Origin: Micromonospora parva | GTDB taxonomy: Bacteria; Actinomycetota; Actinomycetes; Mycobacteriales; Micromonosporaceae | Assembly (NCBI RefSeq): GCF_000718515.1 | Contig: NZ_JNZS01000027.1 | Location: forward strand, 1-64,000 | Direction of reading: 5' to 3' | DNA: 64,000 nt | Shown here: one piece after another, positions 1-64,000 of the stretch | How the letters are laid out: every line of letters starts with the position of its first letter | Numbering within the stretch: position 1 is the stretch's first letter | Notes under the pieces: generated by a model | The model's input: the letters and a program-made list of their open reading frames with translations, nothing else | Told to the model about the DNA's origin: nothing | Database searches by the model: none | Position numbers and translations under genes: made by a program

Positions 1-633
<633 letters not shown>

Positions 634-1098
634 TCAGCGCTGCGCGGCAGCGTAGAGCCGGCTCACGGTCTCGGCCACGCAGACGGGCTTGCCGCCGCTG
701 TCGCTCTCCACCACGACCGTCACGACCAGCTGCACGCCGCCGCTCACCGGCGACACGTCGGCGATGGTGGCGGTGGCGCGTACGGCGGCGCCGACCCGCA
801 GCGGCGCGGGGAAACGCACCCGGTTCAGCCCGTAGTTGACACCCATCGCCACCCCCTCGACCCGGTAGAGCCCACCGGCCAGCGCCGGCAACAGCGACAG
901 GGTGAGATACCCGTGCGCGATCGGCTGGCCGAACGGCCCGGCCGCGGCTCGGACCGGGTCGACATGGATCCACTGGTGGTCGTCGGTGGCGTCGGCGAAC
1001 AGGTCGACACGGCTCTGCTCGACACGCTGCCACGGACCGGGTCCGAGGCTCTCACCGGTCGCGGCGGCCAACTCCTCGAACGAGGTGAACACTCTCAT
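634..1098 (-). CDS. MaoC-like enoyl-CoA hydratase
   Basis: This 154-residue protein has the single hot-dog fold of MaoC/R-specific enoyl-CoA hydratases. The hydratase-2 signature is visible: D40 and H45 in ATDDHQWIHVDP, followed by GPFGQPIAHGYLTLSLLP. Such enzymes add water to 2-enoyl-CoA esters in fatty-acid, branched-chain or polyketide-type metabolism in the cytoplasm. The ATG at 1098 has GGGAG 7 bases upstream. The acyl-CoA dehydrogenase ends 20 bases before it, so the two are almost certainly one operon performing sequential dehydrogenation and hydration. The substrate cannot be read from sequence. Confidence 0.88.
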   Translation of the reverse strand: MRVFTSFEELAAATGESLGPGPWQRVEQSRVDLFADATDDHQWIHVDPVRAAAGPFGQPIAHGYLTLSLLPALAGGLYRVEGVAMGVNYGLNRVRFPAPLRVGAAVRATATIADVSPVSGGVQLVVTVVVESDSGGKPVCVAETVSRLYAAAQR

Positions 1099-1118
1099 GC
1101 CAGGTCTCCCTACAGCTA

Positions 1119-2267
1119 CTAGAAGGCGTTGACGCCGGTGAGCGCGCGTCCGATGAGGAGTTGCTGGATCTGACTGGTGCCCTCGTAGAGGGTGGCGACC
1201 CGGGCGTCGCGCAGGTACTTGCCGACCGGGTACTCGTCGATGTAGCCGTACCCACCGAACACCTGGACCGCGTTGTTGGCCGCGCGGACGGCGGCCTCGC
1301 TGGCGAAGAGCTTGGCCACCGACGCCTCGGTGGCGAACGGCTGGTCGCGGTCGATCAGGTCGGCCACCTGCCAGACCAGCAGCCGGGCCGCGGCGGTGTC
1401 CACAGCGATGGCGGCGAGCAGTTGCTGAACGAGCTGGTGCCCGGCGATCGGCCCGCCGAACTGGGTCCGCTGCCCGGCGTAACCGACCGCCGCGTCGAGG
1501 CAGCCCTGGGCGATGCCGACACACCCGGCGGCCACCGACATCCGCCCCTTGGCGAGGGTGGCCAGGGCCAGCCGGAATCCACCGCCCTCGGCACCGAGCA
1601 GCGCCGTGTCGGGCACGCGCACCTCGTCGAAGCCCAGCTCGCCGGTGGCCTGGCCGCGCAGGCCGAGCTTGCCGTGGATCTCCCGTCGGGTCAGCCCCGG
1701 ACTGCGGGTGGGCACCAGGAACGCGCTGATCCCCCGGTGCCCGGGGCCGCCGGTGCGGGCGAAGACCAGCGCCACGTCGGCGGTGGTGCCGTTGGTGATG
1801 AACGTCTTCGTGCCGGAGATCAGCCAGTCGGTGCCGTCGCGGACCGCACGGGTACGCAGTGCGGCCGCGTCCGAGCCGCTGTCCGGCTCGGTCAGCGCGA
1901 AGCAGCCGAGCGCGGTGCCGGCGCAGAGCTTCGGCAGCCACTCGGCCCGCTGTTCCGCGCTGCCGTTGGCGGCGATCGACTTCGCGACCAGGCCGAGGGA
2001 GACCGAGACGATGCCGCGCACCGCCGAGTCGCCCCGGCCCAGCTCTTCCAGCACCAGGCAGTACGCGAGGTGGTCGCCGCCGGACCCGCCGTCGGTCTCG
2101 GCGATGGTCAGCCCCAGGAAGCCCAGGTCACCGAGCATGCCGACGATGGCGGGGTCGACCGATTCGCGGCGATCCCAGGCGGCCGCGTGCGGCAGCAGCT
2201 CGCGGTCGGCGAACTCGGCGGCCAGCTGGCGGACCGCCGCCTGCTCGGCGGAGAGGGTGAGGTCCAT
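1119..2267 (-). CDS. Acyl-CoA dehydrogenase
   Basis: This is a 382-residue FAD-dependent acyl-CoA dehydrogenase of normal length. The flavin-binding stretch CFALTEPDSGSDAAALRT and the C-terminal YEGTSQIQ motif are present; the glutamate in YEGT (about residue 362) is the expected catalytic base. It should oxidise an acyl-CoA to the 2-enoyl-CoA, feeding the MaoC hydratase 20 bases downstream. I chose the ATG at 2267 over an in-frame TTG at 2276. TAGTTT (2293-2288) reads as a -10 box 7 bases before this ATG and there is no Shine-Dalgarno, so a leaderless message fits. The inverted repeat over that -10 suggests repression. Confidence 0.92.
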   Translation of the reverse strand: MDLTLSAEQAAVRQLAAEFADRELLPHAAAWDRRESVDPAIVGMLGDLGFLGLTIAETDGGSGGDHLAYCLVLEELGRGDSAVRGIVSVSLGLVAKSIAANGSAEQRAEWLPKLCAGTALGCFALTEPDSGSDAAALRTRAVRDGTDWLISGTKTFITNGTTADVALVFARTGGPGHRGISAFLVPTRSPGLTRREIHGKLGLRGQATGELGFDEVRVPDTALLGAEGGGFRLALATLAKGRMSVAAGCVGIAQGCLDAAVGYAGQRTQFGGPIAGHQLVQQLLAAIAVDTAAARLLVWQVADLIDRDQPFATEASVAKLFASEAAVRAANNAVQVFGGYGYIDEYPVGKYLRDARVATLYEGTSQIQQLLIGRALTGVNAF

Positions 2268-2274
2268 GACGATC

Positions 2275-2293
2275 AAACTAGCGGTGATAGTTT
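2275..2293 (-). promoter_or_regulatory. Inverted repeat over the acyl-CoA dehydrogenase promoter
   Basis: Read on the minus strand, arms AAACTA and TAGTTT are separated by 7 bases. The second arm doubles as the proposed -10 box, with CTGGAC about 18 bases upstream as a weak -35. A repressor bound here would block the dehydrogenase-hydratase operon. The TetR protein at 5201-5836 is a candidate ligand-responsive repressor, by proximity only. Confidence 0.45.
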
Positions 2294-2313
2294 AACGCGT
2301 CCAGACCGGAGGG

Positions 2314-5136
2314 TCACCGGTCCGAGGCCAGACCGACGTGCCGTTCGGCGGTGAACGCGCGGGCCAGTTCGGTACGCGAACGGATGCCCAGCCGGTGGAA
2401 CACGTTGCGCAGGTGGTGATCGACAGTACGGGTGGAGAGGAACAGCCGGGCGGCGATCTCCCGGTTGGTGGCGCCCTCGGCGACCAGCTCGGCGATCCGC
2501 AGTTGCTGGCCGGTCAGCAATCGTGCCGCGGGCAGGTCCGGCGGGCCGATCGACTCCCCCGCCGCCCGCAGCTCCGTGGTGGCCTGCTCGGCCCAGCACT
2601 CCACGCCGAGCAGGCTGAACATCTCGCGGGCCTGGTGCAGGTGCGTCCGCGCGTCGCGGGGGCGTCGGTTGCGGCGCAACTCCTGACCGAAGAGCAGTTC
2701 GGTGCGGGCCCGCTCGAACGTGCCGGCCTCTGTCGGGTGCAGCCGCAACGCCGCCTCGAAGTGTCGTTCCGCCTCAGCGCCACCCCGCGGAGCGAGCAGC
2801 GCGTGGCACCGCGCGGACAGGGCCCGGCGCAGCGGGCTCGCGGTGCTGCTGGCCCACCTGTCGAAGGCGGCGAGCGCGGCCGTCGCCGCCGGCCGGTGCG
2901 CCAGGTGCGCCGCCGCCTCCACCAGGTACGGGGTGGCCATCACCTGCACGAGGACCTGACCTCGACCGGTGCCGAGCCGGGCCAGCGACGCCAGCCGGTC
3001 CGCCGCCTCGGCGTGCCGGCCGTCGACCAGGTCGAGCACCGCCAGGGCCCACGCGGCGAGCGCGTGCGGACGGCTGCCCGGCGTCGGTGACTCGCCGATC
3101 TCCCGAATCCGCCGCAGGCTGGTGGCCCGGTCGGCCCGGATCGCGGCCAGCACGGCCAGCATGCCCAGATGGACGTTGGCGCAGTTGACCTGGCCGGTGG
3201 CCCGGGCGACGCGCAGCCCGTCGCGGGAGGTCTCCGCCGCCGCCTCGTGTCGACCCAGCCAGTATTCGGCGACCGCCCGCAGCTCCAACGCCCGCGACAG
3301 CATCGACAGCTCGCCCCGTTCCCGGGCCAGCTCGACAGCGCGCCCGGCGAGCCGGTGGGCCGCGCCGTCCACCGCCACCAGCAGCCCGGCCGCCGCGGCG
3401 CAGCTGAGCGCGGTGGGGGTCAGCGCCCAACCGGTCAGCCGGCCGCCCAGCACCACGGCGCGGCGCAGCGCGGGTCCGGCCCGCTCGTGGTCGCCCCGCA
3501 GGGTCGCCGCCACCCCGGCGACCAGACAGCCCATCACCTCCAGGGCCGGCGGGTCGTCCGGGCGCCGCAACGCCAGCGCACGGCGGCCGACCTCGGCGTA
3601 GCGGTACTGGTCGCCGGAGAAGCAGACCGCCTCACCGGCCCGCACCAGCCCGGTCAGGGCCAGGGCACGGTCGGTGCCGTCCACGGCCGCCGCGGCGGCC
3701 AGCAGCGTGACCGACGCGCCCGACGCGGTGCCGCAGCGCAGCTCCAGCTCACCGCGGAGCAGGTCGGCACGCGCGCGGACGACCGGATCGGGGCAGACCG
3801 CGCGGAGGCGGTCGAGCAGCAGCCGGGCCGCGTCGGGTTGCCCACCGGCCCAGGCGTAGCGGGCGGCGGTCAACAGCCGGGCGGCGGTCAACTGGGGTTG
3901 ATCGCTCAACTCGGCGGCCCACCGCAGGGCCACCGACGCGGTGGCCCAGCCATCGGATCCGCCGACCGCGGCCTGTTCCAACTCGGCGGCGAGGGCCGGA
4001 TCGGCGCCCGCCGTCGCGGCGGCGAGGTGCATCGCCCGGCGCAGCCGCTGCCCCTGCGCGACCAGCACCTCGGCGAGCAGTCGGTGCGCCGCGCGGCGCT
4101 CCGCGAGCGGTGCGCTGGCCGCGATCATCATGCGCACCAGCGGCTGCGGAAAGGTGACACCACGTTGCTCGACGCGGACCAGGCCGGCGACCTCCGCCGG
4201 GGCGAGCGCCTCGACCTCGGCGCCGGCGGCTGCGGCGGCCCGGATCAGGGTGCCCGGTGCGCCGTCCTCGTCGAGCGCGGCGAGCAGCAGCACCCGTCGG
4301 GTCTCCGGTGGCAGCCGGTCCAGCCGGGCCCGGTACGCCCGACCGAGCGCCCCGTCCGCCGGTGGCGCGGCGGGCAGCGGCTCCTCCCCCCGCCACTGCC
4401 CCGCGCTGAGCCCCTCGGCGAGGTCCACCAGGGCCTGCGGGTTGCCGCCGCCGGTCGTGGCCAACGCGGCCAGCGCCGACGCGGCCGGCCGTTCGGGGAG
4501 CCGGTCGACGCCCGCGCGCTCGGCGAGCCGACGAAGCCGGTCGGTGAGGACGGCGCTGCTCTCGTGCTCGGTCAGCGCCCGCAGCCGGTGCGCCGGTATC
4601 CCGTCGAGGTTGGCGGTGACGTCAGCGGTGAGCAGGACGGCCAGCGGCAGGTGCCGCAGTCGGCGGGCGACGAACGCGAGCACCTGCGCGGTCTGCGGGT
4701 CACCCCGGTCGACGTCGTCCATGGTGGCGAGCAACGGCCGCGTGTGGGCGGCGGCGGCGAGCAGCCCGAGCACCGCCATCGACAGCGTCAGTTGCCGGTC
4801 GGCCGGGCAGCTCTCCCCGGCCAGCGCGCGCCGCAGCAGTTGGCGCTGCTCGTCGGGCAGCTCGGCGGCATGGTGCAGCACCGGGTCGACCAACCGTTGC
4901 AGGCCGGCGTACGGCAGGGTGGCCTCCTCGGCGAGCCCACTGCCGACGAGCACGGTGCGGTCCTCGGCGTGCCGGTGGGCGTAGCCGATCAGCGCGGTCC
5001 GGCCCGATCCCGGCTCTCCGCGTAACAGCAGGGCACCGCCGGCGTTGGTCATGCCGTCGAGCAGGCTCCGGACAGCCCGGCACTCGTCGTCCCGGCCACG
5101 CAGCACGGTTAGTTGCACTCTTGATGCAGTAACCAT
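2314..5136 (-). CDS. Large LuxR-type regulator with AAA ATPase domain (LAL family)
   Basis: The 940-residue protein has the layout of LAL (MalT-like) regulators: an N-terminal P-loop ATPase, a long alpha-helical middle of TPR-like repeats (about residues 350-850), and a C-terminal LuxR helix-turn-helix (TNREIAARLFLSTRTVDHHL and following). Walker B appears as LLATMDDVD. The Walker A loop reads GEPGSGRT at residues 40-47, so the usual lysine is arginine (R46), which may weaken or abolish ATP hydrolysis. Such proteins activate catabolic or secondary-metabolite genes. It lies directly upstream of the acyl-CoA dehydrogenase operon on the same strand. The ATG at 5136 was used; its target is unknown. 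Confidence 0.9.
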   Translation of the reverse strand: MVTASRVQLTVLRGRDDECRAVRSLLDGMTNAGGALLLRGEPGSGRTALIGYAHRHAEDRTVLVGSGLAEEATLPYAGLQRLVDPVLHHAAELPDEQRQLLRRALAGESCPADRQLTLSMAVLGLLAAAAHTRPLLATMDDVDRGDPQTAQVLAFVARRLRHLPLAVLLTADVTANLDGIPAHRLRALTEHESSAVLTDRLRRLAERAGVDRLPERPAASALAALATTGGGNPQALVDLAEGLSAGQWRGEEPLPAAPPADGALGRAYRARLDRLPPETRRVLLLAALDEDGAPGTLIRAAAAAGAEVEALAPAEVAGLVRVEQRGVTFPQPLVRMMIAASAPLAERRAAHRLLAEVLVAQGQRLRRAMHLAAATAGADPALAAELEQAAVGGSDGWATASVALRWAAELSDQPQLTAARLLTAARYAWAGGQPDAARLLLDRLRAVCPDPVVRARADLLRGELELRCGTASGASVTLLAAAAAVDGTDRALALTGLVRAGEAVCFSGDQYRYAEVGRRALALRRPDDPPALEVMGCLVAGVAATLRGDHERAGPALRRAVVLGGRLTGWALTPTALSCAAAAGLLVAVDGAAHRLAGRAVELARERGELSMLSRALELRAVAEYWLGRHEAAAETSRDGLRVARATGQVNCANVHLGMLAVLAAIRADRATSLRRIREIGESPTPGSRPHALAAWALAVLDLVDGRHAEAADRLASLARLGTGRGQVLVQVMATPYLVEAAAHLAHRPAATAALAAFDRWASSTASPLRRALSARCHALLAPRGGAEAERHFEAALRLHPTEAGTFERARTELLFGQELRRNRRPRDARTHLHQAREMFSLLGVECWAEQATTELRAAGESIGPPDLPAARLLTGQQLRIAELVAEGATNREIAARLFLSTRTVDHHLRNVFHRLGIRSRTELARAFTAERHVGLASDR

Positions 5137-5200
5137 GCCTGCCAGTGTTACCCATCGGAAACCGAATGGAAAGAGGGGGCGATATCGGGCCGGGCCGGAA

Positions 5201-5836
5201 TCAGTCGGGCGTGACCTCGGCCAGCAGCGCGCCCACGGTCCGGGACATCACCGCGCGGGCCTGGTCCACGCCCAGACCGAGCCCGTAGCGCAGCATCGAC
5301 CAGGCCTGCCAGGTGCTCGCCGCCACCAGGGCGTGCACCAACTGTTCCCGCCCCGGCCCGGCCTCGGCCAGCTCGACGGCGAACAGCTCCTCGACCTCGT
5401 CGCGGACCCGCTCGATGTGCTTGAGTTTGTTGCGGTGCAGCTGCTCGGAGACGGGCTCACGCATCTGGGCGGCCCGCGCCGACGGCGCGATGAGCTGGAG
5501 CAGCCGAGCCCGCTGGCGGCAGTACGCGTCGACCCGCTTCGCCAGCGGCAGCCCGGGTGAGATCGGCCGGTGTGCGGCGTCCTGCTGACGGAGCACCTCC
5601 GCGCCGCTGGCCTCGAAGAGCGTCTCCATGTCCTTGAAGTTGGTCCAGAGGGTGCGCAGCGAGATCCCGGCCCGCTCGGCGATGCGCTCGCCGGTCGGGC
5701 GGAGGTCACCCTCGGAGATGAGCGCGAGGTGCGCCTCGACGATGGCCGCGCGGGTGCGTTCGGCGCGGGCGGTGCGCCCGTCGACCCGGCCCACCACATC
5801 GACCCCGTCCATCCGCCCCCGCCCCCTCACCGCCAT
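5201..5836 (-). CDS. TetR-family transcriptional regulator
   Basis: This 211-residue protein has a TetR DNA-binding domain at about residues 25-75 (RAAIVEAHLALISEGDLRPT, then AERAGISLRTLWTNFKD) and a helical ligand-binding C terminus. It lies between the LAL regulator and the SDR remnant, within a block of fatty-acyl and Liv-type transport genes, so control of acyl-CoA or uptake genes is plausible but unproven. The start is ambiguous: the N-terminal 20 residues are arginine- and glycine-rich, and an internal GTG or ATG could be used. Two small palindromes, GTCTAGAC and CTGATCAG, lie upstream at about 5859-5881 and might be autoregulatory. Confidence 0.85.
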   Translation of the reverse strand: MAVRGRGRMDGVDVVGRVDGRTARAERTRAAIVEAHLALISEGDLRPTGERIAERAGISLRTLWTNFKDMETLFEASGAEVLRQQDAAHRPISPGLPLAKRVDAYCRQRARLLQLIAPSARAAQMREPVSEQLHRNKLKHIERVRDEVEELFAVELAEAGPGREQLVHALVAASTWQAWSMLRYGLGLGVDQARAVMSRTVGALLAEVTPD

Positions 5837-5906
5837 GGCGTCCCCCGACGCACCGCCGAGTCTAGACAGGGGCTGATCAGCGTTCCCGGACGCGCCACCG
5901 ACGCCG

Positions 5907-6092
5907 TCATCCGGCCCGGCCGGTCAGCGAGACGCCGCCGTCGCACCGACCCACCCGCGCGCCCTCGGCGACGAGGCACTGGGCGAGGGCCAGACCGGTC
6001 CCCCGACCGGCGCCGGTGACGATGGCGACCCGGTCCGCGAGGCGATCCGAATATGCATTCACGGTGCAGATAGTAGGAGCGTCAATCGGCAT
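5907..6092 (-). pseudogene. Internally deleted short-chain dehydrogenase remnant
   Basis: The 61-codon frame starts like a classical SDR: DRVAIVTGAGRGTGLALAQ, the TGxxxGxG Rossmann motif, then LVAEGARV. It then jumps to CDGGVSLTGRAG, which resembles the normal C-terminal tail of these enzymes (DGGxSLTG). About 200 residues, including the Ser-Tyr-Lys catalytic site, are missing. The simplest reading is an in-frame internal deletion of a full-length SDR that once belonged to the neighbouring acyl/uptake cluster. It cannot be an active oxidoreductase; a new small-protein role is possible but unsupported. Confidence 0.72.
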
Positions 6093-6148
6093 CGGTCAAC
6101 GCCTCGGACGGTCGCGCCGGCAGACCGCGTCAGCAACACGCGCGCAGC

Positions 6149-6190
6149 CGTCCGACCGGGCGTGGTCACGCGAACCAGCCCGGTCGGACG
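6149..6190 (-). terminator. Hairpin terminator after the Liv operon
   Basis: A perfect 13-bp stem (6149-6161 with 6178-6190) encloses a 16-base loop. It lies 16 bases beyond the stop of the substrate-binding protein gene. There is no U tract, as is common in GC-rich actinobacteria. Confidence 0.65.
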
Positions 6191-6205
6191 TCCGGACACC
6201 CCGGC

Positions 6206-7501
6206 TCAGGAGCCGGTCGGCACCCCGTTCGCCGGCGGCACCGCCGCAGGGGCGGTGTACTCGTTGACCGCCCCGTCGGCCTCGTCCGTCTCGTACGCCG
6301 GCCCGAAGTAGGTCTGCACTCCCCCGCTCACCCGGCTCAACCGCTGGCCGCCGTACCCGGAGTGGTCCTTCTCGGAGAAGCGCAGCGGCACCAGCCCGGG
6401 GCCCTGGAAGCCACCCTTCTGCACGGCGTCCAGCACCTTCTCCCGGGTGAGGTCCTTGCCGGCGGCGAGCAGCACCTGCACGAAGAGGTACCCGACCGAC
6501 ATGCCGTAGACGGTGTTGCCGTCGAACGGCGCGTCCCCGTTGTGCTCCTTGTTGATCTTCGTGAAGAGCTGGATCCACGGGTTCGCGGTGTCGTTCTGCA
6601 TCGGCAGGTAGTTGGTGCCGACCATGCCCTCCAGCAGCGGCGCGGCGGCGCCGAGCTGCTTGGCCAGGGTCGGGTGGTCGGCGCCGACGTTGGAGACCAG
6701 CCACTGCGGCTTGAAGCCCAGCCGTGCGGCGGTGCCGATGGAGAGCGCGGTGAAGCCGGGCACCGTGGCGAGCACGACGACCTGGCAACCGGCCGCCTTG
6801 AACGCGCCGATCTGCGGCGCCACGTTGGTGTTGCTGGTGACGTACGTCTGCTTGACCGCCACGGCCGACGCACCGAGCACCTTCTCCACGCCGACCAGGC
6901 TGTCCCGGCCGAAGTCGTCGTCCTGCCCGAGGAAGCAGACCTTCTGACCAGCCAGGTTCGTCTTCGCGTAGGTGGCGAGGATCTTGCCCTCGACCGTGTA
7001 GTCCGGGTTGAACCCGAACGTGCCCGGATACTTGTCGGGCTGGTCCCAGCTGCGGCTGCCCGAGGCGACGAAGAGATCCGGCACGCGGTTGCTCTTGAGG
7101 AAGTCGAGCACCCCGGTGTGCGTCGGCGTGCCGAGGCCGTTGAGGACGGCGAAGACCTTGTCCTGCAGGACGAGCTGACGGACCACCTGCTGGGTGTTCG
7201 CCGGGTTGTAGCCGTCGTCCATGATCTTGTAGGTGATCTTGCGGCCGTGCACGCCACCGTTGGCGTTGACGTAGTCGAAGTACGCCTTCGTCGCCGGGGC
7301 GATCTTCGAGTAGCCGGCCGAGGCCGGCCCGGTCAGCGGCATGTGGGTGCCGACGGTGATCTCGGTGTCGGTGACGCCCGGCACCGGCGCCCCGCCTGAG
7401 CCGGGGCCGTCGTCACCGCCGCAGCCGGCCACGGCGATGAGCAGGGCAAGGGTGCTGGCGATCGCGAGGCCGCGATGCGCTTTACGGTGCATGGGAAACA
7501 C
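6206..7501 (-). CDS. Liv-type ABC transporter substrate-binding lipoprotein
   Basis: This 431-residue protein is a type I periplasmic-binding-fold receptor of the branched-chain amino acid/amide (LivK) family. It has a lipoprotein signal ending in LIAVAGC, with Cys27 lipidated, and the family entry ITVGTHMPLTGPASAG. It should capture a small ligand at the outer membrane face and deliver it to LivH and LivM. GTG at 7501 was chosen because AAAGG lies 4 bases upstream; the in-frame ATG at 7492 is too far from it. It is the last gene of livG-livF-livH-livM-livK. The nearby acyl-CoA genes hint at a carboxylic or aromatic acid ligand rather than an amino acid, but this is inference. Confidence 0.9.
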   Translation of the reverse strand: MFPMHRKAHRGLAIASTLALLIAVAGCGGDDGPGSGGAPVPGVTDTEITVGTHMPLTGPASAGYSKIAPATKAYFDYVNANGGVHGRKITYKIMDDGYNPANTQQVVRQLVLQDKVFAVLNGLGTPTHTGVLDFLKSNRVPDLFVASGSRSWDQPDKYPGTFGFNPDYTVEGKILATYAKTNLAGQKVCFLGQDDDFGRDSLVGVEKVLGASAVAVKQTYVTSNTNVAPQIGAFKAAGCQVVVLATVPGFTALSIGTAARLGFKPQWLVSNVGADHPTLAKQLGAAAPLLEGMVGTNYLPMQNDTANPWIQLFTKINKEHNGDAPFDGNTVYGMSVGYLFVQVLLAAGKDLTREKVLDAVQKGGFQGPGLVPLRFSEKDHSGYGGQRLSRVSGGVQTYFGPAYETDEADGAVNEYTAPAAVPPANGVPTGS

Positions 7502-7576
7502 CGACCTTTCTCGGTCCGGTTGTCTGGGGAACGGTGTGGTGGTGGGGCGCCCGGCCGAGGCCGGACCGAGGACAGC

Positions 7577-8686
7577 TCAGGAATGCCGGGTCGGCCGCCT
7601 GGCCAGCAGAGCCCGGCCGAGACGCGACAGCAGACCCTGCACACCGCCCGGGGCGGCGATCATGACGACGATCAGGGTGAGTCCGAAGATCGCCAGCGGG
7701 AGGTTGCCCTCCAGCCGCTGCGCCACCGCGGGCGAGAGCGTCAGCAGCTCGGTCAGCGAGTGGGTGAGATCGGGCAGGGCGACCAGCAGGACCGCCCCCC
7801 ACAGCGCGCCGCTCAGTCGACCCAGGCCACCGATCACCACCGCCATCAGCAGGAACAGCGACAGGGTCAGCGAGAACGCCCCGGGTGAGACGCTCTGCGC
7901 GAGCACCGCCAGCAGCGCGCCGCCGAGCCCGGCGGTGGCGGCGCTGACCACGAACGCGAGGACCTGGGTGCGGGCCACGTGGATACCGGCGAGGCGGGCC
8001 GCCACCTCGTCGTCGCGGACCGCCCGGAAGGTCCGCCCGTACCGGCTGCGGATCAGGTTCGCCAGCAGCAGCAACGCCAGCAGGGTGGCCGCGCCGGTGA
8101 CCCAGAGCTGCCACCGCTCGTACGGGAAGTACGCGCCGAGCGACAACGGCGGCGGCTCCACCGGCACCGACAACCCCTGCTCGCCGTTGAACACGCCGTC
8201 GAAGGTGACGGCCAGCGCCGGCACCACCACGGCCACGGCGAGAGTGACCCCGGCCAGGTAGGGGCCGCGCAGCCGGGCCGCGGCCACCCCGACCACCGCG
8301 CCGACCGCCACCGTGCTGACGACCGCCGCCGCCAGCGAGAGCGGCAACAGCCAGCCGCCGGTCATCCCCCGGTCGGCGAACGCGGTCTGGCACAGCGCCA
8401 CGGTGTACGCACCGGTGGCCATCAACGCGCCGTGCCCGAGCGACAGTTGACCGTTGAGCCCGGTGAGGACGGTCAGCCCGGCGGTCGCGCAGAAGTAAGC
8501 GGCCACCGTGGCGAGCTGGAAGTTGCGGAACGGCTCCACGGAGTAGCTGACCGCCACCAGCAGCAACCCGGCGGCGAGCACGACCGCCAGGTGACGCAGC
8601 AGGGTCGAGCCGCGCCGACGGTCGGCCGGTCGGCCCGCCCCGACGAGCTGCTGTTTCGGCGGCACCGCCGCCCTGGTGGCGCTCAC
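7577..8686 (-). CDS. livM: Liv-type ABC transporter permease (LivM family)
   Basis: This 369-residue inner-membrane permease has about nine hydrophobic segments and typical LivM motifs, including GLNGQLSLGHGALMATGAY near residue 95. It forms the translocation channel with LivH. Its GTG start overlaps the livH stop by four bases (GTGA at 8686-8683), implying translational coupling. The N terminus carries a 35-residue basic cytoplasmic extension before the first helix. The C terminus lacks a fused ATPase domain. Confidence 0.92.
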   Translation of the reverse strand: MSATRAAVPPKQQLVGAGRPADRRRGSTLLRHLAVVLAAGLLLVAVSYSVEPFRNFQLATVAAYFCATAGLTVLTGLNGQLSLGHGALMATGAYTVALCQTAFADRGMTGGWLLPLSLAAAVVSTVAVGAVVGVAAARLRGPYLAGVTLAVAVVVPALAVTFDGVFNGEQGLSVPVEPPPLSLGAYFPYERWQLWVTGAATLLALLLLANLIRSRYGRTFRAVRDDEVAARLAGIHVARTQVLAFVVSAATAGLGGALLAVLAQSVSPGAFSLTLSLFLLMAVVIGGLGRLSGALWGAVLLVALPDLTHSLTELLTLSPAVAQRLEGNLPLAIFGLTLIVVMIAAPGGVQGLLSRLGRALLARRPTRHS

Positions 8687-9561
8687 ACCCGCCTCGCCGC
8701 GACCGGGGCGAACAGCCCACCGGGCCGGACCAACAGCACCGCCAGCAGCAGGACCAGCACCGCGAGCGGCGTCAGGTCGCTGCCGGCGTAGCCACTCACG
8801 TAGGAGAGCAGCAACCCCACCACCAGGCCGCCGACCACCGCCCCCGGTGGACTGTCCAGCCCGCCGACCACCGCCGCGGTGAACGCCGAGACGAACCCCA
8901 GGTCCATCGCGTGCGGGTGCAGGCCCAACTCGGTCGGAAGAACCAGCATGGCGGCCAGCGCGCCCACCCCGGAGGCGAGCGCCCAGCCGAGAGTCAGCAT
9001 CCCACCCACGTTGACCCCGAGCAGCCGGGACACCTCGGGGGCGAAGGCCGCCGCGCGCATCCGCAACCCCACCGGGGTACGGGCGAACAGCCAGGCCAGG
9101 CCACTGACCACCACGCCGATCGTGGCGAAGACGAACAGGTCGTACGGGGACAGCACGGCCACCCCGCCCACGGTGAGGGCGGACCGGCTGAACGGGGCCT
9201 GCGCGGGGCGGAACTCGCTGCCGTACACCATGCCCAGCACGGCCTGGATCAGCAGCACCAGCCCGAGCGCGACGATCACCGGGTTCAGCGGTGAGGCGTG
9301 ATCGACGTGCCGCATCACCACCCGGTCCACCAGCGCGCCGAGCAACAGGCCGGCGACGATCGCGACCACGAAGCCCAGCCAGTACGAGCCGGTCGCGGTG
9401 CTGACGGAGTAGGCGACGTACGCGGCGGCGACGGCCATCGCCCCCTGGGCGAAGTTGACGACCCGCGCCGCCCGCCAGATGAGCACCAGGGCCAACGCGA
9501 ACGCGGCGTACACCGCGCCCCGGGACAGGCCGTCGACGGTGAGGAAGACGAAGCGGTCCAA
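8683..9561 (-). CDS. livH: Liv-type ABC transporter permease (LivH family)
   Basis: This 292-residue, highly hydrophobic protein carries the LivH motifs GLSRGAVYAAFALALVLIWR and VVNFAQGAMAVAAAYVAY near the N terminus. It pairs with LivM in the membrane. The start is TTG at 9561, supported by a strong GGAGGGAGGA sequence a few bases upstream. It sits between livF and livM in a co-directional operon. Confidence 0.92.
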   Translation of the reverse strand: MDRFVFLTVDGLSRGAVYAAFALALVLIWRAARVVNFAQGAMAVAAAYVAYSVSTATGSYWLGFVVAIVAGLLLGALVDRVVMRHVDHASPLNPVIVALGLVLLIQAVLGMVYGSEFRPAQAPFSRSALTVGGVAVLSPYDLFVFATIGVVVSGLAWLFARTPVGLRMRAAAFAPEVSRLLGVNVGGMLTLGWALASGVGALAAMLVLPTELGLHPHAMDLGFVSAFTAAVVGGLDSPPGAVVGGLVVGLLLSYVSGYAGSDLTPLAVLVLLLAVLLVRPGGLFAPVAARRV

Positions 9562-9591
9562 CAGTCCTCCCTCCGGGGGACGAGGTGGTGG

Positions 9592-10314
9592 TCAGAAACC
9601 GAGGTACGCGTGGCGCAGGTCGACGTCGTCGCGCAGTTGCGCCGCCGGGGCGGCGATCACCACCCGACCGAGGGACATCACGACGCCCTGGTCGGCGACG
9701 GCGAGCGCGCTGCGCACGTTCTGCTCGACGAGCAGGACGGTCAGGCCGGTGCGGTCGCGCAGTTGGCGGAGCAGGGCCATGGTCCGCGCGACCACCCGTG
9801 GCGCCAGGCCGAGGGACGGCTCGTCCAGCAGCAGCAGACGGGGTCGGCCGACCAGGGCCCGACCGAGCGCGAGCATCTGCCGCTCACCCCCGGAGAGCTG
9901 GTGACCCAGGTGCCGACGGCGTCGGGCCAGTGGCTCGAAGAGCTGGTAGACCTCGTCGAGAGCCCGTCCCGCGTCGGCCCGGTCACGCCGCCACAACCCG
10001 CCGAGCCGCAGGTTCTCGTCAACGGTCAGCTCGCTGATCACGCCCCGGCCCTCCGGGACGTGCGCCATCCCGCGTCGAACGAGCTGCTCCACCGGCGTAC
10101 CCCGAAGGTCCTCCCCGCCCAGCAGAACCTGGCCGGCGGTCGGGCGGATCATGCCGGAGAGCGCGCGCAGCAGGGTGGTCTTGCCGGCGCCGTTGGCGCC
10201 GACCACAGCGGCGATCGTGCCGGCCGGGACGGTGAGGTCGATGGCCCGCAGCACGGGCGCGGCGCCGTAACCGGCGGCCAGCCCCCGCACGACGAGCAGG
10301 TCGGTCCCGGTCAC
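9592..10314 (-). CDS. livF: Liv-type ABC transporter ATPase (LivF family)
   Basis: This 240-residue ABC ATPase has Walker A GANGAGKTT, signature LSGGERQ, Walker B LLLLDEP and the LivF-style end HAYLGF. It powers uptake together with LivG. I chose the GTG at 10314 (VTGTDLLVVRGL); AAAGG lies about 7 bases upstream. A longer frame reaches a GTG at 10374, but its extra residues are encoded by the 62-bp tandem duplication and look unlike any ABC protein. The start and ribosome site therefore sit at the edge of the duplicated element. Confidence 0.92.
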   Translation of the reverse strand: MTGTDLLVVRGLAAGYGAAPVLRAIDLTVPAGTIAAVVGANGAGKTTLLRALSGMIRPTAGQVLLGGEDLRGTPVEQLVRRGMAHVPEGRGVISELTVDENLRLGGLWRRDRADAGRALDEVYQLFEPLARRRRHLGHQLSGGERQMLALGRALVGRPRLLLLDEPSLGLAPRVVARTMALLRQLRDRTGLTVLLVEQNVRSALAVADQGVVMSLGRVVIAAPAAQLRDDVDLRHAYLGF

Positions 10315-10436
10315 CGTGCCGCCTTTCGTTCGCGACTGCGGGGCTCGCAAACCCGGCTCACTCCTCGCGCTCACACCGTGCCGCCTTTCGTTCGCGACTG
10401 CGGGGCTCGCAAACCCGGCTCACTCCTCGCGCTCAC
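10313..10436. repeat. Exact tandem duplication of a 62-bp unit at the livG-livF junction
   Basis: Copy 1 is 10313-10374 and copy 2 is 10375-10436, with no mismatch. On the minus strand the unit starts with GTGA, which overlaps the livG stop, and ends with the ribosome site and start of livF. The unit length is not a multiple of three, so the second copy would shift any frame read through from livG. From memory, peptides such as SEPGLRAPQSRT appear at the starts of various Micromonosporaceae proteins, so the unit may belong to an interspersed intergenic repeat family. No third copy was seen in this window. Confidence 0.9.
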
Positions 10437-11221
10437 GGGGAGACCTCTTCCTCGACGGTGGCACCGAGGTACGCGTCGGTGACCGCGGGGTCGTCGCGGA
10501 CCTCGTCCGGGGTGCCGGCGGCGATGACCCGGCCGAAGTCGAGCACCACGATCTCGTCGCACACGGCCATCACCAGATCCATGTGGTGCTCGACCAGGAG
10601 CACCGCACAGGGATCGGTGTCCCGCCGGGGCAGTTGCCGCACCAGCTCCGCCAGCTCGGCGATGTCGTCGGCGCCGAGGCCACCGGCCGGCTCGTCGAGC
10701 AGCAGCAGCCGGGGCCGGGCGGCGAGCGCGCGGGCCAGGGCCACCCGCTGACGTACCGCGAAGGGCAGGGTGCCCGGCGCGGCCTCGGCGTGCCCGGCGA
10801 TGCCCAGCTCGTCGAGGATGGCCAGGGCGTCGCCGCGCAGCCGGCGCTCGTCGCGGTCGCTGGCCGGCAGCCCGAGCAGCGCCGGGACGAAGCCGGCACG
10901 GGCGGTGTGCGACGCGCCGGTCATCACGTTCTCCACCACGCTGAGCCCGGCGAAGAGCCCGGTGCCCTGCAGGGTCCGGGCGATGCCGAGCCGGGTCAGC
11001 CGGTGCGGTCGGGGCCGCAGCGGCCGGCCGTCGAGGGTGAGCGAGCCCGTCTCCGGCGCGACGAAACCACAGATCACGTTGAAAAGCGTGGTCTTGCCGG
11101 CGCCGTTGGGCCCGATCACGCCCACCACCCGGTTGGGTGGCACCCGCAGGGACACGTCGTCGAGGGCGGTGAGGCCGCCGAAACGGACGCCGATGTGGTG
11201 CAGTTCGAGGCCGCGCTCCAT
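10433..11221 (-). CDS. livG: Liv-type ABC transporter ATPase (LivG family)
   Basis: This 262-residue ABC ATPase is the first gene of the uptake operon. It has Walker A GPNGAGKTT, Walker B LLLLDEP and an H-loop LVEHHMDL. The signature region reads LPFAVRQRVALARAL rather than LSGGQ, in line with the divergent LPYG-type signature of LivG proteins. ATG at 11221 was preferred to the GTG at 11224 because of the spacing to GAGGGA. The stop at 10433 falls inside the second copy of the 62-bp repeat. Confidence 0.92.
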   Translation of the reverse strand: MERGLELHHIGVRFGGLTALDDVSLRVPPNRVVGVIGPNGAGKTTLFNVICGFVAPETGSLTLDGRPLRPRPHRLTRLGIARTLQGTGLFAGLSVVENVMTGASHTARAGFVPALLGLPASDRDERRLRGDALAILDELGIAGHAEAAPGTLPFAVRQRVALARALAARPRLLLLDEPAGGLGADDIAELAELVRQLPRRDTDPCAVLLVEHHMDLVMAVCDEIVVLDFGRVIAAGTPDEVRDDPAVTDAYLGATVEEEVSP

Positions 11222-11253
11222 CACCCATCCCTCTGTCGTGGCGGGTGTTTATT

Positions 11254-11290
11254 TACACTCGCAGTGTACGTTTCTCGGGTATGGCGTCAA
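11254..11290 (-). promoter_or_regulatory. Promoter and operator of the Liv operon
   Basis: Minus-strand TTGACG (11290-11285) and TACACT (11268-11263), with a 16-base spacer, form a good vegetative promoter. The -10 is one arm of a palindrome, TACACT-CGC-AGTGTA (11268-11254), so a dimeric repressor would occlude it. The promoter lies about 35 bases before the livG start. The repressor may be the cluster's TetR protein, but this operator differs from the one before the acyl-CoA dehydrogenase. Confidence 0.6.
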
Positions 11291-11319
11291 GACCTTCAAT
11301 GCTCCCCCGAACAGGCGGA

Positions 11320-11348
11320 CGGGGCGGCCGCCAACGGCGACCGCCCCG
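11320..11348 (-). terminator. Probable terminator of the cutinase gene
   Basis: An 8-bp GC stem (11320-11327 with 11341-11348) with an inner CCG/CGG pairing lies 11 bases after the cutinase stop. It has no U tract. It also separates the gene from the Liv promoter downstream. Confidence 0.5.
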
Positions 11349-11358
11349 GTGACCGCCG

Positions 11359-12249
11359 TCAGGCGCTCGGACAGGTGTTGCGGTACTCCTGGATGGCCGA
11401 ACCGCTCGGGCCGGGGCAGAGGAACTGCTCGTAGCGGGTGTCGTCGTCGACGAACCGCTTCAACCAGGCCACCATCTGCCGGGCGGTCGGCGTGTTGGTG
11501 GTCTGCGGGAAGAAGTGGCTCGCCCCGTTCAGCTCCAGGTACGCCTTCTCCGCCGAGGCCGGGATGCTGTTGTAGAAGGGCACCGAGTGCGTCGCCACCG
11601 GCGCGACGCTGTCGCTCTCCCCACCGATGATCAGGGTCGGCACCCGCAGCTCGGACCAGCTCTTGTCCAGGTTCCACGGCGCCAGTGGCACCGCTGCCTG
11701 CAACGAGGGCCGCGACGAGGCGGCCTCCAGGCTGCCCCCGCCACCCATGGAGTGGCCGGCCACAGCGAGTCGGCTGCTGTCGATCCGGGTCCGCACCGAG
11801 CTGCGTTCGGTGAGGTAGTCCAGCGCGGCGAGCAGCTGCCGGCCCCGGCTGTCCGGCTGGTCCAGCCGGGTGTTGGTCTCGATGCCGATCACCACGAAGC
11901 CGTGCGAGGCGATGCGCGGTCCGAGCCAGCTGATGCTCGACCAGCTGGCGGTGTAGCCGGGCGAGATGGCGATGGCGCCGAAGGTGCCCTCGCTGGTGCT
12001 GGTCGGGTAGTAGATGACGCCGCCGCCGAAGCCGGTGACGCTCAGCGAGGACACGCTCTGCGAGGCCGTGGCGAACGGGCCGCGACTGGCCTCCAGGATC
12101 GCGGTGGTCGGGGCCGGGCCCCGCTCGTACGGGCTCGCGGCCTGGGCGGCACCGGCCGAGCCGGCCACGACGCCGCCGGCGGCCAGGACGGCGGCCAGTG
12201 CGAACCGGGCTACGACGGAACGGGGACGGGTGGTGGTTGGTGAGGACAC
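11359..12249 (-). CDS. Secreted cutinase / polyester hydrolase (PET-hydrolase-like)
   Basis: This 296-residue alpha/beta hydrolase has a signal peptide ending AAQA before ASPYERGP. It matches the actinobacterial cutinase family of Thermobifida TfCut2 and LCC almost motif for motif: [50 protein letters not shown] and [12 protein letters not shown]. Ser167, Asp213 and His245 form the triad; from the predicted mature start they number 130, 176 and 208, as in TfCut2. Tyr99 and Trp192 occupy the aromatic substrate clamp, and Cys278/Cys293 the C-terminal disulfide. Enzymes of this group split cutin, aliphatic polyesters and often PET; actual activity is untested. GTG at 12249 fits GGGAG 8 bases upstream; GTG at 12258 abuts it. 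Confidence 0.93.
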
Positions 12250-12362
12250 GTCGGGCACTCCCTAGAGTCGAGGGATATCGACGTGTGTCAGTTTCAGCCG
12301 CTCCGGCGGTCCCGGCATCGGCGAAATCACCAGTCCCCGCGAAGGATGCCGCGCCCAGATGT

Positions 12363-12387
12363 GTTTCGACCCTCTGACCAGGGGTAG
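12363..12387 (+). promoter_or_regulatory. SigB-like stress promoter of katE
   Basis: GTTT at 12363-12366 and GGGTAG at 12382-12387, with a 15-base spacer, match the actinobacterial general-stress pattern (GTTT, 14-16 bases, GGGTA). The start codon is about 50 bases downstream. This fits the usual stress and stationary-phase control of large catalases. Confidence 0.6.
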
Positions 12388-12389
12388 CA

Positions 12390-12405
12390 GGGCAGGCGCC
12401 TGCCC
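12390..12405. promoter_or_regulatory. 16-bp perfect palindrome in the katE leader
   Basis: GGGCAGGCGCCTGCCC is a perfect palindrome starting 3 bases after the proposed -10. It would cover the transcription start or form a hairpin at the very 5' end of the message. It could be an operator or an mRNA-stabilising element; the sequence does not tell which. Confidence 0.45.
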
Positions 12406-12434
12406 GTACACGCGCCATGGAGAGGGTTCGTTCA

Positions 12435-14696
<2,262 letters not shown>

Positions 14697-14711
14697 CCTG
14701 ACCTGACCGAC

Positions 14712-14756
14712 CGACGAGGGCCGTCCTCCGCTCCACCGGGAGGACGGCCCTCGTCG
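14712..14756. terminator. Bidirectional hairpin between katE and the LLM oxidoreductase
   Basis: Perfect 18-base arms (14712-14729 and 14739-14756) with a short loop lie between two convergent genes, 15 bases after the katE stop. The stem is very stable and palindromic, so it can act on both strands. Confidence 0.8.
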
Positions 14757-14823
14757 GTGTCCTGACGCTGTCGCCGGATCCACCGCGGCTGTCTCGTGTC
14801 GACACCGCCAGTCGCGGCCCCCG

Positions 14824-15696
14824 TCAGCCGATGTCGGCCAACCGGGGCAGCACCTCGTCGCCGAGCCGCTGGGCGAACTCGACCGGGTGCCGATCCGGCG
14901 TCACCTGCACCTCGCTCACGCCGAGCGCCGCGTACGCGGACACCTCGGCGAGGAACGCGTCGGTGTCGTCCAGCGGCGCCTGGGCGGCGACCACCGTCTT
15001 CTCGATGGTGTCGTAGTCGCGGCCCTCGGCGGCGCAGTGCCCGCGCAGCACATCCAGCTTGCGCGCGACGTCGTCGATGCCCGCGCGGCCGAACAGGTTG
15101 CAGGCGTCGGCGTACCGGGCCACCAGCAGCAGGGTCTTCTTCTCGCCCCCGCCACCGATCATGATGGGCGGGTGCGGGCGGCTCAACGGCTGCGGCGAGT
15201 TGATGGTCTCGGCGAGCTGGTAGTGCTTGCCGTTGAACGGGCCGTCGTCGGCGCTCCACATCTGCAGGCAGATGCGCAGCGTCTCCTCCAACCGCTCGAA
15301 CCGTTCGGCCACCGGTACCACCGGCACACCCAGCCCGAGCTGCTCCCGCTCGTACCAGGAGGCGCCGATGCCGAGGCGGGCCCGGCCGCCGGAGAGCACG
15401 TCGAGGGTCGTCACGGTCTTGGCCAGCAATCCCGGGTACCGGTACATCACACCGGTGACCAGCACGCCCAGCGTCATCCGCTGGGTCTTCGCCGCGACGT
15501 AGGCCAGCGTGGTGTACGCCTCCAGCATCGGTTCGTCGGCCGCGAACACCGCGTCCATCTGGAAGAAGTGGTCCATCACCGTGAACGACGCGACGCCGGC
15601 CTGCTCGGCGCTGGCGGCGGCCTGGGCCAGTGTCGGTGCGATGGCGGCCGGGTCGGCCGGGGTCGAGTAGTTCCAGTAGTGCAGCCCGAGCTTCAT
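14824..15696 (-). CDS. LLM-class F420-dependent oxidoreductase
   Basis: This 290-residue protein is a luciferase-like TIM barrel. It starts MKLGLHYWNYSTP and contains ASFTVMDHFFQ, LGVLVTGVMYRYPGLLAKTV, GRARLGIGASWYEREQ and PIMIGGGGEKKTL, all typical of F420-dependent members in actinobacteria. It probably transfers hydride between F420 and an unknown substrate. ATG at 15696 has GGAGG 8 bases upstream; the GTG at 15705 overlaps that site. It stands alone, convergent with katE and divergent from the acyltransferase gene. Confidence 0.9.
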   Translation of the reverse strand: MKLGLHYWNYSTPADPAAIAPTLAQAAASAEQAGVASFTVMDHFFQMDAVFAADEPMLEAYTTLAYVAAKTQRMTLGVLVTGVMYRYPGLLAKTVTTLDVLSGGRARLGIGASWYEREQLGLGVPVVPVAERFERLEETLRICLQMWSADDGPFNGKHYQLAETINSPQPLSRPHPPIMIGGGGEKKTLLLVARYADACNLFGRAGIDDVARKLDVLRGHCAAEGRDYDTIEKTVVAAQAPLDDTDAFLAEVSAYAALGVSEVQVTPDRHPVEFAQRLGDEVLPRLADIG

Positions 15697-15844
15697 GTTC
15701 GGCACCTCCGCAACGAGCCTAGTGCCGCCCGGCCCGCGCCGGGGCGGCTCCGCGTCGCCGACGAGTCGGGTGCGGCCACGTCCATTACCGGATCATGACA
15801 ATTCGGGGATCACGCGCGGATATCCGGCTGGCAGCTTTCGGTGG

Positions 15845-17002
15845 GTGATCCAACAGACCACCGAGTCCCGGCCCACCGAGCGGGAGCCCGACGCGACGCG
15901 TGTCCGGTTCCGCCACCGCCAGCGGACCGGACCCACCCCTGCCACCGTGTCCGCGCCCGCCGCCGGATCACCGCGGGCGCAGTGGGCCGATGCCGCGAAG
16001 GGCGTCTGCATCGTCCTCGTCGTGCTGTGGCACGTGGTGGTGAAGGACTACCTCCAGATCGACTGGCGCATCGGCGTACCGGTGCCGGGCTTCTGGGGAA
16101 CGCTCGGTGAGCAGTTCCTCCCGCTGCGGATGCCGCTGTTCTTCACCATCTCGGGCGTCTTCGCGGCGAACGCCGCCCAGCGGCCCTGGCGGCTGGTCGC
16201 CCGCGGCCGGATCGCCGGGTTCCTCTACCTGTACGCCGTCTGGCTGCTGATCCACACGGCGGTGCTCGCCGCCGCGCCGCAACTGCCGACCGACCGGGCC
16301 ACCTCGGCGCTCGGTCTGCTGGAGCAGCTCACCATCACGCCGTCCAACCTCTGGTACCTGTACGCCCTGGCGGTGTACTTCACGATCGCCAAGGCGACCC
16401 GACGGCTGCCCCGGACGCTGGTCCTGCTCCCCGCCGCCGCGCTGTCCGCCGTCGCCGCCGCCGGCCTGCTCGACACCCCGGGCAACCGTGCGGGTCTCTA
16501 CCAGAACCTGGTCTTCTTCCTCGCCGGCCTGTCCCTGCGACAGCAGATCGAACGGTGGGCGGCCACCGCCAACCGCCGCCGGCTGGTACTGACCTCGGGG
16601 GCCTACGTCCTGGCGCTCGCCGCGATGGCGGTGACCGGCGCGCAGCAGTGGTTCGGTGTGTGGCCGGCCGTCTCCGTGCTGGCAGTGATCTTCGGCATAA
16701 CCGCCGCCGCCCGGCTGACCTCCTGGTCGGTGCTCAGCGATCCACTGGCTAGGCTCGGCCGCATCACCCTGCCGATCTACGTCGTCCACATGCCGGTCCT
16801 GGCCCTGCTGCACCGGCTGTTGCTCGTACCGGTTTCCGGGTTGGGTGGGTCTGCTCAGGGCCTGATCGTGTTCGGTTATCCGATTCTGCTGACCGGGCTG
16901 GTGATCGGCCTGAGCCTGGCCGTGCACCGCGCGCTGCTCGCGGTCCGCGCGGGCTGGCTGTTCGCGCTCCCCGGCCGGCGGCGGGTGGAGGCGGCCCGAT
17001 GA
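15845..17002 (+). CDS. Membrane acyltransferase (acyltransferase-3 family), VanT N-domain-like
   Basis: After a 45-residue hydrophilic N terminus this 385-residue protein has about ten membrane helices of the acyltransferase-3 (OafA/YrhL) fold. The conserved entry AKGVCIVLVVLWHVV carries the family histidine. The stop overlaps the racemase start by four bases (ATGA at 16999-17002). In enterococcal VanT a membrane domain of this family is fused to a serine racemase, so the pair looks like a split VanT; the membrane half is thought to help supply or move the amino acid. The start is uncertain: GTG at 15845 is used, with a weak ribosome site. Confidence 0.8.
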   Translation: MIQQTTESRPTEREPDATRVRFRHRQRTGPTPATVSAPAAGSPRAQWADAAKGVCIVLVVLWHVVVKDYLQIDWRIGVPVPGFWGTLGEQFLPLRMPLFFTISGVFAANAAQRPWRLVARGRIAGFLYLYAVWLLIHTAVLAAAPQLPTDRATSALGLLEQLTITPSNLWYLYALAVYFTIAKATRRLPRTLVLLPAAALSAVAAAGLLDTPGNRAGLYQNLVFFLAGLSLRQQIERWAATANRRRLVLTSGAYVLALAAMAVTGAQQWFGVWPAVSVLAVIFGITAAARLTSWSVLSDPLARLGRITLPIYVVHMPVLALLHRLLLVPVSGLGGSAQGLIVFGYPILLTGLVIGLSLAVHRALLAVRAGWLFALPGRRRVEAAR

Positions 17003-18141
17003 GCATGCTCGCCGAAGCCCTGGTCGACCTGGAGGCGATCTCCACCAACGTGCGGACGATCGCGTCGGTCACCGGCACCGGGCTGATGGCCGTGGTGAAG
17101 GCCAACGGGTTCGGCCACGGCGCGGTGCAGGTGGCCCGGGCCGCGCTCCGGGCCGGTGCCGCCTGGTTGGGGGTGACCTCGACGGCCGAGGCGCTGAGCC
17201 TGCGCGAGGCGGGTGTGACAGCGCCCACGTTGAGCTGGCTGCACCGCCCGGACGACGACTTCGGTATGTTGATCAAGGGTGGCGTCGACATCGGCGTGTC
17301 CACGACGACGCACCTGCACGCCGTCGCCGACGCGGCCCGTCTGCTCGGCGCGCCGGCGATGGTGCAGCTCAAGGCGGACACCGGGTTGTCCCGCAACGGG
17401 GCCGCCGGGGACGACTGGCCCGAGATGGTCGGTTGGGCCCGCAAGTACGAACGGGAGGGCGGTATCCGGGTGCGCGGGGTGTGGTCCCACCTCGCCGACG
17501 CCGACCTGCCGGGCGCCCCCGCGCTCACCCGACAGGTGGCGATCTTCGAGGAGGCGCTGCGGATCGCACGGTCGGCGGGTCTGGACCCCGATCTCGTCCA
17601 CCTGGCCAACTCGGCGGCCGCGTTCTGCGCACCAGAGACCCGCTTCGACCTCTGCCGGATCGGGATCGCCCTGTACGGCGTGGACCCGTTCGGCGCGAGT
17701 GGTCCCGGCGAGTACGGGCTGCGCGCCGCGATGACACTGCGGACGAGCGTGGTCAACGTCAAGCGGGTGCCGGCCGGTACGGGTGTCTCCTACGGGTTCG
17801 AACACGTGACCAGCGCACCGACCACGCTGGCGCTGCTGCCGCTCGGCTACGCCGACGGGCTGCCCCGGGTCGCGGGTGGGCGCGCCTCGGTGTGGCTCGG
17901 CGGTCGGCGGTGCCCGATCGTCGGACGCATCGCCATGGACCAGTGCGTGGTCGACGCCGGGGATCTTCCCGTGACGATCGGCGACCCGGTGGTGGTGTTC
18001 GGCCCCGCCGAGGGTGACCACCACCCTCCGACCGTCGTCGAGTGGGCCCGTTGGGCCGACACCAACCCACACGAGATCTTGACCGGCATCGGGGCTCGGG
18101 TGGCCCGCGACCACCTCGACGGAAGGGCACGGAATTCATGA
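16999..18141 (+). CDS. PLP-dependent amino-acid racemase (alanine/serine racemase family)
   Basis: This 380-residue fold-type III racemase has the PLP lysine in MAVVKANGFGHG (K34), the opposite-face base in GVSYGFEH (Y265) and the GRIAMDQC motif (M313, D314). It should supply a D-amino acid for peptidoglycan. The C-terminal motif that normally reads YEIL (Tyr354 in Geobacillus alanine racemase) is HEIL here, with His358. In VanT serine racemases this same pocket residue is changed to Asn, so a shifted specificity, perhaps D-serine, is possible. It overlaps the acyltransferase upstream and the D-Ala ligase downstream by four bases each, so all three are one translational unit. It may also be an ordinary Alr paralogue. 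Confidence 0.9.
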   Translation: MSMLAEALVDLEAISTNVRTIASVTGTGLMAVVKANGFGHGAVQVARAALRAGAAWLGVTSTAEALSLREAGVTAPTLSWLHRPDDDFGMLIKGGVDIGVSTTTHLHAVADAARLLGAPAMVQLKADTGLSRNGAAGDDWPEMVGWARKYEREGGIRVRGVWSHLADADLPGAPALTRQVAIFEEALRIARSAGLDPDLVHLANSAAAFCAPETRFDLCRIGIALYGVDPFGASGPGEYGLRAAMTLRTSVVNVKRVPAGTGVSYGFEHVTSAPTTLALLPLGYADGLPRVAGGRASVWLGGRRCPIVGRIAMDQCVVDAGDLPVTIGDPVVVFGPAEGDHHPPTVVEWARWADTNPHEILTGIGARVARDHLDGRARNS

Positions 18142-19160
18142 CAACGCGACTGGCGGTCCTCTACGGCGGGCAGAGCGGCGAGCACGAGGTGTCCTGCCGC
18201 TCGGCGGCGAGCATCCTCGCCCACCTGGACCGTGAGCGGTACCAGGTCACCGAGGTCCTCATCGACCGCGACGGCGGGTGGCACGTCGGCGGTCGACCGA
18301 CGCCACTTCCCGCGGCGTTGCGTGTGCTGCGCGCCCAGGACGTGGTGTTCCCCGCCCTGCACGGCCCGTACGGCGAGGACGGCACCGTGTCGTCGCTGCT
18401 GGAATGGCTCGGCGTGCCCTACGTCGGCAACGGTGTGTTCGCCAGCGCCGCCGGCATGGACAAGGGCGTCACCAAGCGGCTCCTCGCGGCGGAGGGCCTG
18501 CGGGTCAGCCCGGGGGTGACAGTGCGTCCCGGCGAGGAACTGTCGCCCGATGACCAGCGCCGGCTGCAGCTGCCGGTCTTCGTGAAACCGGCCCGGGCGG
18601 GTTCGAGCCTGGGTGTGGTCAAGGTCGACGACTGGGCGGGGGTTCCCGCCGCGCTGGAGCAGGCCCGTCAGGTCGACCCGAAGGTGCTCATCGAGCAGGG
18701 CGCGCGCGGACGCGAGATCGACGTGGCCGTCCTCCAGCACCCGGACGGGCGGGTGCAGGCCGGCCCGCCGCTGGAGATCAGGGTGAGCGGCGCGGGTTTC
18801 TTCGACTACGACGCGAAGTACGACGGCGGGGCGACCTTCCAGATTCCCGCCCCACTCGACGCGGCGACCACCGAGGTGCTCCAGGACCGTGCGATCCGCG
18901 CCTTCCAGGCCCTCGACTGCCGCGGGCTGCTGCGGGTCGACTTCTTCCTGCCCGCCGAGGGGTCGCCCGAGCCCATCGTGAACGAGGTCAACACCTTCCC
19001 CGGCTTCACCGCCGCGTCACAGTTCCCGCAGATCTGGCAGCAGGCCGGTATCGGGTTCGCCACCCTGATCGACATCCTGATCTCCGGCGCGCTGGCCGAT
19101 CAGGACCACCGCCACCACAGCGGCCTGCCCCGGCAGGCCCGAGCTGTCGACCTGGTGTGA
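18138..19160 (+). CDS. ddl: D-alanine--D-alanine (D-Ala-D-X) ligase
   Basis: This 340-residue ATP-grasp enzyme has the Ddl entry LAVLYGGQSGEHEVSCRSA (Glu15), ATP-grasp stretch VFVKPARAGSSLGV, omega-loop DYDAKY at 223-228 and metal-site VNEVNTFPGFTAAS. The KY pair is like that of D-Ala-D-Ala or D-Ala-D-Ser enzymes rather than D-Ala-D-Lac ligases such as VanA. It should join D-Ala to a second D-residue for UDP-MurNAc-pentapeptide. ATG at 18138 overlaps the racemase stop. The racemase-ligase pairing suggests that the ligase uses the racemase product. No vanH, vanX, vanXY or vanY lies next to it. Confidence 0.9.
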   Translation: MTTRLAVLYGGQSGEHEVSCRSAASILAHLDRERYQVTEVLIDRDGGWHVGGRPTPLPAALRVLRAQDVVFPALHGPYGEDGTVSSLLEWLGVPYVGNGVFASAAGMDKGVTKRLLAAEGLRVSPGVTVRPGEELSPDDQRRLQLPVFVKPARAGSSLGVVKVDDWAGVPAALEQARQVDPKVLIEQGARGREIDVAVLQHPDGRVQAGPPLEIRVSGAGFFDYDAKYDGGATFQIPAPLDAATTEVLQDRAIRAFQALDCRGLLRVDFFLPAEGSPEPIVNEVNTFPGFTAASQFPQIWQQAGIGFATLIDILISGALADQDHRHHSGLPRQARAVDLV

Positions 19161-19175
19161 GGCGGTGGGGCCCGG

Positions 19176-19682
19176 TCACCTGGCGGGACACCGGCGGGCT
19201 GGCTGGGCACCGTCGGACCCGACGATGGTGACCGGGCCCGAGCTTGCCACCACGCCGGCCTGGGCGGCGGCGTCGGACACCGTACAGATGATCTGGTCGG
19301 TAGCCGTCGGCGACAACGCCTGCGCCGTCCCGGTGACGCGCACCGTGAGACCACCGAACCGACCGGCCGTGGGCGTCACCTCGACGACCGGGTTCAACCC
19401 GGTCGGCACGTCGCTGGTCAGACCCTGGTCGCGTTCGTTCGGCTGCGGGCCGGCGGCGAGCAGGGCAAGTGCCTTGGTCGGTGAGGAATCCCCCCGGGCC
19501 GGGCGCAGGACCAGCACCAGTTCGCCCTGCGCGACCAGGTAGAGCCCGACTCCCTGCGCGGGGCCGCTGACCGCGGGACGACCGGTGATGACGAGGCTGG
19601 GCCGTACCCCGCACCCCGCCAGCAGCGGACCGAGCAGCAGTGCGCCGGCGAGCAGCGCCCGCCCGGTGCGCCGGCCGGTCAC
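19176..19682 (-). CDS. GerMN-domain lipoprotein
   Basis: This 168-residue protein has a lipoprotein signal (LLLGPLLAGC, Cys24) followed by one GerMN-like domain: VGLYLVAQGELVLVLRPA, then KALALLAAGPQPNERDQGL and a C-terminal beta segment. GerMN domains occur in the LpqB partner of the MtrAB envelope-sensing system. Its GTG start overlaps the histidine kinase stop (GTGA, 19682-19679). It is probably an outer-face accessory or sensor protein of that kinase. It ends 15 bases from the convergent ligase gene with no evident terminator between them. Confidence 0.78.
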   Translation of the reverse strand: MTGRRTGRALLAGALLLGPLLAGCGVRPSLVITGRPAVSGPAQGVGLYLVAQGELVLVLRPARGDSSPTKALALLAAGPQPNERDQGLTSDVPTGLNPVVEVTPTAGRFGGLTVRVTGTAQALSPTATDQIICTVSDAAAQAGVVASSGPVTIVGSDGAQPARRCPAR

Positions 19683-21136
19683 CGGGCACCCCCGGTGTCC
19701 GTCGTCTCGCGGGGCAGCCGGAGCGTGAAGACCGCGCCGCCACCCGGGGCGTTGCCGGCGACGAGAGCCCCCCGGCGCTCGCCGTGGCGGTGCAGCCGCG
19801 CGTTCTCCCAGGAGATGGCGAGGCCGAGGCCGCTGCCCTCGGAGCGGGTCCGCGCGGTGTCGGCCTTGTAGAAGCGGTCGAACACGTGCGGTAACACCTC
19901 CGGGTCCAGCCCCGGCCCCTGGTCGGCCACCTCGATGGTGACCCAGTCCGGATCGGCGCTCACGCGTACGGTCACCGGCTCGGCACCGTGCCGGAAGGCG
20001 TTGCCGACCAGGTTGGCGACGATGACGTCCAGCCGGCGGGGATCGAGCCGGGCCACCACAGCGGGAGGCAGGTCGGCGCGTACCCGGTCGGTCCAGCCGC
20101 GGATCCGCAGGGTCGCGGTCACCGCCGCGCCCACGTCCACGTCGTCGAGGGCGAGCCGGGCCGTGCCAGAGTCGAACCTGCTGATCTCGATGAGGTCGTT
20201 GACCAGGTGGGTGAGGTTCTGCGTCTCCTGGCTGACCAGCCGAGCGGCCCGGCCCGCGTCCCCGGGCAGGTGCTCGGCCTCCTCATCGAGCACGTCGGTG
20301 ACCGCCGTCATCGCGGCCAGCGGGGTGCGGAGCTCGTGCGAGACGTCGGCGACGAAGCGGCGGGCGTCGGACTCCATCCGCCGCAGCTCCCCGACCTGCC
20401 GCTCCAGCGTGCCGGCGGTGTCGTTGAAGGTCCGCGCCACGTCGGCCAGCTCGTCCACGCCCCGGACCGTCAGCCGGGTGCTCAGGTCGCCCTCGCCGAG
20501 GCGGCGGGCCGCTCGGCCCAGATCGCGGACGGGTCGCAGGACCCCCCGGGCGGACAGCAGGGCCAGCAGGACGGCGAGCAGCAGGGACAACCCTCCGGTC
20601 CACCACGCCCTGGTGGCGAGCTGGTCGATGCTCTGCTGCTCGGGCACGAGATCGCGCACCGAATAGACCTCCAACCCGGACGGGTGGGCCGTGCCGTCGG
20701 GGCGCTCGAGCCGCAGTTGGGTGCCGATGAGCAGCCAGGGCCGCCCGTCCTGCGAGACACGCTGCCAGGCGATCTGACCGTCGCCGACCTCCGCCCGCAG
20801 CTCGGGGCTGAGCGGGGCGGGTGTCTGCGAGCCCTGTGCCCGCATGTCCCGGTAGATGACCACCGCGAAGCCCTCGCGGTCGGAGAGCCGCTGGGCCAAC
20901 AGGTCCAGGTCGTTCTGGGTCGGCGGAAGCTGGGCGATCGGGTAGACCTTGGTGAGCTGGTCGGTCAGCGACATCACCGCGGCGTCCTGCGCCTGCTGGA
21001 GGATGACGGTCCGGGCCTGGAAGTAGCTGCCGCTGGCCACGACGGCCGTGGTGGTGACCCCGAGCAGCGCGAACGCCAGCAGCAGCCGGACCCGCAGGCT
21101 CGATGCCTGGGCGGCGACCGAGCGCCAGAAGGTCAC
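19679..21136 (-). CDS. HAMP-domain sensor histidine kinase (OmpR-type partner)
   Basis: This 485-residue membrane kinase has a first helix at about 17-37, an extracytoplasmic sensor of about 140 residues, a second helix at about 178-198, HAMP, then HisKA with H267 in ADVSHELRTPLAAM, and HATPase with N-box NLVGNAFRHG, DQGPGL and GSGLGLAISWEN. GTG at 21136 overlaps the stop of the response regulator (GTGA), so a much longer frame starting upstream is not needed. With the regulator and the GerMN lipoprotein it gives the gene order of mtrA-mtrB-lpqB, though the proteins are shorter. Envelope stress sensing is a reasonable inference. Confidence 0.92.
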   Translation of the reverse strand: MTFWRSVAAQASSLRVRLLLAFALLGVTTTAVVASGSYFQARTVILQQAQDAAVMSLTDQLTKVYPIAQLPPTQNDLDLLAQRLSDREGFAVVIYRDMRAQGSQTPAPLSPELRAEVGDGQIAWQRVSQDGRPWLLIGTQLRLERPDGTAHPSGLEVYSVRDLVPEQQSIDQLATRAWWTGGLSLLLAVLLALLSARGVLRPVRDLGRAARRLGEGDLSTRLTVRGVDELADVARTFNDTAGTLERQVGELRRMESDARRFVADVSHELRTPLAAMTAVTDVLDEEAEHLPGDAGRAARLVSQETQNLTHLVNDLIEISRFDSGTARLALDDVDVGAAVTATLRIRGWTDRVRADLPPAVVARLDPRRLDVIVANLVGNAFRHGAEPVTVRVSADPDWVTIEVADQGPGLDPEVLPHVFDRFYKADTARTRSEGSGLGLAISWENARLHRHGERRGALVAGNAPGGGAVFTLRLPRETTDTGGAR

Positions 21137-21825
21137 AGCGGCCCGAACCGGTATCCGAAACCACGCACGGTCTGGATGAAGACCGGCGCCGACGAATCGG
21201 CCTCGATCTTGGCGCGGACCCGCTGGACGCACGCGTCCACCAGTCGCGAGTCACCGAGATACCCGTGCTCCCACACGGCCTCCAGCAGTTGCTGCCGGCT
21301 GAGCACCTGACCGGGCGTGTGCGAGAGTTCGAGCAGCAGCCGCAGCTCCGTGGGGGCGAGGCTGACCGGCGTCCCGTCCTTGCTGACCACCAGCGCCGCC
21401 CGGTCGATGGTCAACGCGCCGTGCTGTTCCAGGCCGGCCCGCTCGCCGCCGCGCCGCGAGTCGCCACCGGTGCGTCGCAGCACCGCGCGGATGCGCGCCT
21501 CCAGGACCCGGGCCTGCACCGGCTTGACCACGTAGTCGTCGGCGCCGGCCTCCAGGCCGGCGACCACGTCCATGTCGTCGTTGCGGGCCGTGAGCATGAT
21601 GATCGGCAGGTCACCGAGCTGCCGGATCCGGCGGCAGACCTCGAACCCGTCCATCCCGGGCAGCATGAGATCGAGCACCACGACGTCGGACGGGGCCGCG
21701 CGCAGCCGCTCCAGCCCTTGCTCACCGGTGCCCACGGCGTGCACCGTGTGGCCCTGCCGGGTGAGCGCCAACTGCAGTCCGTCGCGCACCGTCTGGTGGT
21801 CTTCGATCAACAGCACCTGGGACAT
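21133..21825 (-). CDS. OmpR/PhoB-family response regulator
   Basis: This 230-residue protein has a receiver domain with phospho-acceptor D52 (VVVLDLMLPGMDG), switch K101 (YVVKP), and a winged-helix C domain ending VFIQTVRGFGYRFGPL. It is the cognate regulator of the overlapping kinase. ATG at 21825 starts the canonical MSQVLLIEDHQTV. The PAP2 gene ends 16 bases upstream on the same strand, so phosphatase, regulator, kinase and lipoprotein form one operon. Confidence 0.93.
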   Translation of the reverse strand: MSQVLLIEDHQTVRDGLQLALTRQGHTVHAVGTGEQGLERLRAAPSDVVVLDLMLPGMDGFEVCRRIRQLGDLPIIMLTARNDDMDVVAGLEAGADDYVVKPVQARVLEARIRAVLRRTGGDSRRGGERAGLEQHGALTIDRAALVVSKDGTPVSLAPTELRLLLELSHTPGQVLSRQQLLEAVWEHGYLGDSRLVDACVQRVRAKIEADSSAPVFIQTVRGFGYRFGPL

Positions 21826-21841
21826 GTCGTCAAGTATCCCA

Positions 21842-22828
21842 TCATGAGATCTTTCGGGCTTCGGTCGACGGCTGCGGCTGCGCGGGGCTCCGCACCGCCC
21901 TCGGCACCGCGAAATCCGTCGAACGCACCAGGAACACCACAGCGCCCACCAGGAACATCGTCGAAACGGCCGCGGCCACGATCGCAACCAGCGGCCCGCG
22001 CTGCACCGACGCGGCCAGACCGGGCACGACCACCACCAGCGCCCAGACCAGCACGACCAGCCCGACCGCCGCCTCGGCCAGCCCGCGCCAGAGGCCGCCG
22101 CCGGCCGAACCGCCGGTCGCGTCGTGGTCGGTGGGCCGGGCCGCCAACGCGGCCGCGGCCAGGAGAAACAGTGTCACCCCCAGCAGTACGCCACCGAGCA
22201 CGTCGCTGAACCGGTGCCAGCCCGCGATCATCGTGGCGGCGGCGATCACCGAGACTCCCGCCGCACCCGGCACCGCCAGCCAGCGCCGGGCCCACCCGGG
22301 CAGGACCAGCAGAAACGCCAGCAGCAGGGCGGTCGCCGCCGCCACGTGACCGCTGGGAAAGCTGTTGTGGGTGGTGGAACTCTCGATCTGCAGGTCCGGG
22401 CGGGGCAGTTGTGTCTTCACCGCGCCGGCCACCAGCACCGCGCAGACGACCATGCCCACGCCGACGACGCCCGCCACCAGCCGGCGGCGCAGCACACCCA
22501 CCAGCAGCACCACGCCGAGCAGGGCCGCGATGAGCGTCGGGTTGCCGAAGGTGGCCAGCGCGGTCTTGGCCGGGCCCACGAGCGCTGTCCGCTGCTCGTA
22601 CCCGCCGCCGGATTCGGCGGGCGGCAGGAGCACCCCGTCCAGCCACTGCCCGGGATAGGTCCGCACGAAGACAGCGGCGGTGAGGGTCAGCGCGAGCAGA
22701 CCACACAGCGCCGCGGCGAGCAGTCGGAGCCCCAACGGCACCGCCGCGCGGGCGTGGGGCAGCGGGCGCGCCGGACCGGGTGTCGGGCGCCCGACGGAGT
22801 ACAGCGATCCGGTGGACATGGCGACCAT
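21842..22828 (-). CDS. Membrane PAP2-family phosphatase
   Basis: This 328-residue integral membrane protein carries all three PAP2 motifs: KTQLPRP (138-144), FPSGH (157-161) and HRFSD (H205, D209). Such enzymes remove phosphate from lipid carriers such as undecaprenyl diphosphate or from phosphatidic acid. It is the first gene of the operon that includes the two-component system. Two extra C-terminal helices and a hydrophilic tail follow the catalytic domain. Carrier recycling would fit the cell-wall precursor cassette opposite, but that link is inferred. Confidence 0.9.
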   Translation of the reverse strand: MVAMSTGSLYSVGRPTPGPARPLPHARAAVPLGLRLLAAALCGLLALTLTAAVFVRTYPGQWLDGVLLPPAESGGGYEQRTALVGPAKTALATFGNPTLIAALLGVVLLVGVLRRRLVAGVVGVGMVVCAVLVAGAVKTQLPRPDLQIESSTTHNSFPSGHVAAATALLLAFLLVLPGWARRWLAVPGAAGVSVIAAATMIAGWHRFSDVLGGVLLGVTLFLLAAAALAARPTDHDATGGSAGGGLWRGLAEAAVGLVVLVWALVVVVPGLAASVQRGPLVAIVAAAVSTMFLVGAVVFLVRSTDFAVPRAVRSPAQPQPSTEARKIS

Positions 22829-23087
22829 GCTCGCCCCCGCAGGTCCGTACGCCGTCCTCGGATTGTCTTGGTTCTGTCACAACCACCCCCGCCGCTTCCG
22901 GAGAAGCGCATGGTCGGCGGTGGGGTCGGGTGGCCTGGTCGGCGCAACGGGATTCACATGCTTACATGCAACTATGTTTTACCCAGCCGAGATCAGCCAC
23001 CACTAGGGTCAGGACGCCGATCGATGTCTCGGTCGGCGGTACGACAATCCATCCGGAGTGATGTGGGGAACCGGAAGGTGTTGGCAC

Positions 23088-23594
23088 ATGCAGGAAATTC
23101 CAGTCGCCAGCCTGGTCATCGGCATCGCATCCTCGCCGGCCGAGCGGCGACATCTGGCCCGGCTGCTCGGCGGCAGCGACGCCTTTCTGATCGTCTCGAC
23201 AGTCGACCAGGCGCGAGAGTTTCTCGGGGTGGTCGAGGCGCCCGCCGCACCGGCCCCGCCGACCACCGCGGCGCGCGCCGAGGTGGCGCCGAGCCCGCAG
23301 CCCCCGCCACCGGACCTGGCGGTCGACTCCGACCGTCGGGTGCTGCGGTGGCGTGACCAGGAGATCGACCTGACCCGGTTGGAGCACGACGTGCTGCTCT
23401 GCCTTGTGCACGCCCCCGGGCAGGTGTGGACCTACGAGCGGCTGCACCTGGAGGTCTGGGGCAACCGGCACCTCGGCCGGGGCTCGGACATGCACTCGGT
23501 GGTCCGCCGGGTGCGCGCCAAACTCGCCAGGCTCAACGCCGCGGCGACGATCCACTCGGTACGCGGCGTCGGATTCCGGCTCGCGCCCGTCTGA
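23088..23594 (+). CDS. Orphan winged-helix regulator, copy 1 (no intact receiver domain)
   Basis: This 168-residue protein ends in an OmpR-type winged helix (residues about 75-168: EIDLTRLEHDVLLCLV, VWTYERLHLEVWG, VHSVRRVRAKL-like helix, SVRGVGFRLAPV). The first 60 residues (LVIGIASSPAERRHLARLLG, then FLIVSTVDQAREFL) look like half a receiver domain without its phosphorylated aspartate. A proline-rich linker joins them. ATG at 23088 follows GGAAGG at 9 bases. No kinase is adjacent. A closely similar gene lies on the other side of the subtilisin gene at 28354, making this one of a pair. Confidence 0.82.
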   Translation: MQEIPVASLVIGIASSPAERRHLARLLGGSDAFLIVSTVDQAREFLGVVEAPAAPAPPTTAARAEVAPSPQPPPPDLAVDSDRRVLRWRDQEIDLTRLEHDVLLCLVHAPGQVWTYERLHLEVWGNRHLGRGSDMHSVVRRVRAKLARLNAAATIHSVRGVGFRLAPV

Positions 23595-23608
23595 TCACCC
23601 CGGGCGCG

Positions 23609-23645
23609 GTCCGGCCCGCCTGGTCGAGGACCAGGCGGGCCGGAC
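23609..23645. terminator. Bidirectional hairpin between regulator 1 and the protease gene
   Basis: Perfect 17-base arms (23609-23625 and 23629-23645) enclose a 3-base loop. It starts 14 bases after the regulator stop and ends 23 bases before the protease stop, serving both convergent genes. Confidence 0.8.
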
Positions 23646-23668
23646 GTCACGCGACTAGTGCTCGGCCG

Positions 23669-26600
23669 TCAGCACCTGATGGGCGCCAACCCGAAGTTCT
23701 CCACCGTGGGGGTCGCGGTGTCGATCCGGGTCTGGCGGGTCTGCGGCTTCCAGCCGTCCTTGGCCACGATCATCGTGAGCGGGTTGTTGCGGCGGTCCAC
23801 CCAGTAGGCGTACTTGCCCTCGGCATCGGTGGCGAAGGTGTACGACGCCGCCCACGAGTCGACCTGCACGACCGCACCGGCGAGCGGCGAGGTCGCACCC
23901 TGGCAGCTGGTGCCGGTGACCGTACCCATGAGCTTGCCCCAGGTCTTCGGGGGGTTCGCGGTCATGGTCACCGCGACCGGCGCGACCGAGTACGGGGTGT
24001 TCTCGGAGATCGCTACCGCGCCGGAGTAGGTGCCCGGCTGGTCCACGTTCGCCGTCAGACCGACGGTGACAGTGACCTTCGCACCCGGTGCGAGGGTGAC
24101 CTCCGACTTGTCGACGGTCATCCAGCTGACGTCGGCGGCCGACTCGGAGCATCCCTCGAAGCCCGGGAGCACCTCACTCTCGGGAGCCGCGTCGAAGCTG
24201 CCGGACGAGCCGCCGATCTTGTAGAAGCCGCACGCCGCGCCGCCGCGGTACCGCGCGGTGTTGGCGTTGGGCAGGTTGGACCACGAACCGGCGGCCGGGT
24301 CGTAGGCGAAGCCGGCGTTGCTGATGGCCCCGCCCTGCGAACCACCGACGACGAGCAGCTTGCCGCTGGCGACGGCGTACGCGCTGGCCCAGTTGTCGGT
24401 CGGCGCGTCGGCGATGGCGGTCCACGTGTTGGCACCCGGGTCGAAGGCGTAGCTGGACTTCTGCGCGGCGGAACCGTCGTTGCCGCCGGTGCAGTAGAGG
24501 ACGCCGTCGATCCCGCCGCAGGAGGCGAAGGCCACCGACTTCGGGTAGTTGGCCATCGTCTCCCAGGTGTCACTGGTCGGGTCGTACCGGACCACGCTGT
24601 TCGACATCGGCGTGCAGGACGCGGTCGTGCAGCCACCGACCGCGTACAGCTTGCCGTCGACGACACCCTGACCGGCCGCGGCCCGGGGCGCCGGGTTGTC
24701 GGCCAGCTCGGTCCAGGTGTTGGCCCCGGGGTCGTACGACCAGGTGGCGGAGTCCGGGCCGGCGTCGCCCCAGCCACCACTGACGATGATCTTGCCGTTC
24801 ACCACGCCGGCGGTCACGGCGTTGCGGGCGCCCGGAAGGTCGGCGATCGCCGTCCAGGTCTGCGCGGCCGGGTCGTAGGCGTAGTTCTTGGTGGTGGACG
24901 CCTCACCGTTGCCGCCACCGAGCGAGTACACCTTGCCGTCCAGGTTCACCACCCGGTTGTCCATGATCGTGGCCGGGTAGTTGGCGATGTCGGTCCACGG
25001 CGCCGCGTTCGGGCCGACCGCAGCGGCAGCGGCCTTGGCCTCCTTGCCGGACGCCTTGGCGGCGAACGACGTCGGCACGGTGAGCCGCTGCTCCGGCGCG
25101 CCGCCGGACCCGAGCACCTGCTGCCGGGTGACAGTGGAGCCGTCCGCCCGCAGGAGTTCGAACCCGTTGTCCCGCTCACCGAACTTCACCTCGACCGGCG
25201 CGCCGCCGGTGTTGGTCACCGTGAACGTCTTGCTGGTCTTGCCGTTGGGCATCTGGAGGGTGGCGCTGAGCTGCGTCGGCGTCACCGACAGCCGGCCGGC
25301 CGCGAGCTGGAAGTTCGCGGTGGTCGCCCAGTCGGCCTCGACGTCGACAGTCTTGGCCTGGCCGACGTAGTTGCCGGCGGACGCGGTGAACGGGTGCTCG
25401 CCGGTCAGCGACGAGTAGATCCAGTAGAAGCCGTCGGCCAGCTCCGGGTCGTCCGGGGTCGCCACCGTGACGGCCTTCTCGGCGGGCCGGTCCTTGCTGG
25501 TGACGGTCGCGCCGTTGACGTAGCTGCCGTCGTTCTTGTCACGGACGTTGCCGACGACCAGACCACCGTCGACCGGCACGCAGGTCACCTGGCTGCCGAT
25601 CAGGACGTTGTCGACCTCCCACCACCACTCGTACGAGGCGTCGTAGTAGTGGAACCGGACCTGCACCCGCGCCTGACCGGCGGCCTGCGGGATCGGGATC
25701 TCGGTCAGCTTCGGTCCCCGGACGTCCGTCTCCTGCCGGAGCACGTTGGTCCAGGTGGCACCGCCGTCGATGCTCAGGTCGACGTCGGCGGTGTCGTCGT
25801 TGAGCTGGTTGAAGTCCTGGTTGAACCGGATCACCGGGGCGGTGACGGCGGTCAGGTCGACCACCGGGCTGACCAGGGAGGTGTCCTGGCTGGTGCCCGC
25901 ACCGTAGTCGTCGCTGTCGATCATCGCGAAGTTGCCGCTGCCGCCGGTCAGGTTGCCCCGGTTGCCGTCGTCGGTGAACTTCCAGACCTGACCGCTGCCC
26001 GCGTTGTCCACGACGGTCCAGCCGGCCGGCGTGGTGGTGGCGTCGAAGGTCTCGTACTCACCGTCGGAGCCGAACGTGTACCCGGCGGCGGTGGTGCAGT
26101 CGGTGGTGTCCACCGGCACGGCGACGTTGGCGGTGACGTTGCTCGAGCCGACCACTACCTGCTTGGTGACGGTCTGGTAGCCGGGGTACTGCGACTCGTA
26201 CGTCAGGGTGTACGTCTGCCCGGCCGGCAGCTTGATGCTGTAGCGGCCGTTCGACGGGGTGGTGTAGTCGTAGACGCCGGACACGCCGGTCACTGTCACC
26301 TTCGCGTACAACGGCCAGCCGTGGCCGGAGCCGTCGGTGACCGCTCCGGTGACGTTGACACTCGGCACCGCGGTGAGGGCGACGTTGAGCGTCGTGGTCG
26401 TGCCCTTGGCGATGGTTGCCGTCGTGGTGGTGCCGCCGTACCCGAACGCCGCGACGGCGACCTGGTAGTCACCGGTGGGCAGCTGGGTCGAGAACTTGCC
26501 GTCGGCACCGGTGGTGAGCTCACGCTCGGACGGGCCGGTGAGCGTCAGCGTCGCGCCGGCGATCGGGGCGCCGGAGGTCGCGTCGGTGACGGTGCCGGCC

Positions 26601-28093
26601 AGCGTGCCGATGTCGCCGGTCGGGGCGGCGTTGAGCAGCGCGAGGGCGTCCAGTCGGCCTTCGCCGTAGACGTTGTTGTCGGCGGCGGTGCCACCGCACT
26701 GGTCGTCGGCCTTGTCGATCGCGGCGCCGTTGAGCAGTGCGCGGGTCGCGTTGACGTCACCGACCAGCGACGGCGCCGCCGAGTACAGCAGCGCGATCGC
26801 GCCCGCGAGGTGCGGCGCGGCCATCGAGGTGCCGCTGATGCTGCCGTAGGCGCTGCCCGGGATGCTCGACCGGACATTCACGCCCGGCGCGGAGATGTTG
26901 GGCTTGATCTCGCCGTTCTGCCCGGCGCCGCGGGAGGAGAAGCCGGCGACGTTGTTGTTGATGTCGTACGCGCCGGTGGAGTAGTTGCTGGCGAGGCTGC
27001 CCGGCGAGCCACTGGTCTGGCAGGCCGGTCCGCTGTTGCCGTTGGACCAGACGCCGAAGATGCCGGACGCGGCCCAGGCGTTCGTCACGTCCTCCATGAA
27101 CGGCTCGTTGGACGGGTCCCGGGTGCCCCACGAGTTGTTGATGATGTTCGGTCGCTTGCTCGCGTCCGCGTTCTGACCGTTGAGGTCCAGCGGCTCCAGC
27201 ATCCACTGACCGGATTCGATCAGGGCGGCGTCACTGGGGCAGCACCCGTTCGCCGCGATCCACCTGACCCCGGGGGCGACACCGATCTGGTTCGCGCCGT
27301 CGGAGCCGGCCATGGTGCCCATCGTGTGCGTACCGTGACCGTCGCCGTCGCAGGGAGCTGTCGCGCAGGCCCCGGTGGCGTTGGCGGCGTTGAACCAGTT
27401 GTAGTTGTGGTCGAAGGTCCCGTCACCGTTGTTGCCCCGGTAGGAGTTCACCAGCGCCGGGTGGTCGAACTGCACCCCGGTGTCGATGTTCGCGATGGTG
27501 ATGCCCTCGCCCTTGACGCCGTACTGGGACCAGACGTCGTCGGCGTTGATGTTGGCGATGCCCCACTCCAGGGCGTTCACCGTCTTCTCGTCGGCGCCCT
27601 TCGTCGTCTCCGGCACCTTGTACGCGACCGGGGCGTAGAGGCCCTCGACCTCCGAGTGGCCGGCGAACTTCTGCGCCATCGCCAGCGAGCCGCTGTTCAC
27701 CTTGATGGCGTTGGTGGCCCAGAAGGTCTGGTACTTCGTGCCCGAGCTGTCGAGGTCGGCCCGGATCTTGCCCTGGCTCGCCGCGGCGGTCTTGCGCAGC
27801 GCGTCCGCCACCGCTGTGCCGCGCTTCGACCAGTCCTTGATGGCGCTGGCCTTGCTCAGGTCCGCCCGGTCCTTGAACCGGATCCAGAAGTCCCCTTCAC
27901 TCTTGGCCTGGAGCTGCTTGGCGAGTTCGGGTCGGATCTTGTCCCCGGTCGAGGTGCCCGCCCCCATCGCACCGCCCGGCGCGGCCTGCGCGCCCGAACC
28001 GATGGTGACCAGGCATGTCGCGGCGAGGATCGTCGCCGCACCGGCGCTCACCAGCGATCTGGCTGCGCGCCGCCATTGTGGACGTCTGAACAT
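23669..28093 (-). CDS. Secreted S8 subtilisin-like protease with Kelch propeller and beta-sandwich domains
   Basis: This 1474-residue exported protein begins with a signal peptide (1-38) and a propeptide-like segment. The S8 domain (about 175-490) has Asp204 (IANIDTGVQFDHP), His253 (DGHGTHTMGTMAG) and Ser423 (GTSMAAPHLAGA), with a bacillopeptidase-F-like NNSWG and WSNGNSGP. Next come two carboxypeptidase-regulatory-like beta sandwiches (about 495-680), a jelly-roll segment ending WWWEVDNVLIG, a further CarboxypepD_reg-like domain, a Kelch propeller of about six blades (about 1040-1330, repeats like NTWTAIADAPTDN), and a last beta sandwich. The ATG at 28093 follows GGGAGG. Two paralogous regulators flank it. 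It likely degrades or binds external proteins or glycans. Confidence 0.93.
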   Translation of the reverse strand: MFRRPQWRRAARSLVSAGAATILAATCLVTIGSGAQAAPGGAMGAGTSTGDKIRPELAKQLQAKSEGDFWIRFKDRADLSKASAIKDWSKRGTAVADALRKTAAASQGKIRADLDSSGTKYQTFWATNAIKVNSGSLAMAQKFAGHSEVEGLYAPVAYKVPETTKGADEKTVNALEWGIANINADDVWSQYGVKGEGITIANIDTGVQFDHPALVNSYRGNNGDGTFDHNYNWFNAANATGACATAPCDGDGHGTHTMGTMAGSDGANQIGVAPGVRWIAANGCCPSDAALIESGQWMLEPLDLNGQNADASKRPNIINNSWGTRDPSNEPFMEDVTNAWAASGIFGVWSNGNSGPACQTSGSPGSLASNYSTGAYDINNNVAGFSSRGAGQNGEIKPNISAPGVNVRSSIPGSAYGSISGTSMAAPHLAGAIALLYSAAPSLVGDVNATRALLNGAAIDKADDQCGGTAADNNVYGEGRLDALALLNAAPTGDIGTLAGTVTDATSGAPIAGATLTLTGPSERELTTGADGKFSTQLPTGDYQVAVAAFGYGGTTTTATIAKGTTTTLNVALTAVPSVNVTGAVTDGSGHGWPLYAKVTVTGVSGVYDYTTPSNGRYSIKLPAGQTYTLTYESQYPGYQTVTKQVVVGSSNVTANVAVPVDTTDCTTAAGYTFGSDGEYETFDATTTPAGWTVVDNAGSGQVWKFTDDGNRGNLTGGSGNFAMIDSDDYGAGTSQDTSLVSPVVDLTAVTAPVIRFNQDFNQLNDDTADVDLSIDGGATWTNVLRQETDVRGPKLTEIPIPQAAGQARVQVRFHYYDASYEWWWEVDNVLIGSQVTCVPVDGGLVVGNVRDKNDGSYVNGATVTSKDRPAEKAVTVATPDDPELADGFYWIYSSLTGEHPFTASAGNYVGQAKTVDVEADWATTANFQLAAGRLSVTPTQLSATLQMPNGKTSKTFTVTNTGGAPVEVKFGERDNGFELLRADGSTVTRQQVLGSGGAPEQRLTVPTSFAAKASGKEAKAAAAAVGPNAAPWTDIANYPATIMDNRVVNLDGKVYSLGGGNGEASTTKNYAYDPAAQTWTAIADLPGARNAVTAGVVNGKIIVSGGWGDAGPDSATWSYDPGANTWTELADNPAPRAAAGQGVVDGKLYAVGGCTTASCTPMSNSVVRYDPTSDTWETMANYPKSVAFASCGGIDGVLYCTGGNDGSAAQKSSYAFDPGANTWTAIADAPTDNWASAYAVASGKLLVVGGSQGGAISNAGFAYDPAAGSWSNLPNANTARYRGGAACGFYKIGGSSGSFDAAPESEVLPGFEGCSESAADVSWMTVDKSEVTLAPGAKVTVTVGLTANVDQPGTYSGAVAISENTPYSVAPVAVTMTANPPKTWGKLMGTVTGTSCQGATSPLAGAVVQVDSWAASYTFATDAEGKYAYWVDRRNNPLTMIVAKDGWKPQTRQTRIDTATPTVENFGLAPIRC

Positions 28094-28353
28094 AGGTGCT
28101 GCCTCCCTCAGAACGACCCAGGGTGTAGTGGGCCATGGTGGACCTCCCCATGCACCGCGCGGGTCACGCCGGTTGCCCGAGTGGACACTATGATCGAGAA
28201 GAACGGACGATCAAGAACTTGCCGTGAGCAACTTGTCGCTAAGAGTCGCAGTGGCCGGCGGCGCGCTTGCCAATCATTGTCAGAACCGTGACGAGAGCTG
28301 GGCAGGGATGCCCATCGATCCCGGGTGGTGCGGTGGCCAAGGACGAGGCAACG

Positions 28354-28857
28354 GTGAACAGGGGTGATGCGGCCGACGAGCCGTTCCCGCTGCTGATCGC
28401 GGTCACCCCGTCGCCGGCCGAGCGCATCCGGCTCGCGGAGCTTCTCGACGGCATCGCGCCGCTGCTGCTGGTCGCCGACCTCGACGAGCTGCGCCGGCTG
28501 ATCGCCGCTCCGCAGCAGGTCGCCGCCGCGTCCGAACCGGCGCCGGTCGCCACCCTGGTGATCGACTCCGCCCGCTCCAGCGCCCGCTGCGGAGATCGGG
28601 AGATCGACCTCACCCGGCTGGAACACGACCTGCTGACCTGCCTGATCACCGAGCCGGCCCGGGTGTGGAGCTACGCCGAGCTGCACCGGTCGGTCTGGGG
28701 TGACGAGGGGCGCGAACGCAAGGCGGACGTGCAGTCGCTGGTGAAGCGACTGCGCCGCAAGCTGACCGACCTGGGCACCGGGGCCACCATCGACGTGGTG
28801 CGCGGGGTGGGGCTACGGCTGACCGATCACCAGCAGGCCCGGGTCGAACGGGCCTGA
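28354..28857 (+). CDS. Orphan winged-helix regulator, copy 2
   Basis: This 167-residue protein is paralogous to the one at 23088. Shared features are the N-terminal SPAERxxLAxLL segment, REIDLTRLEHDLLTCL, VWSYAELHRSVWGDEG and VVRGVGLRLTD, and nearly the same total length. GTG at 28354 is preferred because GAGG lies 5 bases upstream and the length then matches copy 1. It has no receiver aspartate and no kinase neighbour. It is transcribed away from the protease gene, so a shared 260-bp intergenic region (28094-28353) could hold sites for both. Confidence 0.8.
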   Translation: MNRGDAADEPFPLLIAVTPSPAERIRLAELLDGIAPLLLVADLDELRRLIAAPQQVAAASEPAPVATLVIDSARSSARCGDREIDLTRLEHDLLTCLITEPARVWSYAELHRSVWGDEGRERKADVQSLVKRLRRKLTDLGTGATIDVVRGVGLRLTDHQQARVERA

Positions 28858-28941
28858 CAGCGACGTCGCCTGAACCGATCTCGACCGGAAGATCAGCAAC
28901 AACCCCGGACCCCCCACGCTGTCGCCCCAGGTGACGACCGG

Positions 28942-29838
28942 TCAGATCAGCCCGGCCCGGGCCCACAGCAGACGCCCCGGCCCCGCCACCAGGCCGACAC
29001 CCGCCAGGTTGGCGTGCACCCGCGCCGCCGACCAGCGCAGGGTGGCTCGCCAGTGCGGGTTGGCGCGGGCGGCGGCACGACCGACCGCCGGTGGAATGCC
29101 CACCGCCGCGTACACGTCGGGATGGACCAGGCGGTTGGCGATCGTGTAGGCGGCGCGGCCGACCAACAGCCGGGCGTACGCCATGCCCACCGGGCCGGTG
29201 GCCGCCACCGCGGCGGCCAACTCCTCGCGGGCGAACCGGACGTGCCGCGCCTCCTCCACGACGTGGATGCGGGAGACCATCCGGATCAACGGTTGGAGCG
29301 ACTCGTCCGCCATGATCTCGCGCTGGAACGCGTCGAGGATCTCCTCCGCGATGAGGATCGCGGCGTACATCCGGGGGCCGCTGGCGGTGGCCTTGAGGAA
29401 GCGCCCGAGGTGGTGGTCCACAGTGCTCGCGCGGTAGACCGGGCAACCCATCGCCTCGATCAGCCGGCCGAACATGATGGAGTGGCGGCACTCGTCGGCG
29501 ACCTCGGTCAACGCGTACTGGGCCTGGCGGCTGGTCGGGTCGGCGCGGTAGTACTCCCGGATCAGCATCTGCATGAGGATCGTCTCGAACCACAGCCCGG
29601 CGCTGGCGGCGCTGGCCACCTCGTGCCTCGTCAGTTCGACGCGCTGCTCCTCGCTGAGCCGCTCCCACAACGGCGTGCCGTAGAGGCTGCTGCGTTGTGG
29701 GGGCAGCCAGTAGGCGCCGGGAATGTGCGGGGCGTCCCAGTCGATCTCGACGGTGGGGTCGTAGCTGGTCCGCAGTGTGGACGTGAGCAGTCGCTCGGCG
29801 ACCGCCGCGCGCTCGGTTTTCGCCGGTGCGGCCTCCAT
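28942..29838 (-). CDS. AurF-like diiron oxygenase family protein
   Basis: This 298-residue helical protein resembles the p-aminobenzoate N-oxygenase AurF family. Diiron ligand motifs are visible: an early glutamate in HEVASAASAGLWFE, E116-x2-H119 in EVADECRHS, E165/E166 in AEEILDAF, and E196-x2-H199 in VVEEARHV. Members oxidise aryl-amines or, in many actinobacteria, have unknown substrates. ATG at 29838 follows GGAGGAG closely. It is divergent from a TetR gene and its oxidation operon, with only 48 bases between, so joint control is likely. No biosynthetic gene cluster is seen around it. Confidence 0.82.
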   Translation of the reverse strand: MEAAPAKTERAAVAERLLTSTLRTSYDPTVEIDWDAPHIPGAYWLPPQRSSLYGTPLWERLSEEQRVELTRHEVASAASAGLWFETILMQMLIREYYRADPTSRQAQYALTEVADECRHSIMFGRLIEAMGCPVYRASTVDHHLGRFLKATASGPRMYAAILIAEEILDAFQREIMADESLQPLIRMVSRIHVVEEARHVRFAREELAAAVAATGPVGMAYARLLVGRAAYTIANRLVHPDVYAAVGIPPAVGRAAARANPHWRATLRWSAARVHANLAGVGLVAGPGRLLWARAGLI

Positions 29839-29865
29839 GACTCCTCCATATTGACGTGACGGCCG

Positions 29866-29876
29866 GTAACTGTTAC
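29866..29876. promoter_or_regulatory. Palindrome in the AurF-TetR divergent promoter
   Basis: GTAAC-T-GTTAC is a perfect 11-base palindrome in the 48-base gap. It lies 10 bases before the TetR start and 27 before the AurF-like start, where a TetR dimer would control both directions. Confidence 0.5.
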
Positions 29877-29886
29877 GAGTAGTAGC

Positions 29887-30606
29887 ATGCAATCGCCGCT
29901 CACTGATGTCAATGCATCCGACCCACCTCCGGCCGACGATCCGAAAGCGAAGGGCAACGGCCGCCGGGACCGCTGGGCAGACCATCGTGAGCACCGACGG
30001 CAGGAGTTGGTCGGCGCCGCCGTGCAGGCGCTGCTGCGACACGGCCCGGACGTCGACATGGAACAGGTCGCCGCCACCGCGGGCGTCAGCAAACCGGTCC
30101 TGTACCGCTACTTCGCCGACAAGTCGCAGCTCTGGGTCGCGGTGAGCGAGGTGGTGGCGGCCCGGGTGGTCGACGCCATCGCGCCGGCGATCGAGCAGGT
30201 CCGCGAGGAACGTGACCTGGTCGAGGCGACGATCGACGCGTACCTCGGGGTGATCGAGTCACAGCCCACGCTCTACCGGTTCCTGATGCGACAGTCCGGT
30301 CAACCCGGCATCCACCAGGTGGTCGCCGGCACCAGCCGGCAGGTCGCCGCCGGGCTGGCCCGGGTGATCGGTGACCGGTTACGGGCGCTGGGGCTGGACG
30401 CCGGCCCGGCGGAGCCCTGGGCGTACGGCCTGGTGGGCTTCGTGCAGGCGGTCGGCGACTGGTGGACCACGCACGGCCAGCCGATCAGCCGGGCCGCCCT
30501 CACCGACTACCTGACCACTCTGCTGTGGAGCGGCATCGAGGGGGTACGCGCCAGCGCCGACCTGCCGCCCGAGCTGACCCGCGCCCACGAACGGATCGTG
30601 CCGTGA
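29887..30606 (+). CDS. TetR-family regulator of the monooxygenase operon
   Basis: This 239-residue protein has a TetR helix-turn-helix at about 35-85 (ELVGAAVQALLRHGPDVDME, then AGVSKPVLYRYFADKSQLW) and a TetR_C-type ligand domain. It begins at ATG 29887 with no Shine-Dalgarno, so it may be leaderless. The stop overlaps the next gene (GTGA at 30603-30606), so the repressor is the first gene of the operon it probably controls. Confidence 0.88.
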   Translation: MQSPLTDVNASDPPPADDPKAKGNGRRDRWADHREHRRQELVGAAVQALLRHGPDVDMEQVAATAGVSKPVLYRYFADKSQLWVAVSEVVAARVVDAIAPAIEQVREERDLVEATIDAYLGVIESQPTLYRFLMRQSGQPGIHQVVAGTSRQVAAGLARVIGDRLRALGLDAGPAEPWAYGLVGFVQAVGDWWTTHGQPISRAALTDYLTTLLWSGIEGVRASADLPPELTRAHERIVP

Positions 30607-30902
30607 CCTACCACGGCCCGGCGGGTGTCGAGGGCATCTCGGTCCGGGTGCATCTCAGCGGGCGGTGGGAGCCGGTCGACGGTCGCTTCCACTGGGGTGG
30701 GCGGATCGAACCGGCGCCACTGGTGACCCACCTGCTGCGCCGCGGGCGGCGCGACGTCGAGGTGCGCATCGCCGACCGGGTCCGACCCGCCCGACTGGCC
30801 GAGGTCGACCCGTGGGGCGGCGTACGCGTCACCGGCGTGGGCGATCCGCCCTGGCCGCCCGAGCCCGACCCAGCCGCCGCAACCGAGCCCACGGAGGAGT
30901 GA
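30603..30902 (+). CDS. DUF4873-type small protein
   Basis: This 99-residue protein fits the DUF4873 family, often found beside flavin monooxygenases in mycobacteria and relatives. Visible motifs are YHGPAGVEGISVRVHLSGRW, EPVDGRFHWGGRI and WGGVRVTGVG. It is an all-beta protein of unknown role, possibly an accessory to the monooxygenase that starts immediately after its stop. It is translationally coupled to the TetR gene. Confidence 0.8.
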   Translation: MTYHGPAGVEGISVRVHLSGRWEPVDGRFHWGGRIEPAPLVTHLLRRGRRDVEVRIADRVRPARLAEVDPWGGVRVTGVGDPPWPPEPDPAAATEPTEE

Positions 30903-32396
30903 ATGGAGACAGACGTTGCCATCATCGGCGCCGGCTTCGGTGGCCTGGGCGCCGCCATCCGCCTGCAGCGGGCCGGCTTCACCGACTTTCTCGTCTTCGA
31001 CCGGGGTGACGACGTCGGCGGCACCTGGCGGGACAACAGCTACCCCGGCTGCGCCTGCGACGTCCCGTCGCACCTCTACTCGTTCTCCTTCGCGCCCAAC
31101 CCGAACTGGTCCAACACCTTCTCCGGTCAGCCGGAGATCTGGGACTACCTGCGCGGCTGCGTCGACCGCTTCGGGATCCGCCCGAGGTTGCGGCTGCGCC
31201 ACGAGGTGCACGAGGCGAGGTGGGACGATCAGCGCCAACGGTGGCTGCTGCGCACCTCCGGCGGCGAGCACACCGCCCGGGTCCTGATCTGTGCGGCCGG
31301 CCCGCTCAGCGACCCGGCCATCCCCGACCTGCCCGGGATCGACGAGTTCGCCGGCACCGTGTTCCACTCGGCGCGGTGGCGGCACGATCACGACCTCACC
31401 GGCCGCCGCGTCGCGGTGATCGGCACCGGCGCCTCCGCCGTCCAGTTCGTGCCCCAGATCCAGCCGACGGTCGAGAAGCTGACGCTCTTCCAGCGCACCC
31501 CCGCGTGGATCATGCCGAGGCTGTCGCGCCGGATCAGCGCTGTCGAGCAGGCCGCGTTTCGCACAGTGCCCGGCGCGCAACGCCTCGCCCGGGCACGGCT
31601 CTATCTGCTCCGCGAGAGCCTGGGCCTGGGCTTCCTGTACCCGGCGCTCAACCGCTTCGCCTCCCGGCTGTCACTGCGTACGCTGCGCCGGCAGGTCCCC
31701 GACCAGCACCTGCGGGACAAGCTCACCCCCCGGTACACGATGGGTTGCAAGCGGGTGCTGATCTCCAACGACTACTGGCCGTCGCTCACCCGGCCCAACG
31801 TCGACGTGGTGACCGCCGGCATCGCCCGGCTCGTGCCGGACGGCCTCGTCACCGACGACGGTGTGCACCACGCGGCGGACACGGTCATCTTCGGCACCGG
31901 CTTCCATGTCACCGACTCCCCCGTCGTGCGGCGCATCCACGGCCGTGCCGGACGTAGCCTGAGCGAGGCCTGGACCCCGAGCATGCACGCGTACCGGGGC
32001 ACCACCATCGCCGGCTTCCCCAACCTGTTCTTCCTGCTCGGCCCGAACACCGGGCTCGGGCACACCTCGGTGGTGCTGATGATCGAGGCGCAGTTGCGCC
32101 TGGTCCTCGCGGCCCTGCGGCACATGCGGGCCACGGGCATCCAGGCCATCGAGCCCACCGCGCAGGCGCAACAGCGCTGGACCGAGCGGATCGACCAGAA
32201 GATGGCCGGCACCGTCTGGCAGACCGGCTGTTCGAGCTGGTATCTCGACGCCACCGGCCGCAACACCACCGTCTGGCCGGGCCTCGCGACCAGCTTCCGG
32301 ATGCGTCTGCGCCGCTTCCGCCCGGCCGACTACCGGACCGTTTCGGCCGGCAGCACCCCCAACGACTCGGAACGGGAGCATGCCGATGCGCTATGA
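30903..32396 (+). CDS. Flavin-containing monooxygenase, Baeyer-Villiger type
   Basis: This 497-residue enzyme has an FAD Rossmann motif GAGFGG at 9-14, the Baeyer-Villiger fingerprint F149-A-G-T-V-F-H155-S-A-R-W159-R-H-D162, and an NADPH motif GTGASA at 174-179. It also has the VGGTWRDNSYPGCACDVPS stretch typical of class B monooxygenases. It would convert a ketone to an ester using NADPH and oxygen. The following SDR and alpha/beta hydrolase could produce the ketone and cleave the ester, giving an alcohol-ketone-ester-acid route. The substrate is unknown; the layout recalls the mycobacterial mymA-type operons. Confidence 0.93.
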   Translation: METDVAIIGAGFGGLGAAIRLQRAGFTDFLVFDRGDDVGGTWRDNSYPGCACDVPSHLYSFSFAPNPNWSNTFSGQPEIWDYLRGCVDRFGIRPRLRLRHEVHEARWDDQRQRWLLRTSGGEHTARVLICAAGPLSDPAIPDLPGIDEFAGTVFHSARWRHDHDLTGRRVAVIGTGASAVQFVPQIQPTVEKLTLFQRTPAWIMPRLSRRISAVEQAAFRTVPGAQRLARARLYLLRESLGLGFLYPALNRFASRLSLRTLRRQVPDQHLRDKLTPRYTMGCKRVLISNDYWPSLTRPNVDVVTAGIARLVPDGLVTDDGVHHAADTVIFGTGFHVTDSPVVRRIHGRAGRSLSEAWTPSMHAYRGTTIAGFPNLFFLLGPNTGLGHTSVVLMIEAQLRLVLAALRHMRATGIQAIEPTAQAQQRWTERIDQKMAGTVWQTGCSSWYLDATGRNTTVWPGLATSFRMRLRRFRPADYRTVSAGSTPNDSEREHADAL

Positions 32397-33258
32397 CCTG
32401 GCCGGCAAGACCATTCTCATCACCGGCGCGGCGCGCGGCATCGGGGCGCAACTGGCCCGCGAGGCCGTCGCCCGCGGGGCCCGGGTCGCCCTCGTCGGCC
32501 TGGAGGGCGAGCTGCTCGAGCGGCTCAGCGCCGACCTCGACGCGCACTGGTACGAGTGCGACGTCACCGACCAGGCGGCGTTGGACGCCGCCGTGGCCTC
32601 GACCGTGGACCGCTTCGGTGGCATCGACGTCGTCGTGGCCAACGCGGGCATCGCGAACCTCGGCACCGTCGCCGTGGGACCGGTCGACGCGCTGGTCCGT
32701 ACCGTCGAGGTGAACCTCTGCGGCGCGATCCGCACGGTCAGCGCGGCGCTGCCCCACGTCACCGCCGCCCGTGGTCACGTCCTGATCGTCTCGTCCGCCG
32801 CGGCCTTCACGGCGATGCCCGGCATGGCCGCCTACTGCGCGTCCAAGGCGGGGGTGGAGCAGTTCGCCAACGTGCTGCGCCTGGAGACCCGCCCGCAGGG
32901 CGTCACCGTCGGCACCGCGCATCCGATCTGGATCGACACCGACCTGGTCCGCGACATCCGTGACGACCTGGCGTCGTTCCGCACCGCGCTGCGCCGGCTG
33001 CCACGGCCGCTGTCCACGGTCGTCCCGGTCGAGCAGTGCGTCGAGGCCCTGCTGCGCGGTGTCGAGCGCCGCAGACGCAAGGTGTACGTGCCACGCTCGC
33101 TCGCCGTGGTGCAGGCGCTGCGACCGGTGGTGCTGAGCGGCTTGACGGACGCGTTGATCACCAGGTTCGGCGGCCGGACGATGGTCGACCAGATGGAGGA
33201 CGAGGTGCGCCAGCTCGGGCGGTCCTTCGGCAGGACGTCGGTGGGAGGGCGGTCATGA
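32386..33258 (+). CDS. Short-chain dehydrogenase/reductase
   Basis: This 290-residue SDR has TGAARGIG (13-20), NAG (86-88), catalytic serine in IVSSAAAF (136-137), and Y150-CAS-K154. The C-terminal extension (about 230-290) is basic and amphipathic, as in membrane-associated lipid-handling SDRs. ATG at 32386 fits GGGAG 7 bases upstream better than ATG at 32380. It overlaps the end of the monooxygenase and is coupled to the hydrolase by ATGA. Oxidation of an alcohol to the monooxygenase ketone substrate is the likely role. Confidence 0.92.
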   Translation: MRYDLAGKTILITGAARGIGAQLAREAVARGARVALVGLEGELLERLSADLDAHWYECDVTDQAALDAAVASTVDRFGGIDVVVANAGIANLGTVAVGPVDALVRTVEVNLCGAIRTVSAALPHVTAARGHVLIVSSAAAFTAMPGMAAYCASKAGVEQFANVLRLETRPQGVTVGTAHPIWIDTDLVRDIRDDLASFRTALRRLPRPLSTVVPVEQCVEALLRGVERRRRKVYVPRSLAVVQALRPVVLSGLTDALITRFGGRTMVDQMEDEVRQLGRSFGRTSVGGRS

Positions 33259-34082
33259 CAGTTCATTTCCGCCGGGCGGGCAGCGGGGAGCCGCTCGTGC
33301 TCGTCCACGGCATCGGTCACCGTCATCAGGCGTGGGAGCCGGTGTTCGACCGGCTCACCGCCCACCACGACGTGATCGCGCTCGACCTGCCCGGGTTCGG
33401 GAACTCGCCGGTGCCCGGCACCGGCATGCCCGCCGACATGGCCGCCACCGTGGCCGGGGTCCTGCCGGTCCTGACCGGGTGGGGGCTGACGCGTCCGCAC
33501 GTCGCCGGCTACAGCCTCGGTGGGGCGATCGCCCTGGAACTCGCCGCCGCCGGGGCGGTCGCCTCGGCCACCGCACTTTCCCCCGCCGGCTTCTTCACCC
33601 CGGCGGAGCGCCGCCGGGCGCTGGCCATCCTCCGGATGCTCCGGGCCAACTCGTACCTGCCCACGCCGATCATGCGGGTCGCGCTGCGCTCGGCGTACCT
33701 GCGGGCGTTGTGCTTCGCGCCGCTGATGGCCCGCCCGACGCTGCTGGACGTCGAGCGCGCGCTGGGCGACGCGCTCGCCCTACGCCGTGGACGCGGCTTC
33801 AACGCGGTGGCCAGAGCCGCCCGCGACTACCGCTTCGACTGCCATCGACTGTCCGACCCGGCGGTGCCGGTGACCGTCGGCTGGGGCGACCGCGACCGGA
33901 TCTTCGGCGTTCACCAGGCCGAGCGCGTCCGGGCGGGCCTGCCGGCGGCACGGGTGGTGACGCTGCCCCGTTGCGGTCACGTGCCGATGAGCGACGACCC
34001 GGACCTGGTCGCCGCGCTCATCCTGGAGACCACCGGCGCCGTCCCCCGCGGCGACCGGCCGGATCCGTCGGTTGCCGTCTGA
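33255..34082 (+). CDS. Alpha/beta hydrolase
   Basis: This 275-residue hydrolase has the oxyanion stretch LVLVHGIGHRHQAWEPV, nucleophile S87 in GYSLGG, an acid in GWGDRDRIF (D212 or D214) and H242 in RCGHVPM. It is the last gene of the TetR-DUF4873-monooxygenase-SDR operon, overlapping the SDR by ATGA. Hydrolysis of the ester made by the Baeyer-Villiger enzyme would complete the pathway; this is inferred from order only. Confidence 0.9.
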   Translation: MTVHFRRAGSGEPLVLVHGIGHRHQAWEPVFDRLTAHHDVIALDLPGFGNSPVPGTGMPADMAATVAGVLPVLTGWGLTRPHVAGYSLGGAIALELAAAGAVASATALSPAGFFTPAERRRALAILRMLRANSYLPTPIMRVALRSAYLRALCFAPLMARPTLLDVERALGDALALRRGRGFNAVARAARDYRFDCHRLSDPAVPVTVGWGDRDRIFGVHQAERVRAGLPAARVVTLPRCGHVPMSDDPDLVAALILETTGAVPRGDRPDPSVAV

Positions 34083-34121
34083 CGGTCCCGAGTCAGGAAG
34101 ATCACTTCACACGCTAAAAAC

Positions 34122-34151
34122 TTGCAGTCTGTGCAACTTCGCTCCTAGCCT
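34122..34151 (+). promoter_or_regulatory. Promoter and operator of the TetR-efflux pair
   Basis: TTGCAG (34122-34127) and TAGCCT (34146-34151), with an 18-base spacer, form a promoter 7 bases before the GTG start, so the message is probably leaderless. Inverted repeat TTGCA-N5-TGCAA (34122-34136) covers the -35 and suits autorepression by the TetR protein. Confidence 0.6.
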
Positions 34152-34158
34152 CGCTCGC

Positions 34159-34779
34159 GTGACCGACACCGACAACGTCGCCATCGGGCGTCGGGACCGC
34201 AAGAAGGCACAGACCCGGGCCGCGCTGACCGCCGCCGCGTTGCGACTGGTGGCCGAACGCGGCCTGGAGCACGTGACCGTGGAGGAGATCAGCGAGGCCG
34301 CAGACGTCTCCTCGCGGACCTTCTTCAACTACTTCACCTGCAAGGACGAGGCACTCACCGACGATCCGGCACTCGACGGCACACCGGTCGTGGCGCGTCT
34401 GGCCGCCGTCCCCGCGCACGTGCCGGCCTTGCGGGCCGTCCGGCTGGCCCTCGACGAGGCGATCGACACGATCCAGGCCGACCGGGAGCTGTGGCGGTTG
34501 CGGCTCACGGTCATCACCCAGAACCCCACGCTGCTGCCTCGGCTGGTGTCCAGCAACATCGCGACCGAGCGGGCCATGGTCTCGGTCATCGCCACCCGCC
34601 TCGGCGTGGGCCCCGACCACGGCCTCCCGCCACTGATCACCGCTGTCACCAGCGCCGCCTTCCACACCGCGATGCTGCGGTGGGCCGCCGGCGACGACAC
34701 CCGCCCGCTCCGCGACCTCGTCGACGAGGCCTTCGCCGCGGTGGCCGCCGGCCTGCCGGATCCGCCACCCGCCTCGTGA
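34159..34779 (+). CDS. TetR-family regulator of a multidrug transporter
   Basis: This 206-residue protein begins VTDTDNVAIGRRDRKKAQTR and has a TetR helix-turn-helix (about 15-65: LVAERGLEHVTVEEISEAAD, SSRTFFNYFTCKDEAL). FFNYF is typical of acyl/MftR-type TetR members near MFS pumps. GTG at 34159 is chosen because a -10 box sits exactly at leaderless spacing. The DHA2 transporter follows 75 bases downstream on the same strand, so drug-responsive derepression of the pump is likely. Confidence 0.88.
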   Translation: MTDTDNVAIGRRDRKKAQTRAALTAAALRLVAERGLEHVTVEEISEAADVSSRTFFNYFTCKDEALTDDPALDGTPVVARLAAVPAHVPALRAVRLALDEAIDTIQADRELWRLRLTVITQNPTLLPRLVSSNIATERAMVSVIATRLGVGPDHGLPPLITAVTSAAFHTAMLRWAAGDDTRPLRDLVDEAFAAVAAGLPDPPPAS

Positions 34780-34854
34780 ACCCCCACCGGTCCCGCCCCG
34801 CCGCATCAGCGCCGGGGCCAGTCACTCCGCCACAAACCCGATAAGGGAGCGTCA

Positions 34855-36432
34855 ATGACCACAACCGCCCCGCCCGCCGACGTCGCCGCCGGCACGCGCA
34901 TGTCGCGTCGGGAGGTGCTCCAGGCCCTGTCCGGCCTGATGGTCGGCATGTTCGTGTCCATCCTCGCCTCCACGGTGGTGGCGAACGCGCTGCCGCGGAT
35001 CATCGCCGACCTCAACGGCAGCCAGACCGTCTACACCTGGATCGTCACCAGCGAACTGCTCGCCATGACCGCGACGGTGCCGCTGTGGGGCAAGATGGCC
35101 GACCTGTACAGCAAGAAGCTGCTGATCCAGCTGTCGCTGGGACTGTTCGTGGTCGGTTCGCTCATCGCGGGCTTCACGCCGAACGTCGAGGTTCTGCTGC
35201 TCAGCCGGGTCGTCCAGGGCATCGGCGCCGGCGGCATGACAGCGCTGGCCACGATCGTCATGGCGGCGATGATCCCGCCGCGTGAGCTGGGCCGCTACGC
35301 CGGCATCTTCGGCGCGGTCTTCGGTGTGGGCACCATCGCCGGTCCGCTGATCGGCGGCCTGCTCGTCGACACGTCGTGGTTGGGCTGGCGGTGGTGCTTC
35401 CTGATCGGCGTCCCGTTCAGCATCATCTCCATCGCCCTTCTCCAGCGCACCCTTCACCTGCCCGTCGTCCGCCGCAAGGCGACGATCGACTGGCTGGGCG
35501 CCCTGCTCATCACCTCGGGCGTCTCCACGCTGCTGATCTGGTCGTCGCTGGCCGGGAACAAGTTCGACTGGGCCTCCGGCTGGACGGCCCTGATGGTCGC
35601 CGGCGGCCTGGTCCTGCTGGCGCTGGCCGTGGTCGTCGAGTCGCGGGCGGCCGAGCCGATCGTCCCGCTCGACATCTTCCGCAACCGCACGGTCTCGCTC
35701 GCGACGATCGCCAGCGTGCTGGTGGGTGTGGCGATGTTCGGCGGCACCGTCTTCCTCTCCCAGTACTTCCAGATCTCGCTGGGCAAGTCGCCCACCGTCG
35801 CGGGCCTCATGAGCCTCCCGATGATCTTCGGTCTGCTGGTGTCGTCGACGGTGGCCGGGCAGCTCATCACGAAGTACGGGCGGTGGAAGGCGTACCTGGT
35901 CGCCGGCGCCGCGGTGATGACCGCCGGCATGCTGCTGCTCGGCACCATCGACGCCAACACCAGCGTCGTCGTCCTGTCGATCTACATGGCCGTGCTGGGT
36001 GTCGGCGTCGGCATGCTCATGCAGAACCTCGTGCTCGCCGCGCAGAACGACGTGCCAGCGCAGGAGCTCGGCGCTGCCACCTCCGTACTGACGTTCTTCC
36101 GCAGCATGGGCGGCGCGATCGGGGTCAGCGCCCTCGGCGCGGTCCTGGCGAGCCGGGTGACCTCACTGACGACCGAGCGTCTCGGCCCGGCGGCCACCGC
36201 CGGTGGTGGCTCCACCGAGGTGCCCGACCTGTCCACCCTGCCCGAACCGGTGGTACGCATCCTCCAGGACGTGTACGGCATCGCCACCGCGGACCTCTTC
36301 CTGGTCGGCGCGCCGTTCGCGCTGCTGGCGCTGATCGTCGTGCTGTTCATCAAGGAGAAGCCGCTGCACACCGTCAGCGGGGACGAACGACGCGCCCAGG
36401 AGGAGGCGGCCGCAAAGGCCGCGATGCACTGA
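34855..36432 (+). CDS. MFS multidrug efflux transporter (DHA2, 14-helix family)
   Basis: This 525-residue integral membrane protein has about 14 helices and DHA2 motifs: motif A-like LWGKMADLYSKK, motif C-like FGVGTIAGPLIGGLLVD, and LASTVVANALPRI in the first helix. It exports drugs or cations by proton antiport. ATG at 34855 follows GGGAG. A strong hairpin lies after the stop. The TetR gene upstream is the probable local repressor. Confidence 0.93.
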   Translation: MTTTAPPADVAAGTRMSRREVLQALSGLMVGMFVSILASTVVANALPRIIADLNGSQTVYTWIVTSELLAMTATVPLWGKMADLYSKKLLIQLSLGLFVVGSLIAGFTPNVEVLLLSRVVQGIGAGGMTALATIVMAAMIPPRELGRYAGIFGAVFGVGTIAGPLIGGLLVDTSWLGWRWCFLIGVPFSIISIALLQRTLHLPVVRRKATIDWLGALLITSGVSTLLIWSSLAGNKFDWASGWTALMVAGGLVLLALAVVVESRAAEPIVPLDIFRNRTVSLATIASVLVGVAMFGGTVFLSQYFQISLGKSPTVAGLMSLPMIFGLLVSSTVAGQLITKYGRWKAYLVAGAAVMTAGMLLLGTIDANTSVVVLSIYMAVLGVGVGMLMQNLVLAAQNDVPAQELGAATSVLTFFRSMGGAIGVSALGAVLASRVTSLTTERLGPAATAGGGSTEVPDLSTLPEPVVRILQDVYGIATADLFLVGAPFALLALIVVLFIKEKPLHTVSGDERRAQEEAAAKAAMH

Positions 36433-36449
36433 GCGGTACGACAGAGAGT

Positions 36450-36477
36450 CGGGGGCGGGCCGGAGGGCCCGCCCCCG
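36450..36477 (+). terminator. Terminator after the DHA2 transporter
   Basis: A 12-bp perfect GC stem (36450-36461 with 36466-36477) and a 4-base loop start 17 bases after the stop. Confidence 0.8.
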
Positions 36478-36541
36478 CTTCGTGCCCCCTTCCGGCCTCA
36501 GCCGCGGGCGCCGACGTCGCCATCCCCGCGTTTTTCGGTAA

Positions 36542-36575
36542 TCACATGACGTGCACAAGTCGCCACGTAACGTGA
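36542..36575. promoter_or_regulatory. Long imperfect inverted repeat upstream of the OFA transporter
   Basis: Arms TCACATGACGTG (36542-36553) and CACGTAACGTGA (36564-36575) match at 10 of 12 positions across a 10-base centre. It lies about 120 bases before the transporter start and 65 bases after the previous terminator, so it may be an operator for the transporter. No regulator gene is adjacent. Confidence 0.45.
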
Positions 36576-36697
36576 GGTAGAGCCGGTAATCGGCTGATCG
36601 CCAGACGTGCGCCCGGCCGCCACTGCGGCGGCGCCGCTCGGCCAACTGCCGGGTCGGACAGCTCCGCAACGTCGCTCAGCCGCAGGAGGTGTGGACG

Positions 36698-38263
36698 ATG
36701 CCCATGCTCTCGGTCTTCGATCCTCGGCACACTGTCGCTCCCCCGGGATACAGCCGCTGGCTCATCCCAACCGCGGCACTGGCTGTGCACGTGTGCATCG
36801 GTCAGGTCTACGCGACGAGTGTCTACAAGAACTCCCTCATCGCGCACTTCGACAGCAGCCAGACGGCGATCGGGGCGATCTTCAGCATCGCCATCGTCAT
36901 GCTGGGTTCGTCCGCCGCGGTGGGTGGCCGTTGGGTGGAAAAGAACGGGCCGCGCCGGGCGATGTTCGCCTCCGCCTGCTTCTGGGCCACCGGGTTCCTG
37001 GTCGGCGCGCTCGGCATCGCGACGCAACAACTCTGGCTGCTCTACCTCGGATACGGCGTCATCGGCGGCATCGGGCTCGGCATCGGCTACATCTCACCCG
37101 TCTCGACACTGATCAAGTGGTTCCCGGACCGCCCCGGCCTGGCCACCGGGCTGGCCATCATGGGGTTCGGCGGTGGCGCCCTGGTCGCCGGCCCGCTCGC
37201 GCGCCAACTGCTCTCCCTCTACGACTCCGGCTACAACCCCGACAACCCGGCCGCCGTGGCGTCGGGCAGCGCCCTCGTGGCGCTCTTCGTCACGTTCGGC
37301 ATCGGGTATTTCGTGATCATGATGTTCGGCCCGTTCAACGTCCGGGTTCCGGCACCGGACTGGCGGCCCGCCGGGTTCGACCCGGCGAGCGTTGCCGCCA
37401 AACCTCTGGTGACGACGGCGAGCGTGTCGGCGTCGAACGCGGTGCGTACCCGGTCGTTCTGGTTGCTGTGGATCGTGCTGTTCTGCAACGTCACCGCGGG
37501 CATCGGCATCCTGGAGCAGGCCAGCCCGATGATCCAGGACTTCTTCCGGGACAACGGGACCGCCACCACGGTCTCGGTGTCGGCGGCGGCCGGCTTCGTG
37601 GGGGTGCTGTCGCTGTTCAACATGGCGGGCCGGTTCGTCTGGTCCACGACGTCCGACCTCATCGGCCGCAAGCCCATCTACATGGTCTACCTCGGCGTCG
37701 GCATGGTGTTGTACCTGCTGCTCGCCGTGGCCGGGCACTCCGCGACAGCGGTCTTCGTGCTGATCGCCGCCGCGATCATCTCCTTCTACGGCGGTGGCTT
37801 CGCCACCATGCCGGCCTACCTGCGTGACCTGTTCGGCACCTTCCAGGTCGGGGCGATCCACGGCCGGATCCTCACCGCCTGGTCGGCCGCGGGTGTCGCC
37901 GGCCCGCTGATCGTCAACGGGATCCTCGACACGCAGGGCAAGCCCGGCACACTCACCGCGGCGGCGTACCGGCCCGCGCTGTTCACCATGGTCGGCGTCC
38001 TCGCCATCGGGTTCATCGCGAACCTGCTGGTCCGTTCGGTGCCCGAGCGGTTCCACGAACCAAACCGGGGGCCGACGTCGCCCGTGGCGAAGGCGACCAT
38101 CACCGAACCGGTGGCCATCGGGCCGCAGAGCCAGCCGCCCGCGCCGCCACGAGTCGGTAGCCAGACCGGACGACTGTGGTTGTCGTGGCTGCTGGTCGCG
38201 GTGCTCCTCGGGTACGGCATCGTCCAGACCGCCATCACCGCCGCGAAGCTGTTCACCGGCTGA
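36698..38263 (+). CDS. OFA-family (oxalate/formate antiporter type) MFS transporter
   Basis: This 521-residue, 12-helix MFS protein shows OFA family traits: GYSRWLIPTAALAVHVCIGQVYATSVYK at the first helix, GGIGLGIGYISPVSTLIKWFPDR, and a late extra-long cytoplasmic segment before a final helix. OFA members move small carboxylates such as oxalate, formate, lactate or pyruvate. ATG at 36698 has a perfect AGGAGG 8 bases upstream, so expression should be high. The convergent gene beyond the shared terminator starts the formate dehydrogenase cluster, so formate or a related acid is an attractive substrate, by inference. Confidence 0.9.
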   Translation: MPMLSVFDPRHTVAPPGYSRWLIPTAALAVHVCIGQVYATSVYKNSLIAHFDSSQTAIGAIFSIAIVMLGSSAAVGGRWVEKNGPRRAMFASACFWATGFLVGALGIATQQLWLLYLGYGVIGGIGLGIGYISPVSTLIKWFPDRPGLATGLAIMGFGGGALVAGPLARQLLSLYDSGYNPDNPAAVASGSALVALFVTFGIGYFVIMMFGPFNVRVPAPDWRPAGFDPASVAAKPLVTTASVSASNAVRTRSFWLLWIVLFCNVTAGIGILEQASPMIQDFFRDNGTATTVSVSAAAGFVGVLSLFNMAGRFVWSTTSDLIGRKPIYMVYLGVGMVLYLLLAVAGHSATAVFVLIAAAIISFYGGGFATMPAYLRDLFGTFQVGAIHGRILTAWSAAGVAGPLIVNGILDTQGKPGTLTAAAYRPALFTMVGVLAIGFIANLLVRSVPERFHEPNRGPTSPVAKATITEPVAIGPQSQPPAPPRVGSQTGRLWLSWLLVAVLLGYGIVQTAITAAKLFTG

Positions 38264-38311
38264 CCGGCCGCGCCGGCGGTGGCCCGTCGCGCCCACACCT
38301 CTCCTCGGATC

Positions 38312-38346
38312 CGAGGAAGGCGCCCCGTCGGGGGGCGCCTTCCTCG
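38312..38346. terminator. Bidirectional terminator between transporter and formate dehydrogenase operon
   Basis: Perfect 15-base arms (38312-38326 and 38332-38346) with a 5-base loop lie 48 bases after the transporter stop and 9 bases from the convergent stop. Confidence 0.85.
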
Positions 38347-38355
38347 TCGGTCCGC

Positions 38356-39429
38356 TCAGAGTGGGGTCGTCGACCGGCTCTCGTCGAGCCGCTCCCGCTG
38401 GGGCACGACCGTGTACTTCGGATCGCGCGCCGAGACCCGTCCCGCCTCGAAGACACCGAACCGGGTCGCGATCGACGACGCCACCAGGGCGGCGCCGGAG
38501 AGCGCCGACAGGATCCGGCTGCGTCGACTGACCAGTGCGGCGACCGTGCCCACTGTCAGCAGGACGCGTCCCGCCTTGACCAGCCGGCCGCTGCGTCCGT
38601 GCGTGTAGGGCTCACCGGTGAGGCCCTGCCGCTCCAGATGGTGCCCCCCACCGAACTCGACGGCCGCCGCGGCCACTGCGAGTCGCCGTAGTGGGGCGGT
38701 CTCCGAGGGCGGTGCCGCGATCAGTCCGACCCCGGACGCGGCGGCGAGCGCGCTGCCGGCGAAGACGAACGGCAGCGAGGGGTAGGCGTCGTGCCAGGAC
38801 GGCACGGCCGTGTCGGCGAGCAGCACCCCGGTGTACGTCGCCAGCGCCGGTGCCGTGGCCGCGGCGGCCAGTCCGGCGACGTTCCCGACGGGCGGTCCGA
38901 TCCGGCGGGCGAGGCCGAGCACACCATGCCGCGGGAGCAGCGGTGCGAGTTCGGCGACCGCTGCCACGCCTGCGAGGGGCCCGAACGCGGCGAGGATCCA
39001 GGTGCCGACCGACATCGGCGAGGTCACCTTGGCCACCCGGAGCATGTGATGGAACCGGGTCGGCCGGCCGAGGTCGTGGATCAGCAGGTACGTGCTGGCG
39101 GCGACGCCGCCGAGCGCCGTCCACCGGCCCACCTTGCGCAGCCCCGGTCGTCCGGTCAGCTGGGCGCCCGCGCCGACCAGCGCGCTTCCGGCGGCGAGGC
39201 CACCGGTGAACAGGTAGCCGGCGATGTCGTACTTCCACACCGGCGGCTTCAGCACGGGCCGGCCGTAGTAGGAGGCGAAGTCGGCCGGCGGCACGGTGAG
39301 CTGCTCACCGCCGTCGCCGCGTCGCCGGCCGGGCTGCCGGTGGCGCTTCCCGTCGGGCTGGTCGAGGCCGGCCTGGAACTCGCGGAACCGGGCGCCGACC
39401 GACTCGTTCGATGGTGTCTCGTCGGTCAT
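38356..39429 (-). CDS. nrfD: NrfD-type membrane subunit of formate dehydrogenase
   Basis: This 357-residue protein has a 65-residue hydrophilic N terminus and about eight to nine helices of the NrfD/PsrC fold (KYDIAGYLFTGGLAAGSAL, HDLGRPTRFHHMLRVAKVTSPM). NrfD subunits anchor iron-sulfur proteins and pass electrons to menaquinone. ATG at 39429 overlaps the beta-subunit stop (ATGA). It is the last gene of the formate dehydrogenase operon and replaces the cytochrome b subunit (FdnI) of E. coli. Confidence 0.9.
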   Translation of the reverse strand: MTDETPSNESVGARFREFQAGLDQPDGKRHRQPGRRRGDGGEQLTVPPADFASYYGRPVLKPPVWKYDIAGYLFTGGLAAGSALVGAGAQLTGRPGLRKVGRWTALGGVAASTYLLIHDLGRPTRFHHMLRVAKVTSPMSVGTWILAAFGPLAGVAAVAELAPLLPRHGVLGLARRIGPPVGNVAGLAAAATAPALATYTGVLLADTAVPSWHDAYPSLPFVFAGSALAAASGVGLIAAPPSETAPLRRLAVAAAAVEFGGGHHLERQGLTGEPYTHGRSGRLVKAGRVLLTVGTVAALVSRRSRILSALSGAALVASSIATRFGVFEAGRVSARDPKYTVVPQRERLDESRSTTPL

Positions 39430-40398
39430 TGCCGCCTACCCAGGAACGCGACCGCCGCGGCGACCGCCATCGTCATCGCCGCCAGGCCGGCGCGTTTCCA
39501 CATGGCCGGTAGGTCGCGGGTGGTCACCACCGGGTCGGGTGGCAGGCCGTACACCTCGGGCTCGTCCAGGAGCAGGAAGAACGCCCCGTCCCCACCCACA
39601 CCGTCGTTCGGGTCGTGCCCGTACAGTCGCGCCTCCGCAACCCCCCGCTCGTGCAGCGTCGCCACCCGCGCGGCAGCCCGCTCCCGCAACTCGTCCAGTT
39701 CCCCGTACTGGATCGACTCGGTCGGACACGCCTGCGCACACGCCGGCGTCATCCCCACACCCAACCGGTCGTAGCACAACGTGCACTTCCACGCCCGACC
39801 GCTGGTCAATCACCCCGTACGGGCACGCGGAGATGCAGTAACCGCAGCCGTTGCAGATGTCCTCCTGCACCACCACCGTCCCGAACTCCGTCCGGAACAA
39901 CGAACCCGTCGGACACACGTCCAGACACGCCGCATGGGTGCAGTGCTTACAGACATCCGACATCATCAACCACCGGAAATCCGTCCGACCCTCCGCACCC
40001 GAACCCCGCCCCGGCGGCTGCGCACCCGGCATCCCCAGAAACTCCGGCCCACCCGACATCCGCGCCGCCGCCCCCGGCGAACCGGTGGGCAGACCCGGAT
40101 CCGTACCGGTGTCGGTCTCGGTACGCGCGCCGACGGCAGCCGTGAGCGGACTGACCGCCGGCCCGTCCGGGTTGTCCTCGAACGCCGCAGTCGCCCAGCC
40201 CACCGAGCGGGGCTGTTCGATGAACGCGACGTGCCGCCACGAGTTCGCGGTCAACGCACCCGTGTTGTCGTACGACATGCCCAGCAGGTCGAGGCCACTC
40301 TCCGGCACACCGTTCCACTCCTTGCAGGCCACCTCACACGCCTTGCAACCGATACAGACGCTGGTATCGGTGAAGAACCCCATCCGCGTCGTGACCAT
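39426..40398 (-). pseudogene. fdhB: Formate dehydrogenase beta (four-cluster ferredoxin) subunit, frameshifted
   Basis: The coding sequence holds all four cysteine clusters of FdnH-like electron-transfer subunits: CIGCKACEVACKEWN, CKHCTHAACLDVCPTGS, CNGCGYCISACPYGV and CTLCYDRLGVGMTPACAQACP, then a C-terminal membrane helix. The first three are in one frame and the fourth is in another; the shift lies at about 39795-39812, between VIDQR and GRAWKCTL. As written, the first frame runs on as nonsense to 39436. It is either a recent inactivating change or a sequencing error; no obvious slippery site for programmed shifting is seen. The start (ATG 40398 or 40383) has no ribosome site because the frame is continuous with the alpha subunit. 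A low-complexity insert separates clusters 1 and 2. Confidence 0.8.
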
Positions 40399-43300
40399 CG
40401 GTGGGTAACGGTGCACGAGGTTCCCCGACCGCCGTCGGTAGTCGACGACGAGGTCCAACAGCTCCTGGCCTCTGGGGCGTCGTCCGGGCCGGACGTCGCA
40501 CGTGCCGACCTTGCTCTCCTGAATCAGGACGTTGGGGTCGAGGGTGATGCCGAACAGGTCGTTGGCCGAGTCGCCGGTCACCAGACCCTCAAAACCGAAG
40601 TGGTACGGCAACCAGACCTGGTGGATGATCCGGCCGTCCACCCGCAACGGCGTGACACGGTCGGTCACCAGCACCTTCGCCTCCACCGACGCGCGGCTGG
40701 TCACCAGATGGGCCCAGCCCAGATGGCTCAGCCCTCGCAGGGCAGCCAGCTCCGGCGACACCTCGACGAACATCTCGGGCTGCAACTCGGCCAACGGCGA
40801 CACGTTGCGGCTCATCGCGCCGGCGGTGTGGTGCTCGGTGAGCCGGCTGACAGTGAACACGTACGGGAACACCTGACTGTGCTCCTGCGGCGGGCTCGGA
40901 TTCAACGTGTTGATCGGGTGCGTGTAGACCTTGCGGGTCGGGTTGGCCTGCTGCCGGTAGAGCGGGTTACGCACCGGCGACTCCACCGGCTCGTAGTGGG
41001 TCGGCAGGGGCCCGTCCAGGACGCCGGTGGGCGCGTACAGCCAACCCTTGCCGTCGCCCTGAAGGATGAACGGGTCGTCGCCGGCGATGCCCGCCACGCC
41101 TGCGGCGTCGTGCTCCGGTCGGTAGGACGGCGGTTTGGTCTTCTCGAAGTCCGGCACGTCGTAACCGGTCCACTCGCCCTTGTCCGCGTCCCACCACACG
41201 TAGCGTTTGCGCTCACTCCATGGGTTGCCGTCCGGGTCGGCCGAGGCCCGGTTGTAGAGGATGCGCCGGTTCGCCGGCCACGCCCAACCCCACTCGGGCG
41301 CCACCAGTGACTGCTGCGCGCCGGGTTTGCGCCGGGCGGCCTGGTTGACGCCGTCCGCGTACACCCCGGTGTAGATCCAACAGCCGCCGACGGTGGAGCC
41401 GTCGTCCTTCATCTCGGTGAACGACGCCAGCGGCCGGCCGGTGGCCACGTCGTACCCGTTGATCTCGCGCAGCACCGCCTCGGCGCTCGGCTCCGCGTAC
41501 GGACCGTGCGTGGGATAGTCCCAGGCGAGGTCGAGCAACGCCCGGTCGCGCGGCATGGTCGACGCCGCCAGCCGTTCCCGGATGATGCGCCCGAGGTGGT
41601 AGAAGAACCACAGCTCGGAGCGGGCGTCGCCCGGCGGCTCGACGGCCTTCTCCCGCCACTGCAACAACCGCTGCGTCTGCGTGAACGTGCCTTCCTTCTC
41701 CACATGCGACGCCGCGGGCAGGAAGAACACCTCGGTACGGCACTCCTCGGGCACGATCTCCCCGGTCTCGATCTCCGGCGCGTTCTTCCAGAACGTGGCG
41801 CTTTCGATCTCGAACAGGTCCCGGACGACGAGCCAGTCGAGGTTGGCCATGCCGAGGCGCTGGGCCCGACCGTGGGCCGACCCGACGGCCGGGTTCTGCC
41901 CGAGCAGGAAGTACCCCTTGATCTTCCCGTCGATCATGTTCAGCACCTGCTGGTAGGTGCCGTGATCACCGGTCATCCGCGGCATGTAGCCGTAGCAGAA
42001 GTCGTTCTCGGCGGTGGCGGCATCTCCCCAGTACGCCTTGAGCAGGTTGACGCCGTAGGTGCGGGCGTTGCCCCAGAACCCCTTCTGCCCGGGGTGCGCG
42101 ATGCTGTCCACCCACTCGGTCAGGGTGGGGTGGTCGGCGTGGTGCGGCATCGGCAGGTAACCGGGCAGCAGGTTGAACAGTGTCGGGATGTCGGTCGACC
42201 CCTGGATGCTGGCGTGCCCGCGCAGGGCCATCACCCCGCCGCCCGGGCGACCCATGTTGCCCAGCAACAGCTGGATGATCGCGCCAGTTCGGATGTACTG
42301 CACACCCACGCTGTGCTGCGTCCACCCCACCGAGTAGACGAGCATGCCGGTGCGGTCCCGGCCGGAGTTCTGCGTCCAGGCCTGGGCCAGTTCGAGGAAC
42401 TTCTCCTGTGGGATGCCGCAGACCCGTTCCACCATCTCCGGCGTGTAGCGGGCGTAGTGCCGCTTGAGGATCTGGTAGACGCAGCGCGGGTGCTGCAACG
42501 TCTCGTCACGCTCGGTCTCGCCGCCGACGGGGGCGCCGTGTGACTCGTGTTCCAGCCCGGCCCCGGTCTCCCGCTGCGTCTCGGTGTCCCGGGTCGTCTG
42601 GTTCTGGCCTTGGCCCTCGTAGCGCCAACTGGTCTGGTCGTACGAGGCGTTCTCCTCCTGGAAACCGGAGAAGAGCCCGTGCATGTCCTCGGTGTCGACG
42701 AACTCCTCGGTCACGATCGTCGCGGCGTTGGTGTAGGAGACCACGTACTCCCGGAAGTCCAGTTCGTTGTCGAGGATGTAGCGGATCACCCCGCCGAGCA
42801 GCGCGATGTCGGTGCCCGCCCGGATCGGCAGGTACGCGTCGGCCAGCGCGCTGGTGCGGGTGAAGCGAGGGTCGATGTGGAAGACCTTCGCCCCCCGGCG
42901 CTTGGCCTCCATCACCCACTGGAAACCCACCGGGTGCGCCTCGGCCATGTTCGAACCCTGGATGACGATGACGTCGGAGTTCGACAGGTCCTGCTGGTAC
43001 TGGGTGGCGCCGCCACGACCGAAGCTGGTCCCCAGACCGGGGACGGTGGAGGAGTGTCAAATACGAGCCTGATTCTCGATCTGAAGCGCCCCCATCGCGG
43101 TGAACAACTTCTTGATCAGGTAGTTCTCCTCGTTGTCGAGCGTCGCCCCGCCCAGACTGGAGATGCCCAGCGTCCGGTTGAGCGGTCGTCCCTCGGCGTC
43201 GACGTCCTCCCAGGTTTCGTCCCGCGCGGCCAGGACCCGATCGGCGATCATGTTCATCGCGGTGTCGAGGTCCAGGTCCTCCCACTCGGTGCTGTACGGG

Positions 43301-43626
43301 CGGCGGTAGCGCACGGTGGTCTGCCGCAGCGGGCTGGTCACCAGGCTCTTGCTCGCCGAACCCTTCGGGCAGAGCCGACCCCGGGAGATCGGGCTGTCCG
43401 GATCGCCCTCGATCTGACTGACCTGCCCGTCCTTGACGAACACCCGCTGACCACACCCCACCGCGCAGTACGGGCACACCGACCGCGCCACGCTGTCAGC
43501 GGTATCGGTACGGGCAGTCAGCGCGCGGGACCCGTCCGACTTCGCGGCGGCACCCCGGCCCAGCGGGTCCGTGCCGGTGAGCTGGCGGTACACCGGCCAA
43601 CCCGCGAACCAGCTGCGCACCCCCAT
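40399..43626 (-). CDS. fdhA: Selenocysteine-containing formate dehydrogenase alpha subunit
   Basis: This molybdopterin oxidoreductase of about 1075 residues oxidises formate to carbon dioxide. A 4Fe-4S site has C51, C54, C58 and C86 (CPYCAVGCGQ, RLCPKG). Codon 190 is UGA (43059-43057) in ENQARI-U-HSSTVPGLG, exactly where FdnG-type enzymes have selenocysteine; the same frame continues with GRGGATQ, SNMAEAHPVGFQWV and the full catalytic and molybdopterin-binding domains. A matching SECIS hairpin follows. The ATG at 43626 has GGGAAGG 7 bases upstream. There is no stop before the beta subunit, so an alpha-beta fusion may be made. A charged low-complexity insert lies at about residues 360-395. selA, selB, selC and selD are not in the window. 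Translated as stop, UGA would kill the enzyme. Confidence 0.93.
43028..43059 (-). promoter_or_regulatory. Bacterial SECIS element with UGA selenocysteine codon
   Basis: Read on the minus strand, UGA (43059-43057) is followed after 12 bases by stem GTCCCC (43044-43039), loop GGTCT (43038-43034) and stem GGGGAC (43033-43028). The apical GGUCU loop and its distance of 18 bases from the UGA equal those of E. coli fdhF, whose loop is bound by SelB. The lower stem is weak here. Confidence 0.85.
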
Positions 43627-43733
43627 CGCCGCACCTTCCCGACCAATCCGCCATATATGAACACTCTGACGGTAGATGAGGTGCCGGTCCGGTCGCAGCG
43701 GGATCACCAACAGTCATGCCTGCCCCGGCCGTC

Positions 43734-43759
43734 CGTGCCAGCCGTTCGTGCCAGCCGTT
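43734..43759 (-). repeat. Two 13-bp tandem repeats upstream of fdhA
   Basis: CGTGCCAGCCGTT occurs twice without a gap (43734-43746, 43747-43759), about 110 bases before the fdhA start. It may be a paired activator site or a chance tandem. The rest of 43627-43795 shows nothing else clear. Confidence 0.4.
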
Positions 43760-43795
43760 CACACCGGCCGGGCGAGGCGCCGGGTGGGGCGCTGG

Positions 43796-44593
43796 TCAGC
43801 TCGGTGCGAGCTGACCGACGGGGTGCTCGCCGAAGGTGCGGTAGCGGCGCAGCGCCCAGAACAACCAGCCGATGCTGATGATCGCCACCACGACGAAGAC
43901 CAGCGAGCCGGAGAACGTGTCCCAGAGGGTGTGCAGGGCGACGACACCCAGAAACGTGCCGATGAACCCGAAGATCCGACCGACACTCGGGCTCGCCAAC
44001 AACGCCCACAGCGCGCCAGCGGTGAGCCCGGTCCAGGCGGTGTGCCCGGCCGGCGCGGTCAGCCCACGGATGAACAAGGTCTGCTCCACCGCGCCGATGT
44101 TGCCCTGCGAGCTCAGCAGCGCGGTGAAGGCGTAGCCCATCGTCTCCAGCGCGGCGAAACCCATGCCGGCCGCGACCCCGATGATCAGCCCGTCCGAGGG
44201 CACCCGACGCCGGTGCTGGGCCACCACCGTGAACACCAGGATCACCGGGACGATCAACTTCGCCGACTCCTCGATCAACGCCACGAACAGCATCGGCAGG
44301 GTGCCGAGCCCCCGCAGGGTGTCGTACTCCAGCGTTCCGGCGACCACCGTGCCGATCACACCACCGAAGAACGCCGACGTCACCAGGACCGACGCCGGCA
44401 CCTGCCACCGCCCGGTACGAGCCTGCGCGAACGTCAGGAACGTCAACGGCACCAGCGTCGCCCCGAGCAGGATCAACGCCGGTACGAAGTTCGGATTCTT
44501 GGTGCTGACCAGGGTGCGCAGCACCGCCAGATAAAGGATCAGCCCGACGACGAACACCCCGACCCACGCCCACCGGCGCCAACCATCACGCAT
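43796..44593 (-). CDS. PrsW-family intramembrane metalloprotease
   Basis: This 265-residue polytopic membrane protein has the PrsW motifs: E108-E109 in ALIEESAKLI, E150 in GFAALETMGYA, H184 in GHTAWTGLTAG and H221 in LHTLWD, likely zinc ligands and catalytic residues. PrsW cleaves anti-sigma factors in Bacillus; actinobacterial substrates are mostly unknown. It lies between the formate dehydrogenase and an ABC exporter without an obvious operon partner. The ATG at 44593 has only a weak ribosome site. Confidence 0.88.
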   Translation of the reverse strand: MRDGWRRWAWVGVFVVGLILYLAVLRTLVSTKNPNFVPALILLGATLVPLTFLTFAQARTGRWQVPASVLVTSAFFGGVIGTVVAGTLEYDTLRGLGTLPMLFVALIEESAKLIVPVILVFTVVAQHRRRVPSDGLIIGVAAGMGFAALETMGYAFTALLSSQGNIGAVEQTLFIRGLTAPAGHTAWTGLTAGALWALLASPSVGRIFGFIGTFLGVVALHTLWDTFSGSLVFVVVAIISIGWLFWALRRYRTFGEHPVGQLAPS

Positions 44594-44677
44594 ACCGCGC
44601 AGTCTGTCGGACCAAGGTTACGAAGACGAACAACGGCACTGAGATCCTGACGACGTCCCGGCGGCAGCGCTGCTCCC

Positions 44678-44742
44678 TCGATCGTTGGCAGCTGAGCTGT
44701 TCGACACGCCGAGCGGTGCCCCGCTGAGCTGCCACCGATCGA
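44678..44742. repeat. Large imperfect inverted repeat downstream of the ABC permease
   Basis: Arms of 19 bases (44678-44696 and 44724-44742) pair at 17 positions around a 27-base loop. It begins 16 bases beyond the permease stop, so it may be its terminator. The long arms and loop are unlike the compact hairpins elsewhere in the window and could also be an old mobile-element end. Confidence 0.5.
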
Positions 44743-44757
44743 CGTGCCAAACCCCGC

Positions 44758-46623
44758 CTACTCCGCTTGCCCGGAAGCAGGGTGGGCACTGCCGCCTGGC
44801 TGCGGCCGGCGATCCCACAGCACCAGGCCCGCGAGCAGCATTGCCACACCCAGGCCGATCATGGCCAACCCCACGGCGGTGCGCGCACCCCCGCTCAGGT
44901 GGCCCGCCACGATCCACCCACTGCCGATTCCGAACGCCAACGGCATCACCCCCTGCGGGATGACCGGGATCCACCCCACGGTGAGCAACCCCAGCGCCCA
45001 CGCGGTCAGCTTGTTCTCCCGGAACCACTGTGCGTCCCAGGTCGGCGGGAGCACCGTCTCCGTGGGCCGGCTGCGCTGGCCGGCGGCGGCGAGCACGTCG
45101 AGCCCGCGTCGGGTGAGACGTTCGTCGGCCAACCAGATGCCGCCTCGCCAGGCCGCGGCGCCGCTGAGCAGCCCGACCAGTGGCAGCAGCGGCGTCACTC
45201 CCGACGGACCCCAGATCACCAGGGCGAGCACCGGCGCGGCAGCGACCAGCCCTGACCCGGTGGCGACCAGCACGCTGACGATGTCCGTGGGGTTGTCGGC
45301 CGCGGTGGGGTGCCGGGGGTCGGCCACCGGCCGTACCCGCAGCAGCGACACCCACACCGGCACCGACGCGCCCGCGCCGAGCAGAGCCGGCAGGGTGCAG
45401 AGCGCGGCCAGCGGGTCGACGTCCGGTGCGAGGAGGACACCGGCGACGGTGAGCAGCACCCCGATCGGGGTGACCAGCACCAGCCAGGCCAGGGCCCGTC
45501 CCCGGACCTCGGCTCGTTCGCCGCCGGGCGTGGTGAGCGGCAGCCACAACGCGGTGCCGTCCAGCCCGACCAGGCCGGCCGACATGGCCGCCGCGCCGAG
45601 CACGGCGAGCGGCCCGGCCCACGGCAGCAGCAGATCCACGTCGGACAGCAGCGGCAGCCCGGCGAGCAGCGCCCCGTACACCACCGCGAACGCCAGATAC
45701 TGCAACCGCAACGGATGCCGCATCCAGGCCCGCAGCTCGCGGCCGACGACCGCCCGCGTCGCGGCCGGCACCCAGCCCAGCCACTCGCGGTCAGGTGCGG
45801 CCAGCGACGCCGCGGTGGTCCGGCGCGGCCGGAACGGCACGCCAGCAGCGATCACCCTTCGGACAAGCATGAGGTACGCGGCGGCGCAGAGCGCCACGAT
45901 GCCCACCAGGGCCGCCATCATGCCCACCCCTCGCCCGGTTGGCCCGGTCACGGCGGCGATCGGCCAACCGCTCGGCACGTACGCCATCGCCCGGACCACC
46001 TCCTGCGGCGCTGCCACGAGCAGGACCGACACCCACGGGAAGACCGCCCAGAGCGACCCCGCGACACCCATCGCCGTGCCGGTGAAGACGCCGGTGAGCA
46101 ACGCCCCGGCGGGACCACCGGCGTGGCCGACGACCTCCAGCGCGATGGCCGAACCGATCAGCCCGAACAGCCAGAGCAGCACCGCGCCGCCGGCGGTGAC
46201 GAGGACCGCGACGGTGCCGTGCCGGGCGGCGTGCACCGGCAGCGCGGCGAGCGCCACCAGCGAGACGGCCGGACCGATGCCGATCGCCGACGCGGCGAGC
46301 AGACCGATCGCGGCCGGGACCCCGCCGATCGGCTCCAACCGCAGGTGGGCCGGGCGGACCCGGCCGCGCCCGCCGCCGAGCAGCAGCGGCAGGACGATCC
46401 AGCCGAGCACCCAGGCACCGGCGAGCAGGCCGAGGGTGTGCTGGTCGCCGCGCAGCGCGTACCGGATCAGCCAGGCGGCGGCCAGCAGACCGACCAGGGC
46501 GGCCACGGTCGGCCCGGGGTGCTCGCGCAGCGAGCGGCGCAGCATCGTCGTGCGCATCCGGGCCGGCACCGCGATCGCGCCGAGGGTGTCGGCCAGCGGG
46601 GCGAGGGAGGGTTGCGCGCTCAT
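44758..46623 (-). CDS. ABC exporter permease, large polytopic
   Basis: This 621-residue protein has about 14 predicted membrane helices and no known catalytic motif. ATG at 46623 overlaps the ATPase stop (ATGA at 46623-46620), so it is the membrane partner of that ATPase. A long, highly alanine- and leucine-rich sequence divides into two halves, each with a helix bundle, suggesting a single-chain full-size channel. The substrate is unknown; two-gene exporters like this often move peptides, lipids or antibiotics. Confidence 0.82.
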   Translation of the reverse strand: MSAQPSLAPLADTLGAIAVPARMRTTMLRRSLREHPGPTVAALVGLLAAAWLIRYALRGDQHTLGLLAGAWVLGWIVLPLLLGGGRGRVRPAHLRLEPIGGVPAAIGLLAASAIGIGPAVSLVALAALPVHAARHGTVAVLVTAGGAVLLWLFGLIGSAIALEVVGHAGGPAGALLTGVFTGTAMGVAGSLWAVFPWVSVLLVAAPQEVVRAMAYVPSGWPIAAVTGPTGRGVGMMAALVGIVALCAAAYLMLVRRVIAAGVPFRPRRTTAASLAAPDREWLGWVPAATRAVVGRELRAWMRHPLRLQYLAFAVVYGALLAGLPLLSDVDLLLPWAGPLAVLGAAAMSAGLVGLDGTALWLPLTTPGGERAEVRGRALAWLVLVTPIGVLLTVAGVLLAPDVDPLAALCTLPALLGAGASVPVWVSLLRVRPVADPRHPTAADNPTDIVSVLVATGSGLVAAAPVLALVIWGPSGVTPLLPLVGLLSGAAAWRGGIWLADERLTRRGLDVLAAAGQRSRPTETVLPPTWDAQWFRENKLTAWALGLLTVGWIPVIPQGVMPLAFGIGSGWIVAGHLSGGARTAVGLAMIGLGVAMLLAGLVLWDRRPQPGGSAHPASGQAE

Positions 46624-47384
46624 CGTGCCCCGGTCAGCCAGTCCAGGCCGGCGCTGCCGGAGGTTTCGGCGCCGACCAACTCGACGAACCGGTCCTCCAG
46701 GCTGCTGCCGGCGGCGACCTCGGCGACCGGCCCGGCGGCGACCACCCGGCCCTGGTGGATCACGGTGACGTCGTCGCACATCTGCTCGACGAGCAGCATC
46801 GAGTGGGTGGACAGCACACAGGTGCCGCCGCCGGCCACGAACCGGCGCAGCACCCGGCGGATGGTGGCCGCCGACACCGGGTCGACCGCCTCGAACGGTT
46901 CGTCGAGCACGAGCAGCCGGGGCGCGTGCAGCAGCGCCTGGGCGAGGCCGAGCTTCTTGCGGGTGCCGGTGGAACAGTCGGCCAGGGGTGTGCCGGCACC
47001 CTTGGTCAGGCCGAGCACATCGATCAGTTCGGCGGCCCGGTCGGTGGCCGCGGCCCGGGACAGCCCGCGCAGGCCGGCGCTGTAGCGCAGCAGCTCGGCA
47101 CCGGTGAGGCGTTCCGGGAAGTCGAGGCCGTCGGGGAGTACGCCGGTCAGCGCGCGGGTCACGCCGCGCTCGCGCAGCGCGTCGTGGCCGAGGATCCGGA
47201 TCTCGCCGGAGTCCGGGGTGACCAGGCCGACGGCCATCCCGATGGTGGTGGACTTGCCGGCGCCGTTGGGACCGACGATGCCGTGGAAGGTGCCGGGGTG
47301 GACGGTCAGATCGACGCCGTCCACCGCGCGATGCGCCGCGAAGGTCTTGACCAGGCCACGGATCTCGAGTGCCGGGGGGATCAC
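46620..47384 (-). CDS. ABC exporter ATPase
   Basis: This 254-residue ATPase has Walker A GPNGAGKST, Walker B LLVLDEPFEAVD, H-loop LSTHSMLL and an unusual signature CSTGTRKKLGLAQ in place of LSGGQ; the related YSTGMRKR form is known in CcmA/Nod-type exporters. It energises the overlapping permease. The start GTG at 47384 has no Shine-Dalgarno, but TATGCT lies 6 bases before it at leaderless -10 spacing. Confidence 0.9.
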   Translation of the reverse strand: MIPPALEIRGLVKTFAAHRAVDGVDLTVHPGTFHGIVGPNGAGKSTTIGMAVGLVTPDSGEIRILGHDALRERGVTRALTGVLPDGLDFPERLTGAELLRYSAGLRGLSRAAATDRAAELIDVLGLTKGAGTPLADCSTGTRKKLGLAQALLHAPRLLVLDEPFEAVDPVSAATIRRVLRRFVAGGGTCVLSTHSMLLVEQMCDDVTVIHQGRVVAAGPVAEVAAGSSLEDRFVELVGAETSGSAGLDWLTGAR

Positions 47385-47454
47385 GCGCCGAGCATAGGTG
47401 ACCTTGCACGACCGTGTGGCCCGTCGCGGACCGGTGCACGGCGGCTCCGGTCGC

Positions 47455-47874
47455 TCAGACGACGTGCACCAGCCGGAAGCGTTCGGTCACGACCAGGGTG
47501 TCGTCGTCCACTGTGAAGTCGGGGTCGCCCAGTTCGGCGCGCACGGCGGCGCTGTGCCAGAACGTCTCGTGTCCCGCGCGCCACTGGGCCACCGACTCGT
47601 CGCCCTCCCCCTCGGCAAGGGCGTGTGCCAGGTCGACGTCGGCGAGCCGGATCACCCGTACGTCGGTCAGCTCGATGGCCGCGACCCGCCGACCGGCGGA
47701 GTCCACCACGGCGGACAGTTGGCCCACCGTCGGCAGCGGCTCGTCGGCGCGCTGGTAGCCGATCAGCAGACCGGTCGTCGAGGTCTTCGCCCCGGACAGG
47801 ATCGCGCCCACGAGTTTGTCCCGCAGTGGCCCCGGAAACGCGAACTCGGCGAGCGGAAGATCATCGAGGTCCAT
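47455..47874 (-). CDS. ASCH-domain protein
   Basis: This 139-residue protein fits the ASCH (PUA-like) family: FPGPLRDKLVGAILSGAKTS, then LADVDLAHALAEGEGDES and WRAGHETFW. ASCH proteins bind RNA or modified nucleosides; some are N4-acetylcytidine amidohydrolases. It is a lone gene, 70 bases from the ABC ATPase on the same strand. Its exact reaction is not readable. Confidence 0.85.
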   Translation of the reverse strand: MDLDDLPLAEFAFPGPLRDKLVGAILSGAKTSTTGLLIGYQRADEPLPTVGQLSAVVDSAGRRVAAIELTDVRVIRLADVDLAHALAEGEGDESVAQWRAGHETFWHSAAVRAELGDPDFTVDDDTLVVTERFRLVHVV

Positions 47875-47912
47875 CCGCGAAGGCTACCCGGATCATCGGA
47901 GGGGCTGTTGCG

Positions 47913-48086
47913 GTGACCGACCGGTACGGGGGCACCCGGATCGCCACGAATCTGCGCGCCCTGCTCACCTCCCACCACGCGGAGGCGACCCGCGGGGCGG
48001 TGGTGGTGATCGGGTCGGACGGCTGGGACGCCGATCCGCCGGCCGAGCTGGCCGCCGTGATGGCCCGGCTGAGCCGCCGCGCGTCG
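47913..48086 (+). pseudogene. Fragment of a vWA/CoxE-type protein
   Basis: The frame encodes VTDRYGGTRIATNLRALL, RGAVVVIGSDGWDADPPAEL and AAVMARLSRRAS, which match the C-terminal half of the von Willebrand A domain in CoxE-like proteins that usually accompany MoxR ATPases. The normal continuation (VVWVNP) is absent; from 48087 the frame turns into unrelated sequence. No N-terminal half or MoxR gene is near. It is a remnant, in the same open frame as the surface protein that follows but not part of it. Confidence 0.65.
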
Positions 48087-48251
48087 AATTCCCTGCACAT
48101 CCCGGTCATTGCATTCGGCCATCATTCCCTCACTCGATTGGGTGACCACGTATCGGGTGATTCTGTCTGGCGTTCGCGATTTGAGATCGTCAGGCGCGGT
48201 CGGAACGCCACTACTGCGACTCCTGCAGGCCGCATGACGGGGGAAACGAAT

Positions 48252-51200
48252 ATGGTTCGCGGGGAACGCCGATGGTTCACATCAGCGCTGGCGGCGGTCG
48301 GCGCGTTTGCCGCGTCGTCCACGCTGGTGGTTGTGGCGTCAAGCCAACCCGCATTGGCGACCGTGCCGGGCCTGCCCGGAACGCCTCAGCCCGGCACCCC
48401 GATTTTCACTGAGGACTTTTCCAACGAGAGCGCGGCTGCGGCGCCGATTCGCATTGGTTCCTACACCGGATCGCCAGGTTCCGTTTACGTGCCGGGGCCG
48501 GGTGGCAGCGGCGCGGACGGTGAGACCTATACGGCGGATCCCGCGTGGAGCCCCGGCGCGGGCGCGTGCAACGGCTGGATCATGCGTCAGACGTCGCCGC
48601 TGCCGCCCAACGGTGGCGACCCGCCGGTCACCAACAACGACCAGTGCGGTCGTTCAGACGCATGGGGCCGGCTACAGGAGATGGCCCGTGACATGGGGCT
48701 GTTTCAGGGGCAGAGCCCCGGGGAGGCCGCCACGAACCAGGTACTCACCGAGTACACCAACAGCGTGACCGGCGCGCAGCTTCCCGGATACCAACTGGAG
48801 ACCGACAACAACACCATTCCGGCGATCGGTGGCCACTTCTACTCGGTCTCGGCGATCTTCGCTGAGAGGAACTGCACCGTTCCGTCCGCCCAGCGGGCGC
48901 GACTTCGGTTCGAGCTGCTTCTCAACGGCGTCCCGACGGTGCTCGCACAGAACCTGAGCCCATGCACGGATCCCGGCGCCGAGATCGTCAACAACACCTG
49001 GATAGCCAAGCTGCAATCGTTGGCACTGCAATTGTCGGTGGCTGATACACCGACCCTGGGCCTGCGCCTCTACAACGCGACCGCAACGGGCATCGGCAAC
49101 GACGTCGCGTTCGACCTTCCGCAGATCGTCGACGTCACCCCCCAACTCGACAAGGCTTTCAACCCCACCACCATCGGGCAGGGGCAGACGTCCACGCTGA
49201 CGTTCACCATCACCAACACCGACGATCTGCAAGCCAAGAACGGGATGAGTTTCACCGACACCCTTCCCGCCAATGTGACCGCCACCGGGGTCAACAGCAC
49301 CACGTGCTCGGACGCCACTGTGACCGCTCCCGCCGGCGCCACGTCCGTCGACTTCGCCGGCAACCTGGACCTGAACGTCGCCTCCTGCACGATCTCCATC
49401 CAGGTGACCAGCACTGTGGTCGGCTCGTACACCAACACCGGATGCGTCGCCCCGGACGGCTCCACGATCCCCGGCTGCGAGAGCAACTTCCCACCATCGT
49501 CGGGATCAACCCGCCCGGCTCCACCACCCTCACCGTCATCCCCACTGTTGACCTCGCTGTGGTGAAGACCGCGTCGCAAAGTCCCTACGTGCCGGGCGCG
49601 CCCTTCTCCTACACGGTGGCAGTGACCAACGGCGGACCGTCCGATGCGGTTGGGGCAACCCTGACCGACCCGCTGCCCGCACCGCTGGCCGGGTTCACCT
49701 GGAGCTGTGAGGCGTCCGCGGGAAGTTCCTGCACCGCGTCCGGCACCGGCAGCATCAACGACACCATCACCGTTCTCGCAGGCGGGACCGTGACGTACAC
49801 GATCAGCGGGACCGTGCCGTCGGGCACCACGGGCGACCTGACCAACACCGCAACGCTCACCCCACCAGACGGCGTCTCGGATCCGGAGTGCACACCGAAC
49901 TGCTCGTCGACGGTCGTGACCCCGGCGACGCTGACGGTGGATCTGGCGGTGGTGAAAACCGCAAACCCGAGCCCGTACGTGCCGGGTGCACCCTTCTCCT
50001 ACACGGTGACAGTGACCAACGGCGGACCGTCCGATGCGGTCGGGGCAACCCTGACCGACCCGCTGCCCGCACCGCTGGCCGGGTTCACCTGGACCTGCGA
50101 GGCGTCCGCCGGCAGTGCGTGCACCGCCTCCGGCACCGGCAGCATCAACGACACCATCACCGTCCTCGCGGGCGGGACCGTGACGTACACGATCAGCGGA
50201 ACCGTGCCCTCCGGAACCAGCGGCGATTTGACCAACACGGCCACGCTCACCCCGCCCACCGGCGCGACTGACCCGGACTGCACCCCGAACTGCTCGTCGG
50301 CTGTGGCCACGCCCGCCGGACCAGTGGTCGACCTGGCCGTCGTGAAGACCGCATCCCCCAACCCATACGTGCCAGGCACGCCGCTGACCTACACGGTGAC
50401 AGTGACCAACGGCGGGCCCTCCGACGCCGTCGGCGCGAACCTGACCGATCCCCTGCCTCCGCCGTTGGCCGAATTCACCTGGACCTGTGCACCATCCCCT
50501 GGCAGCGCGTGCACCGCGTCCGGAACGGGCACCATCAACGACACGATCACCGTCCTCGCGGGCGGAACGGTGACGTACACGATCAGCGGAACGGTCCCGT
50601 CGGGCACCACCGGCGACCTCACCAACACGGCCACTCTCACCCCACCGGAGGGCGTCTCAGATCCGGACTGCACGCCTAGTTGCTCATCGACCGTCGTGAC
50701 TCCGGCGACGCTGACGGTGGATCTGGCGGTGGTCAAGACCGCAAACCCGAGCCCGTATGTTCCGGGCGCGTCCTTCTCCTACGCAGTCACCGTGACCAAC
50801 GGCGGCCCGTCCGACGTCGTCGGCGCGAACCTGACCGACCCGCTGCCCGCACCACTGGCCGGGTTCACCTGGACCTGCGAGCCGTCCGCCGGAAGTTCCT
50901 GCACCGCCTCCGGCACCGGCAGCATCAACGACACCATCACCGTCCCGGCCGGCGGGACGGTGACGTACACGATCAGCGGAACCGTCCCGGCGGGCACCAC
51001 CGGCGACCTGACGAACACCGCAACGCTCACCCCGCCGGAAGGCGTCACCGACCCGGACTGCACACCGAACTGCTCTTCGACAGTGGTCACCCCCGCCGGA
51101 CCAGTGGTCGACCTCGTCGTCGTCAAAACCGCGTCCCCAAGCCCCTACGTGCCGGGCGCAGCCTTCTCCTACACGGTCACCGTCACCAACGGCGGACCCT

Positions 51201-53038
51201 CTGACGCCGTCGGCGCGAACCTGACCGACCCGCTGCCCGCACCACTGGGCGGATTCACCTGGACCTGCGAGCCGTCCGCCGGAAGTTCCTGCACCGCCTC
51301 CGGCACCGGCAGCATCAACGACACCATCACCGTCCCGGCCGGCGGGACAGTGACGTACACGATCAGCGGCACCGTCCCGTCGGGCACCACCGGCGACCTG
51401 ACGAACACCGCAACGCTCACCCCGCCGGAAGGCGTCACCGACCCGGACTGCACACCGAACTGCTCGTCGACCGTCGTGACCCCGGCGGCGCTGACGGTGG
51501 ACCTAGCCGTCGTGAAAACCGCGTCCTCAAGCCCGTACGTGCCGGGTGCACCGCTGACCTACACGGTCACCGTCACCAACGGCGGACCCTCCGACGCCGT
51601 CGGTGCGACAGTGACCGACCCGCTTCCCGCACCCTTGGCCGGGTTCACCTGGACCTGTGCGCCAGCTACCGGAAGTTCCTGCACCGCTTCGGGTACCGGC
51701 ACCATCAACGACACCGTCACCGTCCTCGCCGGTGGGACGGTGACGTACACGATCAGCGGAACGGTGCCGTCCGGCACCACCGGCGATCTGACCAACACCG
51801 CCACCGTCAGCCCACCGGCCGGAGCCTCGGATCCGGAGTGCACTCCGAACTGCTCGTCGACCGTCGTGACGCCGGCTGCCCTGACGGTGGACCTCGCCGT
51901 CGTCAAAACAGCCACCCCGAGCCCCTACGTGCCAGGCGCAGCCTTCTCCTACACAGTGACCGTCAGCAACGGCGGCCCTTCGGACGCGGTCGGCGCGAAT
52001 CTGACCGACCCCCTGGCCGCACCCTTGGCCGGATTCACCTGGACCTGTGTGGCATCCCCCGGCAGCGCGTGCACCGCGTCTGGCACAGGCAACATCAATG
52101 ACAGCATCACCGTCCTCTCGGGCGGGACCGTGACCTACACGATCAGCGGAACCGTGCCCTCCGGCACCACCGGCGACCTCACCAACACCGCCACCCTCAC
52201 CCCACCCCGACGGTGGACCTCGTTGTCGTCAAAACAGCGACACCAAGTCCTTACGTACCAGGCGCAGCCTTCTCCTACACGGTCACGGTGACCAACGGCG
52301 GACCATCCGACGCCGTCGGCGCGAACCTGACCGACCCACTGCCCGCACCACTGGCCGGCTTCACCTGGACCTGTGAAGCGTCCACCGGAAGTTCCTGCAC
52401 CGCGTCCGGGACCGGCACCATCAACGACACGATCACCGTCCTCTCGGGCGGGACCGTGACCTACACGATCAGCGGAACCGTGCCCTCCGGCACCACCGGC
52501 GACCTCACCAACACCGCCACCCTCACCCCAGGCAGTGGTGAAAACCGCAACCCCGAGCCACTACGTGCCAGGTGAACCGGTGACCTTCACAGTGACAGTG
52601 ACCAACCGGGGACCGTCCGACGCGGTCGGCGCGACACTGACCGACCCCCTGCCCGCACCACTGGCCGGATTCACCTGGACCTGCGAACCATCCACCGGAA
52701 GCACCTGCACAACGTCCGGCACCGGTGACATCAACGACACCATCACCGTCCTCGCTGGCGGCACAGTGACCTACACGATCAGCGGAACCGTGCCGAAGGG
52801 CACCGCCGGCGACCTCACCAACACGGCCACCCTCACCCCGCCCACTGGTGTGTCCGACCCGGACTGCACACCGAGCTGCTCCTCGACAGTGGTCCTCACC
52901 GGGCCGGTTCCGCCCATGCCCGTCACGGGTGGACGTCTGACAGCCATCGCCACACTTGGAGCTTCTGTGGCTGCCCTCGGTGTTCTCCTGGTCGGCGGCC
53001 TGGCCCTGATACGCCTACGCACCCGCCGCGAGCCCTGA
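48252..53038 (+). pseudogene. Secreted DUF11-repeat surface protein with sortase-like tail, frame-broken
   Basis: ATG at 48252 (after GGGGGAAA) starts a signal peptide ending QPALA. An N-terminal domain (FTEDFSNESAAAAPIRIGSYTG, to about 49130) resembles lectin-like or jelly-roll adhesin heads. A first beta domain (to about 49490) is followed by nine DUF11-like modules and a tail with MPVTGG, a hydrophobic helix and RTRREP, a variant of the LPxTG sorting signal. Frame breaks occur at about 49489-49492 (a C run one base short), at about 52204 and at about 52530. The last two offset each other, so module 9 is back in the module 1-7 frame. The intact form would be about 1590 residues, probably a cell-wall-anchored stalk or adhesin. 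Sequencing error in repeats cannot be excluded. Confidence 0.8.
49547..52910 (+). repeat. Nine tandem 390-bp modules (130-residue DUF11-like domains)
   Basis: The landmark GTGACSTACACGATCAGCGG recurs at 49790, 50180, 50570, 50960, 51350, 51740, 52130, 52456 and 52766. The first six spacings are exactly 390 bp. The last two are 326 and 310 bp, so 64 and 80 bp are missing at the same place, the linker between TLTPP and VDLAVVKTA. Modules share SPYVPGAxFSYTVTVTNGGP, DPLPAPLAGFTWTC and a cysteine pair CTPNC, and are nearly identical in DNA, pointing to recent expansion by unequal recombination. Confidence 0.95.
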
Positions 53039-53083
53039 CCCCTGGCGGCCGGCAGTCACGAACGGTGGCCCCTTCTGAGCCTG

Positions 53084-53118
53084 GCTACCGCCGCTTCGCG
53101 TCGTGAGGCGGCGGTAGC
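53084..53118 (-). terminator. Hairpin at the 3' end of the FkbM gene
   Basis: An 11-bp stem (53084-53094 with 53108-53118) includes the FkbM stop codon and last codons. It lies 46 bases from the convergent surface-protein stop and may serve both. Confidence 0.5.
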
Positions 53119-53906
53119 TGTCGCAACCGGCCACGAGACACGCAGTACACGTCGCCGGAGTTCGCGTCGTGCGGCAACGCGGCGAGGTGGGTGGTCATGT
53201 CGGTCGCGGAGACCCAGCGTTGGAACGTCATCGACTTGTCGTCGCCCAACGCCACGTCGAAGCCGTCGAAGCCGAGCGCGGTCAGCCGGTCGAGACACCG
53301 GGAGGCGACCGGTCGCGCGATCGTGGTGAACTCGAACGAGAGCGCGGGCAGCGGGCGGGTCAGCCCGGCCAGCACCTCGTCCTCGAAACCCTCCACGTCG
53401 ATCTTCGCGAACGTCGGCTCGCCGTACTCGGTGATGAGCGCGTCGACGGTGACCACCGGGACCTCGATGTCGGTGTCCCACACCTCGCCCTCCCACCCGC
53501 CCGCGCCTTCCGCCGCGCGCACGAAGTCGGGCGAGGCGGTGGACACTGTGGGATTGGCGGAGTTGACGTGGAAGCGGGTGCTGCCGGGGGCCGCGCCGCA
53601 GACCGCTTCGACGAGCGTCACCTGGTCGTCGTCGGCGTAGATGGTCCGCAGGGCGCGGAGGCACAGCGGCTGCGGCTCCACGGCGACCACCCGCGCCCCG
53701 AGGCGACGGAAGCTGGCGATGTGGTCGCCCACGTGTGAGCCGACGTCGAAGACGAGATCGCCCTCGGTGACGAACCGGGAGTAGAAGGCGTCCATCCGTG
53801 CGTCGCGCTCGGCGTCGCCGTAGTAGACATCCAGCGATCGGTGCAGGAGGGACATCCCGGGGTCGGTTCTGAGCGCGGCGATCCTGGTGTCGGTGCCAGC
53901 CGTCAT
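53085..53906 (-). CDS. FkbM-family methyltransferase
   Basis: This 273-residue protein has an SAM-binding Rossmann core: LVFDVGSHVGDHIASFRRLG, VVAVEPQP and FAKIDVEGFEDEVL. The FkbM family methylates sugar hydroxyls in glycans or secondary metabolites. It lies 33 bases downstream of the membrane sulfatase-fold gene on the same strand, so methylation of a cell-surface polymer is a reasonable guess. Confidence 0.88.
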   Translation of the reverse strand: MTAGTDTRIAALRTDPGMSLLHRSLDVYYGDAERDARMDAFYSRFVTEGDLVFDVGSHVGDHIASFRRLGARVVAVEPQPLCLRALRTIYADDDQVTLVEAVCGAAPGSTRFHVNSANPTVSTASPDFVRAAEGAGGWEGEVWDTDIEVPVVTVDALITEYGEPTFAKIDVEGFEDEVLAGLTRPLPALSFEFTTIARPVASRCLDRLTALGFDGFDVALGDDKSMTFQRWVSATDMTTHLAALPHDANSGDVYCVSRGRLRQLPPPHDAKRR

Positions 53907-53939
53907 CTGTGTGTGTCCAGTCCGTGGGGTTGGCCGGGC

Positions 53940-55613
53940 CTACGGCCCGAAGGCGGTCAGGAAGCGGTCCCGGAAGGTGTCCATCCGCCAGACCGGCGCC
54001 TGCGGACCGGGCTTGAGCCCGTCCTGCCAGCCCCACCCGGAGATCCGGTCCAGTACGGCCCGGTCCCGGGTGATGATGGTGATCGGGACGTCGCGGCTGG
54101 CGTTCTCGCCGGTGACCACGGCGGCGGGCTGGTGGTCGCCGAGGAAGATGAACACCAGGTCATCGTCGCCGTAGGTCTGCACGTAGGAGATCAGTGCGCT
54201 CAACGTGTACTCGATGGAGTGCCGGTAGTCGGCGCGGATCTGGGTGGCGTTGCGGCGCCGGTCGTCGGACTCCTTGGCGGTCCCCTTGAAGATCGTCCCG
54301 TCGCCGATGGCGGCCCAGTCGACCAGGTCGGGGACGGGCGTCCAGGGCGCGTGGCTCGACACCAGCGCGAGTTCCGTCATCGTCGGCTTGCCGTCGCGCT
54401 TCGCCTGCTCCAGGCGCCGCCAACTGGCGAGGGTGTACTGGTCGGGCATCGTGCCGAAGCTGAACTTCGGGCCGCGGTACCCGAGGGCTCTGGCGTCGTA
54501 GAACCGCTGGTAGCCGAAGAAGGAGCCCTCCGGCCACGCCCTGCTGACGGCGGGCATCACGCCCACGGTCTGCCAGTCGGCCCGGCGGAAGGCGCCGTTG
54601 AGGGTCATCCGGTCACTCGCCAGCAGGGTACGGTGCCGCTGGTCGTTGTCGACCCACAGTCCGGAGAGCAGCGTGTCGTGCGCGAGCCAGCTGCCGCCGC
54701 CGAACGTCGGCGAGGTGAGGAAGCCGCTCTGCGCGGCGAACCCCGCCGCGTTCAGCCGATTGGTCCCGTCGTCGAGGACCGCACCGACCTGCGGGGCGAA
54801 CTCCGGGTCCTCGACGGCGTCGCGGCCGTAGCTCTCCACGAAGGAGATGACCACGTTCTTGCCGCGCAGCGCGGTGAGGAGTTGGTCGCCGGGGGTCTGC
54901 GCGAACCGGTCGTCCTGCAGCAGCGCGGCGAACTTCTCCCGGTCGTCGAGTCGCATGCGCACCTGGAAGCCGTGGCCGTTGGTCAGCGTGGTCGCGGACG
55001 TGTCGGCGACTGTCACGCCTTCGACCACCCGCACGTTGAAAGCGGCGCAGACCACCCAGACGACCACCAGCGCCGCAACGGTCCGGGTGGTCCCGGCGCG
55101 GTGCCGGATCACCAGCCCGCGCAACCGCCGCATCGACAGCGTGGCCGCCGTGGGCAGGCCCACCGCCACCACCGCCAGGGCGACCGCCACGCCGATGGCG
55201 GCGGGACGGCCGTACGACTCGCTGAGGAACGCGAACCCCTCGTCGAGCAGCGCCCAGTCGAGCACCGGGTCGAAGGCCCGGCTGAGCGAGGCGGTGAACC
55301 CCAGGTCGAACAGCTTGAGCAGACCGAGCAGGCCGAGGGCCAGCCCGGCGAGGGTGGCGACCCACCGGCTTCCGCGCGGCGGCAGGGCGAGCAGGAGGGC
55401 GACGGCGAGCAGCGCCTCCAGGGGGATCCGCACGAACGCACCGGGGCTGAACCGGCCGAAGTCGTACGGCAGGGTGAGCACGAGCAGCACCAGCAGCACG
55501 GCCAGCAGGGTGACCAGTCGGCCCGCGATGGAGCGGCGCGGCCGACCCTCGGGTGCGGTGCCGTCGGTGGCGGTGGCACCCGTGGCGGCGGGGTCCGGCA
55601 GTTCGCCCCTCAT
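53940..55613 (-). CDS. Membrane-anchored sulfatase-fold enzyme (LTA-synthase-like)
   Basis: This 557-residue protein has four to five N-terminal membrane helices (about 28-190) and an extracytoplasmic alkaline-phosphatase/sulfatase-fold domain. Visible motifs are NVVISFVESYGRDAVED (metal and nucleophile region, with Ser rather than the LTA-synthase Thr uncertain), FGGGSWLAHDTLLSG, and FIFLGDHQPA near the end, a conserved metal-site motif. Such enzymes transfer phosphoglycerol or phosphoethanolamine, or cleave phospho-esters, at the cell surface. The ATG at 55613 has GGAGG 3-4 bases upstream. With the CDP-alcohol transferase and FkbM genes it suggests a surface polymer or lipid module. Confidence 0.85.
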   Translation of the reverse strand: MRGELPDPAATGATATDGTAPEGRPRRSIAGRLVTLLAVLLVLLVLTLPYDFGRFSPGAFVRIPLEALLAVALLLALPPRGSRWVATLAGLALGLLGLLKLFDLGFTASLSRAFDPVLDWALLDEGFAFLSESYGRPAAIGVAVALAVVAVGLPTAATLSMRRLRGLVIRHRAGTTRTVAALVVVWVVCAAFNVRVVEGVTVADTSATTLTNGHGFQVRMRLDDREKFAALLQDDRFAQTPGDQLLTALRGKNVVISFVESYGRDAVEDPEFAPQVGAVLDDGTNRLNAAGFAAQSGFLTSPTFGGGSWLAHDTLLSGLWVDNDQRHRTLLASDRMTLNGAFRRADWQTVGVMPAVSRAWPEGSFFGYQRFYDARALGYRGPKFSFGTMPDQYTLASWRRLEQAKRDGKPTMTELALVSSHAPWTPVPDLVDWAAIGDGTIFKGTAKESDDRRRNATQIRADYRHSIEYTLSALISYVQTYGDDDLVFIFLGDHQPAAVVTGENASRDVPITIITRDRAVLDRISGWGWQDGLKPGPQAPVWRMDTFRDRFLTAFGP

Positions 55614-55711
55614 CGCCCTCCGTCCCTGGCTCGGCAGCTGACGTACGCGCGTCAAGAGCGACAACCCGGGCATCCTTCCATGATCTTCGTTGGGCGCGGC
55701 ATCCGGGCGGC

Positions 55712-56611
55712 TCAGACGCGGGCGATCCCGCGTCGGGCCACGGCGACCGGCCGGTGTTCCGGCCAGGGCAGCCCATCCGTCCTGCCGTGGCCCAGACCGG
55801 TCAGCCCCGCGCCCGCGCTCACGGCGCTGTGGCTCGGCTGGCTGCCCGCGTGCACCATCGCGTCCGACCCGTGTGCAACGCTCGTCTGTTGGTCGACCGC
55901 GTCGTTGGCGACGGCGCGGCGGAGGTGACGGGTCGTCCACAGCCACCTGACGTCCCGCCCGAACGACTCGACCAGCAGCGCCAGTGACGCCACCAGCACG
56001 ACTGTCGTCAGCGGACCGGGCAGCGCATCGCCCATCGCCACCGTCAGCACCACGCCCTGGACCGCGGCGACGACCTTGCGCCAGTAGCGCGGGGGCAACG
56101 AGCCGCGCATCCAGCTCAGCACCCAGCTCGCGGCGACGAAGACGTACCGCATCGCGCCGATCGCGAGCACCCAGGCACCCGTCGAGGGGGCCACGTACAG
56201 GCAGAGCACCAGGACGAGGAAGGAGTCGATCTCCATGTCGAAGCGCGCGCCGAGTTCGCTGGACGTCCCGGTGCGGCGGGCCGTGTATCCATCCACCGCG
56301 TCGAGGGCCAGCGCCACACTGGTGAGGACGACCATCACCGCGACCGGTGCCGGTCGGGTGAACGAGTCCGCGGCCAGGGCCGTCACGCCGCCGGCGAGGA
56401 TCGCCCGGCTCAGGGTCACCCGGTCGGCAGGGCTCAGATCAGGAGCGCCCGCGCGGGTCATCCCCCGACTCAGCAGGGCGCACAGGACCACCCCGTAGAC
56501 CAGCCCGGCCGCCCACCCGGCCGGGCCGAGGCCGACCGTCTGCGCGAGCACCGCCAGCACACCGATCTGCGCGAGCAGCCCGATGACCGGACCCGTTCGA
56601 ACCGTTGACAT
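55712..56611 (-). CDS. CDP-alcohol phosphatidyltransferase family membrane protein
   Basis: This 299-residue protein has about six helices and the full signature DG-x2-AR-x8-G-x3-D-x3-D in DGYTARRTGTSSELGARFD and following residues (about 125-147). It moves a phosphatidyl or similar group from a CDP-activated lipid to an alcohol. ATG at 56611 follows GGAGG. A run of eight C on the coding strand lies 18-25 bases upstream. The C-terminal 60 residues are polar and probably cytoplasmic. The next gene downstream is the sulfatase-fold enzyme. Confidence 0.9.
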   Translation of the reverse strand: MSTVRTGPVIGLLAQIGVLAVLAQTVGLGPAGWAAGLVYGVVLCALLSRGMTRAGAPDLSPADRVTLSRAILAGGVTALAADSFTRPAPVAVMVVLTSVALALDAVDGYTARRTGTSSELGARFDMEIDSFLVLVLCLYVAPSTGAWVLAIGAMRYVFVAASWVLSWMRGSLPPRYWRKVVAAVQGVVLTVAMGDALPGPLTTVVLVASLALLVESFGRDVRWLWTTRHLRRAVANDAVDQQTSVAHGSDAMVHAGSQPSHSAVSAGAGLTGLGHGRTDGLPWPEHRPVAVARRGIARV

Positions 56612-56796
56612 CGCGCCTCCGTGACTTTGGGGGGGGACCCTGACCGTCATCACGGAAAACATGACCGATCGGTTCATTCTGAACGAGCCTCACCATGTAT
56701 ACGGACGGACGTGCCCCGTCGGATGCGGATTAGTCGTCGCCGGTGAGTGCAGGCCGTCGCCGCCGACGACGCCCCGGACGCGACGACGTGTTCAGG

Positions 56797-57615
56797 TCAG
56801 GTCACGCCGGTCGCGGACGAGCCGAGGGCGTGGAGCGTGGCGGTGGTGACCGGGTCGGCCGGGAAGAACGCCTCGACGGCCAGCCCGGAGACGGTGACAT
56901 CCAGCGGGGTGCCGAAGAGGGTGGTCGTGCTGACGAAGGACAAATCCCGGTCGCCGTGGCGGTAGCGAAGGGGGATGACGACACGCGACAGGGTGTCGTC
57001 CTCCGGTGCCGCGACATCGTCACCGCCGGGATAGCCACGAAGCTCCTGGAGCAGGGCGGACAGGGCCGCGTCGTCGGTTGCCAGGACCTGCTGGCGCAAC
57101 CGTCCGAGAAGGTGGCCCCGCCACTGGGAGAGGTTGACGATGCGCGGGGCCAAACCGCCGGGGTGCAGGGTGAGCCGCAGGACGTTGACCGGTGGGACCA
57201 GGAGGCGGGGGTCGACGCCGGCGGTGAACAGCGCGACGGCGGGGTTGGCCTCGACGAGGTGCCACTGTCGGTCGACGAGCACCGCGGGGTACGGGCCGTG
57301 TCCGTCGAGGATCTGCCGTACGGCTGCCCGCAGCGGGGCCAGTTCCGGGTCGGCCAGCTGGTGGCTGGGGTAGGCGGGGGCGTATCCGGCGGCGAGCAGC
57401 ATGGTGTTGCGCTCAGCCAGCGGAATGTCGAGCTGCTCCGCCAGCCGCAGGATCAGGTCGGGGCTCGGTCGGGATCGCCCGGTCTCCACGAAGCTCAGAT
57501 GCCGGGCCGACACCCCCGCCTCGATCGACAGGTCGAGCTGACTCATTCCACGAGTTCGACGCCACTCGCGCAGGAGGTCCCCCAGCGGTCGCTCCGGTCG
57601 GGCCACTGTCGTCAC
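56797..57615 (-). CDS. XRE-family regulator with MmyB-like ligand domain
   Basis: This 272-residue protein has a helix-turn-helix at 12-65 (LREWRRTRGMSQLDLSIEAG, SARHLSFVETGRSRPS) and a C-terminal MmyB-like PAS-type domain (PYPAVLVDRQWHLVEANPAV, FVSTTTLFGTPLDVTVSGL). In Streptomyces relatives these bind fatty-acid-like ligands and act on a neighbouring gene. The small DUF1330-like gene starts 126 bases away in the other direction and is the likely target. The start is GTG or ATG at 57615. Confidence 0.9.
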   Translation of the reverse strand: MTTVARPERPLGDLLREWRRTRGMSQLDLSIEAGVSARHLSFVETGRSRPSPDLILRLAEQLDIPLAERNTMLLAAGYAPAYPSHQLADPELAPLRAAVRQILDGHGPYPAVLVDRQWHLVEANPAVALFTAGVDPRLLVPPVNVLRLTLHPGGLAPRIVNLSQWRGHLLGRLRQQVLATDDAALSALLQELRGYPGGDDVAAPEDDTLSRVVIPLRYRHGDRDLSFVSTTTLFGTPLDVTVSGLAVEAFFPADPVTTATLHALGSSATGVT

Positions 57616-57741
57616 ACCCTGACCGTAGTGACCTCACCTGTGTGCGCCGCTTTACCTGCGACGTAATCGACAGCGCGTACCGGCGCGCGCGACCATCTCC
57701 TGGGATGCGGGGAACCACCCGACCGAAACGAACGGAGAGTC

Positions 57742-58086
57742 ATGACCGCGTACGCGCTTGCTCATCTGCGTAAGGCACCCATGCATGCCGAGGTGCTGGA
57801 ATACCTGGAGCGCATCCAGGCCACCCTCCTGCCCTTCGATGGCCGGTTCATCGTCCACGGTGGGCCCATCGAGGTGCTGGAGGGCGACTGGTCGGGCGAT
57901 CTGGTCGTCGTCGAGTTTCCGGACCTGATCCGGGCACGCTCCTGGTACCAGTCCAGCGCGTACCAGGAGATCAAGCCCTTGCGGACGAGGCACCTCGCGG
58001 GCGAGCTGGTCCTCGTCGAGGGGGTGGAGGCCGACCACGACTCGTCGAAGATGGCCGCCGCGATCCGCCGGGCCGGTGGTCACTGA
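57742..58086 (+). CDS. DUF1330-family protein
   Basis: This 114-residue protein has the dimeric ferredoxin-like DUF1330 fold: YALAHLRKAPMHAEVLEYLE, FDGRFIVHGGPIEVLEGDW and VVVEFPDLIRARSWYQSSAYQ. ATG at 57742 follows CGGAGAG. Its function is unknown; members are often targets of MmyB-type regulators or accompany oxidoreductases. It ends 8 bases from the convergent methionine aminopeptidase. Confidence 0.88.
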   Translation: MTAYALAHLRKAPMHAEVLEYLERIQATLLPFDGRFIVHGGPIEVLEGDWSGDLVVVEFPDLIRARSWYQSSAYQEIKPLRTRHLAGELVLVEGVEADHDSSKMAAAIRRAGGH

Positions 58087-58094
58087 CGTCGGGG

Positions 58095-58868
58095 TCAGGA
58101 CCTCGGCAGGGTGAGCACCTCGACGCCGTCGTCGGTGATGGCGATGGTGTGCTCGCTGTGCGCGGTCCGGCAGCCGGTGGCGCTGCGCAGGGTCCAGCCG
58201 TCGGGGTCGGTGACGAGCGTGGCGGTGTCGGCCATGACCCATGGCTCCAGCGCCAGCAGCAGCCCCGGACGCAGCCGGTATCCGCGCCCGGGGCGCCCGG
58301 TGTTGGAGATGTGGGGGTCCTGGTGCATCGTCGACCCGACGCCGTGGCCGCCGAACTCGGTGTTGATCGAGTATCCCGCCGCGCCGAGGACAGAGCCGAT
58401 GGCGTACGAGATGTCACCGATGCGTACGCCGGGGCCGGCGGCGGCGATCCCGGCTTGCAACGCGCGTTCGGTCGCGTCGATCAGCGCGACGCTCTCCGGG
58501 GGCCGGACGTCGCCGACGATGAAGCTGATGGCCGAATCCGTGACAACTCCCCCCAGTGAGACGGCGAGGTCGAGCGAGAGCAGGTCGCCGTCGGCGAGCG
58601 GGTAGTCGTGCGGCAGCCCGTGCAACACCGCGTCGTTGACCGACGTGCAGATGTAGTGGCCGAACGGGCCGCGCCCGAAGGACGGCTCGTAGTCGACGTA
58701 GCAGGACTGCGCCCCGGCTTCGGTGATCATGGCCTGGGCCCACCGGTCGATGTCCAGCAGGTTGGTGCCGACCACGCAGCGGCTCTTCAGTGTCTGAAGG
58801 ATGCCGGCGACCAGCGCGCCGGTCTCCTTCGCGCGCAGCACGTCGGCGGGGCTCAGGATCTCGATCAT
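58095..58868 (-). CDS. map: Type I methionine aminopeptidase
   Basis: This 257-residue metallopeptidase removes N-terminal methionine. The five metal ligands are visible: D100, D111, H175, E208 and E239, with H83 and H182 as second-shell catalytic histidines. ATG at 58868 follows GGAAGG. It is probably not the only map gene, because it stands beside a small regulator rather than in the ribosomal secY-adk locus. A paralogous, regulated or resistance role is possible. Confidence 0.94.
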   Translation of the reverse strand: MIEILSPADVLRAKETGALVAGILQTLKSRCVVGTNLLDIDRWAQAMITEAGAQSCYVDYEPSFGRGPFGHYICTSVNDAVLHGLPHDYPLADGDLLSLDLAVSLGGVVTDSAISFIVGDVRPPESVALIDATERALQAGIAAAGPGVRIGDISYAIGSVLGAAGYSINTEFGGHGVGSTMHQDPHISNTGRPGRGYRLRPGLLLALEPWVMADTATLVTDPDGWTLRSATGCRTAHSEHTIAITDDGVEVLTLPRS

Positions 58869-58893
58869 GCAACGCCTTCCACGAACCAATAAG

Positions 58894-58924
58894 TATCCCG
58901 GCCATATTATCCCGGTACTAGAAT
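58894..58924 (+). promoter_or_regulatory. Leaderless promoter and direct-repeat site between map and the XRE gene
   Basis: TATCCCGG occurs twice at 58894-58901 and 58908-58915, 14 bases start to start, so on nearby faces of the helix. TAGAAT (58919-58924) is a perfect -10 six bases before the XRE ATG, giving a leaderless transcript. The repeats suit autorepression by the XRE protein and possible co-control of map. Confidence 0.5.
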
Positions 58925-58930
58925 CGGAGC

Positions 58931-59233
58931 ATGGTCAGGTTGCCACTCACTCCCGCGGAGGTCGAACGCGGACAGCGCCTCGGCGCCCTGCTGCGTCGCG
59001 CCCGCGGAGAGCGTTCGATGCTCCTCACCGCGCTCGACGCGGGCGTCTCGCCGGAGACCCTTCGAAAGATCGAGTCCGGCCGGATAGCCACCCCCGCCTT
59101 CCCGACCATCGCGGCGATCGCCGACGTGCTCGGCCTCTCCCTCGACGCCGTCTGGTCGGAGATCAACACGTCGGACGCCGCCGCCAACCTCCCCCGACCG
59201 GCACACGTCGCTGGCGAGCGACTGGCCTCGTAG
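58931..59233 (+). CDS. Small XRE-family DNA-binding protein
   Basis: This 100-residue protein is essentially one helix-turn-helix domain (residues 17-75: LGALLRRARGERSMLLTALD, SPETLRKIESGRIATPAFPT, AIADVLGLSLDAVW) with a short tail. It shares a 62-base divergent promoter with map. The ATG at 58931 lies directly downstream of a -10 box. It is probably the local repressor. Confidence 0.88.
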   Translation: MVRLPLTPAEVERGQRLGALLRRARGERSMLLTALDAGVSPETLRKIESGRIATPAFPTIAAIADVLGLSLDAVWSEINTSDAAANLPRPAHVAGERLAS

Positions 59234-59282
59234 TCTCGGCCCCACCTCAACGGGACGGGTCGACCGGTGACCGACCACACGG

Positions 59283-59317
59283 CGCTGGTCCCGGTCGATG
59301 ACCGACCGGGACCAGCG
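59283..59317. terminator. Bidirectional hairpin between the XRE and beta-propeller genes
   Basis: Perfect 15-base arms (59283-59297 and 59303-59317) with a 5-base loop lie between convergent genes, 11 bases from the propeller stop. Confidence 0.8.
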
Positions 59318-59327
59318 GGTGGTGCGC

Positions 59328-60500
59328 TCAGGAGGCGGCGATGCCCTCCATGCCGATGCCGTCGGCGAACTTCGGCAGGCCCTCCACTGTGGTGACGAGT
59401 GTCAGCGACCCGTCCTTGCCCACCTCGTAGCCCTGCACGTTGCCGGCGACGGCGTTCTGCACGTACAGGAAGCCGTCGCTGGTGGTCATGTCGATCGACC
59501 CGCCGCCGGTGTCGGCGGCGACGCCCTTGACGAGTTCGAGCTTGCCGTGGTCGTTGACCCGGTAGGAGCTGATGGTGGAGGTGCCGGCGTTGGCGGCGAA
59601 GAAGTAGTCGCCGACGCGCTGGATCCAGCACGTCGCCTGCTGACCGTTGGGCACCGACGGCCCGATCTGGTCGAGCGCCCCGTCGTCCTCCAGCTCGAAC
59701 CGGCTCACCGCGTTCGCGCCGGACTCGGTGACCAGCAGCGTGTCGTCGGTGTCGAAGGTGAAGCCGAACGGGGTGTTGCCCGCGTCGCTGATGACCGGGG
59801 TGCGCGACAGGTTGCCGTGGCGTCCGATCTCGTAGCTGAACATGACGTTGGCGGCCTTGGTCGACACCAACACGAACTCGCTGTCCGGGTCGATCTTGAC
59901 CTGGGCCGGGGCGGTGCCGAACGCGGGCGGGTTGCCGTTGTGCAACCCGAGTGACCGGTTGGCGTCCTCGATCCGGGACAGCCGACCCTTGTGCAGCTCG
60001 AAGCCCTGCACCGAGCCCTCGCCACCGGCGTTGAGGACGTAGACGAGGTCGCCACGGGCCGCGACGCTGACCGGCAGCAGGCCACCGGACCAGATGACCT
60101 GGAGCTTGTGCAGCCTGGTGCCCTCGACGCGGAAGACAGTGACGGTGTTGCTGCCGGCGTTGACGGCGAACAGCAGCCCCTTGTGATAGGTCAGGGAACC
60201 CTGCGAGGCCAGCGCGTCGAGCGGCGCGCCGATGGTGAAGCCACCCAGCCCGCCCGTCTCGTACTCACCCGCCTTGGTGAGACGGCCGTCCTCGTCGCGG
60301 TCGTACACCTTGATGGTGTTGCCCTCGGCCTTGTTGGTCTGGACGAAGACCGCGCCCTCGTCGCCGTGGTGGTGATCACCCCCCTTGCGGTCGTCGTGGT
60401 ACCCAGGGCCACCGCCATCGGCGAGGGCGGTCCCGGGGATCGATCCGATGCTGGTCAGACCTGCCAGGAGGGCTGCCGCGAGTGCGACACTGCGCTTCAT
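59328..60500 (-). CDS. Secreted lactonase-like seven-bladed beta-propeller
   Basis: This 390-residue protein has a signal peptide ending ALA near residue 27, a His/Asp-rich segment (YHDDRKGGDHHHGDEG) and about seven blades with repeats such as FVQTNKAEGNTIKVYD and FAANAGTSTISSYRV. This is the 6-phosphogluconolactonase/3-carboxymuconate-lactonase fold, but exported and probably not a sugar-phosphate enzyme. The His-rich stretch may bind metal. ATG at 60500 follows GAGGAG. CTTTCGAAAG (60547-60556) and TTCCATGGAA (60615-60624) are short palindromes upstream. Confidence 0.88.
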   Translation of the reverse strand: MKRSVALAAALLAGLTSIGSIPGTALADGGGPGYHDDRKGGDHHHGDEGAVFVQTNKAEGNTIKVYDRDEDGRLTKAGEYETGGLGGFTIGAPLDALASQGSLTYHKGLLFAVNAGSNTVTVFRVEGTRLHKLQVIWSGGLLPVSVAARGDLVYVLNAGGEGSVQGFELHKGRLSRIEDANRSLGLHNGNPPAFGTAPAQVKIDPDSEFVLVSTKAANVMFSYEIGRHGNLSRTPVISDAGNTPFGFTFDTDDTLLVTESGANAVSRFELEDDGALDQIGPSVPNGQQATCWIQRVGDYFFAANAGTSTISSYRVNDHGKLELVKGVAADTGGGSIDMTTSDGFLYVQNAVAGNVQGYEVGKDGSLTLVTTVEGLPKFADGIGMEGIAAS

Positions 60501-60688
60501 CACTGACTCCTCATGCATCCGAAGGGAGGAATACGAGTTTTCCTCTCTTTCGAAAGTTATCGGACCAGCTATCGCAGATCGCCATACTTACCCTAAAGCG
60601 GTAATTTCGTGCCGTTCCATGGAATGACCAGACGCACCCACCGGGGGTCAGCTACCCCGCCGCGACCTACGCCCGCTGAGGCCGACGC

Positions 60689-61438
60689 TCAGCTGGCGTC
60701 AGGCCACCACGGTTCCAGGACGGCCGGGTCGGCGACGTACTCCCGCACCGGCGTCCGCTGCTCCGCAGGCAGGGGCAGCGCGCGGAGGCGCTCGCCCCAC
60801 TCCGGCACCCGATCGTCCTTGTCCAACACGGTCGCCAGTTCGATCAGGGCGGCCAGCGCCATCGCCTGCTCGACCACCGGCGCGTCCTCCGCGCGGCGGC
60901 GCATCCCCGAGTCGAGCGCCCGGTAGGCCGCCTGATCGTCCAGCTTGAACTCGCGCAGGATCCGCGCGTTGTCGAGCACCCGGGCCAACCCCGCAAGCTC
61001 CTTCGAACCGCCGTACTCCACGTCCTTCGGCTCATCCCGCTGGATGAAGGTGATGGTGTTGCCCGACGGGTCGACGATGCTGAACCGCGACGCTCCGGCC
61101 CGGTAACGGGTCATCCGCGGCAGGCCCTTGACCAGCACCTTGCCGTAGCTGCGGCGCATCGCCTCGGTGAACACCTCGTGGTACGCGGCGACCGCGTCCA
61201 CCAACACCAGGCAGCCGCCGGAGTGCTCTCTCGCCGGGTCGAGATCCTTCGGCGCCGGCCCGTAGTGCAGGTCGAAGCCGCTCCACCGAAACGCCAGGTA
61301 CACGTACGGCCTGGTCTGCTCGTAGGTCACCTCGAACCCGAGCGCCCGCCAGAACGCCAGTGTCTGCTCCGGGTCGGCACAGTGCAGCAGCGGCACTGCG
61401 GTCTCGTTCGGTTGGACACGGTCCGCATTGGTGGTCAT
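60689..61438 (-). CDS. VOC (glyoxalase/bleomycin-resistance) family protein
   Basis: This 249-residue protein has one VOC domain in its first half (VPLLHCADPEQTLAFWRALG, VYLAFRWSGFDLHYGP, FSIVDPSGNTITFIQR), followed by a helical C-terminal half without a known motif (LARVLDNARILREFKLDDQA). VOC proteins bind metal or sequester toxins. ATG at 61438 follows GGGGAG. The two-part layout is recurrent in actinobacteria; the role is unknown. Confidence 0.85.
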   Translation of the reverse strand: MTTNADRVQPNETAVPLLHCADPEQTLAFWRALGFEVTYEQTRPYVYLAFRWSGFDLHYGPAPKDLDPAREHSGGCLVLVDAVAAYHEVFTEAMRRSYGKVLVKGLPRMTRYRAGASRFSIVDPSGNTITFIQRDEPKDVEYGGSKELAGLARVLDNARILREFKLDDQAAYRALDSGMRRRAEDAPVVEQAMALAALIELATVLDKDDRVPEWGERLRALPLPAEQRTPVREYVADPAVLEPWWPDAS

Positions 61439-61604
61439 GGTCGCTCCCCGTCCGGTCGACAGGCCGGCCATTGTGCCAGCACCGTCGGACGGCTTCGACG
61501 GGTTTCGTCTCCTACCCGGGGAGGAGACGGGCTCCGACCACCGGCCGCGACCAGGGCTCGGGGTCGGACGCGACCGGCGGGCGCGGCCACGAACATCTAC
61601 AGGC

Positions 61605-62528
61605 ATGACAACCCTGCTGCGCCGGGCGACGCACTGGAATCGCCCAATGATGGTCTTCGTCTCCGCGATGGCGGTGCTCGCCGTCGTCGCGGCGGTCGGC
61701 ATCCTTGTCGACCCGCGCGTCCTCACCGGAGCGCCGATCTGGCTCAAGCCGTTCAAGTTCGCGGTGTCCTTCGTGCTGTACGGCGCGACGCTCGCCTGGA
61801 TGCTCTCCCTGCTGCCGCGTCGCAGCCGGGCCGCCGAGTGGGCCTTCACTGTCATCGTCGCGATGGCGGTGATCGAGATGCTGGTGATCGTCGGTCAGGT
61901 GGTACGCGGGCAGACCAGCCACTTCAACGACACCACTCCCCTGAACACCGCGCTGTTCGCGGCGATGGGCGCGGCGATCATGGTGCTCTTCCTCGCGCAC
62001 CTCGTGGTCGGCATCGTGGTGCTGATCCGGCGGATCCCGGACCGGGCGGCTCTGACGGCCGTCGGGTGGGGGCTCGGCCTGTCCCTGCTGGGCATGCTCG
62101 CGGCGGTACCGATGGCGCTGCCCATGCAGGACCCGGGGATCGAGGGGATCGGCGGGGCGCACAGCGTCGGCGTGCTCGACGGCGGGCCGGGGTTGCCGAT
62201 CGTCGGCTGGAGCACCACCGGCGGTGACCTGCGGATCGGGCACTTCGTGGGGCTGCACGCGCTGCAGGCGTTGCCGATCCTGGCGATCCTGCTGAGCCGG
62301 TTCGCCACCCGGTTGGACGAGCGCACCCGCGCCCGGCTGCTGGTCGTCGCGGGCGGCGCGTACGGCGTACTCACTGTGTTGTTGACCTGGCAGGCCCTGC
62401 GCGGACAGCCGCTGTTGCGCCCGGACGCCGCCACCCTCGTGGCGGTCGCGGCCCTGGTGGTCGCGACGGCGACCGCGACTGGCCTGGTGCTGGCCCGCCG
62501 CCGCCCTGATGTGGCGCTGGCCGCATGA
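61605..62528 (+). CDS. Polytopic membrane protein of unknown function
   Basis: This 307-residue protein has about eight helices, starting MTTLLRRATHWNRPMMVFV, and motifs PIWLKPFKFAVSF and GHFVGLHALQALPILAIL with two histidines. I do not recognise its function. ATG at 61605 was chosen because sequence upstream of it in the same frame looks non-coding. It overlaps the next gene by ATGA, so both probably work together. Confidence 0.8.
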   Translation: MTTLLRRATHWNRPMMVFVSAMAVLAVVAAVGILVDPRVLTGAPIWLKPFKFAVSFVLYGATLAWMLSLLPRRSRAAEWAFTVIVAMAVIEMLVIVGQVVRGQTSHFNDTTPLNTALFAAMGAAIMVLFLAHLVVGIVVLIRRIPDRAALTAVGWGLGLSLLGMLAAVPMALPMQDPGIEGIGGAHSVGVLDGGPGLPIVGWSTTGGDLRIGHFVGLHALQALPILAILLSRFATRLDERTRARLLVVAGGAYGVLTVLLTWQALRGQPLLRPDAATLVAVAALVVATATATGLVLARRRPDVALAA

Positions 62529-62977
62529 CCGCGACGCTGTTCGCCCTGACCTTCGCGGTGGCCGCGCCGTTCTGGGCGCTGATGATCCTGCTGCCCCGCT
62601 GGTCGTGGACCGCCCGGATCATCGCCTCGCCGCTGATCGTGCTGCCGGTCGTGCTGATCTACGCGCTGCTGGTCCTTCCGGCGTTCGGTGACGTGCTGCC
62701 GGCCGTGGCGTCGCCGACCCTGACCGGGGTGCGCGACCTGCTCGGCACCTCCGACGGGGCGGCGGCGGGCTGGGCGCACATGATCGCGTTCGATCTGTTC
62801 GTCGGGCGGTGGGCGTGGTTGGACAGCAGGGAACGGGGGGTGCCGGCGCTGGTGATGGCTCCGGTGCTGCTGCTGACCATCCTGCTCGGACCGCTCGGCC
62901 TGGCCGCCTACCTCGCGGTCCGGACCCGGTGGCGGCGGCCGGCGACCGCCGCCACCGGCCCGCAGCGCCTAGGCTGA
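62525..62977 (+). CDS. ABA4-like (DUF4281) membrane protein
   Basis: This 150-residue four-helix membrane protein has AAPFWALMILLPRWSWTARI and HMIAFDLFVGRWAWLDSRER, the hallmark of the ABA4-like family, then GPLGLAAYLAVR. ABA4 in plants is needed for neoxanthin; bacterial members have no known function. It is translationally coupled to the gene before it and followed by a sensor kinase after 5 bases. Confidence 0.85.
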   Translation: MTATLFALTFAVAAPFWALMILLPRWSWTARIIASPLIVLPVVLIYALLVLPAFGDVLPAVASPTLTGVRDLLGTSDGAAAGWAHMIAFDLFVGRWAWLDSRERGVPALVMAPVLLLTILLGPLGLAAYLAVRTRWRRPATAATGPQRLG

Positions 62978-62982
62978 CCGTC

Positions 62983-64000
62983 GTGAGCTGGCTGGTGCGA
63001 CTGTTCGACCTGCGGGACACACTCGTGCGGATGGTGCTGCTCGACCTCACCGGGTTGTGCTACCTGCTCGTCGTCCCGCACTCCACCAGCACGCCCACGA
63101 CGGCACAGTGGGTCCTCGCGGTGCCAGCGTTCGCGATGGCGCTGGCGGCGCACCGTCGACCGGTTGTCAACATGGTGGCGCAGGCCGCCCTGCTGGCGGT
63201 CGCCATCAGCCTGATCGACGACTTCACCATCAACCAGGTCGGCGCCAGTTGGGCGTTGCTCGAGATGACCATGCGGGCGCGCGGCCCCCGGGCCATCTGG
63301 CTGGCCACCGCGCTGCTGGTGGTGGTCGACCTGACCGACTCGATCGGCGACCCGCCACGCCGGTTCGCCTCCGGGGTCGTCGGGCTCGCCGTGGAGGTCG
63401 GCGTGCCGGTGCTGCTCGGCCTGGTCATCCGCGCCAACCGGGAGCTGGGCCGGCAGGCCGTGGAACGGGCCCTGGCCGAGCAACGCCAGCACGAGTCGGA
63501 GAGCCGCGCGGCCCGCGCCGACGAACGCAGCGCCATCGCCCGCGAGCTGCACGACGTCGTCGCGCATCACGTGGCGTCGATGGTCCTGCGGGTCGGCGTG
63601 GCCCGGCACGTGCTCACCGACCCGGACCCCCGGGTGGCCGAGGTGTTCGACGACGTGCACGGCACCGGCACCGCGGCCCTCGCGGAGCTGCGCCGGCTGG
63701 TCGCGGTGCTGCGCAACCCCGACGGGGTACGCGGCGACGCGGCGCTGACCGCCATCGAGCCCACCGCGCTGCCGGCGGCGCTCGGCGCGTCCATCGACCG
63801 GGCCCGCCAGGCCGGTATCACCGTGGAGGCCGACCTCGACCCGGCGATCGGTTCCCTCGACGCGGTGCGCGGCATGGCGGTGCTGCGACTGACCCAGGAG
63901 GCGCTGACCAACGTGGCCAAACACGCGGGAACGTCCGCGCTCGCGCACCTCGTGGTCGCCGTCCGGGACGGCGCGGTGCACTGGGAGGTCAGCGACAACG
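62983..64000 (+). CDS. NarL-type sensor histidine kinase, N-terminal part (runs off window)
   Basis: The frame starts at GTG 62983 (VSWLVRLFDLRDTLVRMVLL) and stays open to the edge, 339 codons. Four to five helices (about 15-150) precede a HisKA_3 phospho-acceptor region ERSAIARELHDVVAHHVASM (His about 193) and the start of the HATPase domain (LTQEALTNVAKHAGTSA). The partner LuxR/NarL-type regulator should lie just beyond the window. It is the third gene of the 61605 operon. Confidence 0.9.
   Translation, partial: MSWLVRLFDLRDTLVRMVLLDLTGLCYLLVVPHSTSTPTTAQWVLAVPAFAMALAAHRRPVVNMVAQAALLAVAISLIDDFTINQVGASWALLEMTMRARGPRAIWLATALLVVVDLTDSIGDPPRRFASGVVGLAVEVGVPVLLGLVIRANRELGRQAVERALAEQRQHESESRAARADERSAIARELHDVVAHHVASMVLRVGVARHVLTDPDPRVAEVFDDVHGTGTAALAELRRLVAVLRNPDGVRGDAALTAIEPTALPAALGASIDRARQAGITVEADLDPAIGSLDAVRGMAVLRLTQEALTNVAKHAGTSALAHLVVAVRDGAVHWEVSDN

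Follow-up and report, generated by a model that had tools for sequence, protein, structure and literature searches.

A predicted selenocysteine codon in one of two formate dehydrogenase alpha subunits of Micromonospora parva, followed by probable assembly errors

Introduction

Formate dehydrogenase (FDH) alpha subunits and SelD are, as stated in an excerpt of PMC5029168, the most widespread bacterial selenoproteins. Among actinomycetes, a selenocysteine (Sec)-containing FDH-O was reported in 2015 from Streptomyces incarnatus NRRL8089, with a SECIS right after the UGA and selABCD nearby (PMC4498112), and a Sec-encoding UGA has been described for the FDH of Amycolatopsis mediterranei (excerpt of PMC4048454). 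The NCBIfam family NF041513 (formate_DH_Act, type 'exception') covers such alpha subunits. In the partial texts returned by a literature search for selenoprotein together with Micromonospora, no paper was evidently about a Micromonospora selenoprotein.

Here we analyse a 64-kb stretch of M. parva DNA (64,000 nucleotides, hereafter the window), in which a selenocysteine UGA had been predicted within an FDH gene. The alpha subunit of the window fits NF041513 with no notable difference, and in view of this family and the published actinomycete cases the prediction of a Sec-FDH in the window, though correct, concerns an already known kind of protein. Like S. incarnatus, this genome has a UGA directly followed by a SECIS and sel genes near one Sec-FDH; unlike in S. 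incarnatus, the window copy and the sel genes lie on different contigs, a second copy on contig C1 adjoins selC-selA-selB, and a third contig carries selD. It is nearly certain, in our judgement, that the window holds a canonical Sec codon in a respiratory-type FDH alpha gene, one of two copies in the genome, and that the defects downstream of it are assembly errors.

Results

An in-frame UGA in the alpha subunit

The FDH operon of the window contains the following features.

40390–43626, minus strand: fdhA-like alpha subunit, a molybdopterin oxidoreductase with Sec at 190 (Pfam PF00384, PF04879 and PF01568; NF041513).
43057–43059, minus strand: UGA, predicted to be read as selenocysteine, residue 190 (TGA in 80/80 related loci, the best 80 of at least 591).
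39438–40389, minus strand: iron-sulfur beta region, in frame with alpha and frameshifted at ~39800 as assembled (ferredoxin domains, DNA alignment, the genome's own paralogue).
38356–39429, minus strand: NrfD-like membrane subunit, gamma (PF03916, 58.4 bits, cut-off 25.8).

The UGA lies in frame between ENQARI and HSSTVPGLGTSFG, with the frame open on both sides; its position at codon 190 after ENQARI, as originally predicted, was confirmed on the minus strand, where it is residue 190 if translation starts at the ATG at 43626. Under the standard code the gene is split into two open reading frames (43057–43710 and 39436–42948). NF041513 matched the whole length of the window alpha at 1955.2 bits (cut-off 1400), and across its full length the protein shares 95% identity with its nearest relatives, TGA being its sole internal stop. 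The gene order alpha, iron-sulfur beta, NrfD-like gamma is present, beta being frameshifted as assembled, probably through an assembly error.

In a comparison of 30 Micromonospora loci, the window's own included, TGA occupies the Sec site in 30/30. These loci were anchored by the pattern TGA-N18-GGTCT, and 0/30 were lost through the anchoring. Codons +1 to +14 after the UGA are nearly frozen at synonymous positions across the 30 loci, a degree of conservation reached by 7 of 1048 sliding windows, its own counted.

Beside the operon, 36689–38263 on the plus strand encodes an MFS transporter of the oxalate/formate or lactate type (SfMCT 304.7 bits, slightly below the cut-off of 320; OXA tail domain above cut-off), possibly a formate or lactate carrier.

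A conserved hairpin follows the UGA

43028–43044, minus strand: SECIS apical hairpin with a 6-bp stem and GGUCU loop (sequence, folding, 81/81 loci including the window).

The hairpin GTCCCC-GGTCT-GGGGAC runs from 43044 to 43028, and the gap between UGA and GGTCT is exactly 18 bases, 6 stem bases among them. Both the hairpin and the 18-base spacing had been claimed beforehand; both were verified on the sequence and are kept in 80/80 of the best relatives. The SECIS of E. coli fdhF has the same GGUCU loop and 18-base spacing, while its stem sequence and the architecture of its enzyme differ.

The pattern TGA-N18-GGTCT occurs once in the 64-kb window, against 1.52 matches expected by chance, and its frequency was accordingly rejected as proof of a SECIS. 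When the first 40 nt were folded, the hairpin was the minimum-energy fold, at a z-score of only −0.46 relative to shuffles; folding energy was likewise rejected as proof, given so weak a score. Folding the 60 nt after the UGA, a check proposed with the original prediction, recovered five of the six hairpin pairs in the centroid, while the minimum-energy fold was a different one. An Rfam search of the window returned nothing at gathering scores. Since the pattern count and the fold energy are each unremarkable alone, the significance of the hairpin comes from its context and conservation.

For conservation we turned to a scan of named genomes, from which the best 80 of at least 591 relatives were retained, with identities down to 69%. 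They come from Micromonospora, Plantactinospora, Actinoplanes, Nocardioides, Cellulomonas, Kineococcus, Amycolatopsis, Mycobacterium and some metagenome bins, and include a few same-strain pairs; the closest named ones belong to Micromonospora. TGA is at the site in 80/80 by protein alignment, followed by N18-GGTCT in 80/80. With the window added, 81/81 have the loop GGTCT and a stem whose six pairs are all standard. Covariation is seen at stem pair 18-30, formed by two synonymous third positions, one in a Val and one in a Gly codon, and paired in 81/81 (C-G 61, T-A 11, T-G 5, G-T 3, G-C 1). Its mutual information was reached by 0/2000 shuffles of 34 distinct sequences, a test that overstates independence because the loci are related by descent. 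Three stem pairs are invariant in every locus and thus uninformative on covariation, and slid stem controls were also fully paired at some positions because the stem sets a C run against a G run.

Selenocysteine machinery and a second Sec-FDH

The genome assembly comprises 7.13 Mb in 87 contigs, with the window on contig C27. A tRNA-Sec gene (selC) scored 72.3 bits at C1:340942-341033, with the anticodon UCA according to ARAGORN. Profile searches placed SelA (406 bits) and SelB (257 bits) above their cut-offs and found SelD (379 bits) on contig C25; from its sequence, SelD seems to carry Cys at the usual Sec/Cys site. The C-terminal winged helices of SelB bind the SECIS, and here SelB-wing_3 is over its cut-off and SelB-wing_2 slightly below. 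All four genes that the original prediction called for are therefore located in the genome, and with selA, selB, selC and selD present its main prediction holds. A tRNA search of the 64-kb window itself found none.

The genome has a second Sec-FDH (C1:343218-346421), 87% identical to the window copy, which is thus one of two paralogues. The UGA of the C1 copy likewise carries N18-GGTCT. Downstream of it comes a beta region of ferredoxin type, and then an NrfD-like gene (TIGR03148, 36 bits, under cut-off), selC, selA and selB.

We infer Sec insertion, catalysis and the path of electrons from these genes as follows. SelA and SelD would form Sec-tRNA(Sec) on selC, and SelB would bring it to the ribosome while binding the GGUCU hairpin just 3' of the UGA. 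Decoding of the UGA would then yield Sec, presumably the residue that ligates Mo/W in the active site, and electrons would pass from formate through alpha, the iron-sulfur beta and the NrfD-like membrane subunits to the membrane.

Upstream of the sel-linked FDH on C1, near the contig end, lies a GC-rich minisatellite of period 22 and ~15 copies (L052, 6750–7074), and in several other drafts a contig ends shortly upstream of an FDH. Ribosomal RNA was considered as what lies behind the contig ends upstream of sel-linked FDH, and dropped after searches of L052, L055 and L056 gave no match at gathering scores. Short repeats ~88-91 bases apart occur upstream of the copy in genome G002; a tandem-repeat search upstream of the FDH in G074 found none.

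Most sampled Micromonospora genomes carry a Sec-FDH with TGA

At a threshold of E 1e-50 or better, 93 of the 101 Micromonospora genomes sampled have an FDH match. Among the 128 matches listed, 117 cover residue 190, and TGA is present in all 117 (a hand tally of presence, not position); one listed match in G030 also has TAG and one in G091 also TAA. G024 and G047 are the two genomes with FDH matches but none covering residue 190, and 26 of the 101 have at least two listed matches that cover it.

A tRNA-Sec above cut-off was found in 140/151 genomes. By hand count 138 of these score at least 62.7 bits; the remaining two are 47.2-bit matches, a type that also appears elsewhere as a second match. 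FDH and strong selC co-occur (Fisher p = 0.0005, hand counts): across the 101 genomes, 86 have both, 7 FDH only, 3 selC only and 5 neither. Among the seven genomes with FDH and without strong selC, six are assemblies of at least 530 contigs; in the remaining one, G094 (40 contigs), the FDH lies at the end of a contig. The genomes with selC and without FDH at threshold are G038, G042 and G073. The selenoprotein reading put forward earlier is supported at the level of sequence by the machinery genes and by TGA across the genus, and the survey confirms a known trait: a Sec-FDH with a GGUCU SECIS occurs in most sampled Micromonospora and across many actinobacteria.

Genome G118 carries two strong tRNA-Sec genes, C1:1026618 (73.2 bits) and C1:2700439 (70.9 bits).

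An apparent alpha-beta fusion and beta frameshift

The frame had been predicted to run on for ~885 codons after the UGA. It is indeed open; here it extends for 1206 codons, since the assembly connects alpha and beta in one frame. In 29/30 of the genus loci alpha ends 897–918 codons after Sec, the window being the exception. DNA alignment with relatives traces the fusion to the absence of 111 bases (the alpha tail with its stop and the beta start), and the beta frameshift to the absence of 11 bases inside beta at ~39800.

40388–40390, minus strand: breakpoint with 111 bases absent; a 100-base stretch identical to C1 begins at 40388 (alignments with relatives and the C1 copy).
39798–39801, minus strand: breakpoint with 11 bases absent; a 99-base stretch identical to C1 begins at 39800 (alignments with relatives and the C1 copy).

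The C1 copy is gapped at both places as well. On the right its breakpoints coincide with those of the window, to the base at the second place and to within two bases at the first. The left ends differ: C1 lacks 133 alignment columns at the first place and 29 bases at the second, where the window lacks 111 and 11. Measured against the corresponding copy in G002, with that copy's own gaps subtracted, the first C1 gap is 119 bases. The next-longest stretch common to the window and C1 copies, of 98 bases, shows no such gap.

Two further genomes bear on these breakpoints. The four longest stretches on which the two G024 copies agree fully measure 100, 99, 99 and 99 bases; three are followed by a loss of sequence compared with G002, and both contigs end at the fourth. 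G002, assembled as a single contig, has 102 bases common to its copies; there the window-type copy retains the alpha stop, and its beta is open. In our interpretation, this 99-base pattern is the mark that a de Bruijn assembler using words of ~99 bases would be expected to leave. The missing 111-base piece, sought elsewhere in the genome's own assembly, gave only a 25-base partial match (92%), so the case for misassembly is built on the breakpoints, not on a recovered piece. On this sequence evidence it is very probable that the fusion and the frameshift are artefacts: the presence of two Sec-FDH paralogues would have led to misassembly, and this to an apparent alpha-beta fusion and beta frameshift.

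The same defects, as assembled, could be taken as decay. Translation would then truly end at the UGA, and the window copy would be a pseudogene with further damage downstream, the C1 copy doing the work, and a second Sec-FDH is indeed available in the genome. We consider this highly improbable: the UGA and hairpin are kept in 80/80 of the best relatives, and the whole of alpha matches its nearest relatives at 95% identity, the TGA being the only stop in it. The C1 gaps, moreover, reach the same right-hand points within two bases from different left ends, and real deletions would need several independent events, in both copies, ending at the edges of identical stretches of at least 99 bases. 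We give a similarly very low probability to a genuine in-frame fusion in which the window copy would be a selenoenzyme undergoing remodelling or decay on its own, apart from the sel-linked copy. A functional in-frame fusion of both subunits, for which one could cite that 111 is divisible by three and the frame remains open, is extremely improbable, as the joined beta is frameshifted and 11 bases short, alpha stays open beyond its stop in 0/29 other loci, and in each copy the breakpoint falls at the border of sequence identical between the paralogues.

Misassembly between paralogues seems to have a wider reach: two similar Sec-FDH operons per genome appear to yield false fusions and frameshifts in draft assemblies, and in one species' draft the Sec codon is missing from both copies, seemingly from the same cause. 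That draft is G024, in which both FDH copies (L053, near 2462, and L054, near 734) lack sequence from the codon before Sec onward; these gaps are probably misassembly, since each comes after 99 bases that the two copies share without a difference. Anyone surveying such drafts for Sec loss or pseudogenes should first check for misassembly.

Other loci also vary downstream of alpha. In L046 (G014, a draft of 890 contigs) the two beta motifs lie in different frames, so its beta looks frameshifted. In L041, L043 and L045 (G043, G052 and G086) the two beta motifs were not found in ~1.5 kb after alpha, and alpha may therefore stand without beta there; for L041, the alignment downstream of alpha shows nothing of beta beyond a short beta-like start.

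Elsewhere in the window, 49304–53038 on the plus strand encodes a long protein of near-identical repeats (VDLAVVKTA...SYTVTVTNGGPSDAVGA...), which we take to resemble DUF11-type surface repeats.
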